Positions 1 through 64,000 of a stretch of 64,000 bases of DNA are shown here, one piece after another. The notes beneath the pieces were generated by a model that ran no database searches, was not told where the DNA came from, and saw only the letters and a program-made list of their open reading frames with translations. Source of the DNA: Thermotoga sp. SG1 (lineage in GTDB: Bacteria > Thermotogota > Thermotogae > Thermotogales > Thermotogaceae); NCBI RefSeq assembly GCF_002865985.1, contig NZ_LNDD01000005.1:186001-250000 (forward strand), given 5' to 3'. How positions within the stretch are numbered: position 1 is the stretch's first letter; every line of letters begins with the position of its first letter. The position numbers were made by a program, and so were the translations under genes.

Positions 1-128
1 TATGGCTTGCGGTCAAGAGGATGCTTCCAAAGAACAAGATGGGCAGGAGGATGCTCAGAAGACTCAAGGTGTACGCGTCTTCCGAACATCCTCATCAGGC
101 TCAGAAACCAGAACCAATTGAATTGTGA
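1..128 (+). CDS. rplM: 50S ribosomal protein L13, C-terminal end (partial)
   Basis: Only the last 41 codons are present (frame starting at base 3, stop TGA at 126-128). They read [12 protein letters not shown] followed by a basic stretch and [11 protein letters not shown]. This is the typical C-terminus of bacterial L13, a large-subunit assembly protein. It sits 15 bases before rpsI, the universal L13-S9 pairing. The start of the gene lies outside the window. Confidence 0.9.
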
Positions 129-143
129 TGAGGAGGGAATAAA

Positions 144-548
144 ATGGCCGGTGTTATCGGATATTACGGAACAGGAAGAAGAAAGACTGCGGTTGCAAGA
201 GTTTACCTGAGACCTGGTGATGGGAAGGTCAAAGTGAACGGAAAAGAGTACGAGAGTCTGAATGACTATTTCAAAAACGTCGCCTGGACAAAGCACGCCA
301 TAGAACCTCTTGAGGTGACGAACACCCTTGGAAAATTCGATCTTGTGATCAGAGTAAACGGTGGTGGTCTTTCTGGACAGGCCGGTGCTGTGAGATTGGG
401 CATAGCCCGTGCTCTGCTTCAGTACGATGAAAACCTGAAATCTGTCCTCAAAAAATACAAGATGCTCACAAGAGACCCGAGAGAAGTCGAAAGGAAGAAG
501 TACGGTTTGAAGAAAGCAAGAAGGGCACCACAGTTCTCCAAGAGATGA
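144..548 (+). CDS. rpsI: 30S ribosomal protein S9
   Basis: This 134-residue protein has the usual full length for bacterial S9. It starts with [14 protein letters not shown] and ends in the conserved basic tail [11 protein letters not shown], which reaches the P-site tRNA in the small subunit. The ATG at 144 is preceded by a strong GAGGAGGGA ribosome binding site. It is cotranscribed with rplM and followed by a GC-rich hairpin terminator. The next genes are dnaG and the sigma factor, so S9 occupies the place that S21 has in the enterobacterial rpsU-dnaG-rpoD operon. Confidence 0.98.
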
Positions 549-574
549 TCTCCTGAAAAAGAAAGCAACACGGG

Positions 575-604
575 GGTCCGGTTGCCCCGGACCTCTCTTT
601 TTCT
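575..604 (+). terminator. Rho-independent terminator after rpsI
   Basis: A 7-bp perfect stem (GGTCCGG at 575-581 with CCGGACC at 587-593) and a 5-base loop are followed by a T-rich run. It ends only about 23 bases before the dnaG start, so dnaG-sigA is either read through or driven by a promoter I could not place. Confidence 0.8.
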
Positions 605-626
605 CTACATTCCAAGGAGTGAGAAT

Positions 627-2324
627 GTGATTCCTCGAGAGGTGATCGAGGAAATAAAGGAGAAGGTTGACATCGTTGAAGTGGTTTCAGAGTACGTGAA
701 TCTCACAAGAGTTGGTTCTTCATACCGGGCACTCTGTCCCTTTCATGCGGAAACGAATCCTTCCTTTTATGTCCATCCGGGCTTAAAGATATATCATTGT
801 TTTGGTTGCGGTGCAAGTGGTGACGTCATCAAGTTCCTTCAGGAAATGGAGGGAATAACCTTTCAAGAAGCTCTGGAAAGGCTTGCAAGAAGGGCTGGTG
901 TGGATCTTTCCGCGTACAGATCAACTGGAAGCTCTGATTACACCAGATACGTTCATCTGTACGAGAGGGTCTGGAAGAGATACGTTAACGAACTCAAAAA
1001 ATCACATCAGGCAAAGGAGTATCTGCTATCCAGAGGGTTCACCGAGGAAGAAATGGAGAACTATGGATTCGGTTACGTTCCTGAAGACTCGGAAATAGCC
1101 GCTGAAGTCGGAAAAGAGTTGAATCTGAAGGAAGACGAAGTGATGAGGTACGGGCTTGCCTTGAAGAAAGGAAACAGACTGGTCGATAGATTCGAAGGAA
1201 GGTTGATCGTTCCGATAAAAAACGACAGGGGGCAGATCGTTGCCTTCGGAGGTCGTTTGTTGGGGGACGGTGAACCGAAGTACCTGAACTCTCCAGACAC
1301 CAGATACTTCTCCAAGAGAAAGACACTGTTTCTCTTTGACGAGGCAAAAAAGGTGGCGAAAGATGTTGGCTTTTTTGTTGTAACTGAAGGATATTTCGAT
1401 GCCCTGGCGTTCAGAAGAGACGGCATACCAACCGCGGTGGCAGTTTTGGGAGCGAGTCTTTCACGCGAAGCCATACTGAAACTTTCCGCATATTCAAAGA
1501 ACGTGATCCTGTGTTTTGACAACGACAGGGCGGGTCTCAGAGCCACTTTGAAATCTCTAGAAGACCTTCTGGAGTACGAGTTCAACGTTTTGATAGCAAC
1601 ACCTGATCCCTACAAGGATCCGGATGAACTTTTTCAGAAAGAGGGAAGAGGATCTCTCAAAGATATGCTCAAAAAATCTGTTTCTTTTGAGTATTTCCTG
1701 ACAAAGGCGGGAGAAGTTTTTTTCGATAAGGGTAGTCCTGCAGGTATGAGGTCCTATCTTTCCTTCCTGAAAAGATGGGTCCAGAGGATGAGAAGGAAGG
1801 GATACCTCAAGAATATAGACAATCTTGTGAAGGAGGTTTCCAGTTCGACTCAAATACCAGAAAACCAGATCTTGAACTTTTTCGAAAGCGATAGGTCTAA
1901 TAATGTGCCTGTTCAAGAGGCGAAGGTGCAAAAGGTCTACGACGAAGGAAAAGGGCTTGCCTATCTGTTCTTGAACTATGAGGACTTCAGAGAAAGGATA
2001 CTGGAACTCGACCTGGACGTTCTGGAAGATCACAATGCAAAAGAATTCTTCAAAAGAGTATCTTCAACCGAGAACATAAACGAATCAGTAGAAACACTTC
2101 CGAAAGAGGTGAAGGACTGGATCTTCAGAGTCCTGGAAGAAGTTCCCCCTCCAAAGAATCCGGAAAAGTTCTTTTGGGATCTCGCCGAGAGATTGAAAAC
2201 TCGTCAGTTGAAGAAACGCCTGGAGGAGATAGAAAAGTTGATAAAACAGGGTGTCAGTGAGGAGGAAAAGCGTATCCTCCTGAACATGAAGTTGGACCTT
2301 TTGAGAAAGATCAAGGGGAGGTGA
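627..2324 (+). CDS. dnaG: DNA primase
   Basis: DnaG makes the RNA primers for replication. The 565-residue protein has an N-terminal CHC2 zinc finger (CPFH, then CFGCG about 25 residues later), a primase core, and a TOPRIM domain with [11 protein letters not shown] and the acidic FDNDRAG. The less conserved C-terminal third should be the helicase-binding domain. I chose GTG at 627 because AAGGAGTGAGA lies just upstream. A longer open frame to 582 would start inside the rpsI terminator hairpin. It is followed 4 bases later by the sigma factor gene, so the dnaG-sigma unit of the macromolecular synthesis operon is kept. Confidence 0.96.
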
Positions 2325-2328
2325 AAAT

Positions 2329-3507
2329 ATGGCGGAAAAGGAAGAAGCAATCATGAAGGATGAACAGATCACTGAAAGTGAACAGGAAAAGAAGTTTCCA
2401 CCGCAGATAGAAAAGCGGATAAAAAAACTCATAAACCAGGGAAAGAAGAAAGGATACATCACCTATGAAGACATAGACAAGGCGTTTCCTCCAAATTACG
2501 AAGAATTCGATACGAACCTGATAGAAAAGATATACGAAGAACTCGAAAAGCACGGAATAAACATAGTCGAGAGCGATTCAGAAGAAGAAACAGAAACCTC
2601 CACGGAAGAACTTGAAGAACTCCTTGAAAAGGAATCCCCTGAAATATACGACTCCAGCAACGTGAGGGATTCCATAAAGATGTACCTCAAAGAAATCGGC
2701 AAGATACCGCTTCTCACACCGGCTCAGGAAAGAGAACTTGCAAGACGAGCTCAAATGGGTGACAAGAAAGCCAAGGAAAAGCTCATAACGTCGAATTTGA
2801 GACTGGTAGTCAGCATCGCAAAGCGTTACATGGGTCGTGGGCTTTCCTTCCAGGATCTGATACAGGAAGGAAACATTGGTCTTCTCAAAGCGGTGGAAAA
2901 ATTCGACTGGAGAAAGGGCTACAAGTTCAGCACGTACGCCACCTGGTGGATTCGACAGGCTATTACAAGGGCAATAGCAGATCAGGCAAGAACTATCAGA
3001 ATCCCTGTTCACATGGTTGAAACGATAAACAAGTTGAACAGACTGAGAAGAGAATACTACCAGAAATACGGAGAAGAACCATCTGTGGATGAACTCGCCA
3101 AGATGATGGGGAAACCACCCGAAAAGATAAAGGAGATACTCGAAGCAGCAAAAGAAACCATTTCACTCGAGTCTCCGATCGGTGAAGATGAAGACTCCTC
3201 TATAGAAGATTTCGTGGCAGACGAATCGGTGCCTTCTCCAAAGAAAGAGGCCATGAGAATGCTCATGCGCGAAGAACTGGAAAAAGTTCTGAAGACCCTC
3301 AGTCCAAGGGAAGCCATGGTTCTCAGGATGAGGTATGGTCTGCTCGATGGGAAGCCAAAAACACTGGAAGAAGTGGGACAGTATTTCAACGTCACAAGGG
3401 AAAGGATCAGACAGATCGAAGTCAAGGCCCTTCGAAAGTTGAGACATCCTTCAAGAAGTAAATACCTGAAATCTCTGCTTTCACTGATGGATGAAAACGA
3501 AGGGTGA
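2329..3507 (+). CDS. sigA: Primary RNA polymerase sigma factor (RpoD/SigA)
   Basis: This 392-residue group 1 sigma factor directs housekeeping transcription. The first 110 residues are charged and acidic (region 1.1 and linker). Region 1.2 starts near [10 protein letters not shown]. Region 2 includes the core-binding and -10 recognition block ([36 protein letters not shown]). Region 4.2 carries [20 protein letters not shown] for -35 recognition. ATG 2329 follows GGGGAGGTGAAAAT. The last codons and the stop lie in the left arm of the hairpin shared with mfd. The TTGACA/TATAAT-like promoters seen elsewhere in the window fit this factor. Confidence 0.97.
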
Positions 3508-3530
3508 GCGAAAGCTCACCCTTCATTTTT
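3499..3530. terminator. Shared bidirectional terminator between sigA and mfd
   Basis: A perfect 11-bp stem (arms 3499-3509 and 3514-3524) is closed by a GAAA tetraloop. A T-run follows on the + side and a weaker T-rich stretch on the - side. Both convergent stop codons lie inside it: 3505-3507 for sigA and 3516-3518 for mfd. Confidence 0.85.
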
Positions 3531-6203
3531 CAAAATCTTCAGAAGATACTCTATCGGGTCACCCTTTTTGTAAAGGACGACAGTACCGGATCTTGGATTG
3601 TACCCTGGATGTTTTAAAAATGGAGAATTTTTACCCGGAAGGAGTTCCACCATGAAGTGGTCGAATCTGATTTTTCTTATACCCAGTTTTGATGCTCTTA
3701 TTCTTATTCTGAAGTAATCCAGGAGCAGTTTCACCTCTTCTGGCGGCTCTCCGAATCGATCCCTCATTTCTTCCAGTATCTCTTCTATTTCCTCTTCTTC
3801 AAAAGCGGACGCAAGCCTTCTGTACATCCTCAATCTTTCCACGGGGTTTGAAATGTAATCCTCTGGTATGAAGAACCTGCCCGGAGGGTTTTCTATCTCA
3901 ACTTGAACGGTGTGCTTTCTCTCTACTCGTTTTTTCTTCACCTTTGTCACAGTTTCCTTCAGGATTTCGTTGTACAGTTTCAAACCAATGGAGACGATGT
4001 TTCCGTGCTGCTCCAGTCCCAGAACATCTCCGATACCCCGCATTTCCATATCCTTCATGGCGATCTGTAGACCACTCCCTGGACCTGTGTGTGCCTTAAG
4101 CACCCTGAGTCTTTCCAGAGAACTTCTTGGAACCCCTTTTGGATACAGAAAGTACGCGAAAGCCCTTCTGTCACTCCTTCCCACCCTTCCTCTGAGTTGA
4201 TAGAGCTGGGCAAGACCGTACCTGTGGGCATCGTCGACGATCAGTGTGTTGGCGTTCGGTATATCGACACCGTTTTCGATGATCGTTGTACACAAAAGAA
4301 CGTCGATGTTTCCACTGTAAAACTCATGAACGACCTTTTCCATCACTCTTCTGGACATCTTACCGTGTGCCATAGCGATTCTGAGTTCTGGAAACATTCT
4401 CTTCAATTTTTCGAATACTTCCGGAAGTTCTTCCACCCTGTTGTGAACATAGATCACCTGTCCTCCTCTGTTCACCTCTCTTACAACGGCCCCTTTCACC
4501 AGTTCTTCGTTGTATTCAGCAATGTAAACGTGCACAGGTTTTCGCCCGGGCGGAGGAGCGTTTATCACCGAAAGGTCCTTCATCCCGGAGAGTGCCATGT
4601 GGAGCGTTCGCGGAATTGGCGTGGCACTTAGGGAAAGAACGTTCACAGAAAGTCTCATCTTTTTGAATTTTTCTTTCTGTTCAACACCGAACTTTTGTTC
4701 CTCGTCGATGATGACGAGTCCAAGATCTGAAAATTCCACTCTTTCGTTCAAAAGAGCGTGCGTTCCTATTACGATGTCTATTTCACCCTTTTTCAGTCCT
4801 TCCAGTATCTCTCTTCTTTCTCGCAGCGTTCTGGAACTGTCGAGAAGTTCTACTCTAACACCGAAAGGCTCGAGTCTTTCTTTGAAGTTCTCATAGTGCT
4901 GTCTGGCAAGTACAGTGGTGGGAACAAGTACTGCCACCTGTTTCCCGGATACCACAGCGCGAAAGGCAGCACGAAGTGCTACTTCCGTTTTGCCCACTCC
5001 AGCATCACCACATAGCAGTCTGTCCATAGGTTTCTCCGATGACAAATCTGTCAGAACTTCTTCTATGCATTTCTGTTGATCAGGGGTCTCTATGTACGGA
5101 AAGGTTTCCGCGAATTTTTCTTCCAGTTCAGGATCACCGGGAAGTGGTGTTCCTCTCACTTCTTCTCTCTTCAGGTAGAGTTCAACGAGTTCCCGCACCC
5201 TTTTCTCGATGTCTTCCCGAACTTTCTTCAGCGTTCTCTTCCATCTTCCCCTGTTCAATCTGTCGAGTTTTACCTGGGATGGGTCACCTATGTACCTGTG
5301 TACCCTGTCAATTTTTTCAACCGGAACGTAAAGAAGCGCATCTTCGTATTTCAGTTTGAGATAGTCCCGCTCTCCAAGAACACTTTTCAATCTGATCATG
5401 CCTTCGAAGATGGCGATCCCGTGTTCTTTGTGAACGACGAGTTCTCCCTCTTCTATCTCGTCGATGTCTACCAGGGGAAGTGGTCTCTCTTCAGTACCAG
5501 AAGAGATGGTTGCACCGGCGACTGTCTTCTCCACGTTTTTCAGAACTCTTTCCAGGACACCTTCATCGAAGAACAAATCGTATTTTTCCTTCAGGAGATC
5601 TTTCAATTCTTTTCTTATCCTTCGGTATTCCGTCAGGGCTTTCTCCAGATCTTCACAGGTAAAACGTACATCCTTCACAAAGTCGAGCAGAGAACTGTCT
5701 CCATATTCATCGAGAAAGGGTAGAATGTAAACCTCGTTGACCTTCTGGAAAGATCTCTGGGTGGAAACATCGAAAAATCTGATGTCTTCAACGACGTCTC
5801 CAAAGAGTTCTATCCTCACGGGAAAGTCGTATCCTGGAGAGAAGATGTCCAAAATTCCACCTCTTATGGAGAACTCCCCCGGCATTTGAACGGTGAAGGT
5901 TCTCTCGTACCCCATCTCCACGAACCTTTCTGGAGAAAGATCGAACGAAGCAGAACGTCTGACTTCGATGATTCTTTTTTTCAAAGATTCCGGTGAGAAG
6001 ATCTTTTCGGTGAGGGCTTTCAGGGTGATGGCGATTTTTAGATCTTCGCCTCTGAGAAGCTTCCAGAGGATCTCCACTCTCTTCTTTTTCACTTCAGGTG
6101 ATAAAGAAACGTCTTCGAGAGGCAGGTTGTCTCTCGATGGATAGAAGAGATATCCTTCCAGATGTATCTCTCTTTCATTCGGAATCAGAAGTATTTCAAC
6201 CAT
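3516..6203 (-). CDS. mfd: Transcription-repair coupling factor Mfd
   Basis: Mfd is a DNA translocase that removes stalled RNA polymerase and recruits UvrA. The 895-residue protein has a shortened UvrB-like N-terminal region, a CarD-like RNA-polymerase-interacting domain (GELVVHKEHGIAIFEG, about residues 250-320), and a RecG-type helicase core with Walker A GDAGVGKTE, DEEQ and the SATPIPRT motif. A C-terminal D7-like region follows. It is about 250 residues shorter than E. coli Mfd; the loss falls in the N-terminal UvrA-binding module, which I recall as usual in Thermotoga. It is the last gene of the long minus-strand operon and overlaps the TPR gene by 8 bases. Confidence 0.96.
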   Translation of the reverse strand: MVEILLIPNEREIHLEGYLFYPSRDNLPLEDVSLSPEVKKKRVEILWKLLRGEDLKIAITLKALTEKIFSPESLKKRIIEVRRSASFDLSPERFVEMGYERTFTVQMPGEFSIRGGILDIFSPGYDFPVRIELFGDVVEDIRFFDVSTQRSFQKVNEVYILPFLDEYGDSSLLDFVKDVRFTCEDLEKALTEYRRIRKELKDLLKEKYDLFFDEGVLERVLKNVEKTVAGATISSGTEERPLPLVDIDEIEEGELVVHKEHGIAIFEGMIRLKSVLGERDYLKLKYEDALLYVPVEKIDRVHRYIGDPSQVKLDRLNRGRWKRTLKKVREDIEKRVRELVELYLKREEVRGTPLPGDPELEEKFAETFPYIETPDQQKCIEEVLTDLSSEKPMDRLLCGDAGVGKTEVALRAAFRAVVSGKQVAVLVPTTVLARQHYENFKERLEPFGVRVELLDSSRTLRERREILEGLKKGEIDIVIGTHALLNERVEFSDLGLVIIDEEQKFGVEQKEKFKKMRLSVNVLSLSATPIPRTLHMALSGMKDLSVINAPPPGRKPVHVYIAEYNEELVKGAVVREVNRGGQVIYVHNRVEELPEVFEKLKRMFPELRIAMAHGKMSRRVMEKVVHEFYSGNIDVLLCTTIIENGVDIPNANTLIVDDAHRYGLAQLYQLRGRVGRSDRRAFAYFLYPKGVPRSSLERLRVLKAHTGPGSGLQIAMKDMEMRGIGDVLGLEQHGNIVSIGLKLYNEILKETVTKVKKKRVERKHTVQVEIENPPGRFFIPEDYISNPVERLRMYRRLASAFEEEEIEEILEEMRDRFGEPPEEVKLLLDYFRIRIRASKLGIRKIRFDHFMVELLPGKNSPFLKHPGYNPRSGTVVLYKKGDPIEYLLKILKNEG

Positions 6204-6618
6204 CTTTCATCAGATCTTTCACGAGTTTCCTTTCATCATCACTGAGACCTTCAAAGGGATTGGGGAGGTTGAGTTTCGCCCTGCACAGGGCCTTCACAAT
6301 TTTCAACTTCGGGTCTTTTAAACCAAGATTTTCTGCTTTTTTCAGCAGATTCAGCGCTTCAAAATACTTTCCCATCTGATAATAGGTGCATCCCATGTTG
6401 AAGAAGGCTTCCGCACTTTTTGGATTTATCTCCATGGCCTTTTTGTAGCTTTCCATGGCTTTTGCCAGAAGATTCTTTCTCCTGTATATGTTCCCGATGT
6501 TGATCCACAGCTCAGCCGATGGTTCTTTCTCAACCAGTTTCAAAAACTTTTTCAGAGCGATATCCAGTTTTCCGTTCTTCATATCGAGGTACGCTTCTTC
6601 GAACTCATTTGAGCTCAA
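6196..6618 (-). CDS. Small TPR-repeat protein
   Basis: This 140-residue cytoplasmic protein has no signal peptide and is made almost entirely of tetratricopeptide repeats (AELWINIGNIYRRKNLLAKAMESYKKAME, then SAEAFFNMGCTYYQMGKYFEALNLL, quoted in part). TPRs are protein-docking scaffolds; the partner is unknown. The start is TTG at 6618, after AGGTGAT. It overlaps the end of the upstream propeller gene by 14 bases, and its own end overlaps mfd by 8, so translation is probably coupled. Confidence 0.8.
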   Translation of the reverse strand: MSSNEFEEAYLDMKNGKLDIALKKFLKLVEKEPSAELWINIGNIYRRKNLLAKAMESYKKAMEINPKSAEAFFNMGCTYYQMGKYFEALNLLKKAENLGLKDPKLKIVKALCRAKLNLPNPFEGLSDDERKLVKDLMKDG

Positions 6619-8191
6619 GTTCTATCACCTTCTTTGTGACATAAACGGTGTCTGAATAGTTCATCTCAGGTGTTCTGAAGGCTGCAGAGATGGGGATGAT
6701 TTCCTCGGTGATGGGTTTGACGTAGGAAAAGCTGAACACCCAGAGGTTGTGTTTCAGAAAGTGTGGCGTTCCCACTCCTCCACCCGACCTGTAGCAAAAC
6801 TCCTTCAGTTCAGGTGGTGCATCGGACATGGAGTGGAGTTTGATGTTTTTCAGTTTCAGAACAGCGAGTTGTTCGTTTGAAAAGCTCGTATCAGGTGGCA
6901 CCAGTACGCAGTAACCCTTTCTGTCGTTAATCTGGTATATCTTTTCTGAAAGAAACTCCTCGTCACTTATGTAGAATGTATACTCTCTCGTTTTGTAGGA
7001 CACCTCGAAGGGAACACGGCCGCGTGCCTCGAGTAAATCGGAAAAGAGATGAACGAGATCTATATCCTTTCCAAAAGCGTTTTCCACCCTCACGTAAAGA
7101 AACATCCTGTCGGTTGTGAACTCGAAGGAATCTATGTGTACGAAGATCGGCTCTGAGGATTTCAGGATGCTGATCTCTACTCTGTGGTTCTGCCAGTCTG
7201 TTCCGAAAAGATACGGATACTCGTATTCTATGTTCACATATTGAGGGACCGATCCTATCTTCAGGAGTTTTCTTCCGTCGAAGTGATAGAGTGTTCCAAA
7301 CTGGTCGAGTAAAAGGTACGATCCATCGTAGAACATCTCAAAAGAACGTGCTGGAACGGGAAGGGAGATCCTCTGCTGTTCTCCATCGTCAACATTTGTT
7401 ACTATAAGAGAGTTGCTCCAGGTATCAAGAACTATCACTCGATTTCTGTAAATTTCTGCATCCGTGATCAGTGGATTGCCACCGAGTGGTATTTCATCAG
7501 AACCGCTGTCTTTCATCAGAACTATCCTGTTTACATCAGCCAGCACGAACTCTCCAGAATCCAGAATCCCTGCTCCGATAGGATGAAGAAACGATCCTAT
7601 CTTCTCCTCGTTTCGATAGACATCCCCACTTTCTGAGATCAGAAAGATGTTCCCTTCTCTGTCCACGAAAACCTGTCCTGGGCGAAACGAAAGATTCTTC
7701 ACGCTGTAGGTGTATCCGTCGGTTTCTATCAAACGATTGTTTGGTGGGTCAACGATGTAGATGGTTTGTCCCAGAACAGCCACGTCTGTCGGGGAAAAGA
7801 AATATTCCACTCCATCTTTGAATCCATCCAGAGTACGAAGGGTTTTCATATAGAAAGAAACCGTTTTTTTGTTCTGCAGGATGAATTCGAGGTTGTGAAC
7901 AAGCGAAAGAACTTCTGGCTGATCGGGAACGATAACAAGAAGATTCTTCAGATCTTCATAAGCCTCTCTGACACGTCCGGTTTCTATCATCAACTTCGCT
8001 CTCAGATACCAGAACTCCGCCAGATCTTCTGCCGGAACAGGCTTGTAGAAGATCTCCTCCATCTTCTGTAAGGCGGAGTTCACATTTCCCTTTGCCCAGT
8101 CCACTATCACCTCTGAGAACATTTCCCTGACACTCTGTGTAAAGACAGCCAGAGTGATGAGCAGGAAAAAAAGAACGATGTGTTTTTTCAC
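6605..8191 (-). CDS. Secreted TPR plus beta-propeller (NHL/YVTN-like) protein
   Basis: The 528-residue protein starts with a clear Sec signal peptide (KK, then a hydrophobic run to about residue 18). Residues 20-105 look like TPR helices (EFWYLRAKLMIETGRVREAYEDL). From about 120 on there are repeated blade-like segments (DVAVLGQTIYIVDPPNNRLIE, VFVDREGNIFLISESGDVY), as in NHL or YVTN propellers. It should work in the periplasm under the toga. The start is GTG at 8191 after AGAGGTGAAACC. I do not recognise a specific function. The link with housekeeping genes seems to be operon membership rather than pathway. Confidence 0.7.
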   Translation of the reverse strand: MKKHIVLFFLLITLAVFTQSVREMFSEVIVDWAKGNVNSALQKMEEIFYKPVPAEDLAEFWYLRAKLMIETGRVREAYEDLKNLLVIVPDQPEVLSLVHNLEFILQNKKTVSFYMKTLRTLDGFKDGVEYFFSPTDVAVLGQTIYIVDPPNNRLIETDGYTYSVKNLSFRPGQVFVDREGNIFLISESGDVYRNEEKIGSFLHPIGAGILDSGEFVLADVNRIVLMKDSGSDEIPLGGNPLITDAEIYRNRVIVLDTWSNSLIVTNVDDGEQQRISLPVPARSFEMFYDGSYLLLDQFGTLYHFDGRKLLKIGSVPQYVNIEYEYPYLFGTDWQNHRVEISILKSSEPIFVHIDSFEFTTDRMFLYVRVENAFGKDIDLVHLFSDLLEARGRVPFEVSYKTREYTFYISDEEFLSEKIYQINDRKGYCVLVPPDTSFSNEQLAVLKLKNIKLHSMSDAPPELKEFCYRSGGGVGTPHFLKHNLWVFSFSYVKPITEEIIPISAAFRTPEMNYSDTVYVTKKVIELELK

Positions 8192-8195
8192 GGTT

Positions 8196-8786
8196 TCACC
8201 TCTTGAAGAGGGTCACCTTTCTTTCTGTTCCAGAGAGGAGTCTTCGTATGTTCTCCGAGTGACGAAGGGTTGACAAAACAGCGAGTATCAGGATCAACAT
8301 ACCAGCGTCGTAACCTTTTAAGATGTATCCCAGGAGTGCAGAAGTGTAGAGTCCGATGAGTGATCCAAGAGAAGCGTAACCAGTGATCATAACCACGAAG
8401 AACCACACAAGAGCGAATACAATTCCTGTGGGCCATGACAGATAGAAGATGACACCGAGTGTTGAGGCAACGCCCTTTCCTCCCTTGAACTTCATGAAGA
8501 CAGGAAAGTCATGACCAAGGACGGTCAAAATCGCCGTCAGGGAAACTAGTTTTGGATCACTAGAAGTGGACCCCGCCAGGAAGGCAGGAAAGAACCCCTT
8601 CAAAGCGTCGAGTAAAAGGCAAAGACCACCGACCGCAGGGCCCGTTGTTCTGATCGCGTTCGTTGCCCCTATGTTTCCACTTCCGACTTTTCTCACGTCC
8701 ACACCCTTGATCCACTTTGGTATCAGATAACTGAAGGGAATCGATCCCACCAGGTATCCAAGCAGGGGGAAAACCCACCACTCCAC
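8196..8786 (-). CDS. plsY: Glycerol-3-phosphate acyltransferase PlsY
   Basis: This 196-residue integral membrane enzyme transfers acyl groups from acyl phosphate to glycerol 3-phosphate, the first step of phospholipid synthesis. The family motifs are visible: GSIPFSYL near the N-terminus, GSGNIGATNA, and KFKGGKGVAST in a cytoplasmic loop. It has about five hydrophobic spans, and the length is typical. The likely start is GTG at 8786, within ATGTG, four bases after the der stop. Confidence 0.96.
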   Translation of the reverse strand: MEWWVFPLLGYLVGSIPFSYLIPKWIKGVDVRKVGSGNIGATNAIRTTGPAVGGLCLLLDALKGFFPAFLAGSTSSDPKLVSLTAILTVLGHDFPVFMKFKGGKGVASTLGVIFYLSWPTGIVFALVWFFVVMITGYASLGSLIGLYTSALLGYILKGYDAGMLILILAVLSTLRHSENIRRLLSGTERKVTLFKR

Positions 8787-8790
8787 ATTA

Positions 8791-10110
8791 TCACCTGCTC
8801 TTTTTGAATTTCAAAAATATAGGAGATCCCTCAAACGGGAACACGTATTCTCTGATCAACCTTCTCAGAAAGACTTTCTGAGGTTCTTTGATCTTTTCTA
8901 TGTCGTTCACAAAGAACAGGAAAGTGGGTGGTTTTATGTCTACCTGGAGTCCAAAGAAGATTTTGAGGCCGCGCGGCAGGTTGGTGAACGCCAATACCTT
9001 CTGAAGAGCAGAGTTTAAAGCACTGGAAGGTACTTTGGTCGTGTAGGAAGAGTACGCCAGGTTGATGGCATCGATTATCTTTTCCACTCCCCATCCTTTG
9101 TCCGCAGAAGTGAATATCAGAGGACTGTAGTCAACAAAGTAGAGTTTTTCCTTGAAGAGTTTTGTGAATTCATCGTATCTCTTCTCACGATGTTCCACCA
9201 GGTCCCATTTGTTGAACACAACAACACTCGCTTTCCCTCTTCTTTCAACCAGACCTGCTATTCTTTGATCCTGTCTTGTGATACCTTGTGTGGCATCGAG
9301 AACGATGATGACAACATCCGCTTTCTCTATACTCTCAACGACCCTGTACGTACTGTACCTTTCCACGGTTTTTGGTTCTATCCTTGACTTCTTTCTGAGT
9401 CCCGCCGTGTCCACGAAGATGTATTTTTTCCCATCGATGAACACTTCATCGTCCACAGGATCTCTGGTGGTGCCAGGAATCGGTGAAACCAGCGCTCGTT
9501 CTTTGTTCAGAATAGCATTGAAAAGGGTAGATTTTCCAACGTTCGGACGTCCAACGATGGCGATCTTTATCGTTTCGGTTATCTCTGGTTTCGTTTCTAG
9601 ATCCAGGCCTTTTTCCTCCAGTTTCTGAATGATCTTTTCCATCAGTGTATCGAGGTTGATACTGTGTTCAGCCGAGACAGGTACGGGATCACCGAATCCC
9701 AGACTGTAGAGCTCAGGTTTTACCTCTCTTTCAAACTTTTGCTGGTTCTCAGTTTTGTTCGCTACCAGAATAACATCCGCTTCTGATTTTCTGAGAAAGT
9801 CGGCAAGGGACTCGTCCTCTTTTGTTATACCGTTTTTACCATCGACGACGAACAGGACGAGATCTGCTTCCCTGATCATATTCAAGGTTACTTCCTTCAT
9901 CTTCTTTGAAATGATATCCTGCGGGTTGTCGAACACACCACAGGTGTCAACTAACCTGAAGGTTTTTCCGTACCATTCCACAGTATCTTGAACGGGGTCA
10001 CGAGTGACCCCTTCTTCATCCTCGACGATTGCCTTTCTCTTTTTCACAAGTTTGTTGAAAAGAGTCGACTTACCAACGTTGGGTTTTCCTACAATCAACA
10101 CAGTCGCCAT
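8791..10110 (-). CDS. der: Ribosome-assembly GTPase Der (EngA)
   Basis: The 439-residue protein has two tandem GTPase domains and a KH-like C-terminal domain, the layout of Der, which matures the 50S subunit. Domain 1 has GKPNVGKST, GVTRD and DTCG, with NKTE instead of the usual NKxD. Domain 2 has GRPNVGKST, DTAGL and NKWD. It lies 3 bases after rpsA. The NKTE variant is, from memory, normal in T. maritima Der. Confidence 0.97.
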   Translation of the reverse strand: MATVLIVGKPNVGKSTLFNKLVKKRKAIVEDEEGVTRDPVQDTVEWYGKTFRLVDTCGVFDNPQDIISKKMKEVTLNMIREADLVLFVVDGKNGITKEDESLADFLRKSEADVILVANKTENQQKFEREVKPELYSLGFGDPVPVSAEHSINLDTLMEKIIQKLEEKGLDLETKPEITETIKIAIVGRPNVGKSTLFNAILNKERALVSPIPGTTRDPVDDEVFIDGKKYIFVDTAGLRKKSRIEPKTVERYSTYRVVESIEKADVVIIVLDATQGITRQDQRIAGLVERRGKASVVVFNKWDLVEHREKRYDEFTKLFKEKLYFVDYSPLIFTSADKGWGVEKIIDAINLAYSSYTTKVPSSALNSALQKVLAFTNLPRGLKIFFGLQVDIKPPTFLFFVNDIEKIKEPQKVFLRRLIREYVFPFEGSPIFLKFKKSR

Positions 10111-10113
10111 AAT

Positions 10114-11742
10114 TCACTCTCCATTCTTCAACAGGTCACCGAGTGATTTCTGGTAGCTTTCCTTTTCCACCTTTTTTCTGTATTCTTCTATGTTCATCCT
10201 TTCTTCGAATCTCTTTTCACTCAGGATCATTCTTCCACCGAATATCTCATCTGGATCGATCCTGAGAACGACGAGGTTGAGCAACTTTCCTTCCTCGGGT
10301 TCACTGACAAGGTGGTTGTTCGGCACAAAGCCTTCCACATCGTATTCTTCGACCTGAACGATTACGCCTGAGTTCACTATCTTTTTCACGGTTCCCCTGA
10401 CTATCGAATCTTTTTCCAGCTCTTCCAGGGCACGTTTCCACGGATTTTCTTGAGTCCTTTTTATACTCAAGGAAAGTCTTCTGTTTTCTTTGTCCAGGTT
10501 CATTATCTTCACTTTCACCTTCTCGCCCACTTTAACGACCTCTTCTGGGCTATCAACCCTTTTCCAGGAAAGTTCGGAGATGGGGACAAAACCTTCAATC
10601 CCTTCCTCGAGTTCGACAAATACACCTTGTCTTATAATGGAAGTGACCTTTCCTGCCACCGTGTTTCCAACGGAGTATCTGTCTTCGATGTTCTCCCATG
10701 GATCTCCCTTTGCCTTTCTGTAACTAAGGGTGAGCTTTCTGTTTTCCCTGTCCACGTTGATCACTTCAACTTTTACAAGGTCACCAATCTTCACAACGTC
10801 TTCCAGGTTCTTTCTGCTGTTTCCCCAGAAAACCTCTGAACGTGGAACGAGTCCCTCCACACCAGGTTCGAGCCTCACAAAGAAACCAAACGGATGTATG
10901 GACGTGACCTCCCCACTCACCACTTTTCCAACAGGATATTTTTCCTCCACCTTATTCCAGGGATCAGGCATGAGCCGTTTCAGGCTGAGAACCACACTTT
11001 TTCTGTCTTTGTTCAGTTCGATGAGTTTTGCTGTGACCTTCTGGCCAACCTGCACCACATCCTCAGGAGTTATTCTTGTGTCATAACTGAGCTCGCTTCT
11101 TGGAATGAAACCTCTTATTCCATCCGAAATTTCAACCTCAACTCCTGAACGATTTATCCTTTTCACTGTGCACTCTACTAAGTCTCCTGTTTTCTTTTCA
11201 GAGAAAAACTCTTCCACTTTCTTTTCCTGTACAGCCTTTCTTGAAACCACGATTCTTGTTTCCCGTCGTGTACGGACCATGTCCAGTATGAGAACGTCGA
11301 TCTCTTCTTTAGGGAAGGGTTCTTCTCTTCTCAACAGAGAGTGTGAACCTGGCAGAAAAGCTGGTACCACTCCCTTCAATACCACGCTGTATCCACCTTT
11401 CGTCTGTGAAACGATCCGTGCTTTGACTGGTTTTCCTTCTTCGTATAGTTTTCTCAGTTCTTCCATTGTCTTTCTGAAGATCGGCCTTTTCTCTGAGAGT
11501 GTGGATCTTTCTTCGTAGTTCAGGTTCAATATTTGAAGGGTGAGTTCCTCCCCTACTTTGTAATCGTCTATCGGTCTGGTCAACTCGTTTTCTGGAACGA
11601 ATCCTTCACTTTTTCCCCCAAAATCCACTACTATGCCATCCTCTTCCTTCCCGATGACCATCCCTTTCACTATCTGCCCTCTTCTGAACTCACCCGGTTC
11701 ATACTGATTGAGAATTTCATCGTTGAATTCCACTGGTTCCAT
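10114..11742 (-). CDS. rpsA: 30S ribosomal protein S1 (multi-S1-domain)
   Basis: The 542-residue protein is built from about six S1 RNA-binding domains. Repeated blocks such as GxVTSIHPFGFFVRLEPGVEGLVPRSE are seen, with the last three most alike. This is close to the 557 residues of E. coli S1. It helps mRNA bind the 30S subunit. It lies directly downstream of ispH (1-base gap); the ispH-rpsA neighbourhood, sometimes fused, is familiar from Firmicutes. Confidence 0.93.
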   Translation of the reverse strand: MEPVEFNDEILNQYEPGEFRRGQIVKGMVIGKEEDGIVVDFGGKSEGFVPENELTRPIDDYKVGEELTLQILNLNYEERSTLSEKRPIFRKTMEELRKLYEEGKPVKARIVSQTKGGYSVVLKGVVPAFLPGSHSLLRREEPFPKEEIDVLILDMVRTRRETRIVVSRKAVQEKKVEEFFSEKKTGDLVECTVKRINRSGVEVEISDGIRGFIPRSELSYDTRITPEDVVQVGQKVTAKLIELNKDRKSVVLSLKRLMPDPWNKVEEKYPVGKVVSGEVTSIHPFGFFVRLEPGVEGLVPRSEVFWGNSRKNLEDVVKIGDLVKVEVINVDRENRKLTLSYRKAKGDPWENIEDRYSVGNTVAGKVTSIIRQGVFVELEEGIEGFVPISELSWKRVDSPEEVVKVGEKVKVKIMNLDKENRRLSLSIKRTQENPWKRALEELEKDSIVRGTVKKIVNSGVIVQVEEYDVEGFVPNNHLVSEPEEGKLLNLVVLRIDPDEIFGGRMILSEKRFEERMNIEEYRKKVEKESYQKSLGDLLKNGE

Positions 11743-11743
11743 A

Positions 11744-12556
11744 CTACTTCCCCTCCATCTCTTTCAGTTTTCTAACAACGTCCTCTATCAAAGAAACAGG
11801 TGTGGAAGTTCCACTGAACACACACACCGTACCATATTTTACTACGTCCTCCGGAATTTCATCGGGTGATTCCACCCAGATGGTTCTAGAGTTTTTGGAT
11901 GCAAGACGGAATAGTTTTCCCGTATTGGAACTGTGCTTTCCACCAACCACTATAGAAAGTTCGCAGATCTTCGAAAGATCTTTCACTTCCCTTTCCCGCT
12001 CCACGGTCACAGGGCATATCGTGTTCAGATAGATGGCCTTTTCGAAGTTGTTCATTCTGATCATCTCTGAGACGAATTCTCTGTATTCGTCCAGGGAAGA
12101 GGTGGTTTGGGACAGAAAAACTACGTTCTTTTCTTCCGTTTTGAAAGGTTTCTTTGTTACGATCGCGGGAGCGTATCCCATCAAAGCCACCATTTCGGGA
12201 TGATCCTTTTTTCCAAACACTATGAGCTTTCCTCTGGAGGAATATTCTCTGGCTGTTTTGAAAAGCTGGAAGACGATAGGACAGGTGAGATCTACAACCT
12301 TTGGATAAACCTTTCTCAGTTCTTCGAGCTTTTTCTCTGGTATTCCATGGGCTCTTACGACGAAGACATCTCCATCGGTGGGATCAGAGGAGATTTTCAG
12401 ACCCTTTTTTATCAGTTCTTCCATTACCTGCCTGTTGTGAACGATCTCACCGTCCGTTACTACCCTTTTTCCTTCATTCAGAAGCCTTTCAACGGTTTTT
12501 ATTGCCCTTTCCACTCCAAAACAGAAACCGACATTCTTTGCAACGATGATCTTCAA
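11744..12556 (-). CDS. ispH: 4-hydroxy-3-methylbut-2-enyl diphosphate reductase IspH (LytB)
   Basis: IspH is the last enzyme of the MEP isoprenoid pathway and carries a [4Fe-4S] cluster held by three cysteines. In this 270-residue protein they are seen in NVGFCFGVERA, VVDLTCPIV and YLNTICPVT; the conserved TEGEIVHN-like region reads DGEIVHNRQV. The start is TTG at 12556 in a TTGA overlap with the cmk stop, suggesting reinitiation. It sits between cmk and rpsA. Confidence 0.96.
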   Translation of the reverse strand: MKIIVAKNVGFCFGVERAIKTVERLLNEGKRVVTDGEIVHNRQVMEELIKKGLKISSDPTDGDVFVVRAHGIPEKKLEELRKVYPKVVDLTCPIVFQLFKTAREYSSRGKLIVFGKKDHPEMVALMGYAPAIVTKKPFKTEEKNVVFLSQTTSSLDEYREFVSEMIRMNNFEKAIYLNTICPVTVEREREVKDLSKICELSIVVGGKHSSNTGKLFRLASKNSRTIWVESPDEIPEDVVKYGTVCVFSGTSTPVSLIEDVVRKLKEMEGK

Positions 12557-13215
12557 ACCTTCATCCTCTCCTCAACAAGTTTCAGTATTTTTTGAAGAAC
12601 CTCGTTCACACTCATACTGGTTGTGTCGATGACCACGGCATCTTCCGCCGGTTTGAGTGGTGCAATCTTCCTGCTGGAATCTTGTGTGTCCCTTGAGATC
12701 AATTCCTTTTCAACCTCTTCCCTGCTGACGTTCAAACCCTTTTTCTGGTATTCCCTGAGTTTTCTCTCGATGCGAGCTTCCAGAGAAGCTGTGAGAAAAA
12801 TCTTGAGCTGAGCATTTGGCAAAACAACGGTTCCGATGTCCCTTCCCTCAACCACTATGTTTTTGTCATCACAGATCTCCCGTTGTATTCTAACAAGGTG
12901 TTGTCTTACCAAATCGAGTTTTGCAAAATCTGAGGCGAGAATACCCGCTTCGGGGCATTGGATTTTCTCTGTGTAATCTTCTCCGTTGATGAACACCCTA
13001 CCATCTCTGTAATCCACATTCACATCTTTGAGTGCCTTTTCCAGTTCCTCTCTTGATGAGAAAGGATTCAGCCCTTTTTCTTTCAGGTAGACAGCAACAG
13101 CACGGTAAGTGGCTCCCGTGTTCAGATGTTCAAAGCCCAGCCTTTCTGCCAGGAGCTTTGCGATGGTGGATTTTCCTGAGGCTGCTGGTCCGTCTATTGC
13201 TATCTGAAGCCCCAT
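12553..13215 (-). CDS. cmk: Cytidylate kinase
   Basis: This enzyme phosphorylates CMP and dCMP. The 220-residue protein has the P-loop IDGPAASGKST at the N-terminus, the substrate-binding VVEGRDIGTVVLP, and the LID-like RDTQDSSRKIAPL. It starts with ATG at 13215 after GGAGGAGGTG and overlaps ispH by 4 bases. Length and motifs are standard. Confidence 0.97.
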   Translation of the reverse strand: MGLQIAIDGPAASGKSTIAKLLAERLGFEHLNTGATYRAVAVYLKEKGLNPFSSREELEKALKDVNVDYRDGRVFINGEDYTEKIQCPEAGILASDFAKLDLVRQHLVRIQREICDDKNIVVEGRDIGTVVLPNAQLKIFLTASLEARIERKLREYQKKGLNVSREEVEKELISRDTQDSSRKIAPLKPAEDAVVIDTTSMSVNEVLQKILKLVEERMKV

Positions 13216-13216
13216 C

Positions 13217-13549
13217 CTACACCTCCTCCGTTGTGTCGACGATCTTGAAGATCTTGTCCAGGTGTGTGAGTTTGAAGATTCTCAGAATGCTCTCTTTCAG
13301 AGAACTGAGAATGAATTCCTTTCCGTTGATCTTGGCGTCCTTTAAGATGACAACCAGAGTTCCAAGACCCGCACTGTCCATGTAGGAGACGGAAGAAAGA
13401 TCCAGAACGATCTTCTTTTTGTCCGTCGATGAGACAAGGTTTCTCAACTGCTCTTTCAACTCTGAGGAATTGTACGCATCGATTTCCCCATGAACCTTCA
13501 CGATTATCTTGTCTTCCTGCTCTATCTTTTCTAGTTTCAGTCCTTCCAT
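13217..13549 (-). CDS. STAS-domain anti-sigma factor antagonist (SpoIIAA/RsbV-like)
   Basis: This single STAS domain of 110 residues contains the diagnostic [11 protein letters not shown], whose serine is the usual phosphorylation site of SpoIIAA-type switches. I chose ATG 13549, one base after the aspS stop, because its ribosome binding site GGAGGGA lies in the last aspS codons; a longer frame to 13597 has no such site. No anti-sigma kinase is visible in the window. A SpoIIE-type phosphatase is encoded at 32989-34128 and could act on this or another STAS protein; that link is a guess. Confidence 0.85.
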
Positions 13550-13550
13550 G

Positions 13551-15290
13551 TTATCCCTCCTCAACACGGATTCTGAGTTCCCTGAGCTGTTTTTCATCGA
13601 CCGACGAAGGTGCTCCTGTCAGAAGACACACACCGTTTCCTGTCTTCGGAAATGGAATGACCTCTCTTATGGAGTTTTCTCCAGCGATGATAGCAACCAG
13701 CCTGTCCAGTCCAAAGGCGATTCCACCGTGTGGGGGAACACCGTATTTGAACGCTTCAAGGAAAAATCCAAACTTCTCCCGGGCTTCTTCTTCACTTATT
13801 CCAAGTAGTTTGAAGATCTTTTCCTGTATCTCTCTTTTGTGTATCCTTATGCTTCCCCCTCCTACCTCGTATCCGTTTATAACGATGTCGTAGGCTTTTG
13901 CTCTCACCTTTGTATGATCATCGCCGAGAGTTTCCTCAACCGGCATGGTGAAGGGATGGTGCCTTGCCACGAACCTTTCTTCCTCTTCGCTCCATTCGAA
14001 GTATGGAAAATCAACCACCCAGAGGATGTCAAACCCCTTTGCCAGATGTGAAAAGTACTCTTTTCCTATTTCCAGTCTGAGTGTTCCAAGAGCCTCGTTG
14101 AGTAGATCTCTATCCTTGTGAGCAGCTATCAAACAAACGTCCCCTTCTTTCAGATTTTCCTTTTCTGCTATCGTTTTGAACTCCCTTTCGAGGTGTTTTA
14201 AATGCGGTGAAGTGATTTTTCCTTCTATCTTGAACCAGATGAGTCCTCCTAGCCCAAGTTCTTTGGCCCTTTCCATCAACTCGTCACCTTTTTTCCTTGT
14301 CATCTCAGAGGCGAACTCTGGAACGACGAATCCCTTTACACTTCCTCCCTCTTCCAGGACGCTTCTTATAACCCTGAAATCAGTTCCTTCAAAGGCGTAT
14401 CTCAGATCTTTCAGTTCCATACCGTACCTTCTGTCGGGCTTGTCCGTTCCGTATTTTTCCATCGCTTCATTGTATGTTATTCTGTCAAAGGGCGTTTTCA
14501 GATCCATACCGATGGCTTCCCTGAACACTCGGGCGATCATGCCCTCACTCACCGAAAGAACATCTTCTACGTCGACAAAGGACATCTCCACATCGACCTG
14601 GGTGAACTCCGGTTGTCTGTCAGCTCTCAGGTCTTCGTCTCTGAAACACCTTACTATCTGAAAGTACCTGTCGAAACCAGATATCATCAGAAGCTGCTTG
14701 AAAAGTTGTGGAGATTGTGGAAGAGCGTAGAATTTCCCTGGTCTGAGGCGAGAAGGAACCAGAAAATCTCTGGCACCCTCCGGTGTGCTCTTTGTGAGAA
14801 AAGGTGTTTCTATCTCTAGAAACCCCAGCTCGTCGAAATATTTTCTGATTGTCCTTGCAATGGTGTATCTCAGAATTATATTGTCTCTCATTCGCTTCGA
14901 CCTCAGATCTATGTATCGGTATCTGAGCCTCATTTCTTCCTTGGGTGTTTCATTGGGATAAAAAGGTAGGGGTTCTGCTTTAGACAGGATCTCTATCCTC
15001 TCTGCTACAACTTCTATTTCTCCGGTTGCAATGTTAGGGTTTTCCGTGCCAGCCGGCCTCCTTCTCACCGTTCCTTCAACCAGAACGACGGACTCACGCG
15101 TAAGATCGTCCACTGTTTCGTAGGCTTTGCTGTTCACATCACACACAATTTGTGTTTCACCGTACCTATCTCTCAGATCAAAGAATCGAACTCCTCCAAG
15201 GTCTCTTATTCTGTCCACCCATCCACAGAGTTTCACCTTTTTTCCTTCGTCTTCTGCTCTGAGTTCACCGCATGTATGAGTCCTCAACAT
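13551..15290 (-). CDS. aspS: Aspartyl-tRNA synthetase (bacterial type)
   Basis: The 579-residue class II synthetase has an N-terminal OB-fold ([19 protein letters not shown]), motif 1 near [16 protein letters not shown], motif 2 ([21 protein letters not shown]), a GAD insertion domain and motif 3 (GIAFGLDRL). The insertion marks it as the bacterial rather than the archaeal form. It overlaps the upstream IF-2B-like gene by 7 bases. Confidence 0.97.
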
Positions 15291-15994
15291 GCTGTCCCTC
15301 CCTCTGGATCTGTTATTATCGCCGTTATCAACTCAGATGGAATTACCTCAAAAAGATCTGTCTCCTTCAAAGATCTTGAACCGAACTTAAAGGGATCAGC
15401 CACCACTAGAAAAGGTTTTTTCTGCTCCCTACACAGGATTGCAAGCGTGGTCGATCCCACCTTGTTCAGAACATTTCCTGCTTTATCGACGTAATCGGCT
15501 CCGACAAGGCACAGATCCACTTTCCTCAGGATTCTGTACGCCAGAAGGTCTTCGACGAGTTCAACCCTCAGACCTTCCCTTCTCAAAGATTCTACCAGTA
15601 TCCTTCCTTCACTTCCAGGACGTGATTCCAGAACATAGACACAGACTGGTTTTGCCTTAATGAAGGTTTGTTTCAGAGTCTTGCTGTTACTCAGCGTTAT
15701 TATTCTTTTTCCTCTGCAAAAAGAAGATGCGTATTCAACTGTGCGCTCCAGGGTTTTCTTTAAAAGACGGAGAAATTCCGATAGTTCTTTTTTTGAAGGA
15801 CTTGTTTTCAGAAAATGTGCCAACTTTTCCAGAACCGCCATGGGTTTTTCCCTGAAGAAAAGATGTATATCTCTTACTACCTCGTTCATGTTCAGAGATT
15901 CAAAATTGTCTTCGATGAAGGTTATCAAACGTTCTGCAACTTCCCGGGATCCTTCTGTTTTCATCTGGCTCAAAAACTCTTGAACTCCAGACAC
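15284..15994 (-). CDS. IF-2B alpha/delta family protein (ISOCOT fold)
   Basis: The 236-residue protein resembles the alpha/beta/delta subunits of eIF2B and related sugar-phosphate isomerases. It has a helical N-terminal half, then [22 protein letters not shown] and [19 protein letters not shown], the ligand-binding block. In bacteria such proteins are more likely small-molecule isomerases or regulators than translation factors. The substrate cannot be told; it is not the methylthioribose-1-phosphate isomerase length. It is the first gene of the long minus-strand operon, starting with GTG at 15994 after GAGGTGAT. Confidence 0.75.
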
Positions 15995-16016
15995 TCTGGT
16001 ATCACCTCATATAAGT

Positions 16017-16044
16017 ATTGTATCCCAATTTCCCTCTGTTCCAA
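16017..16044 (-). promoter_or_regulatory. Promoter of the aspS-cmk-ispH-rpsA-mfd operon
   Basis: On the minus strand TTGGAA (16039-16044), a 16-base spacer and TACAAT (16017-16022) lie about 23 bases upstream of the first start codon at 15994. It is a moderate match and is the only good candidate in the 205-base divergent gap. Confidence 0.55.
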
Positions 16045-16135
16045 AAAAATAGTTGTAATTGGTGCTCTTCCGTTGTTTTCAAAAATTGCTGGTGATTATT
16101 TGGAAATAAATTAAAAATTCTCCGCTAATCTCTCG

Positions 16136-16164
16136 TTTACAACCGAAATCATTGGTGTTATAAT
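16136..16164 (+). promoter_or_regulatory. Promoter of the DUF4912-GH57-rsmA operon
   Basis: TTTACA (16136-16141), a 17-base spacer and a perfect TATAAT (16159-16164) stand 36 bases before the GTG start at 16200. The rest of the 205-base divergent gap is AT-rich, with nothing else I can name. Confidence 0.7.
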
Positions 16165-16199
16165 TTTTTAAAACGAAAATTAACAAGGAGGCGAGGATA

Positions 16200-16943
16200 G
16201 TGAAAAGAGAAGAAATACTGAAATGGCTCGATGCGAATCCCACCATACAGGAACTCAAGAGATTCGCAAAGAGTCTGGGACTCAGGGTGAAGAAGGCCAT
16301 GAAGAAAAAAGATGTCATAAAGCTCATAAGAGAACACGTGGAAAATTCTTCAGCAACGAGTGCATCCTCTGGTGCTCCCACATTGAAACAAGTGCCTTCT
16401 ACAGTAGATCTCACGCTTCCCAAAACCTACAACAAGAACAAACTCGTTCTCATGCCGGTCAATCCCTACGTGGTGTTTTCTTACTGGGATTTTGACGATG
16501 AAACTAGGAACTTGATGAAACAAATGGCAAGGGAAGGGAAAGCTGTCATCAGACTTTACGATGTAACTTTCATTATGTTCGATGGAACCAATGCTCACAG
16601 GACCTTCGAATACAGACTCGATGAGGTCACTCTCGAAGCAGGGAATTTCTATTTCCAGGTTCCCATGCCCAGGGCAGACTACCTCTCGGAGATGGGTTAT
16701 TTAGATGAAGAAGGAAGGTTCATTCCTTTGATGAGATCCAACGTAGCAAGAACTCCAACCGCTTCTCCTTCGACTTCTTCCAGGGAAAGATGGTATGATC
16801 TGCGTAGCAGAAAGAGAAGCGTGATCCTCTCTGAAGGAAGCCTGGTGAAACCGATAGAGAAACTGAGAGGTGTCACCTCTCCGGGTTGGCCTTCCGGACA
16901 AGGAATAGGCATCATGTGGGAGATATTCAGAAGCGGGAGGTAA
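16200..16943 (+). CDS. DUF4912 domain protein
   Basis: The 247-residue protein begins with a short basic helical region (residues 1-45, SAP-like: IQELKRFAKSLGLRVKKAMKKKDVIKLI), then a Ser/Thr-rich linker, then the DUF4912 block (VMPVNPYVVFSYWDFDDE and AVIRLYDVTF). The function of DUF4912 is unknown. It lies 4 bases upstream of the GH57 glucan enzyme, and a role linked to glycogen is only a guess from this pairing. GTG at 16200 follows AAGGAGG with a spacing of 8. Confidence 0.8.
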   Translation: MKREEILKWLDANPTIQELKRFAKSLGLRVKKAMKKKDVIKLIREHVENSSATSASSGAPTLKQVPSTVDLTLPKTYNKNKLVLMPVNPYVVFSYWDFDDETRNLMKQMAREGKAVIRLYDVTFIMFDGTNAHRTFEYRLDEVTLEAGNFYFQVPMPRADYLSEMGYLDEEGRFIPLMRSNVARTPTASPSTSSRERWYDLRSRKRSVILSEGSLVKPIEKLRGVTSPGWPSGQGIGIMWEIFRSGR

Positions 16944-16947
16944 TCGT

Positions 16948-18534
16948 ATGCGTGGAAAAATACTCATCTTTTTACATGCTCATCTTCCGTATGTTCACCA
17001 TCCAGAGTACGATCACTTTCTAGAGGAAAGATGGTTGTTCGAAGCCATAACGGAAACTTACATACCACTTCTGATGATGTTCGATGAGATAGCTGACTTC
17101 CGACTCACCATGTCCATAACTCCTCCACTGATGGAAATGCTCTCTTCCAGAGACCTTCAGGAAAAATACAAAAAACACATGGAAAAGCTCATCGAACTTG
17201 CAGATAAAGAAGTGGAGAGGACAAAATCCGAACATCCTCTGAAACACAAGATGGCAAAGTTCTATCGAGAGCATTTCGAAAAAGTGCTGAACGTCTTTCT
17301 GTCTTACGATGGGAACATTTTGAATGGCTTCAAGAAATACCAGGAAACAGGAAAGCTCGAGATCGTTACCTGCAACGCAACTCACGCGTTTTTGCCTCTC
17401 TATCAGATGTATCCGGAGGTTGTAAACGCTCAAATCGCAGTTGGTGTGAAGAACTATGAAAAACACATGGAAAAACACCCCAGGGGGATCTGGCTTGCTG
17501 AATGTGGATACTATCAAGGACTGGATCTCTACCTTGCCCAGAACAACATAGAGTACTTCTTCGTTGATTCACACGCGTTCTGGTTCGCTGATGAACAGCC
17601 AAGATACGGGGTCTACCGTCCTGTCATGACACCGAGTGGTGTGTTCGTCTTCGCCAGAGATCCCGAGTCGAGCGAGCAAGTGTGGAGTGCCATGGTCGGA
17701 TATCCCGGAGATCCAAGGTACAGAGAGTTTTACAGAGACATCGGATTTGACAGAGAAATGGAGTACATAAAAGATTACATAGATCCTTCTGGAGTGAGGG
17801 TGAACACAGGGATAAAATACCACAGGATCACATCGAAGAGTCTGGATGCATCGAAAAAAGATTACTACGACATAGATGCAGCCATGGAAGCGGTTGAAGA
17901 ACACGCAAGAGACTTTCTTCACAAAAAGGAAGATCAGGCGAAAAGATTAATGGATGTGATGGGAGTAGAACCCGTGATCGTAGCGCCGTTTGATGCAGAG
18001 CTATTTGGTCACTGGTGGTTCGAAGGTGTTTACTTTTTGAAGAGGTTCTTTGAGCTTGTGAACGAATCCAGGACTTTGAAGTTGGTCACCGCTTCGGAAG
18101 TCATAGATACACTCGAGGAGGTTCAAATCGTCACTCCTGCCGATTCCAGTTGGGGAGCTGGTGGATATTACGAAACCTGGCTCAATGGAACGAACGATTG
18201 GATCTACCGACACCTTCACGAAATGATAGAAAGAATGGTAGAGCTTGCCAGAAAATACTACGACAGTTCCGATCCTCTCACAGAGAGAGTACTCAACCAG
18301 ATGCTCAGAGAGCTTTTTCTGGCGCAGTCCAGTGACTGGGCTTTCATCATGACAACGAGAACAAGCGTTGAATACGCAGAGAACAGAACAAAACTCCACA
18401 TAAAGAGATTCTTCGATCTATATGACCAGCTCACCAGCGGAAATATAAACAAAAAGGTTCTTGAATACTACGAGTGGGTGGATGCGATATTTCCGGAGAT
18501 AAACTTCAGAGTGATGGCGAGGGATGTGGTTTGA
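16948..18534 (+). CDS. GH57 alpha-glucan enzyme (AmyC type, probable glycogen branching enzyme)
   Basis: The 528-residue protein has the GH57 layout: N-terminal [11 protein letters not shown] (motif 1), [12 protein letters not shown] with the likely catalytic glutamate, [13 protein letters not shown]-like [13 protein letters not shown] with the acid aspartate, and a C-terminal helical DUF1957-type domain. It corresponds to T. maritima AmyC (TM1438), whose structure was solved; relatives of this length act as 1,4-alpha-glucan branching enzymes rather than amylases. There is no signal peptide, so it acts inside the cell. Confidence 0.88.
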
Positions 18535-19313
18535 AGACATCCGATTACCTGAAAAAATACGGTATAAGACTCAAAAAGCATCTTGGTCAGGTGTTTCTCT
18601 CAGACGATCGAATAGCAAAGCGCATTGTGAAGGAAGCAGGTTTGAAACCAGATGATGTTGTTGTGGAGATAGGAGCGGGTGCAGGTACGCTCACAGAAGA
18701 ACTCGCAAAAACAGGTGCAAGGGTGATCGCTTACGAAATAGATGAAAGTCTTGCACCGATTCTTCAAGAGAGGCTTTCAAAGTACCCAAATGTGGAGCTG
18801 AGATTCGAGGATTTTCTCAAAGCAAAAGATGTACCAGATGGGGCCATTTGTGTTTCCAACATACCGTACAGTGTAACAGGCCTCATAATAGAAAAGATCA
18901 TAGAGTGGAGATTCAAAAGAGCCATCCTGATGGTCCAAAAAGAAGTTGGAGAAAGAATTCTCTCAAAACCAGGAAGAAAGTCTTATGGATATCTTTCTGT
19001 GATGGTTCAGACATTCTACGAAGTAAGAAAACTCTTCGATGTTCCAAGATCCTATTTTGTTCCAAATCCAGAGGTGGATTCGGTGGTCATCGAAATGAAA
19101 AGAAAGGATGTGGATCTGGACTTTGAGAGGTTCAAAAAATTTGTTTCAATGATATTCTCAAAGAAAAGAAAGACTCTCAAAAACAATCTCAAGCCGTTCC
19201 TTTCCATTTTTGAAGGAATGGACCTTTCAAGAAGGGCAGAACAGCTCACCATTGAGGAGATAATGGAACTCTACAACGTTTGGAGGAGGACTCTTGAATG
19301 TTCAAAGGAATAA
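18531..19313 (+). CDS. rsmA: 16S rRNA dimethyladenosine transferase RsmA (KsgA)
   Basis: RsmA dimethylates two adjacent adenines near the 3' end of 16S rRNA during 30S maturation. The protein starts with the family hallmark KKHLGQVFL, then the SAM-binding [15 protein letters not shown] and the catalytic NIPY (SNIPYSV). I chose TTG at 18531, giving 260 residues in a TTGA overlap with the GH57 stop. A longer frame from 18474 would add residues unlike the family. Confidence 0.95.
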
Positions 19314-19828
19314 TAGCTGCGATCTGGGATATGGAATCTCTTGGGGAGATAGATCCGAACGTTGTTTTTCTTCTCAAGAGCGATATTTTGAACCTGAAGT
19401 TCCACCTGAAGATTCTCAAAGATAAGGGAAAAACAGTCTTCGTTGACATGGACTTTGTGAGTGGCTTGGGAGAAGGTGAAGAAGCCGTTTTATTTGTCAA
19501 AAAAACCGGTGCCGATGGAATCATCACGATAAAGCCAAAAAACTACCTTGCCGCGAAGAAAAACAACATCTCCGCTGTTCTCAGATTCTTCGCACTCGAT
19601 TCGAAGGCAGTTGAGAGGGGAATCGAACAGATCGAATCCCTTGGAGTGGATGTGGTGGAGATTCTTCCGGGACTTGCGGCACCGAAGGTGGCAAAGAAAA
19701 TACCCGGCAGGACTGTGATCGCCGCCGGGCTTGTTGAAACAGAGAAAGAAGCCAGGGAAATTCTCAAACACGTTAGTGCGATCTCTACAAGTTCAAGAAG
19801 CCTTTGGAAGATGAAGTTTCAACCATGA
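19298..19828 (+). CDS. GlpP-family glycerol-3-phosphate-responsive antiterminator (paralogue 1)
   Basis: This 176-residue single-domain TIM-barrel-like protein belongs to the GlpP family. Shared features with the second copy at 23281-23838 are [24 protein letters not shown] and the C-terminal [11 protein letters not shown]. In Bacillus, GlpP binds glycerol 3-phosphate and the leader RNA of glp operons to prevent termination. This copy is cotranscribed with rsmA (16-base overlap), not with glycerol genes. Its 3' end overlaps the convergent CoA-binding gene by 44 bases. Confidence 0.85.
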
Positions 19829-20180
19829 TACATTTTTCAGCTGAATACTCCACATCATTCAGAGTGTTCAAGAACTCTTCAATTTCTCTGGAAAACGCTC
19901 CAGGTTGGTACCAAAACTTCCTGAAACCTGCCTTGTAGGCCTTTTCTGTTTCTTTGAGGGCCACTTCTGGTGGTACAACAAAGACTATCACGTCCACATC
20001 TTTGGGAAGTTCTTCCACACTCTTGTGAGTTTTGAAGCCTTCTATCTCGTCGTATTTGGGGTTCACCGGCAAAACTTCGAATCCTTTGGAGATCAAATCC
20101 TTGAGAATCACGTTACCGTATTTCCTCGGGTTAACCGTTGCTCCAACAAGAGCTATCCTCTTGAACTTTTTTGGATCCAT
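19785..20180 (-). CDS. CoA-binding domain protein
   Basis: This 131-residue stand-alone Rossmann-like CoA-binding domain has IALVGATVNPRKYGNVI, EVLPVNPKYDEIEG and VIVFVVPPE, the usual motifs of YccU-type proteins. Its biochemical role is not established. ATG 20180 is fixed by AGGAGGTTGGAAA. It is the last gene of the glycerol operon, overlapping DUF1667 by 50 bases upstream and the GlpP paralogue tail-to-tail by 44 bases. Confidence 0.85.
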   Translation of the reverse strand: MDPKKFKRIALVGATVNPRKYGNVILKDLISKGFEVLPVNPKYDEIEGFKTHKSVEELPKDVDVIVFVVPPEVALKETEKAYKAGFRKFWYQPGAFSREIEEFLNTLNDVEYSAEKCIMVETSSSKGFLNL

Positions 20181-20547
20181 TTTCCAACCTCCTCACAGTT
20201 CTTGTTACAACCAGATTCGCTCCTGTTCCAAAAAGGTCTTTCAGAACGATATCTCCAGACTTCACGGGTGCTTCCACCTTTATCTCCCTGACGATCTTCA
20301 TCAACTCTGGGATGAATCTTTTTGGAATCGGTCTGTCGGTTTTGACCGACGCAAGTGGTAGCTCTCCGTTGAGCACTCTTATGCTGGTTGGAACTACCCT
20401 CTTTGGATCTCTGATTTCGTCTTTTGCGTATTCTACCCCTCTGGGACATCTGTTACCAATGATCGATTTTATATGACCCTCTTCATTTAGTTCCACCTTA
20501 ATTTTACACCCAACCGGGCACTGAACACAAACGACGTTCTTCAGCAT
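20131..20547 (-). CDS. DUF1667 cysteine-rich protein
   Basis: The 138-residue protein has CVQCPVGCKIKV and NRCPRGVEYA, a CxxCxxxC plus C pattern like the [4Fe-4S] site of molybdopterin oxidoreductases, but without the catalytic domains. In anaerobic Firmicutes, genes of this type follow the glycerol-3-phosphate dehydrogenase and FAD oxidoreductase genes, and here too it follows them with 1 base between. An electron-transfer role in anaerobic glycerol-3-phosphate oxidation is inferred. The last 16 residues are encoded over the start of the CoA-binding gene and are probably not conserved. Confidence 0.85.
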   Translation of the reverse strand: MLKNVVCVQCPVGCKIKVELNEEGHIKSIIGNRCPRGVEYAKDEIRDPKRVVPTSIRVLNGELPLASVKTDRPIPKRFIPELMKIVREIKVEAPVKSGDIVLKDLFGTGANLVVTRTVRRLENGSKKVQEDSSCWSNG

Positions 20548-20548
20548 T

Positions 20549-21760
20549 TCATTCCACCTCCTCTACGGACACAACGATCTCATCGAAGCCTTCAAGATCT
20601 CTATCTGGGATCTTTACCCTCAACATCTCACTCGGCACAAGATCTTCAAACTCTTTCTCGAACCTTCCCACGGTGAGTCTTCCCTTTTCCATGGGTTTCT
20701 TCACTCTCAGATAGAGTGTGAGGGGTTCAGCGGGTGTGTACCAGATGGGATGAACCACCATCACGTTCTTTCCAAGCTTTACAGGTATTTTCTCCTGGGG
20801 AACTTCTCCTTTTACAAACTTTGCAGCGTATCGTCCTGCCATTTCTCCTTCGTAACTCACGTAGTCAACAAGATCAAAAATCACGGTGCAGTTCCCTGCT
20901 GAGAATATCCATTCTTTTGAACTTTGACCTATGTTCGATACCCCAATTCCCTTCGAAGTGAGATTTTTGACCACGAGGTTTTCTATCAACTCCACTTGTG
21001 GAATGAGCCCAACAGACAGTACCAGTGTATCGACTTTGAAGACTCTTTCGGTTCCTGGAACTGGTTTGAAGTTCTCGTCGACTTTTGCGACGACAACCTC
21101 TTCCAGTCTCTCCTTTCCCCTCACTTCGACCACAGTACTGGAAAGATACAGTGGTATGTTATAGTCTTCGAGACACTGAATCACGTTTCTGAGAAGTCCC
21201 CCGGTGTAGGGAAGACGCTCCACCACTCCCACCACTTCCATTCCTTCGAGGGTGAGCCTTCTTGCCATGATGAGACCGATGTCACCTGAACCCAATATGA
21301 GAGCACGCTTTCCGGGAAGCCGGTTTTCGATGTTTATGAGTCTTTGTGCAACTCCTGCTGTGAAGATGCCGGATGGTCTGTCTCCAGGGATCATGAGACT
21401 GCCGAAAGGTCTCTCCCGTGCTCCCGTTGTGTACACCAGAGCACCGACCTCTACTTTTTCAATTCCTCCTTCTGTGACCAGAATCACCTCTCTGTCATCA
21501 ACCTGTTTTACGTAGGCGTTCACCAGAGTCTTTATCCCCATCTTTTCCATTCTTTCCTGGAATCTTTCGGCGTACTCGGGTCCCGTCAGTTCCTGTCTGA
21601 AGTAGTGAAGACCAAAACCGTTGTGAATACACTGGTTCAGTATGCCCCCTGTTCTTTCGTCTCGCTCGACAAGAAGAACTTCTGCTCCTTCTTCTTTTGC
21701 TTTCAAAGCTGCTGCCATTCCAGCCGCACCGGCTCCTATCACCATCACGTCCACCTTCAT
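20549..21760 (-). CDS. FAD/NAD-dependent pyridine nucleotide-disulphide oxidoreductase-like protein
   Basis: The 403-residue flavoprotein has an N-terminal FAD site (VDVMVIGAGAAGMAAALKA), a second Rossmann site (RALILGSGDIGLIMARRL) and a conserved FSAGNCT near the end. Genes of this kind sit between the GlpA-like enzyme and DUF1667 in anaerobes and probably pass electrons from glycerol 3-phosphate, playing the role of GlpB. I chose ATG 21760 in an ATGA overlap with the upstream gene; the open frame continues to 22033 but encodes low-complexity basic sequence antisense-like to the neighbour. Confidence 0.9.
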   Translation of the reverse strand: MKVDVMVIGAGAAGMAAALKAKEEGAEVLLVERDERTGGILNQCIHNGFGLHYFRQELTGPEYAERFQERMEKMGIKTLVNAYVKQVDDREVILVTEGGIEKVEVGALVYTTGARERPFGSLMIPGDRPSGIFTAGVAQRLINIENRLPGKRALILGSGDIGLIMARRLTLEGMEVVGVVERLPYTGGLLRNVIQCLEDYNIPLYLSSTVVEVRGKERLEEVVVAKVDENFKPVPGTERVFKVDTLVLSVGLIPQVELIENLVVKNLTSKGIGVSNIGQSSKEWIFSAGNCTVIFDLVDYVSYEGEMAGRYAAKFVKGEVPQEKIPVKLGKNVMVVHPIWYTPAEPLTLYLRVKKPMEKGRLTVGRFEKEFEDLVPSEMLRVKIPDRDLEGFDEIVVSVEEVE

Positions 21761-23196
21761 TCTCTCACCTTCCCGTTCACAACCCAGCTGTTTTTCGATT
21801 TCATCCTGATTTCGGACATGTCCGTGTTGAGTTCTCGCTCGAGGATTTTTAGAATTTTTGCCATACAGAATCCTCCTTGACACCTTCCAAACATCGCTCT
21901 TGTTCTGAATTTGACTCCATCGAGTGTTCTTGCACCCCTTCTGATCGCTTCTACGATCTCTTTCTCCGTTACCTCGTTGCAGAAGCAGACCAGTCTTCCT
22001 GCACGTGGATCTTTTTCTATCTCTTTTTTCCATTCCTCGATGGGCAAGGATGAATAGTGTTTTATTCCTTCCCTCAGCGGATTGAAATCTTTCTTTTTGA
22101 TGAGTGGAATCCTCATCCTTTCCTGGATGAGTTCCTCGACCACGTATTCCGCCACGGCGGGCGCTGCTGTGAGTCCTGGAGATCTTGTGGCCATGACGTT
22201 CACGAAGTTTTCCACCGTTTCACTTTTCTTTATGAAGAAATCCTTCTGAGGACTTTCCGGTCTGAGACCGGAGAAAGTTTTCACAACAAGCGAAAAATCA
22301 AGAGACGGTACGAGTTTCTTTGTGAACTCCCGCACCTTCTCAAGGCCTTCCTTGGTAGTAAGAGGCCTGTCTTTCATGTTCTCTGGAAGATCCTCGGCAG
22401 TTGGGCCAAGGAGGATTCCTCCATCGACTGTGGGAAGAACGAGGATTCCCTTCGAAATCTTCGTGGGTGTTGGGAATATCACTCTTTTCACAAGTCCTTG
22501 AAGTTTTTTGTCAAGAAGAATGTACTCTCCCTTTCTGGGATGTAGAGGAACGTACTCTGCTCCTGCCATTTTCGCTATCTCGTCTGCATGAAGCCCCGCA
22601 CAATTTATCACGATGTCTGCCTCGTACTCGTGTTTGTCGGTGATCACTTTCTTTATACGGCCGTTCATCTTCACAAAACCCAGAACCTGTTCACCTAGAA
22701 CGAGTTTCAAACCATTTTGAAGGGCGTTTTCCACGGCCGAGATGGCGACCATCCAGGGTTCTGTGATACCAGCCGTTGGTGCATAGAGAGCATATCTGAT
22801 CTCCGGATTGAGATTGGGCTCCATCGAAAAGATCTCGTTTTTTTCAAGAATGGTCAGCCCTGGAACACCGTTTTCCTCACCTTGCTTGAGCAGGCGTTCG
22901 AGTTCTTTCAACTCTTCATCGTTGAACGCCAGCACGAAAGAACCGGTTCTTTTGAACTCAAAATCCAGTTCTTTCGAGAGTTTCTCGTACATGGCGTTTC
23001 CTCTCGCACAGAACTGTGCTCGAACACTTCCTGGAGGATCGTCGTATCCTGCGTGGACAACGGCGGAGTTTGCCTTGGTCACACCCCATCCTACATCTAA
23101 ATTTTTCTCTATGAGCGTCACTTCAAGATCGTACTTCGTCAGTTCTCTCGCGATGAGAGATCCAAACACACCTGCACCAATGACGATTGCCTTCAA
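21757..23196 (-). CDS. Anaerobic glycerol-3-phosphate dehydrogenase (GlpA-like, with BFD [2Fe-2S] domain)
   Basis: The 479-residue protein oxidises glycerol 3-phosphate to dihydroxyacetone phosphate. It has a DAO-type FAD fold (AIVIGAGVFGSLIAREL, later SGLRPESP) and a C-terminal BFD-like Fe-S domain with CFCNEVTEKEI and the second cysteine pair in FGRCQGGFC. The start is TTG 23196 behind GGAGGTGTTCGAC; the longer frame to 23277 would run through a terminator hairpin. It is the first gene after the operon-internal attenuator. Confidence 0.9.
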   Translation of the reverse strand: MKAIVIGAGVFGSLIARELTKYDLEVTLIEKNLDVGWGVTKANSAVVHAGYDDPPGSVRAQFCARGNAMYEKLSKELDFEFKRTGSFVLAFNDEELKELERLLKQGEENGVPGLTILEKNEIFSMEPNLNPEIRYALYAPTAGITEPWMVAISAVENALQNGLKLVLGEQVLGFVKMNGRIKKVITDKHEYEADIVINCAGLHADEIAKMAGAEYVPLHPRKGEYILLDKKLQGLVKRVIFPTPTKISKGILVLPTVDGGILLGPTAEDLPENMKDRPLTTKEGLEKVREFTKKLVPSLDFSLVVKTFSGLRPESPQKDFFIKKSETVENFVNVMATRSPGLTAAPAVAEYVVEELIQERMRIPLIKKKDFNPLREGIKHYSSLPIEEWKKEIEKDPRAGRLVCFCNEVTEKEIVEAIRRGARTLDGVKFRTRAMFGRCQGGFCMAKILKILERELNTDMSEIRMKSKNSWVVNGKVRE

Positions 23197-23216
23197 GTCG
23201 AACACCTCCTTAAATA

Positions 23217-23254
23217 ATAAAAAAAGCCATACCCCACCCCTGTGGGATATGGCT
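23217..23254 (-). terminator. Operon-internal terminator/attenuator before the GlpA-like gene
   Basis: On the minus strand an outer 7-bp stem (225-231 with 248-254 of 23 kb), an inner CCCAC/GTGGG stem (23233-23237 with 23242-23246) and a T-run end just upstream of the ribosome binding site of the GlpA-like gene. It lies about 27 bases after the glpP stop. The position matches that of the glpD leader terminator controlled by GlpP in Bacillus. Confidence 0.75.
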
Positions 23255-23280
23255 CTCTCTTCTTCTCTTTCCACCATGTA

Positions 23281-26043
<2,763 letters not shown>

Positions 26044-26074
26044 TTTCTCAATCCTCCCTTATTGTAAATATTTA

Positions 26075-26138
26075 ACCCCCCAACAGTATCCATAAACCGG
26101 ATACATGCTGGGGGGTCTCTTTTTCTCTGAACCCCAAC
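26075..26138 (-). promoter_or_regulatory. Structured glpF leader with mutually exclusive hairpins (candidate GlpP target)
   Basis: On the minus strand ACCCCCCA (26109-26116) pairs with TGGGGGGT (26075-26082), enclosing a perfect inner stem GTATCC/GGATAC (26099-26104 with 26086-26091). An upstream GTTGGGGT (26131-26138) could pair instead with ACCCC of the same arm. The main hairpin is followed by a weak TTAAATATTT rather than a pure T-run. The layout resembles an antiterminator/terminator switch. Confidence 0.55.
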
Positions 26139-26168
26139 TATTCACTTTTTAGTTATGATCCACATCGA

Positions 26169-26197
26169 ATTATAACGAATCTTTTTCTTTGTGTCAA
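26169..26197 (-). promoter_or_regulatory. Near-consensus promoter of the glycerol operon
   Basis: On the minus strand TTGACA (26192-26197), exactly 17 bases, then TATAAT (26169-26174). Both hexamers are perfect. It predicts a start near 26162 and a leader of about 118 bases before glpF, so control is probably by attenuation rather than promoter weakness. The rest of 26198-26250, up to the end of the chemoreceptor gene, holds nothing I can name. Confidence 0.85.
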
Positions 26198-26250
26198 TAT
26201 AGTTACAAAAATCACAATACAGTTTCACCCTACCTAGATATTTCTTAATG

Positions 26251-28050
<1,800 letters not shown>

Positions 28051-28063
28051 TCAGAGGATTTTT

Positions 28064-32988
<4,925 letters not shown>

Positions 32989-34128
32989 CTAACAGTATTG
33001 GACGTTCACTATTTTTCCCATTTCCTGAAGGATGTGAGCAATATCCTTCACCAGTCTGAACTTCAGGGATATATCGTGACTGAACAGTGGATTTTGATGT
33101 GCCGGGTTTATAGCCCTTCCAACGAAGAAGTTGATCTCATCAGCCTCCAGAAGGTTTTCCACAATGAATTTCGCTCCGTATCCCATCTCTTCGGATTGTC
33201 CCTCGAGGTATCTGAACACCTGAGTCAGCGTGACGATCCCTTCCGTCAGAAGATCGATTCCCTCCATGTATCCAACAGGTGGAGAATTCTCTGAGAACGT
33301 GTAAAGATCTATCTCCACTTTCTTTCCAGTGACTCTTTCAAATATCTGGCCCGTGGTACCACCACACACGATCTTTTTCCCGGGAAGACTCAGGAATTTT
33401 TTCACGTACTCTTCATCTTTTTCCTTCCTCTCAGGTGGCCCAACGAACAGGTTCAGTATCCGTTTTTCACGGAAGTTCAAACAGGCAACGAGTGTGTCGT
33501 CTCCCTTCACATCTCTGTCCAGTTTCTCTGCAAGTCTCACAAAGTGTCTGACGATATCTGCAGGGGAAACGTGATTTCTGAGAAGGTGTTTTATTTCACT
33601 CTCGATGTTTTCAACACCAAAACCCAGAGGAAAAAGTTCCGTTCCCATTCCTGCCTGTGAGAGTCCATCTGTTGCCAGAAAAAGCATCATTCCTTTCTCA
33701 GGATGAAATTCCCAGATGGAGACTCGTCTTCCCTCTATGTCAAGACTCTTTTTTTCTGGATGAATCCGCCTGTTTTCTCTGAAGAGCATCACCACGGGAA
33801 ACTCGTACTCCACCACGGTACAGATTTCGTTCTTGAAATCACACACCACGGAGCACAGGTTGGAGTAACTGATTCTCCTCACCCTGCAAACAGGAAGTGT
33901 GGCGAGAATCGTTCTGAAAACATCTGTCACAGTAAGACCGTTCGCCAGCATGGTTGTTGCAATCGTTGAGGTGAGGGTTGAAAGAATGCTCGCCTTTATA
34001 CCGCTTCCAAGCCCGTCGGAGATGCTGACCACGACTTTTTCGCTCTCTTTTTTTACCCTGATCGAGTCTCCACAGACTTCCTCACCCTTTTTGTTCTTCG
34101 AGGCGAAAAACACATCACAGGTCAGCAT
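32989..34128 (-). CDS. SpoIIE-type PP2C serine phosphatase
   Basis: The 379-residue cytoplasmic protein has a PP2C/SpoIIE phosphatase domain in its first 230 residues: GDSIRV, ISDGLGSGIKAS, FLATDGLSQAG and the metal-binding KGDDTLVACL. The remaining 150 residues are not recognised. No membrane span or GAF/PAS sensor is visible, so the signal probably comes from the sensory hydrogenase encoded next to it (14-base overlap). Phosphatases of this kind accompany sensory [FeFe] hydrogenases in anaerobes. The target protein is not known. Confidence 0.85.
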   Translation of the reverse strand: MLTCDVFFASKNKKGEEVCGDSIRVKKESEKVVVSISDGLGSGIKASILSTLTSTIATTMLANGLTVTDVFRTILATLPVCRVRRISYSNLCSVVCDFKNEICTVVEYEFPVVMLFRENRRIHPEKKSLDIEGRRVSIWEFHPEKGMMLFLATDGLSQAGMGTELFPLGFGVENIESEIKHLLRNHVSPADIVRHFVRLAEKLDRDVKGDDTLVACLNFREKRILNLFVGPPERKEKDEEYVKKFLSLPGKKIVCGGTTGQIFERVTGKKVEIDLYTFSENSPPVGYMEGIDLLTEGIVTLTQVFRYLEGQSEEMGYGAKFIVENLLEADEINFFVGRAINPAHQNPLFSHDISLKFRLVKDIAHILQEMGKIVNVQYC

Positions 34129-35680
34129 TCTTTCCCTCCATGAACATCTTCAGTTCCAGAAAACTGCTCTTCGTCTCTGCAATCGATTCACCGAGAATAC
34201 CGGCTATTTCCTGAGCGATTCTCATCTGTTTGTTGAGCATCTCCTCGACCTTTCTGAGTGTCTCCTGTTTCAGTCTGTTCAGTTCGTCTTCTTTCAACTT
34301 CTCCTGGGTGACATCCACAAGCATGAGGACCTCTTCTCCTTCCTCGAGTGAAAACCTCTTCACGAAGAAGTACCTTCTTTCATCAAGTACCAGTGTGTTC
34401 CCCACCATCTTCATCGCTTTTGTGAGTATTTCTGGGTCATTTTCTGAGAGATCCCCGGCCAGTTTGTTTCTGTAGATCACCTTTCCTTCTTTAAGAACGA
34501 AGACAGCGTTGGGAGACTCCTCGACAACCCTATAACTGGATGACTTAACCAGATCCAGAAGGTACACAAAGCACATTTCCTTCTCTGCCTTTCCAAGGAC
34601 GACTGCTTTCGCTTTATCACGACACGAATCGTACCCGCAGGCACCACAGTTCAGTTCCTTTTTTGGATCGTCTTTTCCGATCGACACAAGAACTTTTCTG
34701 ACTTCCTCTTCGGAAACGTCCACACTTTTTGATCTGTTTCTGAAGGATCTGAATGTCTCTATCTCGAAGGAATCTACTTTTGGCTCTTTTGGAAGTCTCT
34801 TTTGCCACTCGGGAATTCTGTCTTTCCCTGCAGCCTTTTTTCTCATCACAGGACCGTTCAGACAGCTTCCATAGCAGGCAGATGCTTCGATGAAAACATT
34901 TCTGTACTCGTCGATTCGTGAAAAGACTCTCATCAGGTTTTCTACCCCTTCCACCACCATCTTCTTTTCCCAGGGGATAGAGACGGTGTAGTTGATTCCA
35001 TCAGTTGTCGGGAAAAATCTTGCCCTGTTCGGATACGGGGGATCGGGAAATACCTCTTCTGCTTTCATATCATCAATGATTTCTTCGAGTTCTTCGAACG
35101 TGAGGGCGATATCCACAAGGCTGCTCTCTTCTTTCTTTGCTATACACGGTCCCACGAAGACGACGGGAAAGTCTCCATAGCGCTTTTTCAGAAACTTTGC
35201 GTGGGCCATGAGGGGGGAATCAATCGGTGTCAGATACTTCAGAACATGCGGGAAGTGTTTTTCTGCAAGGTTTACGACCACAGGGCACGCTGTTGTCACA
35301 ACGGGACCGTCGTTTTTTTCAAAGACCTCGGTGTATCTTCTTGAGACGATTTCTGCCCCAACGGCCGTTTCCTGAACGACCATGGCTCCCATCTTTTTGA
35401 GAGATCCGATCACCTTCAATGGATTTTCGAAGTAGGCAAAAAACGAGGGTGCGATGGAGACAAGAAACGGTCTTTGAAGATTCAACAGTTTCTCCGTGTC
35501 TTTTCTGTAACTTCTTGCACTCTGGGGACAGACCTCAAGGCACGTTCCACAGAATATGCACTCTTCCACCACCACGGTGGATTTACCTGATTTGAAAGAG
35601 ACCGCCTTGACAGGGCAGTTTCTCAGACACTTGTAACAGTACCTGCAATCCGTTTCTTTTGAAAATATGAGATCAGGCAC
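34115..35680 (-). CDS. Sensory [FeFe] hydrogenase-like protein with PAS domain (HydS type)
   Basis: The 521-residue protein has two [4Fe-4S] sites (CRYCYKCLRNC, CIFCGTCLEVC), then a HydA-like domain with altered motifs: L1 TTACPVV (alanine in place of the proton-relay cysteine), L2 GPCIAKKEE, L3 SACYGSCLNGP. The four cluster-binding cysteines remain. Next come a Fe-S domain (NCGACGYDSC), a PAS domain (YRVVEESPNAVFVLKEG) and a C-terminal coiled coil. No kinase ATP-binding domain is present. This fits group C sensory hydrogenases: H2 or redox sensing rather than turnover. It sits in front of the phosphatase and HydCBA. Confidence 0.88.
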   Translation of the reverse strand: MPDLIFSKETDCRYCYKCLRNCPVKAVSFKSGKSTVVVEECIFCGTCLEVCPQSARSYRKDTEKLLNLQRPFLVSIAPSFFAYFENPLKVIGSLKKMGAMVVQETAVGAEIVSRRYTEVFEKNDGPVVTTACPVVVNLAEKHFPHVLKYLTPIDSPLMAHAKFLKKRYGDFPVVFVGPCIAKKEESSLVDIALTFEELEEIIDDMKAEEVFPDPPYPNRARFFPTTDGINYTVSIPWEKKMVVEGVENLMRVFSRIDEYRNVFIEASACYGSCLNGPVMRKKAAGKDRIPEWQKRLPKEPKVDSFEIETFRSFRNRSKSVDVSEEEVRKVLVSIGKDDPKKELNCGACGYDSCRDKAKAVVLGKAEKEMCFVYLLDLVKSSSYRVVEESPNAVFVLKEGKVIYRNKLAGDLSENDPEILTKAMKMVGNTLVLDERRYFFVKRFSLEEGEEVLMLVDVTQEKLKEDELNRLKQETLRKVEEMLNKQMRIAQEIAGILGESIAETKSSFLELKMFMEGKNADL

Positions 35681-35900
35681 TCTGAAGCACCTTCTTTACC
35701 AGTTCCTCCACGTTTTCAGGGGACACCCCTGTGAACAAACGCCCGTCTATTTCAACGCAGATCCCCTGAGAACACCTTCCAAAGCAGAGAGAACCGTAGA
35801 GTTTGAAGTTATACCTTTTCTGAAGTTCTTTGAGTTTTTCAACTACCCGGTAGGAACCTTTCAGATGACAGGAACTTCCCATACAAACCCGGATTGTCAT
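35673..35900 (-). CDS. Small thioredoxin-like [2Fe-2S] protein
   Basis: The 75-residue protein is the same fold as the [2Fe-2S] domains at the ends of HydA and HydB: CMGSSCHLKGS, then CFGRCSQG, giving the CX4C...CX3C cluster pattern. It may carry electrons to or from the sensory hydrogenase that follows (8-base overlap). It is the first gene of the hydrogenase operon. ATG 35900 follows TTGGAGG. Confidence 0.9.
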   Translation of the reverse strand: MTIRVCMGSSCHLKGSYRVVEKLKELQKRYNFKLYGSLCFGRCSQGICVEIDGRLFTGVSPENVEELVKKVLQSA

Positions 35901-35920
35901 CGGTTGTTTTCCTCCAATAT

Positions 35921-35936
35921 CGTGAACCTTTTCACG
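35921..35936. promoter_or_regulatory. Rex-type operator palindrome
   Basis: The perfect inverted repeat CGTGAA-CCTT-TTCACG has the GTGAA-N4-TTCAC core of the Rex consensus TTGTGAA-N4-TTCACAA. It lies between the probable -10 of the hydrogenase operon and its first gene, about 21 bases before ATG 35900, where a bound repressor would block transcription. The operon itself encodes a Rex. Confidence 0.65.
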
Positions 35937-35969
35937 TTATATTTTTCACTATTTTTCGACAAAAGTCAA
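35936..35969 (-). promoter_or_regulatory. Promoter of the hydrogenase operon
   Basis: On the minus strand TTGACT (35964-35969) is followed at 17 bases by AAAAAT (35941-35946), or at 22 by TATAAC (35936-35941). The -35 is good but the -10 is ambiguous. It adjoins the Rex-like palindrome. The rest of the 273-base divergent gap to 36173 is AT-rich and otherwise holds only the ino1 promoter. Confidence 0.5.
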
Positions 35970-36074
35970 GGGAATACACCATGTTGTTACTGTATTCACA
36001 AGAAAAGTAAACACCACACGCCTCAGATTTTTAACTTCAATGAAAAGCAATAGAAATATATGATTGTAAAAACG

Positions 36075-36083
36075 TGATATAAT
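36075..36083 (+). promoter_or_regulatory. Extended -10 promoter of the inositol-phosphate synthase gene
   Basis: TGATATAAT has a perfect TATAAT (36078-36083) with TG one base before it, and no clear -35. It predicts a leader of about 84 bases before the ATG at 36174. Confidence 0.55.
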
Positions 36084-36173
36084 GAAATTGGCTGTCATTC
36101 TAAACTTCCTCCGCCATAATTCCTTTCCCGAAATAACTCATCGATGAAAAAACTGGACAGGAGGTGAGGGCAC

Positions 36174-37322
36174 ATGATCAAAGTCCTGATTCTTGGTCAG
36201 GGCTACGTTGCCAGCACCTTCGTTGCAGGTCTTGAAAGACTCAAGAAGGGAGAGATCGAGCCTTACGGTGTGCCGCTTGCAAGAGAGCTTCCGATCGATT
36301 TCAAAGATATCAAAATCGTGGGAAGCTACGACGTAGACAGGGCAAAGATCGGAAAGAAACTGAGTGAGGTGGTCAGACAATACTGGAAAGACACGGGTTC
36401 TCTGTCCGATGATCCTGTCGTTTCCATGGGAGTACACCTTGGAAGTGTGAAGAACCTTCCCATTGAAGCAGAAGGACTCGAAGACAGCATGCCTCTGAAA
36501 GAAGCCGTTGAAAGACTCGTCGATGAGTGGTCAAAACTCGATCCTGACGTGATAGTGAACACCTGTACCACCGAAGCGTTCAAGCCCTTCGGAAACAAGG
36601 AAGAACTGCTCAAGGCCATAGAAAACAACGATAAAGAAAGGCTCACGGCCACACAGGTGTACGCCTACGCGGCAGCGTTGTATGCGAAAAAGCGAGGTGG
36701 AGCAGCCTTTGTGAACGTGATACCGACTTACATAGCGAACGATCCGGCTTTTGTCGAACTCGCAAAAGAGAACAACCTTGTGGTCTTTGGAGACGATGGA
36801 GCAACGGGTGCAACTCCGTTCACAGCGGACGTCTTGAGCCATCTTGCTCAGAGGAACAGATACGTTAAGGACGTTGCACAGTTCAACATAGGTGGAAACA
36901 TGGACTTTCTTGCGCTCACCGATGAAGGAAAGAACAAGAGTAAAGAGTTCACAAAATCCAGTATCGTGAAGGATATCCTCGGTTACGATGCACCGCACTA
37001 CATAAAGCCGACTGGATACCTGGAACCTCTCGGTGACAAGAAATTTATAGCCATCCACATCGAGTACGTTAGTTTCAACGGTGTAACCGATGAGCTCATG
37101 ATAAACGGAAGGATCAACGACAGTCCGGCCCTCGGAGGACTCCTTGTTGATCTTGTAAGACTCGGAAAAATCGCTCTCGATAGGAAAGAGTACGGAACAG
37201 TATACCCTGTGAACGCCTTCTACATGAAGAACCCCGGCCCGTTTGAAGAGAAGAACATACCGAGGATCATCGCGTACGAGAAGATGAGGATCTGGGCAGG
37301 ATTGAAACCAAAATGGCTGTGA
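36174..37322 (+). CDS. ino1: myo-Inositol-1-phosphate synthase
   Basis: This enzyme isomerises glucose 6-phosphate to inositol 1-phosphate, the first step to di-myo-inositol phosphate (DIP), the heat-stress solute of hyperthermophiles. The 382-residue protein is the short prokaryotic form: ILGQGYVASTFVAGLE (NAD site), NTCTTEAF, FGDDGATGATPFTADVL and FNIGGNMDFLALT. ATG follows AGGAGGTGA. It matches T. maritima TM1419. The DIP synthesis genes follow after a terminator. Confidence 0.96.
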   Translation: MIKVLILGQGYVASTFVAGLERLKKGEIEPYGVPLARELPIDFKDIKIVGSYDVDRAKIGKKLSEVVRQYWKDTGSLSDDPVVSMGVHLGSVKNLPIEAEGLEDSMPLKEAVERLVDEWSKLDPDVIVNTCTTEAFKPFGNKEELLKAIENNDKERLTATQVYAYAAALYAKKRGGAAFVNVIPTYIANDPAFVELAKENNLVVFGDDGATGATPFTADVLSHLAQRNRYVKDVAQFNIGGNMDFLALTDEGKNKSKEFTKSSIVKDILGYDAPHYIKPTGYLEPLGDKKFIAIHIEYVSFNGVTDELMINGRINDSPALGGLLVDLVRLGKIALDRKEYGTVYPVNAFYMKNPGPFEEKNIPRIIAYEKMRIWAGLKPKWL

Positions 37323-37350
37323 GGGGCTTTTGCCCCTCTTTCTCTTTCAT
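37321..37350 (+). terminator. Terminator between ino1 and the cytidylyltransferase gene
   Basis: The perfect stem GAGGGGC/GCCCCTC (37321-37327 with 37332-37338) with a TTTT loop and a T-rich tail starts inside the ino1 stop codon. Only a short gap then leads to the next gene, so readthrough or partial attenuation is likely. Confidence 0.75.
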
Positions 37351-37362
37351 GGAGGTGATGTG

Positions 37363-38091
37363 GTGAAAGAAGCGGTTGTACTGGCATCGGGTGTGGGAAA
37401 AAGACTTAGAACTCTCACCAGAGAGATTCCCAAGGTTTTCTATAGATTTGTTGGCTGTGAACTGGTGAAATATCCGATGATCTCTCTGATGAAAAACGGT
37501 GTCGAGAGGTTCGTGATGATTGTGCCTGAGGGATACGAAGATTACGGCAAGAAGGTTCTGAAAGATCTCGGTGTGGAAGGTGTTGTGATAGAAAACAGCA
37601 GGGTTGAACTTGGGAACGCCTATTCCTTCTTTCTGAGCGAACCACATGTGAAGAGCGAGAGGTTTTTCCTCTCCTGTGGTGACTCGATTTTTCCACCGGA
37701 GGCACTGAAGAACGCTTTCGATGAGGATGAATTTCACATAAAACTGGGTGTGAGCAAAAGAAAAGATCTGATAGACCCTCAGGAAGCAAGTAAAGTACTC
37801 GTCGATGAAAACGGTCGTATCGTTAGAATAGGGAAGAAAGTCGATGAGTACAACTATTTCGATACAGGTGTTTTCATCATGACGAAAAAGGTCTATCGAC
37901 TCAGGGATGCCTTTTCGTGGTCGGAGGAGATCTCCCTGTATCAAGTTCTGCAAAAAGCAGTCGATCTTGGTATGGTTGTGAAGGTGTTCGATTTCGAGGA
38001 TGCACCGTGGACGGAGATAGACTCGCCGGAGGATCTGAACGAAAAGGTTTACGAACTGATGGAAAGGATAAAGGAGGGGATACCGTGTTGA
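37363..38091 (+). CDS. CTP:inositol-1-phosphate cytidylyltransferase (IPCT)
   Basis: The 242-residue nucleotidyltransferase has the signature VVLASGVGKRLRTLTREIPK at the N-terminus and DTGVFIMTKK and TEIDSPEDL near the end. Between ino1 and a CDP-alcohol phosphotransferase it is best read as IPCT, making CDP-inositol for DIP. In many hyperthermophiles IPCT and the transferase are one fused protein; here they are two overlapping genes (7 bases). The start is GTG 37363, or GTG 37360, behind GGAGGTGAT. Confidence 0.85.
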   Translation: MKEAVVLASGVGKRLRTLTREIPKVFYRFVGCELVKYPMISLMKNGVERFVMIVPEGYEDYGKKVLKDLGVEGVVIENSRVELGNAYSFFLSEPHVKSERFFLSCGDSIFPPEALKNAFDEDEFHIKLGVSKRKDLIDPQEASKVLVDENGRIVRIGKKVDEYNYFDTGVFIMTKKVYRLRDAFSWSEEISLYQVLQKAVDLGMVVKVFDFEDAPWTEIDSPEDLNEKVYELMERIKEGIPC

Positions 38092-38702
38092 GGAAGACCA
38101 CCGACGGGTGGGTCTCTTCCCTCCTGAACAGGAGAATCTCCACCAGAATAACGAACTTCATCCTGAAAAGGAACTGGAGCGTGACACCGAATCAGATGTC
38201 CTTTGTCAGTTTTTTGATCGGAATGATTGCTTTTCCGTTCTATCTGGTCAAAATGCCGTGGCTTGCGGGAATCTTCATTCAAATTTCTTCCACTCTGGAC
38301 GGGGTCGATGGAGAAATCGCCCGTGCCAGAAACATGAGTTCGAACTGGGGGGCCTTCTTCGACACCATGCTCGACAGGTTCGTCGATATTTTCGCTGTTT
38401 TCGGTGTTTCAATTTACGGGTATTTTGAAGGGGGTCTTTCCTTTCCTCTTCTTCTCTGGTCGATTCTTGCTGTCAGTGGATCTTTGATGGTGAGCTATCT
38501 TCACAGTGTTGGGAAGGTGTTCGGCACGCATCCTGCGCTGGTGGGAAAACTTTCTGGTTTTGCCTCAAGAGACGTCAGACTGTTTGTGATCTTTGTCTTT
38601 TCGCTGTTTGGAATGTACCTTCCTGCCCTTGTTTTTGTCTCTGTGTTGTCTTATGTTTACATTATAGGGAAATTTGTGGAACTTCTGGTGCTGAACAGGT
38701 GA
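38085..38702 (+). CDS. CDP-inositol:inositol-1-phosphate transferase (DIPPS), CDP-alcohol phosphotransferase family
   Basis: The 205-residue membrane protein has the complete CDP-alcohol phosphotransferase motif, D-x2-DG-x2-AR-x8-G-x3-D-x3-D, in DGVDGEIARARN through FFDTMLD. There are about six hydrophobic spans. It should condense CDP-inositol with inositol 1-phosphate to phospho-DIP. I chose GTG 38085 (AAGGAGGGG upstream); the open frame reaches back to 37917 but only out of phase over IPCT. A phosphatidylinositol-type role is the alternative, less likely here. Confidence 0.85.
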   Translation: MLRKTTDGWVSSLLNRRISTRITNFILKRNWSVTPNQMSFVSFLIGMIAFPFYLVKMPWLAGIFIQISSTLDGVDGEIARARNMSSNWGAFFDTMLDRFVDIFAVFGVSIYGYFEGGLSFPLLLWSILAVSGSLMVSYLHSVGKVFGTHPALVGKLSGFASRDVRLFVIFVFSLFGMYLPALVFVSVLSYVYIIGKFVELLVLNR

Positions 38703-38734
38703 TCTGGTGCTAAACTCTCCTTGAGGTGATGAAG

Positions 38735-39466
38735 GTGTTAGAACTCGTCGATGTCTGGTATGAAGTGGAAGGAAAGGCCATTTTGAGGGAGATAAATGCC
38801 CGTTTTGAAGAGAAAAAGGTTTACTCCATTCTTGGAACCAACGGCGCAGGAAAGAGCACCCTTGCGTATCTCATCATGGGACTTGAGGGATACAGACCCA
38901 CAAGAGGAAAGATCCTCCTTGATGGAGAGGATATAACGAACCTTTCCGTGACGGAGAGAGCCAGAAGGGGCATTACCCTCATGTGGCAGGAACCCGCTCG
39001 TTTCACGGGAATAAAGATCAGAGACTATCTGACACTTGGTGGGAAGAGAAAGGTTTCAGAGGGTGAACTTGAAAGAGTGCTTGAAATAGTGGGTTTGAGT
39101 CCTCTTCTTTATCTTGAAAGAAACGTCGATGAGAAACTGAGTGGTGGTGAAAGAAAGAGAGTGGAACTTGCCAGCATCCTCCTCATGAAACCCAGGTACA
39201 CCATCCTCGATGAACCCGATTCAGGAATAGACATAATGAGCCTTGAGATGATAGAAAGGGTCCTTTCCGAACTTGTGAGTGCGGGTGGTTCTGTGATTCT
39301 TGTCACCCACAGAGAGGAGATCGCCTTGGAAAGTGATTATGCCTTCCTCATCTGCGATGGAACCATTCTGAAAGAAGGAGATCCCTCAACGATTGTTCAG
39401 TTCTACAAAAACAGCTGTGACAGGTGTGATCATCCAAATGAGCCGCAAGAGGAGATGATCGGATGA
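38735..39466 (+). CDS. SufC-like ABC ATPase of a minimal SUF system (SmsC type)
   Basis: The ATPase of about 243 residues has Walker A LGTNGAGKST, the signature LSGGERKRVELASILLMKP, Walker B YTILDEPDSGID and the H-loop VTHREE, all SufC-like. It pairs with a single SufB/D-like gene that follows with a 4-base overlap, so this is a two-gene iron-sulphur assembly unit. A C-terminal CDRCDHP adds two cysteines. The start is uncertain: GTG 38735 has the best spacing to GAGGTG; ATG 38729 is the alternative. Confidence 0.85.
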   Translation: MLELVDVWYEVEGKAILREINARFEEKKVYSILGTNGAGKSTLAYLIMGLEGYRPTRGKILLDGEDITNLSVTERARRGITLMWQEPARFTGIKIRDYLTLGGKRKVSEGELERVLEIVGLSPLLYLERNVDEKLSGGERKRVELASILLMKPRYTILDEPDSGIDIMSLEMIERVLSELVSAGGSVILVTHREEIALESDYAFLICDGTILKEGDPSTIVQFYKNSCDRCDHPNEPQEEMIG

Positions 39467-40419
39467 TAGTCAAAGACTACAGAAAGGAATTTGAGGCACT
39501 GGCCAAGGCTTATGAGAAGGCGGGAGGAGACGTTTCCAAGTTCCTCGACAGGAGAATCGCATCGATAATAATAAGCGGCGATAAGGTCATAGGTCTGAAC
39601 GGTGTTGAAGGAGTGGAACTCACGCCACAGAGAATAGAAAACGGTGTACAGGTCGATATGAGAATAAAAGAGGGTGTGGTGGTGGAATATCCCGTTCACG
39701 TGTGTACGGGATACCTTGAGAAAAAAGGTCTTCAGCGGGTGATCTTCAACATAAAACTGGAAAAGGGGGCAAAAGCGATCTTTGTGGCACACTGCGTCTT
39801 TCCCTGGACGGAGGATTTCACCCATGATGCGTTGATGAACGTGGAACTGGAAGAAGGAGCCTGGATGGAGTACCACGACGAGCACATGCACAGCGAAACA
39901 GGATCTATAAACCTGATCACAAGATCGATAGCAAAAGTGGGAGAGGGTGCCGTTTACCGGAACACCTTTACCCTGGTGAAGACCAGGATAGGGACTTTGA
40001 AGGTTTTCATGGACGCCACGCTGGAAAAAGACTCGATTGGAGAGCTATACACGAAGGTGAAAGCCATCGAAGACGACGATGTGGAAGTGAAAGAAATTCT
40101 AAGACTGAATGAAGCAGGTGCAAGGGGGCTTGCCAAGACGAACGCAGTTGCACTAGACAGATCGAGGGTTTCCGTTGTGAACGAGGTCTATGGAAACGCG
40201 CCTCACACCAGAGGACACGTGGAATGTCTTGAGATCACGAAAGGAGACGCGGTGGATGTGAGAGCTCTTCCCGTCCTTGTTGTGAAGAATGACTCATCGG
40301 AACTCACTCATGAAGCCTCCATAGGAAGGGTCAACGCAAAGCAACTTGAGACCCTCATGGCGAAAGGCCTCACAGAAGAAGAAGCAACGGAGATGATCAT
40401 AAAAGGTGTTTTGACATGA
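39463..40419 (+). CDS. SufB/SufD-like scaffold of a minimal SUF system (SmsB type)
   Basis: The 318-residue protein is mostly the beta-helix core of SufB/SufD, much shorter than E. coli SufB (495). The C-terminal part matches SufB around HVECLEI and SSELTHEASIGR, ending in GLTEEEATEMIIKG. The position of SufB Cys405 appears to be alanine here. No SufS, SufU or second SufB/D gene is next to it. Such SufBC-only units were described as SMS, a proposed ancient form. An Fe-S assembly or repair role is likely. Confidence 0.85.
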   Translation: MIVKDYRKEFEALAKAYEKAGGDVSKFLDRRIASIIISGDKVIGLNGVEGVELTPQRIENGVQVDMRIKEGVVVEYPVHVCTGYLEKKGLQRVIFNIKLEKGAKAIFVAHCVFPWTEDFTHDALMNVELEEGAWMEYHDEHMHSETGSINLITRSIAKVGEGAVYRNTFTLVKTRIGTLKVFMDATLEKDSIGELYTKVKAIEDDDVEVKEILRLNEAGARGLAKTNAVALDRSRVSVVNEVYGNAPHTRGHVECLEITKGDAVDVRALPVLVVKNDSSELTHEASIGRVNAKQLETLMAKGLTEEEATEMIIKGVLT

Positions 40420-40439
40420 TGAAGATTTTGTTGTAAAAT
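40411..40439 (+). promoter_or_regulatory. Promoter of tRNA-Val
   Basis: A perfect TTGACA (40411-40416), 17-base spacer and TAAAAT (40434-40439) lie 12 bases before the tRNA. The -35 overlaps the last codons of the SufB-like gene, just before its stop at 40417-40419. Confidence 0.85.
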
Positions 40440-40451
40440 CCATAAACGGAT

Positions 40452-40526
40452 GGGTGCGTAGCTCAGTGGGAGAGCGCTTCCCTCACGAGGAAGAGGTCGC
40501 AGGTTCGAGTCCTGCCGCACCCACCA
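40452..40526 (+). tRNA. tRNA-Val (anticodon CAC)
   Basis: The 75-base cloverleaf has acceptor GGGTGCG/CGCACCC, anticodon stem CTTCC/GGAAG around loop CTCACGA (anticodon CAC), the T-loop TTCGAGT and an encoded CCA end. Confidence 0.96.
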
Positions 40527-40528
40527 GA

Positions 40529-40560
40529 GGGCTCCCTTCGAGGGAGCCGTTAATTTTTTT
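40529..40560 (+). terminator. Terminator after tRNA-Val
   Basis: A perfect 8-bp stem GGCTCCCT/AGGGAGCC (40529-40536 region with 40541-40548) is followed by GTTAA and a run of seven T. Confidence 0.9.
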
Positions 40561-40576
40561 GGAGGGAGGGATCGAA

Positions 40577-42653
<2,077 letters not shown>

Positions 42654-42695
42654 CATTAAGTTGCATTTTGTAGATCATTTTTCTCAGAATTGTTA

Positions 42696-42704
42696 TGATA
42701 AAAT
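42696..42704 (+). promoter_or_regulatory. Possible extended -10 promoter of Pel cassette 1
   Basis: TGATAAAAT (TAAAAT at 42699-42704) lies in the AT-rich gap after bfrA, 52 bases before the chosen pelG1 start. No good -35 is seen. Confidence 0.4.
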
Positions 42705-42755
42705 ATACAGAGACTTATGATAAAACACACAAAAAGCCGTAAGGGTGATTATAAA

Positions 42756-44102
42756 GTGGCTGGAATTTTTTTTAAATTTCCATTCTTTAGAGACACGTTT
42801 TTAGGCACTTCACTGGTTTTTCTCGTTTCGTTCTTCGAAAATAATTCTCTATGGTTCATTCCTTTGGTTCTCATAATTTTGGCATCAAAATTCGGTGTTT
42901 CCATTTCGTTTTCTATAATTGGAATTTTGTCATATTCATTCATTTTTTCAACTATGCTTCTAAGTGGGTTTGCAATGATTTTGGTAAGATCAATATCAGA
43001 CTTTTTGTATCTAAAGGACTCTCGAAAAATTTACGAAAACTATTCAGGAGCGATTGTTTTTGTGATTATGTTATCTTTTATGGTTGGAAATGTACTTTTC
43101 AGAGCATATCAATACAAAACACTTGCTGTTTGGTTGTTTGTTAGTTTTTCCGTTTTGCAAACTGTTTTATTGTTCGTCGGGGCTATTGAAAAAACACATG
43201 CTCTTGTTTTGCCTGTATTATTTATCTTTTCGTCATTGATAATACTCTTTAAAATTTTTGGAAATATCATCAATGAAAAATACTTGCTTGTAATAATTTC
43301 ATTTTCAATGGGTTTCTTGACCTTTATAGCGAATAGCATTATTACAAAACATTTAAGGATCTCAACTCATCTGAAATTTGACTTTCTTCATTATGCACGA
43401 AAGTATCCTGAACTACTGTTAATAGCGTTTTTTTACTATTTTTCCTACTGGATTGATAATATAATTATGTGGTTCAAAAAAGGATTAGAAGTAGCTCCTA
43501 ATATTATCATATCCCCTAACTACGATTTTCCGCTTTTTATAGCTGCTATTTCTTTTACACCAGCTATTGTTCTATTTAGTCTAGGTATTGAGACCACCTT
43601 TCTAAAAAAGTATCTATCTTTTTTCTCAGCTATAAAAAACAATAAAACATTAGAACAGATAGAAGCTCGATTGGAAGAAATTCAAGCCTCTATGAAACAT
43701 ATCCTTCTTGAGACAACGCTTGTAGCTATTACAATAGCTATTTTAGATTTATCAGCAAGCAAATTTTTGAATAAATGGCTCTCCAAGTTTTCAATAACAG
43801 TTTTTAGATTAGGAGCTATTGGGCATCTCTTCAATGTTATTTTTATGCTTATGCTGACAATACATCTGTATTTCAATTTTTATAAAGAAGCTTTTATAGG
43901 AGTCCTTATTTCTTTCTCTGTAAATCTGATCTTGACGGCATTTTGCAGATCAATGGCACCAGGCTTAGGTTTTTTATTGGCATTTTTTAGTGGTTCTGTG
44001 TTTCTTTTAAGAAAAATGAATCTAAAAGATTTGGTATTCAAAATTTACTCTTCTCAACAACATGGTTTGGAAAAAGTTGAAAGAATATCTTGGAGACCCT
44101 GA
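42756..44102 (+). CDS. PelG-like membrane protein, cassette 1
   Basis: The 448-residue polytopic protein (about 12 hydrophobic spans) is of the PelG family, MATE/flippase-like, which with PelD, PelE and PelF forms the inner-membrane complex that makes and exports Pel polysaccharide. It aligns along its length with the second copy: residues 1-20 (AGIFFKFPFFRDT against AGKSFDLIFSKNT), RKYPELLLIAFFYYFSYWIDNI against RKYPQLIFVGYFYYLSIWIDNF, and LGIETTFLKK against IAIETVFRRD. I chose GTG 42756 (after AGGGTGAT) because it matches the start of copy 2; an ATG at 42717 is in frame but has no ribosome site. The gene is AT-rich. Confidence 0.85.
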   Translation: MAGIFFKFPFFRDTFLGTSLVFLVSFFENNSLWFIPLVLIILASKFGVSISFSIIGILSYSFIFSTMLLSGFAMILVRSISDFLYLKDSRKIYENYSGAIVFVIMLSFMVGNVLFRAYQYKTLAVWLFVSFSVLQTVLLFVGAIEKTHALVLPVLFIFSSLIILFKIFGNIINEKYLLVIISFSMGFLTFIANSIITKHLRISTHLKFDFLHYARKYPELLLIAFFYYFSYWIDNIIMWFKKGLEVAPNIIISPNYDFPLFIAAISFTPAIVLFSLGIETTFLKKYLSFFSAIKNNKTLEQIEARLEEIQASMKHILLETTLVAITIAILDLSASKFLNKWLSKFSITVFRLGAIGHLFNVIFMLMLTIHLYFNFYKEAFIGVLISFSVNLILTAFCRSMAPGLGFLLAFFSGSVFLLRKMNLKDLVFKIYSSQQHGLEKVERISWRP

Positions 44103-45267
44103 AAAAAGGAAAGCAAACATATATTCTTTGATCGAAGTATTGATCATTTATTTGCTGGTTTATTTCATCACTTTGTTTGTTAAACATCAATATATTGAGC
44201 AACTATATATTGTACCATTAATAATTTTAATCACAAGATACCAATTTTTTGCCCAAATTTTGAATGTCTTTATGTATTCTCTATTTGTATTTTTTATTTC
44301 AAAAAGGATTTATCATTTTGAAGAAATGTTTCTACAATTTTGCATAATATTTTCAGCACTTGTTTCTTCTTTGTCGTACTGGAGTCACGTTGTTAAAATG
44401 TATTTTTTAGAAGAAAGCTTGAAAAGATCAAAAGTAAATCTAGAATCATTTAGAAAATATATTGAATACCTTGAAGATGTTGTAGATAAATTAAAAACAA
44501 AATTAATCTATGAAAACGAAGGAATAAGTGCTTTGATGTTAGAGTTATCGAAAATTCCTGCAGAAAATTTAAAAGAATTTGCGTATAATTTTTTGGAAAA
44601 AGTATCTGCTTTTTTGGAGATAAAAAAGTCAAGTTTCTATTTATACAGAAACGGTTTCTTAAGAATAATTGCCAGTATTGGTAATCCTTCATTCGGATTT
44701 TCTATCTCAGAGGATCAATCGCTGGTAGTAAAGAAAGCACTGGAAGAGGGTAGCTGTTCGATATTAGAAGTTTTTAACCAGTTTTCTCAATTAGAAAAGG
44801 AGCCTATACTGGCTGTCAGGATCGGGGATGAAAAAGAAATCTTAGGAGTTGTCATTGTGGAGGAACTTGAAGACCCTGTTCAATTGAGTAACATAGAGAA
44901 AAATCTGAAGGCACTTTCAGTTTGGTTCATTGCAAAATTGGAGAGAATCGAAAAGGATGCAGAAAAACACAGACTACCAGATGGAACATATACTGTTGAT
45001 TTTTATAATAAAATTAAGCGGCGTTTGATGGATTTCTTCGCAAAATATAGTCTTCCATTTTCAGAAATCTGTATTTCAATCTATGACCATGAATTAGATA
45101 AAGTTTTGAAAGCCATCAGATCAGAAGATTTAGCAACAAAGATTAAGATCTATAACAACAGAATTTTCTTAAAAATACTTCTACCTTTTTGTGACGAGGT
45201 GGGGCAAATTTCAGTATTGGAGAGATTGAAGCATGTTTCAAGAACGATTGAATTTTCGAATTGTTAA
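44062..45267 (+). CDS. PelD-like cyclic-di-GMP receptor, cassette 1
   Basis: The 401-residue protein has the PelD layout: about four N-terminal spans (residues 20-120), a coiled linker, a GAF domain (about 150-290; ISALMLELSKIPAENL, SFYLYRNGFLRIIASIG) and a degenerate GGDEF-like domain (about 300-390; LPDGTYTVDFYNKI). It lacks a GGDEF active site but keeps RSED (353-356), an RxxD I-site, followed by LATKIKI and LKILLPFCDEVG as in PelD. Cyclic-di-GMP binding there activates Pel synthesis in Pseudomonas. It overlaps pelG1 by 41 bases and pelE1 by 35. The start is uncertain, as the ribosome site is weak. Confidence 0.85.
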   Translation: MVWKKLKEYLGDPEKRKANIYSLIEVLIIYLLVYFITLFVKHQYIEQLYIVPLIILITRYQFFAQILNVFMYSLFVFFISKRIYHFEEMFLQFCIIFSALVSSLSYWSHVVKMYFLEESLKRSKVNLESFRKYIEYLEDVVDKLKTKLIYENEGISALMLELSKIPAENLKEFAYNFLEKVSAFLEIKKSSFYLYRNGFLRIIASIGNPSFGFSISEDQSLVVKKALEEGSCSILEVFNQFSQLEKEPILAVRIGDEKEILGVVIVEELEDPVQLSNIEKNLKALSVWFIAKLERIEKDAEKHRLPDGTYTVDFYNKIKRRLMDFFAKYSLPFSEICISIYDHELDKVLKAIRSEDLATKIKIYNNRIFLKILLPFCDEVGQISVLERLKHVSRTIEFSNC

Positions 45268-46102
45268 TTTAATCAATTTCTTCATAGCTTTTATCAATTT
45301 TTTAATGTGGTTAAACAAAAAAAACGACGTATTCGATTTGGTTCTCATTATAAATATTGTGATACATTTTGCTTTAAATAAAGACCTTTCTCAAGCTTTA
45401 ATTGCGCTTGTTACATATCCTTTTGGCTTGGTTATTTTTACAAAGGAAAAGGAAATTGATTTTCAAATTTATGATCAAGAGATGGAGGAAGACTTCCCAG
45501 TTTTAGAAGAAAAAAGATTGGAAATACTACCTTTAAAAGGAACTTCTTTGTTTGGAACTCCGAATGAAAAGAAAAAACTAATTCTTCAAATTGCAGAAGA
45601 TGTCAAGAGCGGAAAAGTATCATCAAATAAGGTCCTCCCTATTCTCCGTAAAATGGTGCTTGACTCACATCCGGATGTTGGATTGTATGCATCAGAAGCG
45701 ATTGAGAAAATAGAAGAACACTTTGGGACAATTGAGGAATCACTAGACAAATTAGTAGAAAATCTAAACGAAAAGAATATAAAAGTTGTTTTAGATTACA
45801 TAAAATCAGGATTCTTAGACGGGGATATAGGAAGCTTTTATAAGAACATTCTTAAGAAAGCATTGACTGAGAAATTGAAAAAAACAACAGTTTTACATCC
45901 AGAATTTTTCTCTCTTCTCTATGAAATTGAAGGTGATATTTCTATACTTTTAGAGGGATTTTTAAAAACAAAATCCCAAGAACTATATAAACAGCTGTTG
46001 AAAGAGATATTGAGGAAAAGGAACTACGAAGTTCTCAAGTTTTTAATGCTAGACGGTTCTTTAACAAATGGAGATAAAGATTCTTATAATTTTGTATCAT
46101 AA
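45233..46102 (+). CDS. PelE-like membrane protein, cassette 1
   Basis: The 289-residue protein has two N-terminal spans (IVNLINFFIAFINFLMWL and the following hydrophobic block to about 75), then a cytoplasmic helical repeat region with the PelE-like phrase LRKMVLDSHPDVGLYASEAIEKIEE. PelE interacts with PelD in the synthase complex. It aligns with copy 2 at 53097 (VVNLINFSIGLLNVGLWV; KDSDSDVVLYATESVEKV). The last 68 bases overlap the end of the convergent pelF1. Confidence 0.8.
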   Translation: MFQERLNFRIVNLINFFIAFINFLMWLNKKNDVFDLVLIINIVIHFALNKDLSQALIALVTYPFGLVIFTKEKEIDFQIYDQEMEEDFPVLEEKRLEILPLKGTSLFGTPNEKKKLILQIAEDVKSGKVSSNKVLPILRKMVLDSHPDVGLYASEAIEKIEEHFGTIEESLDKLVENLNEKNIKVVLDYIKSGFLDGDIGSFYKNILKKALTEKLKKTTVLHPEFFSLLYEIEGDISILLEGFLKTKSQELYKQLLKEILRKRNYEVLKFLMLDGSLTNGDKDSYNFVS

Positions 46103-47450
46103 GATCGAGTCTGTATTTCTTGCGAACATTTTTTTTGGCATTTTCAGAAAATACTTCTCTCATTTCTTTGTCTTCAAACAATTTTAATATAGCCTTTGCC
46201 ATTATCATGTGATTCTTAGGTGGGACGATAATTCCACACTGTCCCTCTTCATCATAGACTATTTCTTTACACGCCCCTACGTCAGTTGCTACAATAGGAA
46301 CTCCTGCTGCCATAGCTTCCAATATAACAAGAGGTTGCCCTTCCGATACACTACTTAGAAGAAGCACGTCAAGTTTAGGGTAGTATTCTCTTACATTTTG
46401 TGGCCCCAAGAATTCTACTGTATCTTCTAGAAAAAGATTCTTCGCTAATTTCTTACATTCTTCATAATAATCCTGTTCTTCATCAGTTGGACCAATTATT
46501 AGGAATTTTATCTTTTCATCTTTCAAGACATCCTTTACTATACGTATGGATCTTATAGCCGTTTTCACATCTTTTATTCTGGTAACTCTTCCTACGAAGC
46601 CTACTATGAATCCTTCATGTTTTTCTTTGGGTATATCAAATTTGTCTACATCAACTCCATTGGGTATTATTGTCATTTTTTCTGGATTAGCCCCAAGCTC
46701 CAGCTGGAAAAGTTGATTTTTTTTGAAAAGAGTCGTCAGTGAATCACACACATTATATGCCAACATGCTGATTGCTCTGAACAAATTAATCCACATAGGC
46801 TTGTAGTCTTCAGGAAGCCATTTGGAAATAATTATTTCTCTTTCCCTTTCTCTGTGGTAAATTCCATGCTCCGTTATTATCAGTGGAGTGTTGTAAAGAA
46901 ACTTCCCCACAATTCCAACAAGGGAAGCATAACCTGTACTTGGAACATGGAATATATCGCATTTTTCTGGAATAAACTGCAAAGAGTTTATAATGGGAAG
47001 AGTTAGATTTCTAACAATCCAATAATATTCAGTAAAACCTCTGTGATTAAAGAAATTTTTATATGTTTTGGTTACAATCTCCCAAAATTCTTTACTGGAG
47101 TATAATCTGTAAAAAGATTTTCCAGCGTTTTTCCTTATGAAATCTTCAAGTATAAGAACCAATTCTTTTAGACTTTGTCTTTTCAAAATTGCATCAGTTA
47201 GGGAACTAAGCATAGAAAAATCCGCTTCCTCAGGTATATTAGGATCATAGTCGCCAAAAATATTCAACTCATGTATACGAATCACATTCTTAGGAATTTT
47301 GTACCTGATCTCTCTTTTTTTCGAATCTGGGCGTAGGTGGTAAATTTCAAATTCAAATTCTGGAAGATTAGAAATGAGAGTTTGTATCCAACTTGAAACA
47401 CCACCTGTAACGTAAGGGTAAGTACCTTCAGCAATTAGACCTATTCTCAT
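46035..47450 (-). CDS. PelF-like glycosyltransferase (GT4), cassette 1
   Basis: The 471-residue cytosolic GT4 enzyme is the Pel polymerase type. It starts with GLIAEGTYPYVTGGVSSW, characteristic of PelF, then HVPSTGYASLVG, TEHGIYHREREREI, the UDP-binding VGFVGRVTRIKDVKTA and the E-x7-E motif in SEGQPLVILEAMAAG. PelF uses UDP-GalNAc in Pseudomonas; the sugar here is not known. ATG 47450 follows GGGAGTTGCC. It is read from the GH114 gene's operon on the minus strand, opposite to pelGDE1. Confidence 0.93.
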   Translation of the reverse strand: MRIGLIAEGTYPYVTGGVSSWIQTLISNLPEFEFEIYHLRPDSKKREIRYKIPKNVIRIHELNIFGDYDPNIPEEADFSMLSSLTDAILKRQSLKELVLILEDFIRKNAGKSFYRLYSSKEFWEIVTKTYKNFFNHRGFTEYYWIVRNLTLPIINSLQFIPEKCDIFHVPSTGYASLVGIVGKFLYNTPLIITEHGIYHREREREIIISKWLPEDYKPMWINLFRAISMLAYNVCDSLTTLFKKNQLFQLELGANPEKMTIIPNGVDVDKFDIPKEKHEGFIVGFVGRVTRIKDVKTAIRSIRIVKDVLKDEKIKFLIIGPTDEEQDYYEECKKLAKNLFLEDTVEFLGPQNVREYYPKLDVLLLSSVSEGQPLVILEAMAAGVPIVATDVGACKEIVYDEEGQCGIIVPPKNHMIMAKAILKLFEDKEMREVFSENAKKNVRKKYRLDLMIQNYKNLYLHLLKNRLALKT

Positions 47451-47472
47451 GGCAACTCCCACCGCCCCGGTA

Positions 47473-48402
47473 TCACTTTACAGGTTGTATGCCTTCTATC
47501 ACATTTATCTCATCAAGTAGCAGGTCAGATCGAGCCGCATAGGGAATGTAGCCTTTTTCCTGGCATTTTTTGTAATAATCCAGAATGCGCTCTAGATTTT
47601 CTAAGGAATCGCTACCATCGTCCACGTAGTCGACAGAGAGAATGAATTTTCCATGCCATCTCAGTGTATCTAAGTAGCGTATTCTATTCTCAGTTTCGTT
47701 GTCTGGGAGAGGGTTGGTTTTGAAATAAAAGAGATTTTCAACACTCCAGCCGGAAACGACAGAAAGCAATCTTCCATCGTCGAACTCGAGAATGTTTTCA
47801 CCATTCTGCGGGATTATCAGAATATCAGGATTTTCTTTTCTGATGTATTCCGCAATGTTTTCTATGAAATCTATCATGCAAATGGCTGCTTCTCTTCTTG
47901 GAATCTGTCCCTTTGATGACCAGTATTCAAAAGAGTCGATTCTGTCAAGATATACACCTTTGAACCCTTGGGAAAGTATCCTGTCGATATAAGAAAAGAT
48001 AATTTTCTTCCATTCTGGATCCCAGTACTTCACAAAATAATTTCCTTCCCACATAGGATCTTCTTCTCCAAGCCATTCGGGAGGGTTTTCATACCAATTG
48101 TTTTTCCAGTAAAAACGGTAGTCCTCTGCCTGACCTATATTTAGATAAGCAACGGGAGTGACTCCTGCGTCCAGCATGATCTTTATCTCCTCTGGAGAAT
48201 ACTCACCTTCTTCGTTCCCGTCTCTGGAGTAATCTATGACAGCGAGCTCAAAACCCGAGGAGGCGATTTCAAAAGGATCGGCGTTTTGAAGTTGATAAAG
48301 CCAGTTTTTGAAAGGAGTTTCCCATTCATTTTGAAAAGTCAAACTACATGAAGTTATAATAAATGCTATTATTATTATAGAAACGAGTGATTTTCTCTTC
48401 AT
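47473..48402 (-). CDS. GH114 endo-alpha-1,4-polygalactosaminidase-like lipoprotein (PelA N-terminal function)
   Basis: The protein of about 309 residues has a lipoprotein signal (basic KRKS, hydrophobic stretch, IITSC with the lipidated cysteine). The mature part is a TIM barrel of the GH114 family: LAVIDYSRDG, MLDAGVTPVAYLNIGQAEDYR, and KGVYLDRIDSFEYW with the likely catalytic acids. It matches T. maritima TM1410, whose structure is known. GH114 is the N-terminal hydrolase domain of PelA, which trims Pel. I chose ATG 48402 over GTG 48411 because AGAGGTGG sits upstream of it. It is cotranscribed with pelF1 (22-base gap). Confidence 0.88.
   Translation of the reverse strand: MKRKSLVSIIIIAFIITSCSLTFQNEWETPFKNWLYQLQNADPFEIASSGFELAVIDYSRDGNEEGEYSPEEIKIMLDAGVTPVAYLNIGQAEDYRFYWKNNWYENPPEWLGEEDPMWEGNYFVKYWDPEWKKIIFSYIDRILSQGFKGVYLDRIDSFEYWSSKGQIPRREAAICMIDFIENIAEYIRKENPDILIIPQNGENILEFDDGRLLSVVSGWSVENLFYFKTNPLPDNETENRIRYLDTLRWHGKFILSVDYVDDGSDSLENLERILDYYKKCQEKGYIPYAARSDLLLDEINVIEGIQPVK
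48331..48360 (+). promoter_or_regulatory. Promoter of the deacetylase-pelGDE2 operon, inside the GH114 gene
   Basis: TTGAAA (48331-48336), an 18-base spacer and TATAAT (48355-48360) lie within the antisense of the GH114 signal-peptide codons. This predicts a start near 48367 and a leader of about 60 bases antisense to the GH114 5' end. Confidence 0.6.
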
Positions 48403-48427
48403 AAAAACCACCTCTGGAGGAATCCAT

Positions 48428-50581
48428 ATGAAAAAAATGCTTCTATTGATGTTATTTTTACTCTCCTGTCTAGCCTTTTCTAAGACTCTCCTTCTTTACA
48501 AAGGTTCCGAAGATGGATATGGTGCCTCTGTGTTTTCATCCTATATTATCCCCGCTCTGAAATATTTGTACGAGGATTACGATTTGGTTGATGTGGAAGA
48601 AAAATTTCCTGATCTTTCAGGGTACGATCTTGTAGTTACTTGTTATTATTCCTCTAAAATGAAAAATGCAAGGATCTATTTGAAAAAACTGACAGAATAC
48701 GTGTTGAGTGGAGGAAAAATATTCGTAATAAACAATCTTGGAGCCTTCGAAGATCCTTCAGGAAACGGTCCAGGTCTTGTTGATATAAACGCTTTGTTGA
48801 ATCTCATCGGTGTTCGTTATGAATATAACTGGCGTCAGGAAGATGTCTTGAATCTGGAAGTTGATCAAGAATATCTTCTGAAAGAAGTAGAACTTCCAGC
48901 GAAGAAATCTTTCGATGGTTTTTCTATTTTCTCACCAACTGTAAGAGTTTTGATGTACGCCATAACGAACACCGGTAAGTATCCAGTTATTTTCTATGGA
49001 GAGCATGGGGGAATGGCAGTTTTTGAACACGCTTTTGATGAAAAAGGAAACGCTGTAATGGATTTGGGAAAGATAGTGAATGACCTTCTTCTCTACAACC
49101 GAACAAATCGGGTTTTTCTTTCGAAAGAGAACTCTCACGTAAGAAGGATGTTCGAGAACGCTCTCTTTGAAGTAGATACAACGCTCAAATATCCTCTTTC
49201 CTACTATAAGGCTGTTGTGATAACAGACGATGCTCTTCTAGAAAGGGAAGATATAAAAAATTATCTTGAAAACGGAGGAAGCGTGATTTTTCTTGGAAAA
49301 GGGACACATTCGATAACAGGAAATCTTGTTCTTGAAAAAAAACACCTTTATATTCCAGAAAGCATCGAAGCAGGATATCAGTATTTAAGTTATAGAGTTG
49401 CTCCTGAAGGAGCGAAAGTTTTCATTACGGTAGACGGGACGCCTGTTTCCTGGATGGTGAGGAAGGGAAAAGGAACCCTTGTGTATTTTCCGCCTGATCT
49501 TCTTGGAAAATGGTCCAGAGGAGTCCTTTTTAACGAGTTTCTCGTCTCATCTAATCTGATAATCTCTCCCATTGTGAACACCTTTTCTGTATTCTTCGAC
49601 GATTTTCCCCTACCTTCTTATGGGATCAGGAACGATATAACAGGTACAACGGATGAAGTTTTTTATTACAGAATCTGGTGGGAAGATATGAAAAAACTGT
49701 GCGAGGAGAATTCTATAAGACCATTTACTGCTTTGATAACGAGTTATAACAACAAGCCTGAGTACAGTGGGTTCCTTGAGTTCCTGCGAAGTAGTACCTC
49801 TCTCAACTTATTAAAAACACTCCTAGAAGCGAAAGATGTGGACGTAGGTCTGCATGGATACAATCATCTTCCCCCTCTACAGAAGAACTGGAATCCTGAT
49901 GAACTGCGAATCTCTTACAAAGCTTTAAAAGATTTTCTAAGTGAACTTTCAAAATCGTATTTTCCTTTTTTTCTTGTGGCGCCCAACAATGAGATCGATA
50001 AGGAAAGCATAAAGATTTTAAAAGAAATCTTTCCTTCAATAAAGATTGTGGGAACAGTTTATTCTTTGGAAAACGATACAAGTGAGTATGAAATCTTCGG
50101 GGATGTACTGATTTTGCCAAGAACTACAAGTGGACACTATCCTATTCAAAGGCTTCTTGTTGAAACTATATCCACTCTTTTGAATATGGGAACCTACCAT
50201 TATTTTACTCATCCTGATGATGTCTTGAGTCCTGATAGAAACCCAGAAAAGAGAAGTTGGGAGTACATGCTCGAACAACTGAGAGAATTCTTTCGTATAA
50301 TGAAAGAGACCTATCCCTGGTTGAGGAATATGACATCTGAAGAGCTGTACAGCACCTTCAAAGATTATTTTGAAAACAAGCCAACTATCGTTTATCATAA
50401 AGATAAAATAACGGTGATATTGGGTTCGAACGCAAAACTTCCACGCTATTTCTTCTTTAAAAGTGATCGGGATTTTTCCATTCAGGGTGGAAAAGTGATT
50501 TATGAGAGAAGTGGACTTTGCGTAATAGAGATGAATGAAAAAAAGATGGAGGTATTGCTGAATGGCAGGAAAGAGTTTTGA
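48428..50581 (+). CDS. PelA-like exported polysaccharide deacetylase (DUF2194/CE-type)
   Basis: The 717-residue protein has a signal peptide (residues 1-18), then an amidotransferase-like fold (KTLLLYKGSEDGYGASVF), a middle region, and from about 390 on a NodB-like deacetylase: VFFDDFPLP (metal aspartates), DVGLHGYNHLPP (H-x3-H) and HYFTHPDDVLSPD. This is the C-terminal part of PelA, which partly deacetylates Pel in the periplasm. With the divergent GH114 gene it makes up a split PelA. ATG 48428 is 25 bases from the GH114 start; GGAGG lies 7 bases before it. It overlaps pelG2 by 20 bases. Confidence 0.85.
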   Translation: MKKMLLLMLFLLSCLAFSKTLLLYKGSEDGYGASVFSSYIIPALKYLYEDYDLVDVEEKFPDLSGYDLVVTCYYSSKMKNARIYLKKLTEYVLSGGKIFVINNLGAFEDPSGNGPGLVDINALLNLIGVRYEYNWRQEDVLNLEVDQEYLLKEVELPAKKSFDGFSIFSPTVRVLMYAITNTGKYPVIFYGEHGGMAVFEHAFDEKGNAVMDLGKIVNDLLLYNRTNRVFLSKENSHVRRMFENALFEVDTTLKYPLSYYKAVVITDDALLEREDIKNYLENGGSVIFLGKGTHSITGNLVLEKKHLYIPESIEAGYQYLSYRVAPEGAKVFITVDGTPVSWMVRKGKGTLVYFPPDLLGKWSRGVLFNEFLVSSNLIISPIVNTFSVFFDDFPLPSYGIRNDITGTTDEVFYYRIWWEDMKKLCEENSIRPFTALITSYNNKPEYSGFLEFLRSSTSLNLLKTLLEAKDVDVGLHGYNHLPPLQKNWNPDELRISYKALKDFLSELSKSYFPFFLVAPNNEIDKESIKILKEIFPSIKIVGTVYSLENDTSEYEIFGDVLILPRTTSGHYPIQRLLVETISTLLNMGTYHYFTHPDDVLSPDRNPEKRSWEYMLEQLREFFRIMKETYPWLRNMTSEELYSTFKDYFENKPTIVYHKDKITVILGSNAKLPRYFFFKSDRDFSIQGGKVIYERSGLCVIEMNEKKMEVLLNGRKEF

Positions 50582-51938
50582 TCTGATCTTTTCCAAAAAT
50601 ACACTTTTTGCGGACGCTTTGGCGTTCTTTTACTCTATCTTCATATACTTTGCACCATGGCTTGTTGTCTTATTTTATATAGTTTGGGTTTCTAGATGGT
50701 TTTCTCCTTCTCCGTTTTTCCTCGGTGTTTTGACTTACTCTCTCATATTCTCCATGATAGTATCAGGTGGGATGTCTTTTCTGATATCTCGCTTCCTGGC
50801 AGACAGCATTTACAGAAAGGATTTCAGAAGAATCTACGAAAGTTACATCGGAGCGGTTCTTTTTGTTTTTGCGGTGTCTTTTGTTATTGGATGGATATTT
50901 TTTGTTGTAAACGATCAGTATTCTACTGTGCAAAAGGTTCTTTCTTGCTATGCACTGATCGGTTTTTCTCTTGTGTGGATACAGATGCAGTTTGCATCCG
51001 TTACTGAGAGAAGTTCTCTGATTGCTCTGTCCTTTATCCTTGGATTTTCAATTTCAATTTTTCTTGCCAGATACTGGAAGACAGATTTTCCAGAGAAACT
51101 TCTTCTTGTACTGGATGTAGGGATTGGTTTGATAATATTTGCGCTCAACTACCTGGTATTGAGTTACTTGAGAAATTCCACAAGAGTGGGATTTGGTTTT
51201 CTAACTCTGACGAGGAAGTATCCACAGTTGATCTTCGTTGGTTACTTTTACTATCTGTCAATCTGGATCGACAATTTCACCATCTGGAAAATGAAGGGTC
51301 AGGAAATATCACCGGGATTCTTTCTGTTCGCAGAGTACGATATACCAAAGTTTGTTGCCGCTCTGTTTTTTATACCGAGTCTTGCAGTGTTCAACATCGC
51401 AATAGAAACGGTGTTCAGAAGAGACTATAAAAACCTCATGATATCCATCGTGAACAACCATCCCTTGAAAACCATAAGAGAGAATATGATGAAGCTTTCT
51501 ATTTCTCTGAAACAAGCCTTTTTGAATATGCTTTCTCTGAACCTTGCAGCACTTGTTTCTTGTTTCTTTCTGGCACATTCCATCAAGAAGTGGTTCAATC
51601 TTTCAGAGAATTTCGTTGATATCTTCTATTGGCACAGTGTGGGTGTGAGTATGAATATATCTTTTCTCTCACTTCTTGTTGTGGTCCTTCATTTCGAGTA
51701 TTACGGAGTTGCACTCGAGGGAGCCTCTCTGGTATTAATGTTGAATGCTTTGCTTTCTGCTTTGACAATTGAAAGATTTCCTGGGTTCAGTTTTTTCATC
51801 TCCTTTTCAGCAGGAGTTGTTTATCTTTTCCTTCGTTTTAAATCGAAGGATTTTCTTCACGAAGAGTATGTAAAGCAGCCATTGGGACTGGAGAAAAGCA
51901 AAATAGAAGTTAGGAGATTGGGGGAACGGAAAAGATGA
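50562..51938 (+). CDS. PelG-like membrane protein, cassette 2
   Basis: The 458-residue polytopic PelG-family protein has about 12 spans, with the same landmarks as copy 1 (RKYPQLIFVGYFYYLS, IAIETVFRRDYKN, and a C-terminal QPLGLEK). It probably exports or helps assemble the polymer with PelD2, PelE2 and PelF2. ATG 50562 follows GGAGGTATTGCTGA inside the deacetylase end. Base composition is closer to the genome norm than copy 1. Confidence 0.87.
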   Translation: MAGKSFDLIFSKNTLFADALAFFYSIFIYFAPWLVVLFYIVWVSRWFSPSPFFLGVLTYSLIFSMIVSGGMSFLISRFLADSIYRKDFRRIYESYIGAVLFVFAVSFVIGWIFFVVNDQYSTVQKVLSCYALIGFSLVWIQMQFASVTERSSLIALSFILGFSISIFLARYWKTDFPEKLLLVLDVGIGLIIFALNYLVLSYLRNSTRVGFGFLTLTRKYPQLIFVGYFYYLSIWIDNFTIWKMKGQEISPGFFLFAEYDIPKFVAALFFIPSLAVFNIAIETVFRRDYKNLMISIVNNHPLKTIRENMMKLSISLKQAFLNMLSLNLAALVSCFFLAHSIKKWFNLSENFVDIFYWHSVGVSMNISFLSLLVVVLHFEYYGVALEGASLVLMLNALLSALTIERFPGFSFFISFSAGVVYLFLRFKSKDFLHEEYVKQPLGLEKSKIEVRRLGERKR

Positions 51939-53131
51939 GGAAAAGAAGAAAGTTTTGGTTTCTGGAAGTTCTTGTTGCATACTCCATAATTTTTCTCTTT
52001 GACTACATGTACGAAACGAACGTATTCGAAAAGAGTTTCTTCAATTTTTACTGGATTCCTCTTCTTTTCTTCAGTGTAAGATACGATCTTGTTGTACACA
52101 TATTCAGTGTACTGGCTTACGCTTTTTCCATAATCCTATCATTAATGCTGAAAGATCAGGGGTTCGTCTTCCCAGAAAGGTTTGCACTGGCAAATTCCAT
52201 AATTGTTGGTGTATCCACCGTTCTTGGATTGATAAACGAGAGAAGAGTAAGAGAAATAGAACGTCTTTCTCTTGATCTCAAAAACAGAGAAAACGATGTG
52301 ATTGAGTTGAACAAATCCATTCAAAATCTACGAAAGATGTTGAATTCACTAGAACTCAAGGTGTTTTATGAAGAAGCAGGGATCAGTTCGCTTCTTGTGA
52401 AACTGAGAGAGCTTCCAACAGATGATTTCGCGGAGTTCTCTCAAAAATTTGTTGAGACAGTTTCAGAGTTTTTTAATTTGAAAAAAGTTTTCATCTATGA
52501 ATACAAAGAAGGCTTTCTGAGGTTTGTAGCAGGTACAGGAAAGCCGGATCTTGGATTTTCGCTTAAAAAAGGAGAATCCATTGTCATAGAAAATGCTTTG
52601 GAGAACGGGTCGTGCAGGATAATTGATGTGATAGAGAGTGTTTCTTCTCGGAATGAACCATGGATTGCTGTTAGAATAGGAACCACTGAAGAAATGCTTG
52701 GTGTGATAACGGTAGAAGAAACAGAAACACTTGAACTTGAAGCGGTTGAAGAGTACTTAGTATCTCTGGCAAACTGGATATATCTGGTGATGAGAAAATT
52801 GGATTTTCACAAATACGATAAGTACAGATTGAATGATGGAACCTTTCCACCAGAGTTTTATGAGAACGAAAAAAGAAAATTCAAAAACCTTGAAGTACAG
52901 TATGGCATTCCGTTTACAGAGATCTGTTTGATACTGAGCAAAAGAAGCCTCAGCAAAATCCTGAGTCTCCTCAGAAAGAGCGACTTGGTTGTGAAAATAT
53001 CTGAAAAAGAAGACGATGTATCTTTAAGGATATTGCTTCCTCTCTGTGATGAAATCGGACTTGGCATTGTCAAAAAGCGTCTGGAAGGTGAGGTAGATGA
53101 GATCGAATTTGTCAGTTGTGAATCTCATTAA
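51935..53131 (+). CDS. PelD-like cyclic-di-GMP receptor, cassette 2
   Basis: The 398-residue protein has about four spans (residues 8-110), a coiled linker (EIERLSLDLKNRENDVIELN), a GAF domain (ISSLLVKLRELPTDDFAEF, FIYEYKEGFLRFVAGTG) and a degenerate GGDEF-like domain (LNDGTFPPEFYENEK). The RxxD site is RKSD (347-350), followed by LVVKI and LRILLPLCDEIG, matching copy 1. It overlaps pelG2 by ATGA and pelE2 by 35 bases. Confidence 0.87.
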   Translation: MRKRRKFWFLEVLVAYSIIFLFDYMYETNVFEKSFFNFYWIPLLFFSVRYDLVVHIFSVLAYAFSIILSLMLKDQGFVFPERFALANSIIVGVSTVLGLINERRVREIERLSLDLKNRENDVIELNKSIQNLRKMLNSLELKVFYEEAGISSLLVKLRELPTDDFAEFSQKFVETVSEFFNLKKVFIYEYKEGFLRFVAGTGKPDLGFSLKKGESIVIENALENGSCRIIDVIESVSSRNEPWIAVRIGTTEEMLGVITVEETETLELEAVEEYLVSLANWIYLVMRKLDFHKYDKYRLNDGTFPPEFYENEKRKFKNLEVQYGIPFTEICLILSKRSLSKILSLLRKSDLVVKISEKEDDVSLRILLPLCDEIGLGIVKKRLEGEVDEIEFVSCESH

Positions 53132-53894
53132 CTTCTCTATAGGACTTCTGAACGTTGGCTTGTGGGTCAACGGAAAAAACGATTTTCTGCTCGTCATTTT
53201 CTTTTTGAACCTGGTCGTGAACTTTCTGGTGAACAGAGATCCATCACAGGTGCTGATAGCTGCTATGACTTATCCCCTGGGTCTTTTGCTTCCCATTAAG
53301 AAGAAGAGACCACCGTTTGAAGTCATGGAGGAACCAACAACAGTTGAAACAACCAGAAAAATTGCAAGCAAATCTCTGAAAGAGAGTTTATTCTTTGGAG
53401 ACGAGACCACCAAGCGTGAAACGGTTCTGAGAGTATCAGAAGACGTGGAGAAGGACGAGGCCTCTCTGGAAATCTTCATGAAAGCTTCCAGAAAGTTGAT
53501 GAAGGATTCCGATTCAGATGTTGTACTTTACGCAACAGAAAGTGTGGAAAAGGTGGATCGTTCTTTTGAAGATGTGGAAAAGTTTTTCTCAGGAGAGACT
53601 ATTGAAGAAAGCAAAAGGTTCTATGAAAAAGTGCGGGATTATCTCGAAGCAGACTTTTTGACTGGAAAAGTTGAAAGATACTACAAAGAATCGATCCTGA
53701 CTCGAAACGGAAGTATGGAAAAAGACGAGAAGTATTTCGTAATGAAATACAAGGTTGACAATGATTTATCTGTTTTGTGGGAAGGTCTAGAAAAAACGAA
53801 GTCTCCTTTAATATACAGAATGCTTATGATAGAACTTTTGAAACAAAAAGATTTTGAAGGAATCAAGAAATTGAAGGAACTCTTTTCTCAATGA
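53097..53894 (+). CDS. PelE-like membrane protein, cassette 2
   Basis: The 265-residue protein has two N-terminal spans (VNLINFSIGLLNVGLWV, LLVIFFLNLVVNFLV) and a helical repeat region (SRKLMKDSDSDVVLYATESVEKV). It is 24 residues shorter than copy 1. ATG 53097 follows GGTGAGGTAG. It overlaps pelD2 by 35 bases, the same as in cassette 1, and the convergent pelF2 by 32 bases. Confidence 0.8.
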   Translation: MRSNLSVVNLINFSIGLLNVGLWVNGKNDFLLVIFFLNLVVNFLVNRDPSQVLIAAMTYPLGLLLPIKKKRPPFEVMEEPTTVETTRKIASKSLKESLFFGDETTKRETVLRVSEDVEKDEASLEIFMKASRKLMKDSDSDVVLYATESVEKVDRSFEDVEKFFSGETIEESKRFYEKVRDYLEADFLTGKVERYYKESILTRNGSMEKDEKYFVMKYKVDNDLSVLWEGLEKTKSPLIYRMLMIELLKQKDFEGIKKLKELFSQ

Positions 53895-55275
53895 GTGAAA
53901 GATAGATCTTTCTGTAACTCTCAATCATGCGATCGAGCCTGTATTTTTGAACTACCCTACGACTGTTCCTTGAGAATGTCCTTCGTAGATCATCATCCTC
54001 ACAAATCTTCACTATGGCCTTTGCCATGGAAAAATGATCTTTCGGTGGAACGATGATACCACATTGTCCATCTTTATCGTAAACCATTTCTCTGCATGAT
54101 CCCACGCCTGTAGCAACAATTGGAAGCCCAGCTGCCATAGCCTCGAGAATCACAAGAGGTTGCCCCTCTGATACACTGCTCAGAAGGAGTAGATCCATTT
54201 TTGGATAGTACTCTTTCACGTTCTGCGGCCCCAGAAACTCTACGGTGTCTTCCAACCACAAAACGTTGACCAGCCTTTTTATTTCTACAAAGTAATCTTC
54301 TTCATCCACGGGTCCTATGACAAGAAACTTCAGTTTCTTTTTTGGACCGATCATCTCTTTGGCCAGGCTGATAGCTCTGATCGCAGTCTTCAGATCCTTA
54401 ATTCTGGAGATGCGCCCAACAAATCCAACTATGAAACCCTCGTGTGGTTCTTTTGGGAATGAATAGGAGTCAACATCTATGGCATTCGGTATTACCATCA
54501 TTTTTTCTGGATCTGCTCCAAGTTTTAACTGGTAGGCCTGATTTTTTCTGGAAAGTGTTGTCAGAAAATCTGACAGTTCATAAGCGATCATACTTATAAT
54601 CCTGAAGAATTGTACCCACATTGGTTTGTAGCTGTCAGGAACCCATGAGGAAAGAAGGATTTCCCTTTCTCTTTCCTTGTGATATATGCCGTGTTCTGTT
54701 ATTAAAAGAGGAGAATCGTGCATCACTTTTCCGTTGATTCCAACAAGAGAAGCATAACCTGTACTCGGAACATGGTAAAGATCACACTTTTCTGGAACGA
54801 ATTGAAGGGCATTAATGACGGGAAGAAAAAGGTTCATTATCATCCAGTAATACTCGGTGAAGCCTCTTTCGAAAAAGAAGTTTTCGTAGATTTTCACCAT
54901 GATGTTCCAGAATCTTTTTGTTTTCAACATCTTTCTGATGCTTTTTCCTGCGTTTTTTTCGATGAATTCTATAGCGAATGGTATTATCGATTCAATCGTT
55001 CTTCCTGAAACGATTGCAGATATTATCTTTTCTAGAGGCTCAAAATCAACTTTTCTGGAGGATTTTGGTTGGAAATCCCCGAAAATGTTCAACTCGTGGA
55101 TTTCCAGCACATTGGACGGTACTTCGTATTTAACATTCCGATCTTTGTTGTCGGGCTTCAGGTAGTATATTTCAAAATCGAATTCTGGAAGATGGGTTAT
55201 TAGAGTGTGAACCCAGCTTGAAACCCCACCAGTTACATAAGGATACGTCCCTTCAAGAATAAGACCTATTTTCAT
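53863..55275 (-). CDS. PelF-like glycosyltransferase (GT4), cassette 2
   Basis: The 470-residue PelF-type GT4 is visibly identical to copy 1 over most conserved stretches: EGTYPYVTGGVSSW, EKCDLYHVPSTGYASLVG, TEHGIYHKEREREI, VGFVGRISRIKDLKTAIRA, and SEGQPLVILEAMAAGLP with the E-x7-E pair. ATG 55275 follows GGGGGATAAATCT. It is alone on the minus strand, tail-to-tail with pelGDE2 and divergent from the HD-GYP gene. Confidence 0.93.
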   Translation of the reverse strand: MKIGLILEGTYPYVTGGVSSWVHTLITHLPEFDFEIYYLKPDNKDRNVKYEVPSNVLEIHELNIFGDFQPKSSRKVDFEPLEKIISAIVSGRTIESIIPFAIEFIEKNAGKSIRKMLKTKRFWNIMVKIYENFFFERGFTEYYWMIMNLFLPVINALQFVPEKCDLYHVPSTGYASLVGINGKVMHDSPLLITEHGIYHKEREREILLSSWVPDSYKPMWVQFFRIISMIAYELSDFLTTLSRKNQAYQLKLGADPEKMMVIPNAIDVDSYSFPKEPHEGFIVGFVGRISRIKDLKTAIRAISLAKEMIGPKKKLKFLVIGPVDEEDYFVEIKRLVNVLWLEDTVEFLGPQNVKEYYPKMDLLLLSSVSEGQPLVILEAMAAGLPIVATGVGSCREMVYDKDGQCGIIVPPKDHFSMAKAIVKICEDDDLRRTFSRNSRRVVQKYRLDRMIESYRKIYLSLIEKRVPSIS

Positions 55276-55322
55276 AGATTTATCCCCCTGCTACATGATA
55301 AGATAAAGATTGAGGTGATAAA

Positions 55323-57026
55323 ATGTCGCAGAAAAGATTGAGTGAGATCGTAAGAGACCTTATCTACAAAAGGAACATTTCGCTTGTGTTTATTATATCA
55401 ATTGCCGTGGCAATACTTGTATTTGCAATCACCTACCACATCGACAAAAAATCCTGGCTTGAAAAGATCGATATGATATCAAGTGAATGGCAGCGAACAA
55501 TAGACAACTACATGGATGTTCTCAATTTCTTTGCGGATCACCCTGAAGATTTCAAAAACCCCGGAGATATTCTGGAAGTTTTGAAATTGATTCGTGAACA
55601 TTTTGGTGATTATATAGCTTACCCTATCTTTGCAATTCCAGACGGGAAGTATTACATATATCCTCTCTACAATTTTCCCTCCGACTACGATCCGAGGGAA
55701 AGAATCTGGTATAAATCCGCTGTTGAAAATCCTGATGCTTCCATTATCTCACCGCCCTTTACTCACAGGATACTTGGAGTGGTCACGTTCGGTATTTCGA
55801 GGGCCATCTTTGACAGAGATGGAAACCTTCTGGGAGTTCTTGCGATCGATTTCGTTCCTGAAAAGGTTATGAAAGATCTTTTACTTCCTGGCATGTATGT
55901 GATGTCAAAAGATGGCACAATGCTTCTTCAAAACGGTAACATCCATGTTCGAGTTGATCCCAAAGTGAAATCTTCAGTTGCTGGGGTAAAGATAGAAAAC
56001 TTCTGGGTTGCCTTCTTCAAACAAACAGTCGATGACACGATTTTTGTGGTACAAATACCTCTTTTTACTTTACTAAGGAATTCCCTGCTTCACTTTGGAT
56101 ATGTAGTAGGTCTTGCTTTCCTTTTTGTTACACCTATCCTGAGAAGAACGATGAAGTTTTTCGACAGAGAGTTGAGAGAGCCTCTCGAGGAATTTTCGAA
56201 AGCAGCGAAAGAGTACCTCCGTTTGAGAACCTTCGACACCTCTGGTATATCTTCAAGTATTTTTGAAATTGATCAACTCGTAGACAATGTAGCAGATATG
56301 ATCACGATTATAGAATCCCAGAGAGAAGAGCTCGAAGCGTCTTATGAGGAACTCGAAGCCTCCTACTCAGAACTTCAAAGAATGACACATGAAATAAGAG
56401 AAAAAAGCAAAGCGCTCGCTGAAGCGTACGAGTTTTTCGCCTACAAACTCGCAGATATCGTTGAAGGCTTTGATGAACCCACAGGAAGTCATGTTAAACG
56501 AGTCCAGGAACTATCCAAATTCTTTGCAGAGAAGATGGAACTTCCCAAAGATCTTGTTCACCAGATATACCTTTACTCACCTCTTCACGATATAGGAAAA
56601 ATAAAAGTTCCAAAAGAGATACTGAACAAAAAAGGAACGCTCACACCTGAAGAGTGGGAAATCATGAAGAAACACACCATTTGGGGAGGAGAGCTCCTTT
56701 CTGGTAGAAAAGAACTGGAAATTGCAAGAAACATCGCTTTGTATCACCACGAAAATTACAATGGAACAGGATATCCTTTTGGATTGAAAGGCGATGAAAT
56801 ACCAATAGAGGCCCAAATTGTAAAACTTGTTGATGTTTATGATGCTCTTCGCTCGGAAAGACCCTACAAAAAGGCGCTATCCCACGAAGAAGCAGTCAAG
56901 GTGATACTCGAAGGAGATCAAAAAACCAATCCATCTCACTTCCATCCCAAGCTGTTTGAGATATTCAAAGAACACCATGAGACTGTAAGAGAAATCTGGG
57001 ATAGGATTTCTGAAACTCAGAAGTGA
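55323..57026 (+). CDS. Membrane HD-GYP phosphodiesterase with dCache sensor
   Basis: The 567-residue protein has a span (residues 18-36), an extracytoplasmic dCache-type domain (ADHPEDFKNPGDILEVL through GNLLGVLAIDF), a second span (GYVVGLAFLFV), a HAMP-like linker with coiled coil (EELEASYEELEASYSEL), and an HD-GYP domain with HDIGKIKVP, HHENYNGTGYPFGLKGDEIP and DVYDALRSERPYK, all intact. HD-GYP proteins degrade cyclic-di-GMP. It starts 47 bases from the divergent pelF2, so it probably lowers the ligand that PelD reads. Confidence 0.93.
   Translation: MSQKRLSEIVRDLIYKRNISLVFIISIAVAILVFAITYHIDKKSWLEKIDMISSEWQRTIDNYMDVLNFFADHPEDFKNPGDILEVLKLIREHFGDYIAYPIFAIPDGKYYIYPLYNFPSDYDPRERIWYKSAVENPDASIISPPFTHRILGVVTFGISRAIFDRDGNLLGVLAIDFVPEKVMKDLLLPGMYVMSKDGTMLLQNGNIHVRVDPKVKSSVAGVKIENFWVAFFKQTVDDTIFVVQIPLFTLLRNSLLHFGYVVGLAFLFVTPILRRTMKFFDRELREPLEEFSKAAKEYLRLRTFDTSGISSSIFEIDQLVDNVADMITIIESQREELEASYEELEASYSELQRMTHEIREKSKALAEAYEFFAYKLADIVEGFDEPTGSHVKRVQELSKFFAEKMELPKDLVHQIYLYSPLHDIGKIKVPKEILNKKGTLTPEEWEIMKKHTIWGGELLSGRKELEIARNIALYHHENYNGTGYPFGLKGDEIPIEAQIVKLVDVYDALRSERPYKKALSHEEAVKVILEGDQKTNPSHFHPKLFEIFKEHHETVREIWDRISETQK
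55392..55400 (-). promoter_or_regulatory. Possible pelF2 promoter inside the HD-GYP gene
   Basis: On the minus strand TGATATAAT (TATAAT at 55392-55397) is an extended -10 match about 117 bases upstream of the pelF2 start. It lies in codons for the first span of the HD-GYP protein, which are AT-rich, so chance is possible. Confidence 0.35.
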
Positions 57027-57051
57027 GAGTTGCTGGTACACGAAAACTACT

Positions 57052-57086
57052 TGACTTTTTATCCTATATATGTAAAATACATATAT
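57052..57086 (+). promoter_or_regulatory. Promoter with overlapping palindromic operator before the small Trp/Gly-rich genes
   Basis: TTGACT (57052-57057) is followed at 15 bases by TAAAAT (57073-57078). A perfect palindrome of 9-base arms, ATATATGTA-AAA-TACATATAT (57066-57086), covers the -10 and the likely start. This is the classic place for a repressor. The protein that binds is unknown. Confidence 0.6.
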
Positions 57087-57099
57087 GGGAGGTGAGGAT

Positions 57100-57306
57100 A
57101 TGTGGTGGGGTAGAAGATTTGGCTGGAGAAGAGGATGGGGAGGAGGATTCAGTTTTGGAGGCCCGTGGTGGTTTTACTTTGAATGTCCTCCTGTAACACC
57201 TACCCCTGAGGAAGAAAAAGAGATGCTTCTGGACTACAAGAGATTTCTGGAAGAAGAACTCAGATACGTTGAGGAAAGATTGAAAGAACTTGAAAACAGG
57301 AGGTGA
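57100..57306 (+). CDS. Small Trp/Gly/Arg-rich protein
   Basis: The 68-residue protein has an N-terminal half rich in Trp, Gly, Phe and Arg (MWWGRRFGWRRGWGGGFSFG), one cysteine (FECPP), and a C-terminal charged helix (LLDYKRFLEEELRYVEERLKEL), probably a coiled coil. Such proteins occur beside DUF5320 genes in thermophiles; the function is unknown. I chose ATG 57100 because GGAGGTGAGG precedes it; the upstream ATG 57085 lies inside that site. It is 5 bases before the next small gene. Confidence 0.75.
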   Translation: MWWGRRFGWRRGWGGGFSFGGPWWFYFECPPVTPTPEEEKEMLLDYKRFLEEELRYVEERLKELENRR

Positions 57307-57311
57307 GTGGT

Positions 57312-57482
57312 ATGCCAAGACTTGATGGAACAGGTCCAATGGGACTTGGACCAATGACCGGAAGAGGACTTGGGTGGTGCAGATACATTCTTAGCTGGAC
57401 AAGGCCCTGGAAGTGGAGAAGAGGTTTTAGAATGGGTCTTGCTTGGAGACACAGAAGAGGTTGGGGCTGGAGAAGGTGGTGA
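57312..57482 (+). CDS. DUF5320-like very small protein
   Basis: The 56-residue protein begins with MPRLDGTGPMGLGPMTGRG, a signature of DUF5320-type proteins, followed by CRYILSW and a Trp/Arg-rich tail ending RRGWGWRRW. These proteins are found next to NifB/ParA-type iron-sulphur cofactor genes in anaerobes, but none is next to it here. AGGTGAGT lies before the ATG. It is strongly basic. Confidence 0.8.
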   Translation: MPRLDGTGPMGLGPMTGRGLGWCRYILSWTRPWKWRRGFRMGLAWRHRRGWGWRRW

Positions 57483-57483
57483 G

Positions 57484-57511
57484 AGGGGGGCAGTCCCCCC
57501 TGGACTTTTTA
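57484..57511 (+). terminator. Terminator after the small genes
   Basis: The perfect stem AGGGGGG/CCCCCCT (57484-57490 with 57495-57501) with a CAGT loop is followed by GGAC and five T. It also lies just beyond the end of the convergent HD-GYP gene. Confidence 0.85.
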
Positions 57512-57527
57512 AGCGGAAGGAATGGTG

Positions 57528-58700
57528 CTACTTTTGAGGTTTCAAATCGATGAACTCCGAAAGGTGTTCTTCGAGTATTTTCACTATTTTCTGATCTAGT
57601 GGCATTTTCTTAATGAGTGAGAGAGCGTCTTCTGGCTTCATGGCAGGTCTGTAGGGTCTGTCACTGGTGAGGGCGTCGAACACGTCGGCTACCGCAAGGA
57701 TTCTTGCAAGAAGAGGTATCTCGCTATTTTTTAGCCCGAGTGGATAACCAGAACCATCTGTTCTTTCATGATGGTAGAGAATGACAGGTACAACGTGGGA
57801 CAGCTCAGAATACTCCTTCAATATATCCGCTCCAACAACCGGATGTTTCTTGATTATTTCGAATTCCTCATCACTGAGTTTTCCCGATTTGTTCAATACA
57901 TGTTCTGAGACAGCGATCTTTCCTATATCGTGCAAATACCCTGCCATTTCAAGAGTTTTCAGTTCTTTTCTTTTAAGGCCCATCTTTTTTCCTATGAGAA
58001 ATGCTATTTTTGCCACATTCCTGGAATGTATAGCCGTGTAATGATCTTTCTTTCCAACGATGGAGACCAGTCTTTCAAGCCCTTCTGTTTCGTAGTGAAG
58101 TCTCAGTACAGATCTTACAAAAATGGAGTGCAGAATAACGATCAAAATAACTCCTCCGATCGAACTCCAGAAAGAAATCGGAAACCAGTTACTCCTGATG
58201 CTTGTGTACTCCAAACCCCAAAACGTCTTTTTTCCGCCTTTTTGAAACTTCACGGAAGCACCTATCGAATTCAGAACACCCTCCATATCCCATTCCACGT
58301 ACGCGGTTTTGTCCGGTATCATCTTTTCTCCCATGCTATCGTATATCTTGAACAGCGCCCAGAGTCTTTCTCCATCGGATTCTATCCTGTAGTACTCTTC
58401 CTCGAAGTCAGGAACTTCGTCAAGGATCTTGATTTCCTTTATGTACGGATCGAGAGATTTGATCTCCTCGAACGCTTCCTCGATGAATTCTTTATCGTTT
58501 TCTTCTATTGCTTCTTTCAACTCCGTCCATTGAAAGTATCCGCTCGACACAAGATCAACAGACCTTTGAACGATCGTCTGGAAGATCTTGAGCTGGTAGC
58601 GTTCTATCTTTTTTTGATAATGAATCTGAACCAAGGCAACACCGATGAATATGAGTATTGCAGAGACCACAAACATCCATCTGTAGCGCGCAAGGTACAA
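57528..58700 (-). CDS. Second HD-GYP phosphodiesterase, membrane-bound
   Basis: The 390-residue protein has a first span (residues 10-26), an extracytoplasmic region of about 145 residues unlike known Cache forms, a second span (GGVILIVILHSIFV), and an HD-GYP domain with HSRNVAKI, HDIGKIAVS, HHERTDGSGYPLGLKNSEIP and DVFDALTSDRPY, all intact. The start is TTG 58700 behind GGAGGGATAGTAC. It is the third gene of a minus-strand unit with DUF218 and DUF996 proteins. Confidence 0.92.
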   Translation of the reverse strand: MYLARYRWMFVVSAILIFIGVALVQIHYQKKIERYQLKIFQTIVQRSVDLVSSGYFQWTELKEAIEENDKEFIEEAFEEIKSLDPYIKEIKILDEVPDFEEEYYRIESDGERLWALFKIYDSMGEKMIPDKTAYVEWDMEGVLNSIGASVKFQKGGKKTFWGLEYTSIRSNWFPISFWSSIGGVILIVILHSIFVRSVLRLHYETEGLERLVSIVGKKDHYTAIHSRNVAKIAFLIGKKMGLKRKELKTLEMAGYLHDIGKIAVSEHVLNKSGKLSDEEFEIIKKHPVVGADILKEYSELSHVVPVILYHHERTDGSGYPLGLKNSEIPLLARILAVADVFDALTSDRPYRPAMKPEDALSLIKKMPLDQKIVKILEEHLSEFIDLKPQK

Positions 58701-58734
58701 GTACTATCCCTCCAGCATCTCTGCTTTCAGGATA

Positions 58735-59229
58735 TCAAGATGGATTCGAAAAGAATCCCACGATCGCTAGTATATCGCCAACGAACATGAGAATAAACCC
58801 CACTCCGAAAACAACCAGCAGTATCGCACCCCACTTGTAGAAAGAGGCAGCGGTGTTGAATATGGGAACCTTCAGAGTCTCAGCGAGTATCCTGTAAGCC
58901 TTCACCCTATAAACAAGGGCGATGATTCCAAGAACGATAACGGTCACAAAACCTGCGATGGCAACACCACCAGCGAACAACCCACCTGCGAAGATGGCAC
59001 CAAAAAGAGCTACGGAAAAAACCACAGAGACGATCAAGAGCAGGACAGCAGGAATCAGAAGGTAGTTGAATATTCTCTTCTCATTTACCATCTGAGAAAT
59101 GTTATAGATGCCGATGAGAAACAGAATGAGTCCCACAAGAGAGAAGATCCATCCAACCATGGGTATCGCCCCGAGGATCTCAAGGATCATCCCTATCCCC
59201 GCGAGTGTTTTCGCTGTCGAAAGATTCAT
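58735..59229 (-). CDS. DUF996-like membrane protein
   Basis: The 164-residue hydrophobic protein has about four to five spans and is rich in Gly, Ile and Val (GMILEILGAIPMVGWIFSLVG, GFVTVIVLGIIALVYRVKA). It resembles DUF996 family proteins of unknown function. ATG 59229 follows AAAGGGAGGTGATTTC. It lies 4 bases after the DUF218 gene. Confidence 0.7.
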   Translation of the reverse strand: MNLSTAKTLAGIGMILEILGAIPMVGWIFSLVGLILFLIGIYNISQMVNEKRIFNYLLIPAVLLLIVSVVFSVALFGAIFAGGLFAGGVAIAGFVTVIVLGIIALVYRVKAYRILAETLKVPIFNTAASFYKWGAILLVVFGVGFILMFVGDILAIVGFFSNPS

Positions 59230-59233
59230 GAAA

Positions 59234-59947
59234 TCACCTCCCTTTGAGATTGTACCAGACAAGGCCGATCCACTCGTAGATGGTTCGAGAGTTCAGATAA
59301 AAGGAGGTTGCATTTGGTAAAAAGTCCACAAATTCAGGGTTTCCAAAATAACAACCAGCTGGATACGGTACAACTTCGCTGAAGAATTTTTTAAAGGTGT
59401 GAAGTGCCCTTCTCATATGGATCGAATCGGTTACAAGTAAGACCGGAACGTCCCCGATCAACTTTCTGGTAAAGAGCGCATTTTCATAGGTGTTTCTTGA
59501 TCTATCTTCAACAAGAATGTTTTTTTCAGGTACTCCAAGAGATATCAGGTATTCTTTCATGATCATCGCTTCAGGTTTCAGACTGGAGAGACTTCCACCT
59601 GTGACAACGATGGGAAGTTTGTATTTTCTGTAAACCTGAAACCCTGTGAGAATTCTTCTCATGGTAGAATCACTCAAACTGTCACCAGTTTTTGTGTTTC
59701 TCTCCACTCCACCACCAAGAATGACGATGGCACTGCTTTGAGGAAATTCGGCTGGTACAGTTATATCTTTTTCGAGTGGACGAAGAAAGAGAAACTCCCC
59801 TGGATAGCTGCTTACAATGTAAAGGAAAGCAGCCAGAAGGACAAAAAGCCAGCGACTTTTCCTGAAAAAGACGGCCGAAAGAAGAAGTATCAGAATGAAA
59901 ATTCCGGGTGTGATAAGGAAAGCTCCGACTGTTTTCTGAAGGAACAT
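59234..59947 (-). CDS. DUF218 (YdcF/ElyC-like) membrane protein
   Basis: The 237-residue protein has two N-terminal spans and an extracytoplasmic DUF218 domain: AIVILGGGVERN, VVTGGSLSSLKPEA, LVEDRSRNTYENA and LVTDSIHMRRA, the full family motif set. ElyC-type proteins are tied to cell-envelope polysaccharide metabolism in other bacteria. ATG 59947 follows GGAGGTGAAAGC; the longer frame to 60196 overlaps the divergent gene. It heads the DUF996 and HD-GYP genes. Confidence 0.88.
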   Translation of the reverse strand: MFLQKTVGAFLITPGIFILILLLSAVFFRKSRWLFVLLAAFLYIVSSYPGEFLFLRPLEKDITVPAEFPQSSAIVILGGGVERNTKTGDSLSDSTMRRILTGFQVYRKYKLPIVVTGGSLSSLKPEAMIMKEYLISLGVPEKNILVEDRSRNTYENALFTRKLIGDVPVLLVTDSIHMRRALHTFKKFFSEVVPYPAGCYFGNPEFVDFLPNATSFYLNSRTIYEWIGLVWYNLKGR

Positions 59948-60007
59948 GCTTTCACCTCCGTTTACGATTTTAATCGAAGTGTCGATAATCATAATGGGGG
60001 AGTGTGA

Positions 60008-61168
60008 ATGGACATCTGGAGGGTTATAGGAAGATACGGTGATGTGCTTGTTCTGTCGAAAAAGAACAGTGTGCTCGTTCTGGAGATAAGCGGGAAAGTT
60101 CCGAAGGTTGGAGAAAGTGTTCGGGTGTGGCACAACAGAATACTGACAGGAAAGGAAACCCGAGCAAAGCTCCTTGCACACTTCGATGAGGAGCAATCTC
60201 TTAAGATTTTCAAAACCCCAGGTCTTCTAAGTTTCCTTTACGAGGTATCCGGAGGCTTTGAGAAAAGGCACATCCATTTTTTGAAAATGTTTGTGAAACA
60301 TCTTGTTCCTGGTCGTTTCCTGAAAATCACCGAAGAAAAGAAGAAGATTATAAAAGAATTTCTCCCAAGGGCACTTGAAGCGAAAGGCGACACATTTTAC
60401 AGAAAGTTTTCTCTTTGGGAGTTCTTCAGATTCGTTGATGAGAACTTCAGAAAAACAACTTTCGAAGTTGACGACAACATTTTGAAGAAAACCATTTCCA
60501 TGCGAAGGGTTATTCTAAGCGGTGAGAATTACGATGTGTATCAGATCGATCTTTCTTTTGAAAAAGGTATTGTGAAAGGACGATATGTGCTGATTCCTCT
60601 AAAAGGAAAAGCGTTTTTGATCGTGTTCAAAAAAGAGAATCTTCCCTTTGTTTCCTTCAGCGTGAAAGAAGATGTGACCATTTCTTTTCTTGAAGACTTT
60701 TTAAAGGAAAACATCATCGTTGAAAAGAAAGGGTCTTCCTGGAGCCTGATTTGGCAGGGAAAAGAGATCATAGAATTTGATCTTCCTGACAAGGAGATCA
60801 TTCCAAAGCCGGAGAAAATATCAGCCCAAGGTGTAATGGACGCTGTTTTTCTGATCAACGATCTTCTGAACGAAAATGTCAGATTTCTGTCTCTACCCTC
60901 GTTTGGAATATCCGAAATATGGTGGGAGAAGAATTCAAGCAGAGTCGTTCTTGTGGTGAACACATATCACTTTGGAAAAGTTGTCGCAGATATCTTCCTG
61001 GAAGGAAGGAGTCTCTCTGTCAGATTCTACGCGGAGAAAAATCTCGAGGAGCTTTCTTCACACGCCAAAGAGCTCAAAAAAGATCTCGAATCGATCGGCC
61101 TAATCGCTCAGCTTTTCTTTTCAAGGAAGGATCCCATGGCCTGGGAGGGATTCAATGCGTACGGATGA
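60008..61168 (+). CDS. FliK-like protein (YlqG type), tentative
   Basis: The 386-residue cytoplasmic protein has no signal peptide and a mostly unrecognised N-terminal three quarters. The end (residues about 315-375) resembles the FliK C-terminal Flg_hook domain: RVVLVVNTYHFGKVVADIFLEGRSLSVRFYAEKN, quoted in parts, then a helix ending ESIGLIAQLFF. The next gene encodes a FlhB C-terminal-like protein, as in the Bacillus ylqG-ylqH pair. FliK and FlhB together switch export specificity in flagella. The assignment rests on the pairing and the weak domain match. Confidence 0.5.
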   Translation: MDIWRVIGRYGDVLVLSKKNSVLVLEISGKVPKVGESVRVWHNRILTGKETRAKLLAHFDEEQSLKIFKTPGLLSFLYEVSGGFEKRHIHFLKMFVKHLVPGRFLKITEEKKKIIKEFLPRALEAKGDTFYRKFSLWEFFRFVDENFRKTTFEVDDNILKKTISMRRVILSGENYDVYQIDLSFEKGIVKGRYVLIPLKGKAFLIVFKKENLPFVSFSVKEDVTISFLEDFLKENIIVEKKGSSWSLIWQGKEIIEFDLPDKEIIPKPEKISAQGVMDAVFLINDLLNENVRFLSLPSFGISEIWWEKNSSRVVLVVNTYHFGKVVADIFLEGRSLSVRFYAEKNLEELSSHAKELKKDLESIGLIAQLFFSRKDPMAWEGFNAYG

Positions 61169-61415
61169 TATAAAAAAAGCCGTTGCGTTGAAGTACGACC
61201 CTTCCAAAATGAACGCTCCTGAAGTTGTTGCAAAGGGTGTGGGAGAGATCGCAGAAAAGATCATCGAGATAGCCAAAAAATACGGAATACCGATAGAGGA
61301 AAGGCCAGATCTGGTGGACGATCTTCTCAGATTGGAACTCTTTTCGGAGATTCCTGAAGAGATGTATCTTGTCATTGCCGAGATCTACGCTTTCTTGAAG
61401 AGATACGATAAATAA
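61155..61415 (+). CDS. FlhB C-terminal-domain-like small protein (YlqH type)
   Basis: The 86-residue protein matches the cytoplasmic domain of FlhB after its autocleavage NPTH site: ALKYDPSKMNAPEVVAKGVGEIAEKIIEIAKKYGIP, quoted in part, and EIPEEMYLVIAEIYAFL. The membrane part and the NPTH itself are absent. It may regulate export or have a separate role. It overlaps the FliK-like gene by 14 bases. Confidence 0.88.
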   Translation: MRTDDIKKAVALKYDPSKMNAPEVVAKGVGEIAEKIIEIAKKYGIPIEERPDLVDDLLRLELFSEIPEEMYLVIAEIYAFLKRYDK

Positions 61416-61438
61416 AAAGGGTCCCCAGAGAGGGACCC
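61408..61438 (-). terminator. Terminator after tRNA-Pro
   Basis: The stem GGGTCCC/GGGACCC (61419-61425 with 61432-61438) is followed on the minus strand by TTTTTATTT. It lies just downstream of the tRNA and also faces the end of the FlhB-like gene. Confidence 0.85.
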
Positions 61439-61439
61439 C

Positions 61440-61516
61440 TGGTCGGGGCGACTGGACTTGAACCAGCGACCTCTTGCGCCCCATGCAAGCGCGCTAGCCA
61501 CCTGCGCCACGCCCCG
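61440..61516 (-). tRNA. tRNA-Pro (anticodon GGG)
   Basis: The 77-base minus-strand cloverleaf has acceptor CGGGGCG/CGCCCCG, anticodon stem CTTGC/GCAAG around loop ATGGGGC (anticodon GGG), T-loop TTCAAGT and an encoded CCA. Confidence 0.95.
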
Positions 61517-61526
61517 CCGTCTATAT

Positions 61527-61554
61527 ATTTTATCACAGAATCTGGGGATTTCAA
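61527..61554 (-). promoter_or_regulatory. Promoter of tRNA-Pro
   Basis: On the minus strand TTGAAA (61549-61554), 16 bases and TAAAAT (61527-61532) end 10 bases before the tRNA. Confidence 0.75.
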
Positions 61555-61599
61555 CACCTGGGTCTGAAGAGGTTGCCACGAACTTTTTGAAGACACCTC

Positions 61600-61628
61600 T
61601 TGATTTTTCCCTGAAAATGATTTAAAAT
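61600..61628 (+). promoter_or_regulatory. Promoter of tRNA-Glu
   Basis: TTGATT (61600-61605), 17 bases and TAAAAT (61623-61628) end 11 bases before the tRNA. Confidence 0.75.
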
Positions 61629-61639
61629 CATTCTGGTGT

Positions 61640-61714
61640 GGCCCCATAGGATAACGGCCAGTCCGCCGGATTCTCAGTCCGGAGGTCGGGGTTCGATTCC
61701 CCGTGGGGCTACCA
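61640..61714 (+). tRNA. tRNA-Glu (anticodon CTC)
   Basis: The 75-base cloverleaf has acceptor GGCCCCA/TGGGGCT, anticodon stem CCGGA/TCCGG around loop TTCTCAG (anticodon CTC), T-loop TTCGATT and an encoded CCA. Confidence 0.96.
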
Positions 61715-61742
61715 GACACTTTTACGGCTTTTGGTACGAAGG

Positions 61743-61782
61743 GGAGGCATCGAAGCCAACACGATGCCTCCTTTTTGTTTTT
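61743..61782 (+). terminator. Terminator after tRNA-Glu
   Basis: A perfect 10-bp stem (61743-61752 with 61762-61771) and a 9-base loop are followed by TTTTTGTTTTT. Confidence 0.9.
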
Positions 61783-61849
61783 CGCTATCACCGATAGGAA
61801 AAGGCTGCGCCTATGTAAATACTGGAATCGACGATTTTGAAGAAGAGAA

Positions 61850-61876
61850 AAAAGCCCGAGACGTACCCGGGCTTTT
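61850..61876. terminator. Bidirectional terminator downstream of the restriction gene
   Basis: The stem GCCCG/CGGGC (61854-61858 with 61868-61872) is flanked by A-runs on the left and T-runs on the right, so it can end transcription from both strands. It lies about 65 bases beyond the stop of the minus-strand restriction gene. The stretch 61783-61849 holds nothing else I can name. Confidence 0.75.
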
Positions 61877-61938
61877 CTGGAGTGTGCCTCGAAAGAAGAA
61901 AGCGGCTTGTTTCATAATGAAAATTCCTTAATAAGAGA

Positions 61939-63228
61939 TCATTCACTCCTACGGGTTTTCCTATTTCTGCTACCTTTTCCTGTATACGCTTTGATAATCA
62001 AAAGAGCTGTGCATATGTGTTTCAAGTATTCATAGTTCACTTGCAAATCATTTGTTTCAAGAAGTCTTAATTCCATGCCCTTTCTTGATGCCAATTCCAT
62101 CGTTTCATTAGCCATTTTTCTCCTCGTTTCTTCGAGGAGTTTTTCAAACTCTTCTAAATCTTTGACATTTTTGCTCCTTTCGGAAAACTCCTCAAAAAAA
62201 GTCTGTAACTTTCCTTCCGATTCCAACAGCTGCTGAATCTTCTTTACATTGGTCTCGCCGAATTCCTTTGCTATTTTGATTTCATTTAGAGCGAGCGAAT
62301 AAAGGAACCACAGATCGTCAGCTATTTTTCTTTCTTTTAGAATCTCACTAAACATTTTACCAAATAAGTATTTAAAAAATTGCTCGCCAAGGAGGATTTT
62401 AAAACTAATAGTAAAATCATCTCGCCACAATTCCACTGGTTCAAGATTCTCAAGCTTGTGCTTCATACTTTTCTTGAGATTTCTACTTTCAATGTTCGCT
62501 GAATATCCAACTTCGTTGATAAGATTTTCTACTCTTTTCAGCAGATGATCGTTACTTATTATGTAGTCCAGTAGGGATGTTAAGCGTCCTTTAGAATAAT
62601 TCTCATAATCTGGATTTATCAACTCTTTTTTCTCATTGAACAGTATAGCTATTATAAGCTCTATTTTCTTAAATCCTTTTTTCAAACACCCACAACGAAT
62701 TTTGGTTTCACTATCAAATATTTGATCAAACTTATCGAGTAAGGAAGACTGAGCTGTTTTCCCGCCTGTATGTTCACTGGTTCTCAATTCTACAAAATAC
62801 AAAGTAGTATCTTTTTTCGCAACAAAATCTATTTTTCTTTTAGATTCGAGATCTATACCGAGCGTTTTTGATAGAATCTCACCAAGTGATTCATTTCTGT
62901 AAATGGGATTATATCCTGCATCCTTAAAGAATTTTTCTATTATATATTCCACAAAATTCCCAATTCTAGAACCAAGCGATTGATGAATTGTCTTCGTAAA
63001 TGCGTACCATTGAAATGAAACTTTCGCAAGAATATCCTTCCCATGCACACTCTCTGTGTTCTTTAATCCAGAAAATATCTTATCGAATTCATGAATAGTA
63101 AAGTTACTTTTACCCTCTTCCAGCGCCTTTATAAAATCACCTATCAGTGTTTTTATACTTTTCCACTGAAAATTCAATAGAAAGTCCTTTTCAAAAAGCC
63201 TTTTCGGCGTGGCCGACAAAAGTGTCAT
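61939..63228 (-). CDS. Type II restriction endonuclease (BsaWI-like, tentative)
   Basis: The 429-residue protein has a PD-(D/E)XK-like core around residues 115-165: KIDFVAKKDTTLYFVELRTSEHTGGKT, quoted in part, where ID and VELR can form the metal site; the following TGGKTAQSSLLDKF resembles the BsaWI-type endonucleases. The rest is helical and unfamiliar. It follows a DNA methyltransferase gene by 9 bases and reads AT-rich, so it is very likely the cognate restriction enzyme. The recognition site cannot be told from sequence. ATG 63228 lies 12 bases after GGAGGT. Confidence 0.75.
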   Translation of the reverse strand: MTLLSATPKRLFEKDFLLNFQWKSIKTLIGDFIKALEEGKSNFTIHEFDKIFSGLKNTESVHGKDILAKVSFQWYAFTKTIHQSLGSRIGNFVEYIIEKFFKDAGYNPIYRNESLGEILSKTLGIDLESKRKIDFVAKKDTTLYFVELRTSEHTGGKTAQSSLLDKFDQIFDSETKIRCGCLKKGFKKIELIIAILFNEKKELINPDYENYSKGRLTSLLDYIISNDHLLKRVENLINEVGYSANIESRNLKKSMKHKLENLEPVELWRDDFTISFKILLGEQFFKYLFGKMFSEILKERKIADDLWFLYSLALNEIKIAKEFGETNVKKIQQLLESEGKLQTFFEEFSERSKNVKDLEEFEKLLEETRRKMANETMELASRKGMELRLLETNDLQVNYEYLKHICTALLIIKAYTGKGSRNRKTRRSE

Positions 63229-63237
63229 ATCTGCTTC

Positions 63238-64000
63238 TTACCTCCTCATAATAAGGAGATGTTCTGTGGGTGTTCGCTCGTCTTCTAGGCCGGTTGCAGG
63301 ATTGAATTTTGTACTGAACATTCTTCTTGCCACAATTGTGTCGACCAGTGTCTTCTCATGGCTGAAACCGAGGCTTTCAAGATGCTCTTTTAAGATCTCA
63401 TCAATGGGAATCCTCAAGTGACGAATCTTTGCAGGTCCAACGAAGATAGCTATGATCTCAATTTTCGAGTGGTTCGTATTGAAAAATTGTACTAGCGACC
63501 GGAAGTATGTATCGTAGAGATGTAGAAGTTTTGGATGCCTCAAGTTGACAACTTTTTCTCTGAGGGCGTAGAAGGTGTCGCTGTTAATCTTTACTGGTTT
63601 TATCTTGTTGTAAGGGATCTCATGCCTGGTGAGTGTTCGGATGTCCTGGCCAGAATAACCAAGCCATGCAAGCTCGAGCTTAAAGCTTCTTATGTACTCC
63701 TGAGATTGAAGGTACGGAGGGGACGTGATGAGAAGCTTCACTTCCCTATGAAGAGATTGATTCAAAGAATCACAAACAACCAGTTTGTTCCCTCTCTTCT
63801 CGCTTGTGAAGATTTCAAGTTCAACATCTTTGGGTCCATACTCCCTATACTCACGAAGTTTTTTCAGGACCGTGTAAACATTCCTCCAGTACATTTCTTC
63901 CATTTTCTGAAACCAATTGTTTTTCATTAATTGTTCTACCTTTTGAATGGCATACTTTGACTTATACAGCTTAGATATTTTTTCATCAGAAAAGCTGAAG
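63238..64000 (-). CDS. DNA methyltransferase (N4-cytosine/N6-adenine, partial)
   Basis: The frame stays open from its stop at 63238 through the window end, so the start lies outside; an ATG at 63927 is internal. The catalytic motif IV is LLITSPPYLQSQ, typical of amino-methyltransferases (N4C or N6A). The later parts (FVGPAKIRHLRIPIDEIL) fit the C-terminal half of a methylase; motif I with the SAM site should lie upstream, outside. It pairs with the restriction gene and protects the host site. Confidence 0.85.
   Translation of the reverse strand, partial: FSFSDEKISKLYKSKYAIQKVEQLMKNNWFQKMEEMYWRNVYTVLKKLREYREYGPKDVELEIFTSEKRGNKLVVCDSLNQSLHREVKLLITSPPYLQSQEYIRSFKLELAWLGYSGQDIRTLTRHEIPYNKIKPVKINSDTFYALREKVVNLRHPKLLHLYDTYFRSLVQFFNTNHSKIEIIAIFVGPAKIRHLRIPIDEILKEHLESLGFSHEKTLVDTIVARRMFSTKFNPATGLEDERTPTEHLLIMRR

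Follow-up and report, generated by a model that had tools for sequence, protein, structure and literature searches.

Does a heat-loving bacterium that carries two sets of genes for synthesis of the biofilm polysaccharide Pel, built around a single pair of modifying enzymes, make one polymer or two, and where did its second set come from? The question is raised by 64,000 nucleotides of Thermotoga sp. SG1 DNA (contig NZ_LNDD01000005.1, positions 186,001 to 250,000 of the forward strand), hereafter the window, to which all coordinates refer. Pel has already been reported in Thermotogae (PMC7112194). The preliminary description of the window compared it with the pel operons of Pseudomonas and Bacillus cereus, which have one copy of each gene. 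This does not hold for every pel system: duplications are known in Nitrosospira multiformis and Leptospirillum ferrooxidans, which likewise have more than one pel set per genome (PMC7112194). Thermotoga genes described as Pel were not found in the open-access literature searched, except for a mention in that survey and for TM1410. What is new here is a duplication confined to one genus (3 of 103 Thermotogota genomes), its age, the selection acting on both copies and their reciprocal loss. We hold with good confidence that this is a c-di-GMP-controlled Pel locus (alpha-1,4-GalNAc/GalN type) of the Bacillus cereus pelDEADAFG kind, whose synthase module, pelG-pelD-pelE with a convergent pelF, was duplicated in an ancestor of the genus, while pelADA and the GH191 hydrolase gene stayed single.

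Layout of the locus

The ten genes of the locus are all open and oriented as first read. Cassette 1 begins with pelG1 (42756..44102, + strand), a predicted polysaccharide exporter. Its reading frame opens at 42717, and the GTG at 42756 is probably the start, since it is preceded by GGTGAT and aligns with the start of PelG2. It is followed by pelD1 (44062..45267, +), a membrane-anchored protein with GAF and degenerate GGDEF domains, predicted to be a c-di-GMP receptor, and by pelE1 (45233..46102, +), named from its position and its topology, N-terminal membrane helices and helical repeats. Convergent to these three is pelF1 (46035..47462, -), a GT4 Pel synthase. A 10-bp gap separates pelF1 from a co-directional gene for an endo-galactosaminidase-like lipoprotein of GH191, the TM1410 family (47473..48411, -), the hydrolase part of PelA. 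Only 16 bp (48412..48427) lie between its start codon and that of pelADA (48428..50581, +), the predicted Pel de-N-acetylase (CE26/DUF2194), so that the GH191 gene and pelF1 head one way while pelADA and pelG2-pelD2-pelE2 head the other. Cassette 2 consists of the exporter gene pelG2 (50562..51938, +), pelD2 (51935..53131, +), again a predicted c-di-GMP receptor, pelE2 (53097..53894, +) and the GT4 Pel synthase gene pelF2 (53863..55275, -). The tails of pelE and pelF overlap by 68 bp in cassette 1 and by 32 bp in cassette 2.

The two cassettes around one hydrolase/deacetylase pair thus stand as first described, and the double arrangement recurs in two other species, so that neither chance nor an assembly error accounts for it; an assembly artefact is also ruled out by the identity between paralogues, 32-62%, together with the like arrangement in genomes G092 and G094. 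The split PelA of the preliminary description is indeed two separate divergent genes, the hydrolase being a member of GH191, as defined by CAZy in 2025, instead of GH114 as proposed. Spacing suggests that the GH191 gene is co-transcribed with pelF1, and pelADA with pelG2-pelD2-pelE2. A TTGAAA-18-TATAAT promoter-like string at 48331-48360 (+) is a consensus match only; scans for promoters (45 vs 38.6) and for terminators (15 vs 10.5) came near background and are not counted as evidence.

Identity of the synthase, exporter and control subunits

Both synthases lie far above the 100-bit cut-off of the NCBIfam PelF equivalog NF038011, with 345 bits for PelF1 and 313 bits for PelF2, and both exporters exceed the 29-bit cut-off of the Pfam PelG model PF16933 (194.6 bits, E 3.8e-57, for PelG1; 324.1 bits, E 2e-96, for PelG2). 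When contigs of named organisms were searched with PelF2, a single distant Omnitrophus locus matched. The D, E and G assignments first made from the sequence alone fared unequally: PelG scored above its cut-off, PelD and PelE stayed below every one, and PelD was then supported by its fold. Neither phmmer nor a 19-row profile run against the PDB matched any PelD; fold comparison alone did. The best PDB matches of an AlphaFold2 model of PelD2 (pLDDT 82.6) are the Pseudomonas aeruginosa PelD structures 4eu0, 4etz and 4euv (E 3e-7); an iterated HMM recovers PelD1 with E 2.9e-142, and the RxxD motif of the c-di-GMP I-site (R347 and D350 in PelD2) is invariant in 19 of 19 Thermotogota PelDs, namely PelD1, PelD2 and 17 others. 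Predicted fold and invariant motif together confirm the assignment. PelE remains putative, assigned by position, membrane helices and helical repeats. Its family is conserved; Pfam, the PDB profile and Foldseek returned helical-repeat noise only, such as a weak HEAT_2 match for PelE1, and the model of PelE2 is all-helical, of low confidence and without a significant PDB match.

The modifying enzymes

PelADA (PF09960, 512 bits) aligns with B. cereus PelADA (9zau, E 5.5e-27) over DDFP, HGYNH and HPDD, and the catalytic DD, HxxxH, Arg and HPDD residues are all present; judged from this alignment, it is a homologue of the B. cereus CE26 enzyme and retains the residues needed for catalysis. The hydrolase matches TIGR01370 (436 bits) and the TM1410 structures 9eux and 2aam (E about 1e-145), and it carries the YLDRID and PQNGEN motifs and an ITSC lipobox; the Pfam GH114 model also matches it. 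The enzyme is directly orthologous to TM1410 of T. maritima, with an identity of about 71%. The GH191 gene of G091, a T. maritima-like genome, adjoins cassette 2 and a fragment of PelF1 only, in contrast to the two cassettes found here. TM1410, solved but functionally unassigned, thereby gains a clear genomic context, and its likely substrate is the Pel of its own neighbours.

Origin and maintenance of the two cassettes

Duplication is found in this genome (G000), G092 and G094, all of one genus, the other Thermotogota carriers having one PelF and one PelG. The preliminary description treated the inverted pelF as a mark of the duplicated system. It is common to single-cassette Thermotogaceae, where the pelE and pelF tails always overlap (22-74 bp), as in G089 and G099, which have orthologous PelADA-G-D-E genes with a convergent, overlapping pelF and one cassette only; the inversion therefore predates the duplication, and it is the duplication that is restricted to this genus. 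In the other families of Thermotogota pelF is upstream, co-directional or divergent, and a small additional membrane gene often adjoins it. Each of the four gene trees puts both cassettes within the genus clade, with 100/100 support in the concatenation, and the single cassette of G095 joins cassette 1 (100/99). A duplication after the split of G095 is rejected (AU p 0.00018); PelE taken alone places G095 outside both cassettes (87/82). The duplication predates the deepest branch sampled in the genus.

Lateral transfer of one cassette from a close relative outside the sample, in place of duplication within the genus, is unlikely but deserves some weight. The paralogues are indeed very diverged (PelG 32% identical), and duplicated operons for exopolysaccharides in a 2020 survey, which lie at least 10 kb apart, were ascribed to transfer (PMC7112194). 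The Thermotoga cassettes, by contrast, are adjacent and share PelADA and GH191; their tandem position, like orientation and like gene order argue against transfer, as does their common placement inside the genus clade, with which a donor from a sister lineage remains compatible. It is very doubtful that cassette 1 is a redundant copy in decay that no longer has a function; decay of one cassette was named at first reading among the things that would refute the duplicated system. It is deleted in G091 save for 89 residues of PelF1, cassette 2 being kept there, and PelG1 and PelD1 evolve faster than their counterparts (dN/dS 0.17 and 0.19 vs 0.08 and 0.12 for PelG2 and PelD2, G000 vs G092). Three species nevertheless have all four of its genes intact, at dN/dS below 0.2, PelF1 is conserved as much as PelF2 (0.09) or more, the I-site and glycosyltransferase motifs are intact, and G095 has a cassette-1-type copy only. 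Across all ten genes dN/dS ranges from 0.06 to 0.20 in the same comparison: as read from these ratios, purifying selection is acting on both cassettes. Within the genus, some relatives have lost cassette 1, some cassette 2, and some the whole locus; G091, with cassette 2 and its remnant of PelF1, and G095, in which PelADA directly adjoins the HD-GYP gene described below, show the loss to be reciprocal. This makes a natural experiment on a c-di-GMP-controlled synthase, in which one genus offers two cassettes, either one, or none around one modifying pair.

One polymer or two

According to the duplication reading, GGDEF enzymes would make c-di-GMP, which would bind the I-site of PelD1 or PelD2; PelD and PelE would then activate PelF1 or PelF2, which would polymerise UDP-GalNAc, and the chain would cross the inner membrane via PelG1 or PelG2, to be deacetylated by the single PelADA and trimmed by GH191. 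A duplicated system is supported, with a single hydrolase/deacetylase pair for both synthase complexes. The further idea that the complexes make different polymers is not, as the PelF catalytic motif is unchanged and there are species that keep only the one cassette or only the other. Most likely both make the same polymer and differ in activation or export, because PelF1 and PelF2 are 62% identical and have one catalytic motif in common, while identity between cassettes is as low as 32-35% for PelG, PelD and PelE. The likeness of the two PelFs, the modifying enzymes common to both cassettes and the reciprocal loss together point to one Pel-like polymer, with control or export that has diverged. 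From gene order, the shared 16-bp divergent region may mean that the PelF of cassette 1 is made together with the export parts of cassette 2.

We consider it improbable that the two PelFs differ in the sugar they use or the linkage they form and that a relaxed PelADA and GH191 modify both products. The cassettes are old paralogues under selection, and consistent differences between them occupy 32 of the 468 aligned PelF positions, including a K where all other sampled PelFs have R and, at another position, N for D; yet these substitutions are mostly conservative, none falls inside the identical SEGQPLVILE motif, a single PelADA and a single GH191 serve both cassettes, and species living with either cassette alone suggest overlap. 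The same low probability attaches to a locus that is Pel-like in machinery only and makes another GT4-type polysaccharide. Within GH191, Pel endo-galactosaminidase activity is reported for one member only, Env-GH191, and the T. maritima enzyme neither bound nor cleaved fungal GAG oligomers (PMC12054363), so that classical Pel may not be the polymer here; the locus also includes no epimerase gene. Against this, PelF, PelG, PelD, PelADA and the GH191 hydrolase all occur together, and PelADA carries what appear by alignment to be the residues of an alpha-1,4-GalNAc deacetylase. Somewhat less improbable, though still unlikely, is a cross-wired factory with two channels, GH191 and PelF1 being co-expressed from the shared divergent region with PelADA and PelG2D2E2, while PelF2 and PelG1D1E1 would be under separate control; synthases and exporters would mix, and, with distinct c-di-GMP inputs, the polymers would differ in how long they are, how they are modified or what triggers them. 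The genus makes it testable whether control and export by PelD, PelE and PelG can diverge, the polymer being unchanged.

Comparison with known systems, export and c-di-GMP turnover

A separate hydrolase gene, such as was first noted here, already exists in B. cereus, divergent to the deacetylase operon (PMC7112168): strain ATCC 10987 has pelDEADAFG and the divergent hydrolase BCE_5582 (PMC7112168, PMC13254593). The two loci are also alike in the c-di-GMP I-site and in PelADA catalytic residues that align. Unlike B. cereus, this Thermotoga has two G-D-E-F cassettes, a convergent pelF, the order ADA-G-D-E/F, a GH191 hydrolase and a two-membrane (toga) cell. The single co-directional pelDEADAFG operon, a trait of the type locus that function does not need, is not found here. 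With P. aeruginosa pelABCDEFG the locus shares PelF, PelG, the PelD fold and I-site, a PelE-like protein and the deacetylase and hydrolase functions; it differs in order, orientation, copy number and a PelA split in two, and no PelB or PelC is seen at it. A PelB-barrel profile had no match in the genome, and was also silent in all 14 control genomes. How Pel would leave a toga-bearing cell without apparent PelB and PelC is a question that this raises; a gene resembling those for outer membrane efflux proteins, which adjoins pelF in G089, offers a lead.

The genome has eight GGDEF matches, one PilZ protein and a galE-like epimerase that scores below its family's cut-off; with two HD-GYP genes next to the locus, these speak for the c-di-GMP-controlled Pel reading. 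Divergent from pelF2, an HD-GYP-type protein with a dCache sensor (55323..57026, +; PF13487 E 1.1e-34, dCache_1 E 5.3e-11) is a possible c-di-GMP phosphodiesterase, and a second HD-GYP-type protein lies further on (57528..58700, -; PF13487 E 6e-40). An HD-GYP gene next to the pel locus is absent in G091 and G094 and kept in G092 and G095.

Identity of the pel genes

Inspection of the locus agrees with the ten-gene layout of the preliminary description, both in gene positions and in that all ten reading frames are open. In cassette 1 (42756-47462) and cassette 2 (50562-55275), pelG, pelD and pelE lie on the forward strand and face a convergent pelF; between them stand a hydrolase gene (47473-48411, reverse strand) and the deacetylase gene pelADA (48428-50581, forward strand), one copy each. 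Profile searches supported part of the naming: both PelF proteins match the NCBIfam PelF profile (345 and 313 bits; cut-off 100) and both PelG proteins the Pfam PelG profile (194.6 and 324.1 bits; cut-off 29), whereas PelD1 and PelD2 passed no Pfam cut-off (GAF_3, E 0.009 and 2e-5). The deacetylase was rightly read as that of PelA: it matches DUF2194 (512 bits) and aligns with 9zau, an entry for B. cereus PelADA, the founding member of CE26 (PMC13254593). Its DDFP, HGYNH, PR(T/I)TSG and HPDD segments align with those of 9zau in which that paper places the catalytic residues. The label GH114 for the hydrolase must be replaced: the protein is the orthologue of TM1410, whose family is now placed in GH191 (PMC12054363), and it displays a lipobox together with YLDRID and PQNGEN segments.

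Across 19 aligned Thermotogota PelDs only 12 columns are invariant, R347 and D350 of PelD2 among them, with the spacing of an RxxD I-site. An AlphaFold2 model of PelD2 (pLDDT 82.6) has GAF and GGDEF-like domains in addition to membrane helices and a long stalk; P. aeruginosa PelD makes up its top seven PDB matches and 8 of the first nine (E 3e-7, probability 1.00). The whole-chain superposition score against that protein is low, which we read as predicted domains differently oriented relative to each other. PelE is a putative assignment, made from position, conservation as a family and topology (membrane helices at the N-terminus, then helical repeats).

Distribution and gene order

Pel has already been reported in Thermotogae, as have pel duplications in other bacteria (PMC7112194), so that the genes are not always single-copy elsewhere; hydrolase and deacetylase as separate genes are likewise on record (PMC7112168). 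Among 103 Thermotogota genomes, PelF is present in 41 and PelG in 40. Two intact copies of both occur only in G000 (the SG1 genome), G092 and G094, all of one genus; where another genome gave two PelG rows, the matches are split or partial and were not counted as two copies. In the literature, covered incompletely, we found no report of a duplication that is in tandem, confined to one genus and arranged around one PelADA/GH191 pair, nor of reciprocal cassette loss in the genus, nor of a convergent pelF whose tail overlaps that of pelE in Thermotogaceae.

The inverted pelF is real but not particular to the duplicated system. Indeed, G089 and G099, of the same family but outside the genus, have a single PelADA-G-D-E cassette followed by a convergent pelF, and the inversion is therefore older than the duplication. 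In other families, pelF is co-directional with the rest (G077, G059, G043, G079) or divergent (G012, G013). In 10/10 Thermotogaceae pairs, pelE and pelF share 22-74 bp at their 3' ends (here at 46035-46102 and 53863-53894; also in loci L038, L039, L040, L041, L045 and L046), a stretch in which the two transcripts would be mutually antisense.

Elsewhere, pelF (with pelADA) lies far from pelG in G068 (L050) and G070 (L052), and on another contig in G002 (L044): synthase and exporter genes can thus be unlinked. The PelG match of G068 covers the first half only. At Thermotogota loci outside this family, a gene for an uncharacterised protein of about 147-192 residues, with one membrane helix, separates pelE from pelF (L053:10496-11074, L054:8400-8909, L055:9735-10307, L056:10477-10920); its members are mutually related, and those tested had no Pfam match. 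Small genes beside pelF in L047, L048 and L057 are without detectable similarity to it. Just past pelF in G089, an outer membrane efflux gene (OEP, PF02321; L046:18465-19475) is a possible lead for an exit channel; no such gene was recognised at the other loci inspected.

Duplication and reciprocal loss

In the PelF, PelG and PelD trees, cassettes 1 and 2 form sister groups within the genus, and the single cassette of G095 groups with cassette 1; in the PelE tree alone, G095 falls outside both. The concatenated tree supports the grouping of G095 with cassette 1 (100/99). A duplication after the G095 split is rejected on that tree (AU p 0.00018). Gene order in G095 agrees with the tree: about 43 bp separate PelADA from the HD-GYP gene, which is expected if cassette 2 was removed, and the single cassette is a few kb off. 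G091 retains a complete cassette 2, while cassette 1 is reduced to PelF1 residues 5-93, between GH191 and bfrA. This genome may be that of T. maritima MSB8; its GH191 agrees with the TM1410 sequence over the stretch compared. No pel genes were found in G093 and G096; in the latter (L090, G096:C133), the entire pel region is missing and the HD-GYP gene comes immediately after a broken bfrA pseudogene.

Selection and divergence

Decay of one cassette, considered in the preliminary description, is not seen in G000: besides the open frames, dN/dS is 0.06-0.20 in all ten genes (G000 against G092), and both cassettes have therefore been kept functional in these two genomes. Within G000, the two PelFs are 62% identical; PelG, PelD and PelE are only 32-35% identical between cassettes. 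PelF1 and PelF2 differ consistently at 32 of 468 positions, none of them in the SEGQPLVILE motif. K200 of PelF2 is arginine in every other sampled PelF, N417 of PelF1 aspartate in all others; both are candidate sites for a functional difference between the cassettes.

Working model

By homology with B. cereus and P. aeruginosa (PMC7112168, PMC13254593), PelD would bind c-di-GMP, PelF would polymerise UDP-GalNAc and PelG would export the polymer, which PelADA may deacetylate and the hydrolase trim. The sequences themselves establish who the genes are (PelE excepted), which residues are conserved, and the history and selection of the locus, from which the nature of the polymer, its control and any swapping of partners between cassettes are inferred. 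From a 16-bp gap, GH191-pelF1 run leftwards and pelADA-pelG2D2E2 rightwards; this order and spacing suggests, as a hypothesis, that PelF1 is expressed together with the export parts of cassette 2. The G000 genome encodes GGDEF proteins, a PilZ protein and a galE-like epimerase, and two HD-GYP-type genes flank the locus (55323-57026 and 57528-58700); these are kept beside pel in G092 and G095, and missing from its vicinity in G091 and G094.
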